The notes: generated by a model not told the origin, from the letters alone. Numbered from the stretch's first letter, positions 1-24,772 are shown. The stretch is 24,772 nucleotides of DNA from a virus (IMGVR_UViG_3300030103_003921:1-24772), one strand, 5' to 3'. Program-made: numbers and translations.

Positions 1-1
1 T

Positions 2-217
2 GTCTTTGCACAGTCTACTGACGCAGATGCTGAAATAAAAATTTATAATGAAACTGGAAGTGCGACAGCAAAAAATTTAGTTTTTCATGGTAAGTTTGCA
101 ACAGCAGCTAATCAAGTTCATGAATTTAAAATGCCAGGAGCTGGTATTTATTGTAATGATGGAGCTTACGTTGATCTTACTAACTGTGATTTTTGTTACG
201 TAATCGGAACATTTTAA
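2..217 (+). CDS. 3' end of an unknown, probably virion, protein (partial)
   Basis: This open frame enters the window at its left edge and runs 71 codons to a TAA at 215-217. The visible part is rich in A, T, N and small beta-forming residues, with two cysteines in the stretch YCNDG and two more in NCDFCYVIGTF at the C-terminus. It has no membrane segment. The next gene starts 11 bases downstream behind a strong AAGGAG ribosome-binding site, so it sits in the same operon as the neck and tail genes. Composition and context suggest a small capsid or head-associated protein. I do not recognise the family, and the N-terminus is missing. Confidence 0.75.
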   Translation, partial: VFAQSTDADAEIKIYNETGSATAKNLVFHGKFATAANQVHEFKMPGAGIYCNDGAYVDLTNCDFCYVIGTF

Positions 218-228
218 AGGAGTAGCCA

Positions 229-1032
229 ATGGCGAATACTACTTCCTTATCATATTCATTTGATCAAGATTTTTCAATAGATGAAATTATTGCAGATGCA
301 TACGAACGTCTTGGTTTAGTTGGGACGGCAGGACATCAATTAAAAACTGCAAGACGATCTTTAAATATTCTTTTTCAAGAATGGGGTAATAGAGGTATAC
401 ATTTTTGGGAAGTAGGAAATACTAATATTAATTTAGTTGAAGGTTCTACTACAAATATTGATGCAACAGCAGAAGGTTCTGGTGTTTATACTTTTTATAG
501 AAATTCAACAGATGTTCCTGGAGGAGGAGAACCACCACAAGCTACAACTGTTCCAACAGCAGACGTTTATGGTATTTCAGATATTTTAAATGTTACTTTT
601 AGACAAAATTACAATACTACAAATCAATCAGATATTGGTTTAACAAAAGTTGCAAGAGATTCATATTCTGCAACAGCAAACAAAGCATCAAAAGGAACTC
701 CTTCACAGTTTTGGGTACAGAGGTTTATTGATAAAGTTACAATTACAATTTATCCTTTACCTAATTCAACTGCTGCATCAAACTTTTTAAATGTTTATTA
801 TGTAAAAAGAATTCAAGATGCAGGAACTTATACTAATGCAAGTGACACACCTTTTAGATTTGTGCCATGTATGATTGCAGGCCTTACATATTATTTATCT
901 ATGAAGTTCGCACCTCAAAGAACACAAGAAATGAAATTGTTATATGAAGATGAATTAGCAAGAGCACTATCGGAGGATGGATCAGCAGCGAGTACGTTTA
1001 TTACACCGAAAACTTATTATCCAAATGTATAA
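229..1032 (+). CDS. Putative head-to-tail adaptor / neck protein
   Basis: The protein has 267 residues. After a short leader, a helical N-terminal segment (about residues 15-55, with IDEIIADAYERLG and ARRSLNILFQEWGNRG) leads into a beta-rich middle. A C-terminal helix follows, starting at about residue 215 and containing MKFAPQRTQEMKLLYEDELARAL. Helix, beta and closing helix in this order are typical of phage connector adaptor proteins of the T7 gp11, P22 gp4 or SU10-adaptor type, which sit under the portal. The family assignment is by layout only. The start has AAGGAG 5 bases upstream of the ATG. The stop overlaps the next start by one base (TAATG). A second adaptor-like gene lies at 1850-2581. 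Confidence 0.6.
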   Translation: MANTTSLSYSFDQDFSIDEIIADAYERLGLVGTAGHQLKTARRSLNILFQEWGNRGIHFWEVGNTNINLVEGSTTNIDATAEGSGVYTFYRNSTDVPGGGEPPQATTVPTADVYGISDILNVTFRQNYNTTNQSDIGLTKVARDSYSATANKASKGTPSQFWVQRFIDKVTITIYPLPNSTAASNFLNVYYVKRIQDAGTYTNASDTPFRFVPCMIAGLTYYLSMKFAPQRTQEMKLLYEDELARALSEDGSAASTFITPKTYYPNV

Positions 1033-1847
1033 TGGCAAGATTTGCAAAAGGAAGTAAAGCATTAGCAATATCAGATAGATCAGGTGCAGCTTTTCCATAT
1101 AGAGAAATGGTAAAAGAATGGACTGGTGCATGGGTACATATTTCTGAATTTGAACCTAAACAACCACAATTACAACCACATCCCGTAGGTGCTGATCCAC
1201 AAGGTTTAATGCATGCAAGACCTGCTAGAGTTGAGTTTCCTGTTCAAGATATTTTACCAAACAATCCTTTTACAACTACTGCTGCATCTGGAACTTTAAA
1301 TGTATCTTATCCATCAAATCAAATAAATAATGGAACTAGTTATGTTAGATTTCAATCTGTTAAAAAAACCGTGGGTGGTGTTGCTGTTTCTACGTTGCAA
1401 CTAGAAACTACATTAAATGGAAATATAAGTGATTCTGTCACTACAATTACTTTAACAGATGCAACTGAGTTTCCAACTTCTGGTTTTATTATGATAGAAA
1501 AAATTGACACAACTCCAAACACAACTAATTTTGGAAAATATTTAAATGAAGTAATTCAATACACAGGTAAAGCTGGTAATAATTTAACAGGGTGCACACG
1601 TGGAACAGCTGCACCATTTAAAGGAATAACTTTGTCTAACACTACAGCAACTACACATAGCAGCGGAGCAAAAGTTTTTGGATCTTATTTAGCAACTGCT
1701 ATTGGAACAACTATTCAAACAGGAGCTCAACCAGCAACTAAAATACAATACAATTCTATAACAGTGCCTTTAGTATCTAATGCTTCAAGCACAGAAACAG
1801 GAGGCGGTTTTCAGTGTACAATTGGACCCGTTAATGATAAAGCTTAA
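1032..1847 (+). CDS. Virion structural protein with a C-terminal beta module
   Basis: The protein has 271 residues. The N-terminal 70 residues are polar and proline-rich (VHISEFEPKQPQLQPH, then DPQGLMHARPARVE), a style I associate with marine phage virion proteins of unknown role. Residues about 125-216 form a beta module: ITLTDATEFPTSGFIMIE, then EVIQYTG and NNLTGCTRG, ending at HSSGAKV. The same module occurs in the large nozzle-like protein at 12244-14463, so both are probably tail or neck components. The gene lies between two adaptor-like genes and overlaps the upstream stop by one base. No enzymatic motif is visible. Confidence 0.65.
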   Translation: MARFAKGSKALAISDRSGAAFPYREMVKEWTGAWVHISEFEPKQPQLQPHPVGADPQGLMHARPARVEFPVQDILPNNPFTTTAASGTLNVSYPSNQINNGTSYVRFQSVKKTVGGVAVSTLQLETTLNGNISDSVTTITLTDATEFPTSGFIMIEKIDTTPNTTNFGKYLNEVIQYTGKAGNNLTGCTRGTAAPFKGITLSNTTATTHSSGAKVFGSYLATAIGTTIQTGAQPATKIQYNSITVPLVSNASSTETGGGFQCTIGPVNDKA

Positions 1848-1849
1848 TT

Positions 1850-2581
1850 ATGTCAGGAATTAGTTATAACACATTAGTTACACAAATAAGAAACTACACA
1901 GAAGTAGATGCTAACGTTTTTACAACTGATGTTTTAGAAAGTTTTATTTTAAATGCTCAACAAAGAATTATGATGGATCTTCCCATGGATTCAGACAGAT
2001 TCGTGGACCAAGGTACAATGGCAGCTGACGTAAATAATATTAGAGTTCCAGCAGGAGCTTTATTTATTAGAGGTGTAGAAGTATTTAATACTACAAATTC
2101 TACTGAAAAAGGTACATGGTTAGAAAGACGTGATCAAACGTTTTTAAGTGAGTATGTAGGAAGATTAACAGGTCCAGAAGGATCAACTACATCAGGAGCG
2201 GATGTTACTGGAAAACCTAAATATTATTCTATGTTTGGTGGAGCAACAGGATTATCGGATACTACATCAGGATCAATCTATTTAGCACCTACTCCAGACG
2301 CTAATTATGTATTTAGAATATATTACAATAAAATGCCAGATACATTAGAATCTAGTAATCAAACTAATTATATTAGTTTGTATTTTCCTCAAGGTCTGCT
2401 ATACGCGTGTTTGGTAGAAGCATATGGATTTTTAAAAGGTCCAACTGATATGTTGACACTATATGAAAATAAGTATAAAACTGAACTACAAAAGTTTGCA
2501 GCAATGCAAGTTGGAAGAAGAAGACGAGACGATTACACGGATGGTACAATAAGAATTCCAATCGAGTCACCGCCTCAGTAA
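1850..2581 (+). CDS. Putative head-to-tail adaptor protein (SU10-adaptor-like)
   Basis: The protein has 243 residues. It opens with SYNTLVTQIRNYTE and then a helix, VLESFILNAQQRIMMDLP, as in phage adaptor proteins of the SU10/T7 gp11-like group. The beta centre carries LAPTPDANYVFRIYYNKMP. Near the C-terminus are helices with LLYACLVEAYGFLKGPTDM and YENKYKTELQKFAAMQVG, followed by a basic GRRRRDD stretch. The layout resembles the gene at 229-1032, suggesting two related connector subunits, although their sequences are not obviously alike. It starts two bases after the upstream stop without a strong ribosome-binding site, so translation is probably coupled. The role in joining portal to tail is inferred. 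Confidence 0.65.
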   Translation: MSGISYNTLVTQIRNYTEVDANVFTTDVLESFILNAQQRIMMDLPMDSDRFVDQGTMAADVNNIRVPAGALFIRGVEVFNTTNSTEKGTWLERRDQTFLSEYVGRLTGPEGSTTSGADVTGKPKYYSMFGGATGLSDTTSGSIYLAPTPDANYVFRIYYNKMPDTLESSNQTNYISLYFPQGLLYACLVEAYGFLKGPTDMLTLYENKYKTELQKFAAMQVGRRRRDDYTDGTIRIPIESPPQ

Positions 2582-2596
2582 TTAGGAGAAAATATT

Positions 2597-3034
2597 ATGG
2601 CAATAACATCGGCAGTATGTAACAGTTTTAAAACAGAAGTTTTACAAGGTTTACATAATTTTACAGCATCGTCTGGAAATAGTTTCAAATTAGCTTTGTA
2701 TACTAGTTCTGCAACTTTAAATAAATCAACAACAGCTTACAGCACATCAAATGAAATTTCTAATACATCAGGATCAGCTTACACAGCTGGTGGAAAAGCA
2801 CTTACAAGTGTAACTCCTGTATTATCCACAGATACAGCATGCTGTGACTTTGCGGATATTAGTTTTACTTCTGCTTCATTTACAGCTAATGGTTGTCTAA
2901 TATATAACGATACAAACTCTGATAGAGCAGTTTGTGCAATCGCATTTGGCTCAGACAAAACTGTAACAAGTGGAACTTTTACAATTCAATTTCCAACAGC
3001 TGACGCAGATAACGCAATACTTCGTATAGCATAA
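2597..3034 (+). CDS. Small beta-rich virion protein (decoration or tail component)
   Basis: The protein has 145 residues, about a third of them Ser, Thr or Ala. It starts MAITSAVCNSFKTEVLQGLH, then runs through beta-prone segments (FKLALYTSSATLN, KALTSVTPVL, FTANGCLIYND) to GTFTIQFPTADADNAILRIA. It has no signal peptide, membrane span or catalytic motif. The length, composition and position suggest a capsid-decoration, tail-tube or fibre-associated protein; I cannot choose among these. AGGAGA lies just upstream of the ATG, and the next gene follows after 13 bases with its own GGAG. Confidence 0.6.
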   Translation: MAITSAVCNSFKTEVLQGLHNFTASSGNSFKLALYTSSATLNKSTTAYSTSNEISNTSGSAYTAGGKALTSVTPVLSTDTACCDFADISFTSASFTANGCLIYNDTNSDRAVCAIAFGSDKTVTSGTFTIQFPTADADNAILRIA

Positions 3035-3047
3035 GGAGACAATCCTT

Positions 3048-4256
3048 ATGTCGGTAACCCGAACATTCACAGTAACAGTAGTAAGCACTGGTTCCGGCAA
3101 TAAATATTTTATTGATGGAGTACAACAAGCTACTTTAGAATTAGTTGAAGGTGCAACTTTTAGATTTGATCAATCTGATTATACAAACGTAAATCACCCT
3201 TTAAGATTTTCTGAAACTTCAGATGGAACACATGGGGGTGGTTCTCAGTATACCACTAACGTAACTACAAACGGAACTCCAGGAGCATCTGGAGCTTACA
3301 CACAAATTGAAGTAGCTTCTAGCGCACCAACTCTTTATTACTATTGTACAAATCACTCAGGCATGGGTGGACAAGCAAATACACCCAACTCTGATTTTTG
3401 GGGAGCAGGAAACTGGAGTGCAAATCTTTGGGGAATTGAAGAAGCTTTTGCTTTAGGTTGGGGTGCACAAGCTTGGAATGATGGTGAATGGGGAGCACTT
3501 AATGACGTAACTTTTACACTTACCGGAGTTTCTTCTACTTCATCACTAGGTTCACCTACAGTTACAGCAGACATAAATACAGGTTGGGGACAAGATGGTT
3601 GGGGAGTTGAAAACTGGGGTCAGTCTGGACTAACAGTTGTAATACCTACAGGTGTTCAAGCAACTACAGGTATTGGAGAAGATGTAAGTTGGGGTAAACA
3701 AACATGGGGCTCTGCAACAACTGGTTGGGGTGGTGAATATTATTTAGAAGTTGCTGAGGTAATGGAATTAACTGGATTGTCTGCAACATCAGCTGTTGGA
3801 TCACCAACAGCTATTTCTGATTTTACTGGAACTCTTACAGGAGTTTCTGCAACATCAAGTGTTGGGTCTTTAGATCCTGCAGATCAAGTTATGGGATTAA
3901 CTGGCTTAGGAACTACATCATCAACAGGAACAATAGATCCTGCAGATCAAACTATGGGATTGACAGGATTAAGTGCAACATCAGCCATTGGTGATTTACT
4001 AGTAAGTGCAAATCCTACTATAACTGTAACAGGATTATCAACAACTTCTTCTGTAGGAGCATTAACTCCAGCAGATGTTATAGGATTAACAGGAGTTTCA
4101 ACAACTTCTTCTACAGGTTTATTAACACCACCAGATGCTCTAGGATTGACAGGAGTTTCAGCAACTGCTAGTGTTGGTAATGTAGGACCACTAGGATATG
4201 AACGAATAACTGCTACACAGAGCGCTGGTTATACACGCGTTACTGCTGGTAATTAA
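3048..4256 (+). CDS. Tail or fibre protein with a cupredoxin-like copper-site domain and tandem repeats
   Basis: The protein has 402 residues in three parts. Residues 1-110 look like a cupredoxin: a beta-rich stretch with His50 (NVNHPLRFS) and then Cys100, His103 and Met106 in YYYCTNHSGMGG. His plus C-x2-H-x2-M is the ligand pattern of a type 1 copper site. Residues 117-149 and 180-228 are rich in Trp-Gly pairs (GWGQDGWGVENWG). Residues 241-378 are seven tandem repeats of 20-22 residues built on LTG(V/L)S(A/T)TSS(V/T)G, with an earlier copy at 158. Such repeats suit an extended fibre or shaft. Copper binding is inferred; a structural cupredoxin fold without metal is the alternative. Confidence 0.65.
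   Translation: MSVTRTFTVTVVSTGSGNKYFIDGVQQATLELVEGATFRFDQSDYTNVNHPLRFSETSDGTHGGGSQYTTNVTTNGTPGASGAYTQIEVASSAPTLYYYCTNHSGMGGQANTPNSDFWGAGNWSANLWGIEEAFALGWGAQAWNDGEWGALNDVTFTLTGVSSTSSLGSPTVTADINTGWGQDGWGVENWGQSGLTVVIPTGVQATTGIGEDVSWGKQTWGSATTGWGGEYYLEVAEVMELTGLSATSAVGSPTAISDFTGTLTGVSATSSVGSLDPADQVMGLTGLGTTSSTGTIDPADQTMGLTGLSATSAIGDLLVSANPTITVTGLSTTSSVGALTPADVIGLTGVSTTSSTGLLTPPDALGLTGVSATASVGNVGPLGYERITATQSAGYTRVTAGN
3768..4181 (+). repeat. Seven in-frame tandem repeats of about 60-66 bp inside a virion gene
   Basis: The encoded units begin at residues 241, 263, 284, 305, 327, 347 and 367 of the host protein. The core is LTG(V/L)S(A/T)TSS(V/T)G, followed by a variable linker such as SLDPADQVMG or ALTPADVIG. 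At the DNA level the copies keep elements such as ggattaacagga and gcaacatca but have drifted apart. They therefore look like old protein repeats and not a recent expansion. Confidence 0.75.
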
Positions 4257-4268
4257 TATAATATGTTA

Positions 4269-4297
4269 TTGACATTAAGTATAAAACAAATTAAAAA
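4269..4297 (+). promoter_or_regulatory. Weak sigma70-like promoter candidate before the tail-fibre gene
   Basis: The 67-base gap contains a perfect -35 hexamer TTGACA at 4269-4274. At a 17-base spacing the only -10 match is TAAAAA at 4292-4297, four of six positions. The region is AT-rich, so chance matches are expected. It is one of the few real intergenic gaps among tightly packed genes, and the downstream gene has its own AGGAG site at 4310-4314. Confidence 0.25.
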
Positions 4298-4323
4298 AAG
4301 ATACTAATTAGGAGAACAAAATT

Positions 4324-5541
4324 ATGGCATCAACTTATACGGCTCTCGGTGTAGAACTAATGGCAACTGGTGAAAACGCCGGTACATGGGGAACAAAAAC
4401 TAACACCAACTTAAACATAATCGAACAAATTTCTGGTGGATATACTGCACAATCAATTGCAGGTGGAGCACAAACTACAGCGCTTACGGTTTCTGATGGA
4501 TCAACTGGTGCTACCATGTCTCATAGAATGATTGAGTTTACAGGTTCAATCACTGGAAACCAAATTGTAACAATTCCTTTAGATGCACAAACTTTTTATT
4601 TTTTAAGAAATTCAACATCAGGTGCTTACACAGTACAATTTAAATATGCATCAGGTTCTGGTGATACATTTACTTTTTCTGCAACAGATAAAGGTGATCA
4701 ACTTGTATTTGCTACAGCAAACGATGGAACTAACCCTGATATTTATACATTAAATTTTGGTGATGTAACTCTTGACGGAACACAAACTTTAACAAATAAA
4801 ACTTTAACTAGTCCTAAAATTGGAACTGCAATTTTAGATACGAGTGGAAACGAATTAATTAATCTTACTGCAACAGGATCAGCTGTTAATGAAATTACAT
4901 TAGCAAATGCCGCTTCAGGTAATGCACCTAGTATTACTGCTTCTGGTGAAACTAACGTAAGTCTTAACCTTGTTCCAAAAGGAACAGGTACATTACAAGG
5001 TAATGGTTCTGCTATAAAAATAGCAGGAAAAGAAACTATATGGGTTCCGGCTGCAGCAATGTATGCTTCAACTACTAATGGAGCTGATTCAGAACAAGTT
5101 GAAACAACAGCAACAAGACCAGATATGAAAGTATTTGATTTTGATGCTAGTACACAACAATACACACAATTTACAATAGCCATGCCAAAATCATGGAATG
5201 AAGGTACCTTAACTTACCAAGTTTATTGGGCACCTAGCACGACTAACACAGGAAATGCTATTTTTGGTTTACAAGGTGTTGCATGTGCAGATGGTGATAC
5301 TATCGACGTTGCATTTGGAACAGCTATAGAAGTTACAGACGCTGGTATAGGAACAGTTGAAGACCAACAAATTACAAGTGAAAGTAGTGCTATGACAGTT
5401 GCGGGTTCTCCTGCAGCAGGTGAACAATCTTACTTTCAATTATTTAGAAAAGCTGCAGACGGTGGAGATACATTCACTGGTGAATGTAGAGTTCTTGGTG
5501 TTAAATTATTCTTTACTACTGACGCGGCTAACGACGCATAA
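4324..5541 (+). CDS. Tail fibre / major tail-appendage protein
   Basis: The protein has 405 residues. The N-terminus (MASTYTALGVELMATGENAG then WGTKTNTNLNIIEQ) is of a type seen at the start of marine phage fibre proteins. In the middle, DVTLDGTQTLTNKTLTSPKIG is the classic TLTNKTL fibre motif, followed by a short beta repeat ending in NLVPKGTGTLQGNG. The C-terminal domain from about residue 237 (WVPAAAMYAST, then TIAMPKSWNEGTLTYQVYW) resembles a beta-sandwich tip found on many marine phage fibres. No enzyme motif is seen. Receptor recognition or tail-appendage structure is inferred from these motifs and from the adjacent glycine-rich fibre gene. Confidence 0.75.
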   Translation: MASTYTALGVELMATGENAGTWGTKTNTNLNIIEQISGGYTAQSIAGGAQTTALTVSDGSTGATMSHRMIEFTGSITGNQIVTIPLDAQTFYFLRNSTSGAYTVQFKYASGSGDTFTFSATDKGDQLVFATANDGTNPDIYTLNFGDVTLDGTQTLTNKTLTSPKIGTAILDTSGNELINLTATGSAVNEITLANAASGNAPSITASGETNVSLNLVPKGTGTLQGNGSAIKIAGKETIWVPAAAMYASTTNGADSEQVETTATRPDMKVFDFDASTQQYTQFTIAMPKSWNEGTLTYQVYWAPSTTNTGNAIFGLQGVACADGDTIDVAFGTAIEVTDAGIGTVEDQQITSESSAMTVAGSPAAGEQSYFQLFRKAADGGDTFTGECRVLGVKLFFTTDAANDA

Positions 5542-5552
5542 GGAATTTAGAT

Positions 5553-6533
5553 ATGAAAAAAATAGACACACCTTTAGTATTCGAGGGTAAAGGAAATAAA
5601 AATAAAAAATCAAGTAGAGGTAAAATGTTTGGTTACCAAGTCTTAGGATTTGGTTCTGGTGGTGGAGTTAGTCCACCAATAGATGTTGATTATTTAGTTG
5701 TGGCTGGCGGAGCGGCTGGAGGCGGCGGATCTGGCGGCGGAGGAGCTGGCGGATACAGAACATCTTTTCCAGGAGGAACTAAAATTACAATCGAATCTGG
5801 ATCTACTTATACTGTAGGAGCTGCAGGAACTTGGGATGCACCAAATCAATGGGGTAACCCTGGCGGAAATTCAACTGCTGGAAATATTTCATCAACTGGA
5901 GGAGGAGCAGGAGCACCTGTATCTGGATCTGGTAATCCAGATGATACTCCAACAAGATATAATGGTGGTGGAGCTGGATCAAATGGCGGATCTGGCGGAG
6001 GATCTGGACACCGAGGAACACAAGCTTCATCAGGAAATTTAGGGGGCTATTCACCATCAGAAGGAAATAATGGTGGTTCTCCAAGCGATAATGGTTACGC
6101 TGGCGGAGGTGGCGGCGGTATCGGTTCTGTTGGAGGAAATGGAAACGCTTCTGGTCCAAGCTCAGGTGGTGGCGCTGGTGGAAACGGTACAACAAATAAT
6201 ATTACAGGATCACCCGTAGGTTATTCTGCTGGAGGCGGTGGTGGCCCTTGGCAAGGCGGTGGTGCATCCGGAGGATCGCCAGGAGGTGGAAACGGAGCTC
6301 CTTATCCAAATTCATCTGGTAATGCAGCGTCAACTAAAGGCTCAGGCGGTGGTGCAGCAGGAGTAATTAATAACTCACCTAAAACAGCAGGAGCTGGTGG
6401 AGCCGGTCACGTTGTTTTAAAAATGCCTGCTGATCAAAGTTACACAATTGCTCCAGGATCAAATACAATAACTGATCACCCAGGTGGTGATAAAATTGCA
6501 ACATTTAATGTAACGGGGACTTTAAGCTGGTAA
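5553..6533 (+). CDS. Glycine-rich tail-fibre protein
   Basis: The protein has 326 residues. From about residue 45, DYLVVAGGAAGGGG begins a glycine-rich domain that fills most of the protein, with Gly in runs of two to five alternating with Ser, Asn and Ala. It closes with AGGAGHVVLKMP and a C-terminal beta segment (NTITDHPGGDKIATFNVTG). Such domains form polyglycine-II-type or beta-helical tips on phage fibres, usually for receptor adhesion. The ATG at 5553 has AAGGA eight bases upstream. Met25 at 5625 (MFGYQVLGFGSGG) is a plausible alternative start that removes a lysine-rich leader. The stop overlaps the next start by one base. Confidence 0.8.
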   Translation: MKKIDTPLVFEGKGNKNKKSSRGKMFGYQVLGFGSGGGVSPPIDVDYLVVAGGAAGGGGSGGGGAGGYRTSFPGGTKITIESGSTYTVGAAGTWDAPNQWGNPGGNSTAGNISSTGGGAGAPVSGSGNPDDTPTRYNGGGAGSNGGSGGGSGHRGTQASSGNLGGYSPSEGNNGGSPSDNGYAGGGGGGIGSVGGNGNASGPSSGGGAGGNGTTNNITGSPVGYSAGGGGGPWQGGGASGGSPGGGNGAPYPNSSGNAASTKGSGGGAAGVINNSPKTAGAGGAGHVVLKMPADQSYTIAPGSNTITDHPGGDKIATFNVTGTLSW

Positions 6534-6955
6534 TGAGTAAAATTTTTGCACAACTAGATGATAATAATGTAGTCACTAATATATTAGAAGGTGACGATAG
6601 TGATACAGATTTAAGTGTTTCTAAAAGAACTAATTCAACATGTATGACAGTTAATGAAGGAATTGGAATAGGGTATATTTGGCAATCTGAAAATAATAGA
6701 TTTATTAGTCGTCAACCTTATGATGATTGGACATTAAACAATGAAACAGGAAAATGGGAATGTCCTGTAGCAGAACCTTCATCAAGTAATTATACAGATT
6801 CAGAAAACGTAACTACAGATTTACAACCATGGGATTTATATTGGGTTCCTGATCAAGATAGATGGGAATGTATGTCTGCAAGCTTATCAGAAGACAAACT
6901 TCCTAGTACTTTTTATTGGGACCCTTCTAATTCTACTTGGAATCTTATTTCATAA
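6533..6955 (+). CDS. Small fibre-associated protein with Trp-rich repeats
   Basis: The protein has 140 residues. It begins MSKIFAQLDDNNVVTNILEG, a beta segment I associate with fibre-adjacent proteins in marine phages. It then has three hairpin-like units rich in Trp and Asp: FISRQPYDDWTLNNETGKWE, LYWVPDQDRWEC and FYWDPSNSTWNL. The repeat spacing suggests small beta-hairpins that may cap or fold a fibre. It is coupled to the glycine-rich fibre gene by TAATG, implying a joint role as accessory tip or chaperone. It is the last virion gene before the oxygenase cluster. The exact function is not known to me. Confidence 0.6.
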   Translation: MSKIFAQLDDNNVVTNILEGDDSDTDLSVSKRTNSTCMTVNEGIGIGYIWQSENNRFISRQPYDDWTLNNETGKWECPVAEPSSSNYTDSENVTTDLQPWDLYWVPDQDRWECMSASLSEDKLPSTFYWDPSNSTWNLIS

Positions 6956-6958
6956 CTC

Positions 6959-6989
6959 TAGACATATTTTATTAATAATATATAGTCTG
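6959..6989. repeat. Inverted repeat with ATATATAGTCTG at the left edge of the oxygenase cluster
   Basis: Positions 6960-6973 (AGACATATTTTATT) and 6974-6988 (AATAATATATAGTCT) are nearly perfect inverted complements, with one bulge and one mismatch around a central TTAA. The right arm ends in ATATATAGTCTG (6978-6989), which recurs exactly at 12227-12238 at the other end of the cluster. Possible roles are a hairpin, an operator, a phage-type promoter or a recombination boundary. High AT content raises the chance of fortuitous pairing, but the GC-containing AGAC and GTCT ends pair. Confidence 0.5.
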
Positions 6990-7000
6990 CACATAAAGAA

Positions 7001-7621
7001 ATGCAGTTAGAATTTGATTATTGGTGGTTTAAAGAAACATTGCCTAAATTATTATGTAAGGACATAATTAATTTTGCAAAATCTAAAAATGATTTAAGAT
7101 TTGGAATTATAGAAGGTATTGAAGGTGTTAATAAAAAAAGTAAACGATTAAATAAAAAACAAAAAGAAAAAACATTTAAAACAAGAAATTCAAATATTGT
7201 TTGGTTAAACGAACCATGGATTACTAATAAAGTAATACCCTATATAAAAGCTGCAAATAAACAAGCTGGTTGGAATTTTGATTTTGAAAGTTGTGAGAGC
7301 ATGCAATTTACAATATATAAAAAAGGACAATATTATAATTGGCATTCGGATTGCGGCATTAAACTAGATAAAGATGGTCAAATTAGAAAATTGTCTGCTT
7401 CTATTATATTAAATGATCCTTCTGAATTTGAAGGAGGAGAATTAGAATTTTGTCATTATACAAAACCAAATGAAAAAATAATTTTAAGCACTGAAAAACA
7501 ATTAACAACCGCAGGCTCTATGGCTGTTTTTCCTTCATTTATATTTCATAGAGTCAAACCAGTTACGAAAGGAGTGAGATATTCATTAGTTGTATGGCTA
7601 AGAGGTTTCCCATTAAAGTAA
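7001..7621 (+). CDS. 2OG-Fe(II) oxygenase, prolyl-4-hydroxylase/PKHD-like
   Basis: The protein has 206 residues and the most canonical sequence of the cluster. Iron ligands are visible as His115 and Asp117 in NWHSD and His183 in FPSFIFHRV. Arg193, ten residues later in KGVRYSLVVWLRG, is the 2-oxoglutarate-binding residue. FEGGELEF (143-150) is the usual strand between them. The end resembles PKHD-type hydroxylases such as PiuC. Such enzymes couple decarboxylation of 2-oxoglutarate to hydroxylation of a protein side chain or small molecule; the substrate here is unknown. A weak AAAGAA precedes the ATG. It is the first gene of the cluster and overlaps the next by 28 bases. Confidence 0.85.
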   Translation: MQLEFDYWWFKETLPKLLCKDIINFAKSKNDLRFGIIEGIEGVNKKSKRLNKKQKEKTFKTRNSNIVWLNEPWITNKVIPYIKAANKQAGWNFDFESCESMQFTIYKKGQYYNWHSDCGIKLDKDGQIRKLSASIILNDPSEFEGGELEFCHYTKPNEKIILSTEKQLTTAGSMAVFPSFIFHRVKPVTKGVRYSLVVWLRGFPLK

Positions 7622-8103
7622 TAAAAAACTTTTTAAGTAAAGAACAGCATTTATTTATAGCAGATAAATTTAATGAACTGCCTTGGTTTTTTAATTCTGA
7701 AAACTATAAAACAAAACCGGATAATAATTTTATGTTTAATCATTCATTTTTATATAATGGTGAATCAACTAGTAATTATTATGATGCTTTAATATTGCCA
7801 ATTGTTTTAAAATTAAAAAGTATAGTAAAGTTTGAAAATTTATTAAGAGTTAAGGGTAATATGTATACTAATCAAAATAAGTTTATTGAACATGTTTCAC
7901 ATAGAGATATAGAAAACACTTCTAGTAATTATATAATTGGAGTATATCATATTAACACTTGTAATGGTTATACAAAAGTAGGAAGTAAAAAAATAACGTC
8001 ATTAGAAAATCAAATGATATTATTTGATAACAAAGAAAAACATTGTGGTTCTGTTCAAACAGATACACAAAGAAGAATGTTAATTAATTTTATAATACAA
8101 TGA
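7594..8103 (+). CDS. 2OG-Fe(II) oxygenase-like protein, NGYT/QTDT subgroup
   Basis: The protein has 169 residues. Probable iron ligands are His103 and Asp105 (VSHRDIE) and His150 (KEKHCGSV), with Arg160 or Arg161 (TDTQRRMLINF) for 2-oxoglutarate. The segment NGYTKVGSKKITSLENQMILFD and the ending QTDTQRRMLINF closely parallel the gene at 11686-12180, and LLRVKGN is shared in form with that gene and the one at 10648, marking a three-member paralogous group. The ATG lies 28 bases inside the upstream gene. No later ATG would keep the N-terminal IKVIKNFLSKEQ that the paralogues share. The substrate is unknown. Confidence 0.7.
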   Translation: MAKRFPIKVIKNFLSKEQHLFIADKFNELPWFFNSENYKTKPDNNFMFNHSFLYNGESTSNYYDALILPIVLKLKSIVKFENLLRVKGNMYTNQNKFIEHVSHRDIENTSSNYIIGVYHINTCNGYTKVGSKKITSLENQMILFDNKEKHCGSVQTDTQRRMLINFIIQ

Positions 8104-8714
8104 GTTTTAATAAAAAAGGATATCAATTAATTAAAAAAGTCATACCTCAAGATATGGCTAAACTAGCTAGTAATTATTTATTAGTTAAAGAACAAGTTCT
8201 TAACACTTTATTAAAAAGTAAAGTTATAAGTCCTTATCAACAAGAACACGGTATAAATAACGACACACAAGTTGTGGGAGCTTTTTCTATATATGGAGAT
8301 GTATTAATGGATTGTTTCTTGTTAAAATTACAAAAACAAGTAGAAAAAATTACAAAACAAAAACTTTTTCCAACGTATTCTTATGCACGTGTTTACAAAA
8401 ACGGAAATGAATTAAAAATACATAAAGACAGAAACGAATGTAAATTTTCAACTACTCTTAATTTAGGTGGAGATAGTTGGCCAATCTACATGGGTAATAC
8501 ACCGGTAACTTTAAACCCTGGTGATATGATTGTTTACAAAGGATGCGATATAAAACACTACAGAAAACCTTTTACAGGTAGTTATTGTACTCAAGTTTTT
8601 TTACATTATGTAGACGAAGAGTTTAAAAAAAATGTATTAGATGGTCGACCACATATTGGTTTATCTAGATTTAAAGGTTTAGAAGAGGGAATGAGATATG
8701 TCTACGATAACTAA
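8100..8714 (+). CDS. 2OG-Fe(II) oxygenase-like protein lacking an obvious 2OG arginine
   Basis: The protein has 204 residues. His108 and Asp110 (KIHKDRNECKFSTTLNLGG) form the HxD motif and His153 (GCDIKHYRKPF) the distal ligand, preceded by LNPGDMIVYKG, the usual turn before that strand. Ten to twelve residues after His153, where Arg or Lys is normal, the sequence reads CTQV; only Arg155 and Lys156 lie nearby. The 2-oxoglutarate contact must therefore be unusual, or the group uses another residue. The stretch QVFLHYVDEEF and the C-terminal extension to residue 204 match no other gene here. It starts on an ATGA overlap with the upstream stop and overlaps the next gene by 17 bases. Confidence 0.7.
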   Translation: MSFNKKGYQLIKKVIPQDMAKLASNYLLVKEQVLNTLLKSKVISPYQQEHGINNDTQVVGAFSIYGDVLMDCFLLKLQKQVEKITKQKLFPTYSYARVYKNGNELKIHKDRNECKFSTTLNLGGDSWPIYMGNTPVTLNPGDMIVYKGCDIKHYRKPFTGSYCTQVFLHYVDEEFKKNVLDGRPHIGLSRFKGLEEGMRYVYDN

Positions 8715-9330
8715 TTTATTTCCAACTCCTGTTTTAATTTCAGAACTAGGAAGAGATTTTACAAAAAAAGAAATTAATTTTGTAAAAAATACTTTTAATA
8801 AATGTCGTACAAATAGAGGCAATAAAATATCAATAGACCATTTTATCTTAAATAATAAAGAATTAAAAAATATTAAAAAATTTATTAATAATCAATGCAG
8901 TTATTATTTAAAAAATATAATATGCCCTGCTAATAAAGATATTGAATTATATGTTACTATTTCTTGGTTAAACTATACTTCAATTAATGGGTATCATCAT
9001 ACTCATGCTCATCAAAATTCTGTTGTGTCTGGAGTTTTTTATTTTGATGTAGACGAAACAGAAGATAGTATTACTTTTGTTAAAAACGGATATAATCAAA
9101 TAGAAGTTGTCCCTTCAAATTTTAATCCATGGAATTCAAGAACATGGTGGTTGCCTGCTAAAAACGGCAGATTATTAATGTTTCCATCTAGTTTAAATCA
9201 TGGAGTTCCAACTAAAAAAGAAAACAAAACAAGAGTAAGTTTATCTTTTAATACGTTTATTAAAGGCGAACTAGGTGATGTAGATTCTTCAACCTACTTG
9301 AATATTAATAAAAGTAGTATATACAAGTAA
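8698..9330 (+). CDS. Putative 2OG-Fe(II) oxygenase of the TIGR02466/2OG-FeII_Oxy_5 type
   Basis: The protein has 210 residues. The N-terminal LFPTPVLISEL is typical of this family. GYHHTHAHQNSVVSGVFYF (residues 99-117) matches its conserved H-x-H, Asn-Ser and SGVxYF signature. The distal motif is MFPSSLNHGV with His168, and Arg179 (KTRVSLSFN) lies 11 residues on. The family carries a second His where most 2OG enzymes have Asp, so the iron site is atypical but normal for the family. Biochemical function is poorly known. The start lies 17 bases inside the upstream gene, with GAGGGA nearby. An 11-base gap follows, the only true gap in the cluster. Confidence 0.8.
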   Translation: MSTITNLFPTPVLISELGRDFTKKEINFVKNTFNKCRTNRGNKISIDHFILNNKELKNIKKFINNQCSYYLKNIICPANKDIELYVTISWLNYTSINGYHHTHAHQNSVVSGVFYFDVDETEDSITFVKNGYNQIEVVPSNFNPWNSRTWWLPAKNGRLLMFPSSLNHGVPTKKENKTRVSLSFNTFIKGELGDVDSSTYLNINKSSIYK

Positions 9331-9341
9331 ACGAAAGCTTT

Positions 9342-9818
9342 ATGAAAAAGAACGAAAGATTGGTTAAAAATTTTTGTAAATTTGAAAACTGTGATTTTAA
9401 TATGATTGGCCAGTTATTTAAAACTGGAAATTTTAAGTCTATACATAGCAGTATGTGGAACAATGACTATGTTTTAAATTCAACGTTTCAAATAAGAGAC
9501 GTTCAAAATCATGTAATATTTCAAAAAATATACAATAAATTTAACGAGTTTTATAAGTTACCAAATCATTATCATTCTAACTTAGATATATTTTTTTCTT
9601 TTGCTCCAGGCACATCTAGCAGTACACATAAAGATAATTATAGTGTAGGAATATTAGCAGCTTATAATGATGTTATAGTTAGAGTAGAAGATCAAAACTA
9701 TATACTTAACCAAGGTGATTTGATTAGTATTAACGCAAATGAAACTCATCAAGTTATTGGAATAAATCCAAGAGTAATACTTTCATATGGTTATACAATT
9801 AAAGGAGAAAAACTATGA
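9342..9818 (+). CDS. Cupin / 2OG-Fe(II) oxygenase-like protein
   Basis: The protein has 158 residues, among the shortest in the cluster. After a helical N-terminus, SFAPGTSSSTHKDNYSVG gives His96 and Asp98. ILNQGDLISINANETHQVIG gives His136, and Arg144 in PRVILSYGY completes a 2-oxoglutarate-type site. The spacing and the phrase GDLISI.ANETH resemble cupin or JmjC-like domains more than prolyl hydroxylases. The protein is nearly all core fold with little room for an added domain. It has an 11-base gap upstream and an ATGA overlap downstream with the coiled-coil gene. The substrate is unknown. Confidence 0.7.
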   Translation: MKKNERLVKNFCKFENCDFNMIGQLFKTGNFKSIHSSMWNNDYVLNSTFQIRDVQNHVIFQKIYNKFNEFYKLPNHYHSNLDIFFSFAPGTSSSTHKDNYSVGILAAYNDVIVRVEDQNYILNQGDLISINANETHQVIGINPRVILSYGYTIKGEKL

Positions 9819-10090
9819 ATGACAATACAATAATAAAATTAAAAAATAAAATCCAGTTTTTAGAAGAGGAAATAAAAATGCTTCAAGAATCAAAACAACA
9901 GGAAATTAATGTTAAAAATTCTGAAGTTATGCTTAATAGAGATTTACAATCACAAATAGAAACTCTAAAAATATATGTTGAAACATTAATTAAAGTTAAT
10001 GATACTTTTGTAAAACAAATTTCTGAATTAAGAGTTAGACTTAAAAATATTGTTTTAGATGTTGATTATGAAACCACACGAGATAAATAA
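9815..10090 (+). CDS. Small coiled-coil protein inside the oxygenase cluster
   Basis: The protein has 91 residues, nearly all predicted helix. Heptad-like spacing of I, L and V runs from IKLKNKIQFLEEEIKMLQES through LQSQIETLKIYVETLIKV to FVKQISELRVRLKNIV. It has no His-rich motif, membrane span or cysteine. It is the only gene of the cluster without an oxygenase fold. It begins on ATGA with the upstream cupin-like gene and is overlapped by up to 32 bases by the next gene, so it is made together with them. A dimerisation or scaffold subunit is possible, but this is only inferred. Confidence 0.7.
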   Translation: MNDNTIIKLKNKIQFLEEEIKMLQESKQQEINVKNSEVMLNRDLQSQIETLKIYVETLIKVNDTFVKQISELRVRLKNIVLDVDYETTRDK

Positions 10091-10658
10091 ATTAAATAAT
10101 TTTATTGGTGGTTTTTATATAAATAAAAGTGCCTGTAAAAAATTAATAAAACTTTTTAAAGACAATCAAAACATTACTGAAAGAGGAATGTCTTACGGAA
10201 AAAATAGTAAAAAGATTATTAATAAAAAAATGAAAGCTTCAACAGATCTTTGTTTAACTCCAAGTCCAATTTATGATTATTATTTTAACGAATTACAAAA
10301 ATGTTTAAAAGAATATATAAAACAATATCCTTCAGTTGATTTACTACCTCGTTTTAGAATAATGGAAGATTGTAATATACAAAAATATAAAAAGAATGAA
10401 GGATTTTTTAAATGGCATTTTGAAAGAGGACATGGATTTACTTTAAAAAGAGTACTAGTTTGGATGACGTATTTAAATACAGTTGAAGATGGTGGACAAA
10501 CAGAATTTAAACATCAAAAATTAAAAATAAAACCAGAAGAAGGTCTTACTTTAATTTGGCCATCTGATTGGACACATACACACCGAGGAATTACTTCTAA
10601 AACACAAACTAAATATATTATAACTGGTTGGTACAGTTTGGATTCTGATGATAATTAA
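10059..10658 (+). CDS. 2OG-Fe(II) oxygenase, prolyl-4-hydroxylase-like with an HxE motif
   Basis: The protein has 199 residues. FFKWHFERG gives His120 and Glu122 in place of the usual HxD. RVLVWMTYLNTVEDGGQTEF (131-150) is the signature of a marine-phage prolyl-4-hydroxylase-like group. WPSDWTHTHRG gives the distal His175, and Lys185 (TKYIITGWY), ten residues on, replaces the 2-oxoglutarate Arg. HxE with Lys is, to my knowledge, normal for this subgroup and not damage. Met4 at 10068 is an alternative start that shortens the overlap with the coiled-coil gene from 32 to 23 bases. The substrate is unknown. Confidence 0.8.
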   Translation: MLIMKPHEINKLNNFIGGFYINKSACKKLIKLFKDNQNITERGMSYGKNSKKIINKKMKASTDLCLTPSPIYDYYFNELQKCLKEYIKQYPSVDLLPRFRIMEDCNIQKYKKNEGFFKWHFERGHGFTLKRVLVWMTYLNTVEDGGQTEFKHQKLKIKPEEGLTLIWPSDWTHTHRGITSKTQTKYIITGWYSLDSDDN

Positions 10659-11172
10659 AGAGTGTAAAAATTTTTTAAGTAACAATAGCAAATTAAATAT
10701 TAATAGTATTATAGCAGATCCTCATTTTCCTTATTACATGAGTTCTTCTCATCAAAATAATTTAGAATATCCTTATTTATCACACATAGTATTAAAAAGA
10801 CCGGAAGAAAGAAATCATAAAGATTTTAATTCTCCTTATGCAAATTTATTTTTAAATATTTTAAAAGAGTTTGAAAATAAAAATAATATTAAAGTAAATC
10901 AACTTTTAAGAATTGCAGTAAATCTAACTTTTAATTTTGGTAAAAAAAATTCTTTTACACACAAAGATCATGACTTTGATCATAAACAATTAATTATTTA
11001 TTTAAACGATTGTGATAAAAATGCAAAAACTGTAATTTTAAATAATGATAAAAAAATAATTAAAAAAATTACTCCAGAAAAATTTAAGGGTTTACTGTTT
11101 GATAGTTGTTATCATTATATGATTTATCCTAAAAAAGGATACAGAGTAATAGCGGTATATACTTTTACATGA
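10648..11172 (+). CDS. 2OG-Fe(II) oxygenase-like protein, divergent member
   Basis: The protein has 174 residues. His105 and Asp107 (SFTHKDHDFDHKQLIIYLND), His156 (DSCYHYMIYP) and Arg166 (GYRVIAVYTF) are correctly spaced for a complete 2OG-Fe(II) site. LLRIAVNLTF before the HxD parallels LLRVKGN and LIRIKANLT in the genes at 7594 and 11686, so these three probably share an ancestor, although this one lacks their NGYT and QTDT segments. Extra histidines (108, 112) follow the HxD. It starts 11 bases inside the upstream gene and ends in an ATGA overlap. Very high Lys, Asn and Ile content reflects the local AT richness. Confidence 0.65.
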   Translation: MIIKECKNFLSNNSKLNINSIIADPHFPYYMSSSHQNNLEYPYLSHIVLKRPEERNHKDFNSPYANLFLNILKEFENKNNIKVNQLLRIAVNLTFNFGKKNSFTHKDHDFDHKQLIIYLNDCDKNAKTVILNNDKKIIKKITPEKFKGLLFDSCYHYMIYPKKGYRVIAVYTFT

Positions 11173-11702
11173 TTATACAAAAACACATAGAAAAACAAGT
11201 TCCCCAAGATTATATGTTTATAGAAGGTACTATAGATATAGATGCAAATTATTTTATTAATAAAATTAAAAAAGGTTTTTTAAGAGAAGACAATAACAAT
11301 CACCACACTAACATAAAAGATAGAATGACTTCATGGAGTTATTTTAATCAAGACCAGAAATTTTTAGAAATATTAAATAAATTTATTTTTTATATTGATC
11401 AAAACATATCTTTACCGGCTTATTGTTTACGTGAGTCATGGGGATATAATATAAGCACAGAAAACCAAACAGCAGAACATGACCATAGACCACACATATG
11501 GTCTGGTGTTTTATATTTAAATAAACATAATCAAACGTTAGATTTTAGAGAAATATCTAAAAAAGTAAAACCTGAAAAAGGAAAATTTGCTTTGTTTTCT
11601 GGTTTTTTAAAACATCAATCTTTAACTCATTATGAAAAAGACAGCAAATGGGGAATAAGTTTTAATATGGGCACTTCTGTAACATATGAAAATAATAGAT
11701 AA
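11169..11702 (+). CDS. Putative 2OG-Fe(II) oxygenase with an H-x-H motif
   Basis: The protein has 177 residues. LRESWGYNIS leads into AEHDHRPHIWSGVLYLN (His104, His106, then SGVLYLN). This is the same H-x-H plus SGVxY arrangement as the gene at 8698-9330, so it probably belongs to the 2OG-FeII_Oxy_5-like group. VKPEKGKFALFSGFLKHQS gives the distal His149. No Arg follows at the usual distance, but Lys160 (DSKWGISFNMG) lies 11 residues on and may substitute. It starts with ATGA on the upstream stop and overlaps the last cluster gene by 17 bases. The substrate is unknown. Confidence 0.7.
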   Translation: MIIQKHIEKQVPQDYMFIEGTIDIDANYFINKIKKGFLREDNNNHHTNIKDRMTSWSYFNQDQKFLEILNKFIFYIDQNISLPAYCLRESWGYNISTENQTAEHDHRPHIWSGVLYLNKHNQTLDFREISKKVKPEKGKFALFSGFLKHQSLTHYEKDSKWGISFNMGTSVTYENNR

Positions 11703-12180
11703 CTTTATAGATCAAGAGTCTTTTAATAAACTAAAAGATACTATGTATGATAATGGTAATTCATTTCCATGGTATCATTGTCACTATAAAAATTTTAAAG
11801 GAGATGGCATGTCTCAATTCGTACATATGTTTTTTACACCATATAGTTATTGTTCTGACTTTCACCCTTTAATACACCCTATTCTCGATAAATTAAATGC
11901 CACAGCTTTAATAAGAATAAAAGCTAATTTAACTATGAAAACTCAAAAACCTCACGTATGTGATTTTCACACAGATGTTGTAGATTATTACAAACATTCA
12001 AAAACTGCTGTTTTTTATATAAACAATAATAATGGTTATACTTTATTTAAAAAAGGTAAGAAAAAAGTTGAAAGCGTAGAAAATAGAATAGTTATTTTTG
12101 ATGCAAAACAAGAACATACTACGGTTACTCAGACAGATACCAATATTCGAATTGTACTCAACTTAAATTTTTACAATTGA
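11686..12180 (+). CDS. 2OG-Fe(II) oxygenase-like protein, NGYT/QTDT subgroup
   Basis: The protein has 164 residues. CDFHTDVVD gives His95 and Asp97, AKQEHTTV gives His144, and Arg155 (TNIRIVLNLNF) fits the 2-oxoglutarate position. NNNNGYTLFKKGKKKVESVE, IVIFD and TQTDT are shared with the gene at 7594-8103, its closest relative in the window, although seven genes lie between them. It starts at MKIIDNFIDQESF, equivalent to IKVIKNFLSKEQ in the relative, which supports the ATG 17 bases inside the upstream gene. It closes the cluster: a promoter-like sequence and a 63-base intergenic gap follow. The substrate is unknown. Confidence 0.75.
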   Translation: MKIIDNFIDQESFNKLKDTMYDNGNSFPWYHCHYKNFKGDGMSQFVHMFFTPYSYCSDFHPLIHPILDKLNATALIRIKANLTMKTQKPHVCDFHTDVVDYYKHSKTAVFYINNNNGYTLFKKGKKKVESVENRIVIFDAKQEHTTVTQTDTNIRIVLNLNFYN

Positions 12181-12205
12181 TCTATGTTTTAGACTGAAAT
12201 ATAAT
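12177..12205 (+). promoter_or_regulatory. Sigma70-like promoter after the oxygenase cluster
   Basis: TTGATC at 12177-12182 matches four of six -35 positions. It is separated by exactly 17 bases from a perfect TATAAT at 12200-12205. Transcription would start near 12212, giving a short leader before the ATG at 12244 that contains the ATATATAGTCTG repeat. It would let the downstream virion genes be expressed independently of the cluster. It is the best promoter match I found in the window, but AT-rich DNA yields chance matches. Confidence 0.5.
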
Positions 12206-12239
12206 ACTACAAAAAAATTAAAAACCATATATAGTCTGA
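12189..12239. repeat. Second ATATATAGTCTG element with inverted repeat at the right edge of the cluster
   Basis: ATATATAGTCTG at 12227-12238 is identical to 6978-6989. Its end, AGTCTGA (12233-12239), can pair with TTAGACT (12189-12195) over seven bases with one G-U pair, across a 37-base loop. As at the left edge, the element sits in the gap immediately before a start codon, here five bases from the ATG. I saw no third copy in the other intergenic gaps. Confidence 0.45.
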
Positions 12240-12243
12240 TATT

Positions 12244-14463
12244 ATGCTACAAAAATTAGGATTTTTACCAGGTTTTAATAAACAAGTTACATCTACAGGA
12301 GCCGAATCTCAATGGACAGGGGGAGAAAATGTACGTTTTAGATATGGTACTCCAGAAAAAATAGGTGGTTGGTCTCAATTAGGAGACAGTAAATTAACTG
12401 GTGCAGCTAGAGGTTTGCATCACATGGTTAATAAAGACGGTATTAAATATGCAATTATTGGAACTAATAGAATACTGTATGCTTATTCTGGACAAGTATA
12501 CTATGACATACACCCTTTAGTTAATCCATCAGGAACAGCTATTACAAATGCATTTAGCACGACTAACGGATCACCGATTGTAACTATTACATTTGGTAGT
12601 CCACATAGTTTTGAAGCTGGGGACATTATATTATTTGGTGAGACAAGTACGTTTAGCGCTATTACAGGTTCTAATTTTGGTGCTGCAGATTTTTGTGATA
12701 AAAAATTTATGGTAACAAGCATACCCTCTGCTACTACTATAACTATTACAATGGATAGTAGTGAAGGAGGAGCAGGAGCTACAACTTCTGGAGGCATAAC
12801 TTTTTTTCAATACTATCATGTAGGTCCAGCAGAACAAGTTGGGGTTTTTGGATGGGGTATATCTCAATGGGGTGGAACAGCGACTGCACCTCAAACAACA
12901 ACTTTAAATGGTGCATTATTAAATGACGCTAATGGTACTGGTGGATCAGGAACTAGTATTACATTAACATCCACACTTAATTTTCCAACAACAGGAACAA
13001 ATTTTATTCAGGTAGGCACTGAAGAAATTTCTTACACAGGTGTATCTGGAAATGATTTAACGGGTATCACAAGAGCTGTAAGAGGAACAACTAGAGCTGC
13101 TCATAGCAACGGTGCTACTGTAACTAATTATAGTGAATATTCGGGTTGGGGTCAGTCATCTGTTAACACAGATACTGTTGCTGAACCTGGTATGTGGGCA
13201 TTAGATAATTTAGGAAGTACACTTATTGCTTTAATTTTTAACGGAGAATGTTTTGAATGGGATGCAGATGCAACAAATGCTACAAACACTAGAGCTACAA
13301 TTATTACAGGTGCACCAACAGCGTCACGTGATATGTTAGTATCTACACCCGATCGTCACTTAGTATTCTTTGGAACAGAAACAACGATTGGAGATAAGTC
13401 ATCTCAAGACGACATGTTTATAAGATTTTCGTCTCAAGAAAATATTAATGACTACACACCTACAGCAACCAATAGTGCTGGTACACAAAGACTGGCCGAC
13501 GGATCACGGATCATGGGAGCTGAACTTGGTAGAAATGCATTATATGTTTGGAGTGATACAGCTCTATTTACCATGCGTTTTGTAGGAACTCCTTTTACAT
13601 TTGCCTTTGAGCAGGTAGGTACTAACTGTGGATTAATTGGTAAGAATGCAGCTGTTGAAGTTGATGGTGCTGCATATTGGATGTCTGATAATGGTTTCTT
13701 TAGATACACAGGTAAACTAGAATCGATGGATTGTTTAGTTGAAGACTATGTTTATGACAATCTTAACACAACATCTAATCAAATGGTTTATGCAGGTATC
13801 AACAACTTGTTTGGTGAAGTTACTTGGTTTTATCCAGAAGCTAACTCTAATGTAAATACACAATCAGTTACATATAGTTATTTAGATTCTACTGCCAAAC
13901 GACCTATATGGTTTGTTAATGCAAGTCCTTTGTTTATTAGAACTACATGGCAAGATTCATCTGTATTTGGTTTACCTCATGGAACGCAATATGATGCTGA
14001 CACAGATACTTCATTTGATGTAACAGGAAACACGGAAGGTGTTTCTTATTATTATGAACATGAGACAGGTGTTAATCAAGTAAGACTGGGGGTAACAACA
14101 GCTATTCCAGCTAATATAACTTCTGGTGATTATGATATTACACAAAAAGTTGTTAGAGGTGCAGCAACTAATTTAGGTGACCTTAGAGGTGATGGTGAAA
14201 ACATTATGAGAGTTAGTAGAATTATACCTGATTTTATATCTCAACAAGGAAGTTCTATTATACAATTAGATTTAAGAAATTATCCTAACGACACAGCCGC
14301 AAGTTCATCACTTGGACCTTTTACAATAACAAGTGGTACAACAAAAGTAGATACACGAGCTAGAGCAAGAGCCATAGCTCTTACAATATCTAATACGGCA
14401 GTAGATACCAGTTGGAAATTAGGAACTTTTAGGTTAGATATACATGCTGGAGGAAGACGATAA
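12244..14463 (+). CDS. Large tail-nozzle / packaged-DNA-stabilisation-like protein
   Basis: The protein has 739 residues. The N-terminus (LGFLPGFNKQVTSTGAESQW, then GGENVRFRYGTPEKIGGW) resembles the opening of beta-propeller tail proteins of the P22 gp10/T7 gp12 kind, which form the tail nozzle and plug packaged DNA. Residues 222-298 are an inserted beta module (ITLTSTLNFPTTGTNFIQVG, YTGVSGNDLTGITRAVRG, HSNGATV) shared with the protein at 1032-1847. Later parts are beta-rich with Trp and Gly (GLIGKNAAVEVDGAAYWMSD). The C-terminus ends in SNTAVDTSWKLGTFRLDIHA. It is longer than gp10 (about 470 residues), partly because of such insertions. There is no clear ribosome-binding site. The assignment is tentative. 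Confidence 0.65.
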   Translation: MLQKLGFLPGFNKQVTSTGAESQWTGGENVRFRYGTPEKIGGWSQLGDSKLTGAARGLHHMVNKDGIKYAIIGTNRILYAYSGQVYYDIHPLVNPSGTAITNAFSTTNGSPIVTITFGSPHSFEAGDIILFGETSTFSAITGSNFGAADFCDKKFMVTSIPSATTITITMDSSEGGAGATTSGGITFFQYYHVGPAEQVGVFGWGISQWGGTATAPQTTTLNGALLNDANGTGGSGTSITLTSTLNFPTTGTNFIQVGTEEISYTGVSGNDLTGITRAVRGTTRAAHSNGATVTNYSEYSGWGQSSVNTDTVAEPGMWALDNLGSTLIALIFNGECFEWDADATNATNTRATIITGAPTASRDMLVSTPDRHLVFFGTETTIGDKSSQDDMFIRFSSQENINDYTPTATNSAGTQRLADGSRIMGAELGRNALYVWSDTALFTMRFVGTPFTFAFEQVGTNCGLIGKNAAVEVDGAAYWMSDNGFFRYTGKLESMDCLVEDYVYDNLNTTSNQMVYAGINNLFGEVTWFYPEANSNVNTQSVTYSYLDSTAKRPIWFVNASPLFIRTTWQDSSVFGLPHGTQYDADTDTSFDVTGNTEGVSYYYEHETGVNQVRLGVTTAIPANITSGDYDITQKVVRGAATNLGDLRGDGENIMRVSRIIPDFISQQGSSIIQLDLRNYPNDTAASSSLGPFTITSGTTKVDTRARARAIALTISNTAVDTSWKLGTFRLDIHAGGRR

Positions 14464-15278
14464 TGTCAATTACAAGATTACAACAAGCTAGACAAATGTA
14501 CGCAACAGGTCAAAGAGTTGCTAAAACTTTAGATGGCTCAAGACCAGGTTATCGTGGTTCTGATATGGCTACGGTTGCTGGTGAAACTACAGCTGCAAAT
14601 ACCAGTGCTAAAAATACAAGCGGTGCTGATTATGGTGGAGGTAATCAAGGTGGTGGTGGTAGTGGATCAGATGGTCAAGGTAATGATTATTCAAACATGA
14701 CCGGTGATGATATAAGAAAAGCTAGAAGAGAATATGAGATAGGTGTTGGAGGTGGTTTAGCTAAAGATCAAGTTGTAGGACCTTTTGGTCCATATAAACC
14801 AAATACATATCAACCTTTTTTAGATTATAGACCAGCATTTAAACCTTTACCTCCAATTGGTCCTTTTAGTTTACTTACAAATATACTTAATAAACCATTT
14901 CAAAAACTTTCTGATTTTAGTTCAGCAAAAAATAGAGATTATTTTATAAATGAAGTAGTGAGAGCAGGAAAAATCCCTGGTTTAAATTTTGGAACTATTG
15001 CTGAAATGACTCCAGATGAATTAGAAGCATCTTACAAAAGTTATTTATCAGACAGATCATCTGGCCAAATAGATGCTTATGGAAACCCAATTGGTGATAA
15101 CGTTGGTGGTAATAATAATGATCAAGGCATTGCAACTTTATATAATTATGACATGTTTGATGACACGGAAACGGAAACAGAAAATACAAATAGTCCATTT
15201 GCTTCTAGATTTTTGCAAAGTCAACCCGATGATGTAGTAGAAAATATTGAAACAAGAATGCAAAATTATTATACGTAA
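14463..15278 (+). CDS. Virion-associated protein with a glycine-rich linker
   Basis: The protein has 271 residues. The N-terminal basic helix (ITRLQQARQMYATGQRVAKT) is followed by LDGSRPGYRGSD, a Gly-Arg-x-Gly-aromatic motif that echoes motifs in the proteins at 15969 and 18292. Residues 56-75 are a flexible Gly/Ser/Asp linker. The remainder is Pro- and Asn-rich with an acidic segment (DDTETETENTNSPF) near the C-terminus. No catalytic motif is seen. It is coupled to the nozzle gene by TAATG and to the next small gene in the same way. It is probably an internal or tail-associated virion protein; I do not know its specific role. Confidence 0.6.
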   Translation: MSITRLQQARQMYATGQRVAKTLDGSRPGYRGSDMATVAGETTAANTSAKNTSGADYGGGNQGGGGSGSDGQGNDYSNMTGDDIRKARREYEIGVGGGLAKDQVVGPFGPYKPNTYQPFLDYRPAFKPLPPIGPFSLLTNILNKPFQKLSDFSSAKNRDYFINEVVRAGKIPGLNFGTIAEMTPDELEASYKSYLSDRSSGQIDAYGNPIGDNVGGNNNDQGIATLYNYDMFDDTETETENTNSPFASRFLQSQPDDVVENIETRMQNYYT

Positions 15279-15442
15279 TGGCAAAAATAGTACAAACATT
15301 AACTAGAGCAAGCTCAGAATACGAAGAAGATGTAGCACAATCTTTAGTTAGAGATTTAGATGCGGTTCTTGAAAAATTAAACACTACATTTCAAGAAGAA
15401 TTAAAACAGGAGATAGAAGCTAGAAGTTTCTTTTTAGATTAA
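15278..15442 (+). CDS. Small helical protein, 54 residues
   Basis: The frame runs from the ATG at 15278, which overlaps the upstream stop as TAATG, to the TAA at 15440-15442, which overlaps the next ATG. The product is 54 residues: MAKIVQTLTRASSEYEEDVA, then a long acidic amphipathic helix (QSLVRDLDAVLEKLNTTFQE and on) ending EARSFFLD. Perfect coupling on both sides and a continuous helix argue that it is a real gene. It could be a virion assembly factor or minor structural protein. I do not recognise it. Confidence 0.7.
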   Translation: MAKIVQTLTRASSEYEEDVAQSLVRDLDAVLEKLNTTFQEELKQEIEARSFFLD

Positions 15443-15777
15443 TGGCAACAATAAATCAGTATAAATTTGTAGGAATAGATAATAGCACTAGTGGTGCTGC
15501 GTTAACTCCGTTTGGTTCAGGTAATCCTTTAGTTAGCGAAACATATTTAATTAAATCTATATTAGTTACATCTGCCGGTACACCTACAGTTACTATTACA
15601 AACAACAGTATTACAGCTATAAAATCTGCAGCATTAACAGCAGATACAACAACAGAATTATTAACACAGCCGCTAATAGTAGAAGGTGGTAAAACTTTTA
15701 CAGTACAATCAAGCACTTCTGATTCGTTTGATGTAGCTATTAGCTATCTAAATATCAAGAAAGAGGTAACAACATAA
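15442..15777 (+). CDS. Small beta-rich virion protein
   Basis: The protein has 111 residues. It is Thr- and Ser-rich with alternating beta strands: YKFVGIDNSTSG, ETYLIKSILVTSAGTPTVTI, then EGGKTFTVQSSTSDSFDVAI. It ends in SYLNIKKEVTT. The pattern is that of a single beta-sandwich such as a decoration, collar or fibre-base protein. It is coupled by TAATG on both sides. There is no signal peptide and no membrane span. A structural role is inferred from composition and position. Confidence 0.65.
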   Translation: MATINQYKFVGIDNSTSGAALTPFGSGNPLVSETYLIKSILVTSAGTPTVTITNNSITAIKSAALTADTTTELLTQPLIVEGGKTFTVQSSTSDSFDVAISYLNIKKEVTT

Positions 15778-15956
15778 TGACAGATATACCAACATTAGTG
15801 CCGGAAAAGATAATAACAACAATTAAAAACAAAAAAACAGGTGAAGTTTATGAGAATGAAGAAGCTTTAAAAACTGCTAATATACCTGAAGAGGACGTGC
15901 AGAGAGACGTAACAGTTATCATGCCACCTCTTGATTTGTTCTCAAAAACAAAGTAA
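15777..15956 (+). CDS. Small hypothetical protein, 59 residues
   Basis: The frame runs from the ATG at 15777, joined to the upstream stop as TAATG, to the TAA at 15954-15956. The product is MTDIPTLVPEKIITTIKNKK, TGEVYENEEALKTANIPEED and VQRDVTVIMPPLDLFSKTK. The strand-turn-helix character around KNKKTGEVYENEEA, with a hydrophobic strand VTVIMPP, suggests a small folded domain and not a chance frame. The coupling supports it. The next gene follows after 12 bases. The function is unknown; a minor virion or assembly role fits the neighbourhood. Confidence 0.65.
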   Translation: MTDIPTLVPEKIITTIKNKKTGEVYENEEALKTANIPEEDVQRDVTVIMPPLDLFSKTK

Positions 15957-15968
15957 AGTGGCAAAACC

Positions 15969-17456
15969 ATGGCAATAACAGATATAAAAATTTCAGAAGA
16001 ATTAGAGACTAATGCACCATCTATAAAATATAGAGGTGATGAAGGTCCTAAATCTCCACAAGAAATTGAACAAAAAATGCAAGAACAGATGCAGCAAATG
16101 GCTGGTCCAGATAGATATTTTCAAATTTTAGAATTTATGCTTAATGAACTAGAAGGTGAATTAGGTAGAGAACTTACTAACGAAGAGTATGAAGAAGTAG
16201 GTAGAAAAGCTATGGATGAATTTCAACAATCACGTGGTCCAGTATTACCAGAAGATCCAACAAAACCAGTTAATCCTTTTGCACCTAAACCTACAGGACC
16301 AGTTTTACCTGACAGACAAATGGCAGCGTATGGTGGTATCATGGGTTTAGATGGTAGACGTAAATATGGTATTGGAAGTAAATTAAAAAAATTTGTAAGA
16401 AAAGTTATACCAAATGAAGTAGCAGAAATTGCAGTTAAGGCTGCACCATTCGTTGCACCATTTAACCCGTTAGCTGCAGGTTTGATGTCAGGCATAGGTA
16501 GCTTTGATCAAACAGGTAGAATAGGTTCATCACTTAAATCAGGATTAATGACTTATGGTGGTGGTCAATTAGCTAGAGGTATTGGTGGTGGTATGGATAA
16601 TTTACAAGGTATGTCTTTTAAAGTTCCCGGAGGTGGTGAAGGATTTAGATCTTATTTTAGTAGTCCTATTCAAGACACTGGTGGATTAGGAGAATATTTC
16701 AAAAAAAATTTTACAGATAAACTTTCTACAAGTGGTGGAAGCATGGTTGAAGGTGTTAATGAAACAGAACTACAAAAAATAGTTGATGCAGCAGCTGATA
16801 AAAATTTATCTCCTGCAGAATTAATTTCTAAACAAGCTAATGAAGCTTTTATAAAAAATACTCAAGCAAAAAATTTAGGCTTGTTAGATAAATTTGGATT
16901 AAATAATAAACTTTTAATGGGTCTTGCAGCTGGAACATTAGGAGCTACAGCTCTTATGGGTAATATGGAACCAGATGAAATACAAGATTTACAAAGAGGT
17001 GAAGGTTTAGACATAGATGGTATTAGAAAAGAAGTACAAGAAGCTATGGCAGATGAAACTGGAGAAAAGCTAGCAGCATTAAGAGTTAAATATCCTTTCT
17101 TAGGAAGAAGAGATACTAAAGACTTTGCTATGGGTGGTAGAATTGGTAAAGCTGAAGGTGGATTAATGGACCTTGGTGGTTTAGAAAAAGATTATAGAGC
17201 TGAAGGTGGGTTTGTACCTATAGGAAAAGCAGAAAAAGCAGACGATGTGCCTGCAAGATTAAGTGTAAATGAGTTTGTATTTACTGCAGATGCTGTTAGA
17301 AACGCAGGTGGTGGAGATATAGATAAAGGGGCAGAAGTTATGGAAAATATGATGAAACATTTAGAACAAGGTGGACAAGTATCTGAGGAGTCACAAGGTA
17401 TGGCTGGCGCACAACAGATGTTTGAAACATCGGAAAGATTAAGAGAGGTAATATAA
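15969..17456 (+). CDS. Internal virion protein with a C-terminal ARLSVNEFV motif
   Basis: The protein has 495 residues. The N-terminal 95 residues are acidic and helical with EQKMQEQMQQMAG. A proline-rich linker then leads to MAAYGGIMGLDGRRKYGIG and a basic helix (SKLKKFVRKVIPNE). A hydrophobic Ala/Gly region follows (AAPFVAPFNPLAAGLMSGIG), with another (LLMGLAAGTLGATALMG) near residue 320. The C-terminus has FAMGGRIGKAEGG, RAEGGFVPIG and DDVPARLSVNEFVFTADAVR, a motif series I associate with marine phage internal proteins. The hydrophobic, glycine-rich segments could serve membrane or DNA-ejection functions. It ends in a TAATG junction. Confidence 0.6.
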   Translation: MAITDIKISEELETNAPSIKYRGDEGPKSPQEIEQKMQEQMQQMAGPDRYFQILEFMLNELEGELGRELTNEEYEEVGRKAMDEFQQSRGPVLPEDPTKPVNPFAPKPTGPVLPDRQMAAYGGIMGLDGRRKYGIGSKLKKFVRKVIPNEVAEIAVKAAPFVAPFNPLAAGLMSGIGSFDQTGRIGSSLKSGLMTYGGGQLARGIGGGMDNLQGMSFKVPGGGEGFRSYFSSPIQDTGGLGEYFKKNFTDKLSTSGGSMVEGVNETELQKIVDAAADKNLSPAELISKQANEAFIKNTQAKNLGLLDKFGLNNKLLMGLAAGTLGATALMGNMEPDEIQDLQRGEGLDIDGIRKEVQEAMADETGEKLAALRVKYPFLGRRDTKDFAMGGRIGKAEGGLMDLGGLEKDYRAEGGFVPIGKAEKADDVPARLSVNEFVFTADAVRNAGGGDIDKGAEVMENMMKHLEQGGQVSEESQGMAGAQQMFETSERLREVI

Positions 17457-18292
17457 TGGCTGTACAACAAACACAAGCACTCCCACCACAATACGTAGAA
17501 GATTTACAAAAAGATTTAGGAACGCAGTTAACGGCGTTAACTGCTGCACCATTAGCTACAGATAAATTTGCACCTACAGTTGCTGGATTAGACCAAGCGC
17601 AACAAGATGCATACACAATGGCTACAACACAGGGTCAAGGTATAGGTGCATTTCAACCTTACATTACACAAGCAGAAGCATACTCAGGACCACAAGGTTA
17701 TCAACCTTTTATGTCTCCGTATCAACAAGATGTAATTGATGCAACACTAGCAGAATATGATCAACAAGCAGCAGCTGGTTTAGCAGGTATAGGTCAACAA
17801 GCAGCTATGTCTGGTAATTTAGGTGGTGGTAGAGAAGGTGTTATGAGAGCTCAGTATCAAAACAAATCTGACATGAACAGAGCACTATTACAATCAGGAT
17901 TATTACAACAAGGTTTCACTCAAGCTAACCAACTAGCTAATCAAGCTTTTGGTCAACAACAATCTTTAGCTCAACAAGTTCCAGGATTGTATGGACAAGA
18001 CATTGGTACTTTAGGATCAGCGGGCGCGATTCAACAAGCACAAGAACAAGCAGGCTTAGATGCTATAAGAGAACGAAATAGACTAAGAGCTTATGAACCT
18101 TATGAAAGATTAGGTTTCCAACAAACAGGTGTAGCAAGTATTGCATCTGGAGCACCGGGACAATATCAATCTATGGTAACACCTAACCCTACGCCGTTGC
18201 AGAATGCGTTAGGAATAGCTGGAGTTGCTGGAGGATTGATGACTGGTTATGGTGACTATCTAAGAGGAGCGAGAGGAGTACCATCAGGATAA
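17456..18292 (+). CDS. Gln/Ala-rich internal virion protein
   Basis: The protein has 278 residues and is unusually rich in Gln, Ala and Gly and poor in Lys. Long helical segments carry QQAAAGLAGIGQQAAMSGN, LGGGREGVMRAQYQNKSD and ANQLANQAFGQQQSLAQQVP. The C-terminus has a hydrophobic segment, NALGIAGVAGGLMTGYGDYL. This composition is typical of podovirus ejection proteins such as the T7 gp14 or P22 gp7/gp20 type, which form helical channels. Direct homology is not claimed. TAATG junctions on both sides place it in the operon of internal virion proteins leading to the 1503-residue protein. Confidence 0.6.
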   Translation: MAVQQTQALPPQYVEDLQKDLGTQLTALTAAPLATDKFAPTVAGLDQAQQDAYTMATTQGQGIGAFQPYITQAEAYSGPQGYQPFMSPYQQDVIDATLAEYDQQAAAGLAGIGQQAAMSGNLGGGREGVMRAQYQNKSDMNRALLQSGLLQQGFTQANQLANQAFGQQQSLAQQVPGLYGQDIGTLGSAGAIQQAQEQAGLDAIRERNRLRAYEPYERLGFQQTGVASIASGAPGQYQSMVTPNPTPLQNALGIAGVAGGLMTGYGDYLRGARGVPSG

Positions 18293-19446
18293 TGCCCGGT
18301 AACTTATATAAAAGACCTATGTTTAGAAAAGGTGGATCTGCTGAAGGCGGAATTACATCTGGACTACAAGCACCAAGACAAGGATATCAAGGCACAGGTA
18401 ATGCGTCAGATCAAAACGTAAAAAAATTAAACATGAATCAAAACATGTCAGAGTTTTTAAAAAACGCAACGATCGGTGAAATGAAAGCAGCAGCTGATCA
18501 AATGTATACACCAAAAGAAAGACCTAACTATGCTAAACGTAGATTAGGTGATTTAATGATTGACTTTGGAATAAACATTGCATCACAAACACCAATGGGT
18601 GATGGTATTGGTGGAGCAATAAGCACTGCACTAGCAGCAGCTAAAGATCCGTTTGAAAAATTTAAAGCATCAAGAGGTCAAGAAGAATTATTGATGGATC
18701 AACAAGCAGAAAATTTAGATGAAAGAAGAGCTGGTATGTTTAAATCATTAATCGAAGGTCAATCAGATATATTAGCAGAAAAATCTGGATCAGGTCGTTT
18801 TAGAGACGAAGCAGCAGCTATAGAATTAAGAAGAATTATTCCAAGACTAACAGAGTTAAAAGACAAAAGAAAAAATGAAACATTAGCTCCAGGTGAAGAT
18901 GTTGAGTTATTACAGCTACAAGAAGAGTTTAATCTTTATCGTAAAAAAGATGTAGGTCAAGAAGTACTAGTTGATATTTATGTAAAAGGAAAAGGTGAGA
19001 GATATCTACCTAATAAAATAGAAGAGTTATATAATGCAGATTTAAAATTAGGTGCTGATCGTAAGTACAAATCTAAAAGCGATCCGCAACTTGAAAGAGA
19101 TGCTTTAGATGCTATTAAAAAAGAAATACAAGAATTAACATCATCTTTTGCTAGTGGTGGTAGAGCAGGTTTTAGTAAAGGTGGTGGAGCAGATATGGGA
19201 GAAGTAGAAGTAGAAGAACAAGTTACAGAGACCATGGCCCCCGGACCTATGGCTCAATCAGATAACCCTATAAGTTATGATCAACTAAGAGCAAGATTAC
19301 CAGCAGAAATTACAGATGATATTGTAGAGTTAATGGCTAACAGTGCAGAAGCATTAGAAGACTTTGCTATGATTTCATCACAACAAGATGTAGATTTATT
19401 TAACCAAAAGTATAGTGTTAATTTAGTATTACCATCGGAGGCGTAA
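18292..19446 (+). CDS. Internal virion protein with glycine-motif segments
   Basis: The protein has 384 residues. It opens with MPGNLYKRPMFRKGGSAEGG and then APRQGYQGTG. It continues with LGDLMIDFGINIASQTPMGD, GGAISTALAAAKDPFEKFKA and long charged helices (RRIIPRLTELKDKRKNE). Near residue 287, FASGGRAGFSKGGGADMG is a compact Gly-Arg-Gly-Phe motif before an acidic C-terminal region, EVEVEEQVTETMAP. The last part (YDQLRARLPAEITDDIVELM) looks like a small helical domain. It has no enzyme motif. It joins the preceding gene by TAATG and is followed by GGAGG for the giant gene. A role in the ejection apparatus is inferred. Confidence 0.6.
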   Translation: MPGNLYKRPMFRKGGSAEGGITSGLQAPRQGYQGTGNASDQNVKKLNMNQNMSEFLKNATIGEMKAAADQMYTPKERPNYAKRRLGDLMIDFGINIASQTPMGDGIGGAISTALAAAKDPFEKFKASRGQEELLMDQQAENLDERRAGMFKSLIEGQSDILAEKSGSGRFRDEAAAIELRRIIPRLTELKDKRKNETLAPGEDVELLQLQEEFNLYRKKDVGQEVLVDIYVKGKGERYLPNKIEELYNADLKLGADRKYKSKSDPQLERDALDAIKKEIQELTSSFASGGRAGFSKGGGADMGEVEVEEQVTETMAPGPMAQSDNPISYDQLRARLPAEITDDIVELMANSAEALEDFAMISSQQDVDLFNQKYSVNLVLPSEA

Positions 19447-19447
19447 C

Positions 19448-22400
19448 ATGGCAGACACAGCCTACGAACGGTTTCTTAAAGATCCTAACAAAGAAGAAGC
19501 TGTTAGTATAGATATCAAAGATCAAAAACCATTAGACTTAGATCAAGTCAAACTTAAAATACAAGAAGAATTAGCAGTACAATCAAAACCTAAGAAACCT
19601 GTCAAGTGGTTGGCTATGCCTGACCCTAAAAGTATTTTAGAATTATATAATACATTAAGTCCTAATAGTTATGTAGGACAAGCAATTACTGCCATGACTA
19701 AAGGTAGAATTAATATGACATCAATGAAAGATATTAAAGCTTTACCTGATGCAAAAGCTCCTAGTTTTAAAATTAATAACGAAGAGATTACACAAGAAAG
19801 AGATTACACAACTGGACTAGATGAAATAGCAAAAGGGATTAGTTCTGGTGTGTATGATTTACAAAATAGTTTAGGTTCATTACTATTTGCAGGGACAGAT
19901 TTAGTTTTAAATACAGATTTTATGTCTGGATTTGAAAAAATAATGGAAGAAAGAGAACCTACTCGTCCTGAAACATGGAGAGGAGAAGTAACAGGTTTAC
20001 TAGTTCAGTTTGGTGTGCCTGGAACAGCTATTGCAAAAATTGTAGGAAGAATACCATCAGTTGTTAGAATGAAAAAAGCAGCTGATGCTGTTAAAGGTGG
20101 CAAGCTTAGAAAAGTTAGTCAAATTGCATCAAGAGCTGTAGAAGGTGCAACAATAGTTGGAGCTACAGATTTTTTAGCATCTGAACCCGGTAGAGCATCT
20201 TATTTTGTAAATCCAGAAGATACTAAAGGTTTAACAGGCAGAAAAAAAGCAGCAGCAGAATTTAGAAACAGAGTTAAATATGGTGCAGAAGGTTTTTTAA
20301 TCGGTGGTTTATTTCCATTGGTTGGTAAATTTACACAACTAGGTTACAAGTATGGATTGTCTCCATTATTATCTAATAGATTTGGTTTAGGTGCAGCACA
20401 GTTAGGTGCAAAAGGAATTAATGCAGGTGTAGTTAAACCTGTGCAAATGTTATTAAGTAATAAAGTTGTAGCACCTTTAACTAAACAAGCATCACAAGGT
20501 TTACAAAACGCAGGTAAATTTACAATAGGTAAAGTAGTAGCTCCTTTATTAGTAAATACCATGGCAAAAAATTTTACAGCAAGTAGATTTAAAACACAGC
20601 TACCACCATTTAAAGATTGGAGATTAAAATCTGTAACATCACCGAACAAAATAGATTCAAGTGTTAAAAAAATAGATAACGTTTTATCTTGGTTTAGATC
20701 TTACGGTAAACAACCAAAAGATATTGAAGGTGTAAGTGAACAAGTTAAACTATACATAAAAGGTAGAGCTAGAAAAATTGATAGAACTTATGAAGGTTTA
20801 GAAAAAACTGCATACAATTTAGCTAAAAAATTTCAAGATGATTACAATAAATCTATAACATCACCTGCTATGCAACGATACTATGCAGATGAATTAAAAG
20901 AAATAGCTAGTAATATTTTAAAAGATGCAGATGCAGTAGTTAAAGGTCAAAAAAAATTAGATGATTTACCAAAAGATCTTCAAGCACTAACAAAAGATTT
21001 AATTAATGATATTAAAAAAATTACAACAGAATTTAAAAAAGTATTACCTAAAGGCAAAGAAGCCGATGAGCTAGCAAAAGAATTAGCTACCGTTGAAGTA
21101 AACAACGTAGGTAAATATTTAATCAGATCATTTCAAACATTTAGAAACCCTGAGTATGTTCCTGATGAAAAAGTTATGAATAAAGCTCTTGATTTTATAG
21201 TAGAAAAAGTAATTAAAAAAAATACTAACATGAAAGAATCTGCAAAAGCTACTTTTCCAAAACTAAAACCAGAACAAGCTTACAGAGAGTCTGCTAAAAT
21301 GCACGCAGAAGATATATTAAGAACAGGTAAAGCTGAAGGCAGATCACCAATAGTACAGTTAAGAGATATAGGAACTCGTATATTATTAAATGATAAATTT
21401 AAATATTTAAAAACAGGAGAAGAATTACCGGATGCAATAAAAAATTTACTAGGACCTGAAAGAAATCTAAAAGCATCTGTTGGTTACACAACCGCAGAAA
21501 TGATATCGTCTATGGCTAACAAAAGAGCGGCAGACTATATTGCAAACTCTGGATTAAAAAATGGTTGGTTGTTTAACAGTTTAGAAGATGCAACTAACGC
21601 AGGTTTTATAGGTGCACAACAAATTAAAAGTGTACCAAGACTAGGTATTATGAAATCAAGTCTATTAAACAAATGGGCATCACCCGAATACGTACAAGGA
21701 TTTGCAGGTGTGGGTGGAGATTTAGATAAGCTTGTTGAAAATGCTTTCTATCGTTTTATGTTACAATCTAAAGTTGGTGTACAGATTGGTAAAACATTAT
21801 ACTCACCACAGACACAAGTTAGAAACGTAACTTCAGCTTCTTTCTTTGCACTGATGAATGGTCATATTGGTGGCAGAGCTAGTGTTGTTGATGCTATGAG
21901 AATTGTTGCAAGAGATATATTTAAAGCAGGTGGTAATAAAATTGATGAAGTAGAATTTAATAACTACGTAGAAAAATTAATTAGATTAGGTGTGTGGGAT
22001 GAAAACGTTGTAGCTGCAGAACTAAAAGCTGTAACACAAGATATTAAAAACAATGTAATAAATAATACGGACCAATTGTTTGACAGGTTAATGAAGATGG
22101 CACCTACAGATAAAGTTGCAAGACTGTATGCAGGTGGTGATAACTTATGGAAAGGTTATGGTTTTGAGTTTGGTAAGTCACAATTATACCAAGCATTAAA
22201 AAGTTTAGACGATGTTAAACAATGGTTTAGATACATGGGTAAAGAGTTTGATTCAATCAATACAGTTACAGGTGTTAAAAAAACATACGATGATGCAATC
22301 GAAGAAGCATCAGCATTTTTATTAAGAAACACATATCCAACATACAGTAAAGTACCACCACTTATTCAAGAATTAAGAAAACTACCACTTGGAAACTTTA

Positions 22401-23959
22401 TATCTTTCCCTGCAGAGATACTTAGAACAGGTGCAAATATTATTAGTATAGGTTTAAAAGAAGCTGCACATCCTAACAGAGCCATACAACAAATGGGCAT
22501 AAGAAGATTAACAGGTGCTTTTTTAACTAGTTATGCTGTTGGAAAAGGATTCACAGAACTTGCACAGTTCTTAACTAACTCTACTGAATCACAGTGGAAC
22601 GCATACAAAAGATCATCAGCTGCATCATGGGATGCAACATCAAACTTGTTAGCAGTTAAAGGTTGGAAGAATGGTGAGAGTGCTGCAATTAATTTTTCAT
22701 ACTTTAGTCCTTACGATAGTTTATATCAACCACTAGACGCAGCGATTGCTCAAGCACAGAAACAAAATTTAAATCCACAAGAAACAGAGCAGTTTGTAAT
22801 GAATTTAATGTTTGGAGAAAATGGACCCGTGTCTAAATTTTTAGAACCATTTATATCAGAGCCATTAGGATTTGATAGATTTATAGATGTTACTACAAGA
22901 AATGGTAAAAAAGATGGCGGTGGATCTGTGTACACACAATCAGATGATCTTGGAGATAAATTTATTAAATCATTAATCCACGTATTAGATGGTGTTAAAC
23001 CTGGTTTTGTATCTAGTGGTCAAAAAATAGGAGATGCTTTGTCATTAGATTTAACTAAAGGTGGTAAACCAGTAAACTTAATGGATGAATTACTAGCATT
23101 GTTTACTGGAACACGGATCATTAGAATTGATGTTAAAAAAGATCTTAAATATTTTACATCTACAATGAATAGATTGTTAAGATCAGTTGACGAAACAGAA
23201 AAATTTTACAGTGTGCAAAACTATGCACAAAAAACACCTACAGATACAGTTAATACATTTAATGAAATGCAAAAAGAAGCATTTAGAATACAAAAAGATA
23301 TGTATATTAGAATACAAGATTTAAAATTATTAGATTTATCTGAAAATAAAATATATGAAATTATGAAAAAAGCAGGAGCGTCTAAAAAAATTATTAATAA
23401 TTTATTAGATGGAAGATTTACACCTGTTAATTATTCTACACCTAGATTTGAAACTAAAGTTAGAACTGTAAAAGATCAAATGAACAGACTAAACGAAGAT
23501 GAAAAAGGTAAATTTATTTATACTGTAAACAGAGACTTTTTATTTCCACAATATGAATTAGATAAAGTTATAGATAAATATAATGGTATTAAATTTTTCC
23601 CTGAAATATTTAATGAAGAAACTTTAGAGTTAGAAGGTGGTTATCGTCCTGATGAAGAAAATTATCAAACAGATACAGAAGGTAGATTAATATATGACAC
23701 TGAAGGTAAACCAGTAAAAGAAGAAGGATTTATTCAAAGAAATATTAAAAAAATAATACCTGCAGTTAAAGATTTATTGATACCGGGTTCACCTAAAACA
23801 GGTTTACAAAGTAAAGTACAGACACCACCATTAGGTAAAACACCAATGCCTGCCGGAAACTTAACAGCTTCGTTACCAAAAAACCCACAAACTAACTTGA
23901 CACAGACAGAGGAAGCGTTACTATCGCCAACGGAAAAGGTAATAGCAGGTAGAACATAA
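19448..23959 (+). CDS. Giant internal virion / ejection-like protein
   Basis: The protein has 1503 residues, by far the largest here and of the size of podovirus ejection proteins such as T7 gp16. Hydrophobic patches lie near residues 183-200 (GLLVQFGVPGTAIAKIVG) and 280-300 (AEGFLIGGLFPLVGKF). A long Lys-rich helical middle and a segment with FMLQSKVGVQIGKTLYSPQT, then VRNVTSASFFALMNGHIGG, follow. The C-terminus is disordered and Pro/Thr-rich, ending LTQTEEALLSPTEKVIAGRT. I find no lytic transglycosylase or nuclease motif. GGAGG, six bases from the ATG, is the best ribosome-binding site in this half, consistent with strong expression. Length, position and composition support the call; homology is untested. 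Confidence 0.65.
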   Translation: MADTAYERFLKDPNKEEAVSIDIKDQKPLDLDQVKLKIQEELAVQSKPKKPVKWLAMPDPKSILELYNTLSPNSYVGQAITAMTKGRINMTSMKDIKALPDAKAPSFKINNEEITQERDYTTGLDEIAKGISSGVYDLQNSLGSLLFAGTDLVLNTDFMSGFEKIMEEREPTRPETWRGEVTGLLVQFGVPGTAIAKIVGRIPSVVRMKKAADAVKGGKLRKVSQIASRAVEGATIVGATDFLASEPGRASYFVNPEDTKGLTGRKKAAAEFRNRVKYGAEGFLIGGLFPLVGKFTQLGYKYGLSPLLSNRFGLGAAQLGAKGINAGVVKPVQMLLSNKVVAPLTKQASQGLQNAGKFTIGKVVAPLLVNTMAKNFTASRFKTQLPPFKDWRLKSVTSPNKIDSSVKKIDNVLSWFRSYGKQPKDIEGVSEQVKLYIKGRARKIDRTYEGLEKTAYNLAKKFQDDYNKSITSPAMQRYYADELKEIASNILKDADAVVKGQKKLDDLPKDLQALTKDLINDIKKITTEFKKVLPKGKEADELAKELATVEVNNVGKYLIRSFQTFRNPEYVPDEKVMNKALDFIVEKVIKKNTNMKESAKATFPKLKPEQAYRESAKMHAEDILRTGKAEGRSPIVQLRDIGTRILLNDKFKYLKTGEELPDAIKNLLGPERNLKASVGYTTAEMISSMANKRAADYIANSGLKNGWLFNSLEDATNAGFIGAQQIKSVPRLGIMKSSLLNKWASPEYVQGFAGVGGDLDKLVENAFYRFMLQSKVGVQIGKTLYSPQTQVRNVTSASFFALMNGHIGGRASVVDAMRIVARDIFKAGGNKIDEVEFNNYVEKLIRLGVWDENVVAAELKAVTQDIKNNVINNTDQLFDRLMKMAPTDKVARLYAGGDNLWKGYGFEFGKSQLYQALKSLDDVKQWFRYMGKEFDSINTVTGVKKTYDDAIEEASAFLLRNTYPTYSKVPPLIQELRKLPLGNFISFPAEILRTGANIISIGLKEAAHPNRAIQQMGIRRLTGAFLTSYAVGKGFTELAQFLTNSTESQWNAYKRSSAASWDATSNLLAVKGWKNGESAAINFSYFSPYDSLYQPLDAAIAQAQKQNLNPQETEQFVMNLMFGENGPVSKFLEPFISEPLGFDRFIDVTTRNGKKDGGGSVYTQSDDLGDKFIKSLIHVLDGVKPGFVSSGQKIGDALSLDLTKGGKPVNLMDELLALFTGTRIIRIDVKKDLKYFTSTMNRLLRSVDETEKFYSVQNYAQKTPTDTVNTFNEMQKEAFRIQKDMYIRIQDLKLLDLSENKIYEIMKKAGASKKIINNLLDGRFTPVNYSTPRFETKVRTVKDQMNRLNEDEKGKFIYTVNRDFLFPQYELDKVIDKYNGIKFFPEIFNEETLELEGGYRPDEENYQTDTEGRLIYDTEGKPVKEEGFIQRNIKKIIPAVKDLLIPGSPKTGLQSKVQTPPLGKTPMPAGNLTASLPKNPQTNLTQTEEALLSPTEKVIAGRT

Positions 23960-24135
23960 TGGCTAAAAAATCAGCATTACAAAAAATTGAATCACATGAA
24001 AAGCTTTGCAGAATAATGCAAAAGCAAACGTTTGAGCAAATAAAAGAAATGCAAGAACGAATCAAAAGATTAGAGTATTGGATAGTTGGAGGTATGGGAG
24101 CTGTCCTTATAACTTTACTAACAGACATAGCATGA
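23959..24135 (+). CDS. Small coiled-coil plus transmembrane protein, holin-like
   Basis: The frame starts at the ATG at 23959, joined to the upstream stop as TAATG, and ends at TGA 24133-24135. The product has 58 residues. A charged helical coil (QTFEQIKEMQERIKRLEY) is followed by one membrane span (WIVGGMGAVLITLLTDIA) at the C-terminus. This is the layout of XhlA-type haemolysin/holin accessory proteins, in which a coil precedes a C-terminal span. It overlaps the M15 peptidase start as ATGA, so the two are translated together as a likely lysis pair. A tail-membrane anchor is the alternative. Confidence 0.65.
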   Translation: MAKKSALQKIESHEKLCRIMQKQTFEQIKEMQERIKRLEYWIVGGMGAVLITLLTDIA

Positions 24136-24608
24136 ACTTATCACGTAATTTTACCCTTTCAGAATTAATTAAATCGGACACAGCGATTCGTAAAGGAATT
24201 AATAATAATCCTAATGCAGAACAAATAGAAAAATTAAAAGCGTTGTGTGAAAATATTCTCCAACCAGTACGTGATCACTTTGGCAGGGTCAAGATTACTA
24301 GCGGATTCCGTAGCGTAGAATTGTGTGAAGCCATCGGCAGCTCGAGCAGGTCACAACATGCAAAAGCGGAGGCAGCGGATTTCGAATGTGTTGGCGTAGA
24401 CAACGCTGAATTATTTGATTGGATTAAAAACAATCTTACACCAGATCAATTGATCCTCGAGTTTTACACACCCGGAGAACCCAACTCGGGATGGATCCAC
24501 TGTAGCTGGATACCAGATCAACCAAGAGCATCATTCTTACATGCTTACAGATCAGAGGGTAAAACAAAATATAAACCAATACTAGGCAAAGCAAAAGACC
24601 TGGTATAA
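24132..24608 (+). CDS. Peptidase M15-type endolysin or virion peptidase
   Basis: The protein has 158 residues counted from the ATG at 24132. It begins MNLSRNFTLSELIKSDTAIR, then GRVKITSGFRS. Zinc ligands of the Peptidase_M15_3 group are visible as His76 and Asp83 in SQHAKAEAADFE and His123 in GWIHCSW. The usual Gly of the HxxGxAxD motif is Ala79. The family cleaves D-amino-acid peptide bonds in peptidoglycan. The longer frame from 24078 would add 18 residues that lie inside the upstream small gene; the ATGA overlap and the family-like FTLSEL start favour 24132. The core of the gene has clearly higher GC than its neighbours. Confidence 0.85.
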   Translation: MNLSRNFTLSELIKSDTAIRKGINNNPNAEQIEKLKALCENILQPVRDHFGRVKITSGFRSVELCEAIGSSSRSQHAKAEAADFECVGVDNAELFDWIKNNLTPDQLILEFYTPGEPNSGWIHCSWIPDQPRASFLHAYRSEGKTKYKPILGKAKDLV

Positions 24609-24639
24609 AAATTACAGCGCGCGTCGCATGTATATCCTA

Positions 24640-24772
24640 TTATATCCATGACCTTAATTCTTCTCCTAAAACTTCTGATGCTATATTTATTTTTTTGCGT
24701 AGAGCTTGCACGATTTTTTCATCCACTGTATCGTCCGCCATTAAATCGACATAAGTTACCGATTTTTTTTGG
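24640..24772 (-). CDS. 3' end of a SNF2/DEAD-type helicase gene (partial)
   Basis: The reverse strand carries an open frame from the right edge to a TAA at 24642-24640, 43 full codons. It reads SVTYVDLMADDTVDEKIVQA, then LRKKINIASEVLGEELRSWI. The phrase TVDEKIVQALRKKINIASEVLGEE is what I know from the C-terminal tail of phage SNF2-like helicases, where it follows helicase motif VI. The enzyme would act in replication or recombination. The core motifs lie outside the window. It converges on the M15 gene with 31 bases between the stops and marks the boundary between the late genes and a replication module on the other strand. Confidence 0.7.
   Translation of the reverse strand, partial: QKKSVTYVDLMADDTVDEKIVQALRKKINIASEVLGEELRSWI

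Follow-up and report, generated by a model that had tools for sequence, protein, structure and literature searches.

A run of ten plus-strand genes, most of them predicted 2-oxoglutarate (2OG)-Fe(II) oxygenases, lies between the fibre genes and a nozzle-like gene in the 24,772-nucleotide viral sequence analysed here (the window). One of them, g3, belongs to a family named 'ferrochelatase' whose predicted structure is that of a prolyl-hydroxylase-like 2OG oxygenase, and its presence correlates with the proline content of the distal fibre. We estimate at about one in two the probability that the enzymes of this island hydroxylate side chains in the distal fibre of the phage itself, as a modular tailoring cassette.

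A 2OG oxygenase island in the virion gene block

The ten ORFs are packed tightly at 7001-12180, downstream of fibre genes that extend to 6955 (Table 1). An earlier note on this DNA had described ten overlapping genes; ten ORFs are indeed found at that place and overlap at 8 of the 9 junctions, the exception being g4/g5, which are separated by an 11-bp gap. Pfam and PHROG profiles assign g1, g2, g4, g7, g8, g9 and g10 to 2OG-Fe(II) families, with PF13640 or PF13759 above cut-off for g1, g4, g7 and g9. In the PDB, g1 matched 3dkq/PiuC (E=5e-10 to 8e-7) and g4 matched 2rg4 and 3bvc, and g10 is a distant paralogue of g2 (33%). With g3, placed by its predicted fold, eight genes can thus be attributed to the 2OG-Fe(II) superfamily, and g5 is probably the ninth enzyme of this type: it is linked through phrog_4992 to Syn9 gp49, a JmjC_2 protein, and matches Cupin_2 under the Pfam cut-off (E=8.8e-5), while its predicted structure reached a pLDDT of 36, too few homologues being available. 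The nine consecutive 2OG-like genes of several subfamilies that the earlier note had proposed beside the fibre genes are therefore recovered, eight by profile or fold and the ninth as probable, and the tenth gene, g6, is a non-oxygenase.

Table 1. Features of the island and its flanks (positions in the window)
Feature	Coordinates	Strand	Evidence
Fibre-like protein	3048..4256	+	PHROG matches phrog_30742/693 tail fibre
F4324, proximal fibre protein	4324..5541	+	phrog_31104
Distal Gly-rich adhesin-like fibre, proposed substrate	5553..6533	+	phrog_2295
F6533, small Trp-rich fibre-associated protein	6533..6955	+	phrog_7759/14370
g1, 2OG-Fe(II) oxygenase, PKHD/P4H type	7001..7621	+	PF13640 E=2.8e-16, phrog_61
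g2, 2OG oxygenase, Asp/Asn-hydroxylase/LpxO-like	7594..8103	+	phrog_274; H103-x-D105...H150...R161
g3, 2OG oxygenase, prolyl-hydroxylase-like fold (predicted)	8100..8714	+	phrog_2954; H108-x-D110...H153
g4, PF13759/TIGR02466 2OG oxygenase	8698..9330	+	Pfam E=3.4e-20; H103-x-H105...H168...R179
g5, cupin/JmjC-like, least certain	9342..9818	+	phrog_4992 E=7.7e-12; H96-x-D98...H136...R144
g6, 91-aa coiled-coil protein, non-oxygenase	9815..10090	+	weak coiled-coil matches alone
g7, 2OG oxygenase	10059..10658	+	PF13640 E=1.3e-12, phrog_61 E=1.6e-46; H120-x-E122...H175
g8, 2OG oxygenase	10648..11172	+	phrog_274 E=2.2e-24; H105-x-D107...H156...R166
g9, PF13759 2OG oxygenase	11169..11702	+	Pfam E=8.4e-7, above cut-off; H104-x-H106...H149
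g10, 2OG oxygenase	11686..12180	+	phrog_274 E=2.1e-42; H95-x-D97...H144...R155
Nozzle/stabilisation-like virion protein, conserved right border of island	12244..14463	+	phrog_3287 E=2.5e-95

The predicted iron motif reads H-x-D in g1, g2, g3, g8 and g10, H-x-E in g7 and H-x-H in g4 and g9. The H-x-D/E/H triplet and the distal His, which the earlier note had read in nine of the genes, turned out to be invariant or nearly so within each family (11-48 homologues for each of the eight 2OG genes), as in g1, whose motif H115-x-D117...H183...R193 is kept in 48/48 homologues. After the distal His, where a basic residue is expected to anchor 2OG, an Arg is invariant in g1, g2, g4, g8, g10 and in all five g5 sequences; g7 has a Lys in 22 of 24, g9 has no invariant Arg and g3 presents R155/Q165 as uncertain anchor candidates. 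Since the pattern H-x-[DEH]...H...[RK] arises by chance in 20% of composition shuffles and in 8% of unrelated ORFs of comparable length, a motif match by itself is weak evidence and was rejected as proof; its occurrence in 9 of 10 consecutive genes is far above that rate.

Judged by the order and homology of its virion genes, the phage appears to be of the HTVC023P type and kin of SAR11-infecting phages: genes A229-D2597, F4324 and the nozzle have homologues in HTVC023P/027P, the order in HTVC027P matches, and the nozzle-like protein is 45% identical to those of HTVC027P/HTVC023P/023Pt_psg01. Megablast against phages gave no match, and a promoter scan found no excess over shuffles; given their position beside the fibre genes, the enzymes would presumably be produced late, along with the virion proteins. 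Delta-endotoxin domain matches in Pfam (g10, F4324) were weak, below cut-off and at chance level, and were dismissed. The distal fibre contains 21 prolines, several in PGG context, and matches Gly_rich_2 below threshold (Pfam, E=0.027). In its Gly-rich composition, distal position and PGG motifs it resembles gp38 of S16-like phages, a Gly-rich (PGII-type) fibre-tip adhesin; we know of no modification of adhesins of this type.

Families named ferrochelatase and endonuclease V

Two of the PHROG families in the island carry names that are probably misleading, phrog_2954 (g3) being called 'ferrochelatase' and phrog_274 (g2, g8, g10) 'DNA endonuclease V'. The AF2 model of g3 (204 aa, pLDDT 92) has a single domain covering residues 1 to ~198, and the best 50 PDB matches from Foldseek (E=1.8e-8) and from VIA-align (Z up to 16.6) all belong to the 2OG superfamily, although a family missing from such a listing is not thereby disproved. 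The earlier note had proposed to look for a double-stranded beta-helix, and for g3 the model does show the 2OG-superfamily fold, the other genes having been judged by profile. The best Foldseek match is 4iw3, the structure of a prolyl hydroxylase bound to EF-Tu; the highest-Z VIA match is the epimerase SnoN, so that the substrate of g3 is not fixed by its fold alone. Both the fold and the H-x-D...H iron site, whose residues are invariant in 44/44 g3 homologues, are like those of the prolyl hydroxylases P. putida PPHD (4iw3), PHD2 and viral vCPH (5c5t), at an identity of 10-14%. No ferrochelatase Pfam match was obtained for g3 up to E=10 or for 42 phrog_2954 members at E<=1. On the predicted structure, phrog_2954 would be a family of prolyl-hydroxylase-like 2OG oxygenases, not of ferrochelatases.

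Similarly, none of 41 phrog_274 members matched the endonuclease V or DenV Pfam families, and 13 of the 41 matched PF13640 at E<=0.01 (best 2e-8), profile matches that point to a 2OG family here too; profile-profile comparison of g3 with phrog_274 gave no significant score. The reannotation of phrog_2954 would take the 'phage ferrochelatase' out of published ideas on iron and heme metabolism (PMC9599517, PMC11561400).

Fibre proline and island turnover

In a discovery set of loci, the distal fibre had 5.6% proline when g3 was present and 3.2% when it was not (p=4e-4), proline ranking top of the 20 residues. This link was replicated in newly fetched loci, reached p=5e-5 when stratified over 78 loci, and was marked in Gly-rich adhesin ORFs (6.4% with g3 vs 2.2% without; stratified permutation p<=1e-4), while being absent in the nozzle (p=0.90), the proximal fibre (0.49) and the island proteins (0.22). 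Correcting for GC and Gly content does not abolish the link, and GC content was accordingly rejected as its cause; in nozzle-matched pairs the direction agrees in 25/28 (pairing on fibre similarity gave only two usable pairs). Across 8 families and 20 residues, the strongest two links were g3-Pro and g7-Pro, and the latter was rejected as independent because g3 explains it. The link is modest in clade A alone (one-sided p=0.024) and in clade B rests on three g3+ loci, with proline not the top residue there; moreover, fibre and island travel together, so the independent events are fewer than the loci. It is a correlation, not proof that g3 hydroxylates the fibre. Fibre side-chain hydroxylation, one of the roles suggested in the earlier note, is the best supported among those proposed.

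The gene order g1-g10 recurs in three further contigs, g10 being missing from one close relative, and all ten genes are under purifying selection (dN/dS of 0.07-0.30 against the most diverged contig of the same order, 0.07 for g10). The slot between the distal fibre genes and the nozzle holds 1-11 2OG genes in all 31 nearest complete relatives, and its contents turn over. L005 has a nozzle 96% identical, yet its distal fibre and island are both different, only the first ~140 aa of F4324 being retained (75% identity, tblastn) and fibres and island having been swapped; L094 has a nozzle just 67% identical, yet shares both fibres and island, at 72-96%. Single genes also move alone, as with a g10 (81% identical) that in L177 sits in another island beside different fibres. 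A general fibre-island co-similarity was rejected: the Mantel correlation (r=0.44, significant overall) is driven by a few groups and is lost (r=-0.03) without inverted-island and cultured loci. F6533 was ruled out as a general substrate because 38 of 44 occurrences of its N-terminal domain have no 2OG genes nearby.

The islands of relatives also carry Trp_halogenase (flavin halogenases), Carbam_trans, Sulfotransfer and a sulfotransferase-Asp/Asn-hydroxylase fusion, and these domain assignments suggest that the island is a tailoring cassette. Arrays of this kind lie next to fibre or baseplate genes in HTVC033P, Mosig, HTVC008M, Syn9 and S-SCSM1; g3 is present in HTVC023P and HTVC033P and absent from HTVC027P. 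In cyanophage Syn9, a T4-like myovirus, an unbroken run of ten genes drawn from the same families (gp45-gp54, NC_008296; phrog_81, 1644, 2696, 8014/4992, 61, 274, 2954) directly follows fibre genes and two Trp halogenases, with only 3 of the 10 called 2OG oxygenases in the deposited annotation. Cyanophage S-SCSM1 has 24 2OG genes, a large and divergent repertoire like that of the island and partly next to tail fibre genes, which the part of PMC9602691 considered here describes neither as a single array nor as fibre-modifying, and no 2OG oxygenase is among the virion proteins named there. For the HTVC023P-type pelagiphages, the same group by nozzle similarity (45%), the portion of PMC9599517 used here reports eight non-orthologous 2OG genes near 'ferrochelatases'; in it these genes are nearby and non-adjacent, the ferrochelatase is a heme enzyme and a fibre link is absent, whereas the nine of the present island are contiguous and its 'ferrochelatase' is a 2OG enzyme by prediction. 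The earlier note had regarded the array as exceptional, a view that does not hold given these phages and another contig (L144) with ten such genes.

Proposed role and alternatives

We propose that the island is a modular, quickly turning-over cassette of 2OG-Fe(II) oxygenases by which distal fibre side chains would be hydroxylated before virion assembly. In this scheme, the targets of g3 would be proline residues in the Gly-rich adhesin, and those of the remaining enzymes would be other residues in that protein or in neighbouring fibre proteins; in relatives, the hydroxyls so formed, or different side chains, might then be decorated by sulfotransferases, carbamoyltransferases and flavin halogenases, and the decoration may alter host recognition or fibre stability. 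Fibre decoration is favoured by the constant slot, the exchange with fibres, the g3-proline link, the g3 fold, the cargo of relatives' islands and the neighbourhood of a bacterial g3 relative, which lies in a RiPP-like locus next to a JmjC_2 protein and a gene for a peptide whose core carries QPSPG repeats.

The enzymes could alternatively modify host surface glycans, LPS or lipid A, the changed receptor blocking superinfection or sparing progeny phage, and their genes would be linked to fibre genes because receptor and fibre must match. Fibre-island exchange fits this equally well, and the carbamoyl- and sulfotransferases of relatives are typical glycan decorators; g2 is also weakly like the lipid A hydroxylase LpxO (E=0.0011) and g4 like a carbohydrate-cluster 2OG oxygenase (E=2e-5), but both scores are far below curated cut-offs. 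A proline link confined to the adhesin is not predicted by a host-surface role, and flavin halogenases, which to our knowledge are not usual glycan enzymes, would be out of place, so that we consider it unlikely.

It is improbable, to a further degree, that the island makes or modifies a diffusible peptide or small molecule, or modifies host proteins (EF-Tu, ribosomal), with the virion uninvolved. The EF-Tu complex of 4iw3, the JmjC_2 assignment of Syn9 gp49 (a domain of ribosomal oxygenases), the RiPP-like bacterial locus and the likeness of relatives' cargo to natural-product tailoring enzymes all fit such a role. However, neither a precursor peptide nor an enzyme for building a scaffold was noticed in the island and its flanks, the slot lies among the virion genes, and in some lineages a change of fibres is accompanied by a change of enzyme set.

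A metabolic role, either the shift in nitrogen and 2OG/succinate signalling put forward for cyanophages (PMC3037559) or iron metabolism via a phage ferrochelatase as the part of PMC9599517 considered has it, would agree with the rise of iron-uptake genes in HTVC027P-infected SAR11 (PMC12753301). We hold it very improbable: a 2OG drain needs no nine divergent enzymes under purifying selection and of changing composition, the 'ferrochelatase' is predicted to be none, and the drain on the host TCA cycle that the earlier note had envisaged found no support. Least credible is base modification or repair of phage nucleic acid (TET/JBP- or AlkB-like), also raised for DNA or RNA in the earlier note and left without support, since none of the ten island proteins matched the AlkB or TET/JBP Pfam families, the genes sit in the virion block and the proline association is left unexplained, against which stand thymidine hypermodification genes in some HTVC023P-type phages (PMC9599517, in the part considered) and a non-significant best PDB match of phrog_274 to a DNA N6-methyladenine demethylase (E=0.09).

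Within the literature collection searched, nothing relevant came up on phage fibre hydroxylation or a fibre-acting prolyl hydroxylase. As a tentative generalization, somewhat less probable than fibre hydroxylation in this phage, marine phages may process their receptor-binding fibres post-translationally, in a RiPP- or collagen-like manner, through exchangeable 2OG hydroxylase cassettes, hydroxyproline first, which with halogenases, sulfotransferases and carbamoyltransferases would give each fibre type its own chemistry and, beyond the 20 amino acids, a diversity that serves host range or evasion of defences. Among the 'auxiliary metabolic genes' of ocean phages, those for 2OG-Fe(II) oxygenases rank with the commonest, and their substrate has long been an open question. 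If the fibre link is true, a large class of supposed metabolic genes would be virion-modification machinery, and the way in which some of the most abundant groups of marine phages recognise their hosts would involve chemistry that sequence alone leaves invisible.

The phage and its island genes

The uncultivated virus record comprises 26,650 bases, nearly all covered by the window, with virion genes that are counterparts of those in HTVC023P-type pelagiphages, where homologues of the upstream genes are also found. The 739-aa nozzle-like protein is ~45% identical to those of HTVC027P, HTVC023P and 023Pt_psg01 and has at least 599 relatives in IMG/VR; the group is therefore very well represented in public data. 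Ten genes (g1 to g10) lie between the fibre genes (end 6955) and the nozzle gene (start 12244). The earlier note had described them as all overlapping, which holds at 8 of the 9 junctions, and as including nine consecutive 2-oxoglutarate/Fe(II) (2OG) oxygenase-like genes.

Coordinates of the features discussed
Feature	Locus	Coordinates	Strand
Proximal fibre	window	4324-5541	
Gly-rich adhesin	window	5553-6533	+
g1	window	7001-7621	+
g2	window	7594-8103	+
g3	window	8100-8714	+
g4	window	8698-9330	+
g5	window	9342-9818	+
g6	window	9815-10090	+
g7	window	10059-10658	+
g8	window	10648-11172	+
g9	window	11169-11702	+
g10	window	11686-12180	+
Nozzle	window	12244-14463	+
gp46	Syn9 (L107)	4071-4862	
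gp52	Syn9 (L107)	7803-8414	
g10 copy	L177	10001-10492	
Peptide gene	L208	1565-1834	
Sulfotransferase fusion	L015	1752-3017	
~108-aa family	L033	5730-6059	

Pfam assigned g1 and g7 to PF13640 and g4 and g9 to PF13759, all above curated cut-offs, while PHROG placed g2, g8 and g10 in phrog_274, labelled 'DNA endonuclease V', and g3 in phrog_2954, labelled 'ferrochelatase'. At E<=0.01, 13 of 41 phrog_274 members hit PF13640, the strongest at 2e-8. No member of the 41 matched an endonuclease family in Pfam, nor was a Pfam ferrochelatase match obtained for g3 or the phrog_2954 members checked. Structure prediction, proposed in the earlier note, gave an AlphaFold model of g3 (pLDDT 92) whose best 50 matches in each of two structure searches were 2OG-superfamily proteins only, including many prolyl hydroxylases (Foldseek E=1.8e-8; VIA Z about 15-16). 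Families and fold thus support g1-g4 and g7-g10 as 2OG genes; g5, with a sub-threshold Pfam cupin match and a PHROG shared with the JmjC_2 protein gp49 of Syn9, is of uncertain assignment, and the tenth gene, g6, encodes a coiled coil. Family by family, the iron-binding motif varies little or not at all between relatives, gene order is kept, and dN/dS is 0.07-0.30 against the most distant of the same-order loci; these genes therefore very probably encode working enzymes.

Distribution, turnover and annotation of the islands

The whole g1-g10 set occurs in the same order in three loci (L003, L093 and L094), and in L092 without g10. The same slot holds 1-11 2OG-type genes in 31 of 31 complete nearest relatives, window counted, and 0-10 in more distant ones; gp45-gp54 of Syn9 are ten consecutive genes of the same families, and two published studies already describe many 2OG genes per phage (PMC9599517, PMC9602691). 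The array, previously considered exceptional, is thus a long example of a common, poorly described feature. Gene order and content are reshuffled from one relative's array to the next. L177 has an 81% identical g10 copy in a seven-gene island that otherwise differs and is accompanied by other fibres, indicating that single genes move independently. In L049, L079, L081 and HTVC027P all or most of the island runs on the minus strand, and the fibre is tail-collar-type in place of the Gly-rich one.

One relative (L005) has a nozzle 96% identical to that of the window and completely different distal fibres and island; L094, with a 67% identical nozzle, has the same fibres and island. Across 31 loci, island similarity correlated with fibre similarity at r=0.45 versus 0.11 for the nozzle, a signal that disappeared once the few groups driving it were left out; fibre-island co-similarity is suggestive only.

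The cargo of relatives' islands also includes flavin-dependent halogenases (PF04820), carbamoyltransferases (PF02543/PF16861), sulfotransferases, APS-kinase-like P-loop proteins and methyltransferases, and looks like a tailoring kit in which hydroxyls would be installed and then decorated. Tryptophan-halogenase-like genes occupy the slot in L021, L028, L038, L048, L053, L063 and L064 (recognised by sequence resemblance in L048 and L064), and carbamoyltransferase genes occur in L037, L063, L068 and L081, split over two ORFs in L063 and L081. A 422-aa ORF of L015 fuses a sulfotransferase to an Asp/Asn beta-hydroxylase domain, with an ORF of similar size in L073, and a ~108-aa family without Pfam match lies inside or beside islands in L033, L053, L061, L075 and L045.

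The Syn9 record labels 3 of the 10 genes gp45-gp54 as 2OG oxygenases, the others being 'minor coat protein', 'DNA endonuclease V', 'ferrochelatase' or unlabelled. Both gp46 and gp52 belong to phrog_1644, the 'minor coat protein' family, which is probably a further 2OG family because gp52 cross-matches phrog_274 and PF13640/DUF6445. Genes of Synechococcus, Prochlorococcus and Pelagibacter phages owe the label 'ferrochelatase' to phrog_2954 (156 phage records), whose window member has a predicted 2OG-oxygenase fold. In marine phages, both phrog_2954 ('ferrochelatase') and phrog_274 ('DNA endonuclease V') should be given new names; with phrog_2954 relabelled, what two studies (PMC9599517, PMC11561400) report as phage ferrochelatases occurring together with 2OG oxygenases would become a neighbourhood of 2OG oxygenases.

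The g3 family and distal-fibre proline

In a Pyrinomonadaceae MAG (L208), a g3 relative adjoins a JmjC_2 gene and a gene for a RiPP-like precursor, with a leader-like N-terminus ending in GG and a core of four QPSPG repeats. This arrangement suggested that g3 may act on Gly/Pro-rich sequence, which led to a test of fibre proline. In the first locus set, distal-fibre proline was 5.6% in loci carrying the g3 family versus 3.2% (p=4e-4), and proline was, among the 20 residues, the one most associated with g3. The test was then fixed in writing before 160 new loci were fetched, the second query being the HTVC023P nozzle in place of the planned L177 nozzle. Both new clades showed the same direction (one-sided p=0.024 and 0.0034), although clade B contains three g3-carrying loci only and proline is not its top residue. 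With stratification by nozzle clade, the association across 78 loci left after deduplication reached p=5e-5, and p=8e-4 when island size was stratified too, but a fibre may be passed on together with its island and the 78 loci are not 78 independent events, which is the main weakness.

The effect is located in the Gly-rich adhesin ORFs (6.4% proline with g3 versus 2.2%), does not extend to the nozzle, the proximal fibre or the island proteins, and persists after correction for GC and Gly content. Nozzle-matched pairs agreed in 25 of 28 cases, and in 10 of 12 at a similarity of 0.7 or more; only two fibre-matched pairs were usable. An explanation through g7 was rejected. Outside the nozzle sets, the pelagiphage HTVC033P also has g3 among its 2OG genes, and just upstream of these it encodes two proteins of the fibre region that contain 34% Gly and 6-7% Pro. 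The window adhesin has several prolines directly before GG.

A possible role in the virion

Among the alternatives, modification of host glycans comes first, followed by tailoring of peptides or host proteins and, less probably, metabolic rewiring; nucleic-acid modification is the least likely of the four. Most likely, the island enzymes would be expressed late, together with the phage's own distal fibre, and would hydroxylate it before assembly, with g3 acting on fibre proline. The benefit to the phage may be fibre stability, receptor binding or escape from host defences.
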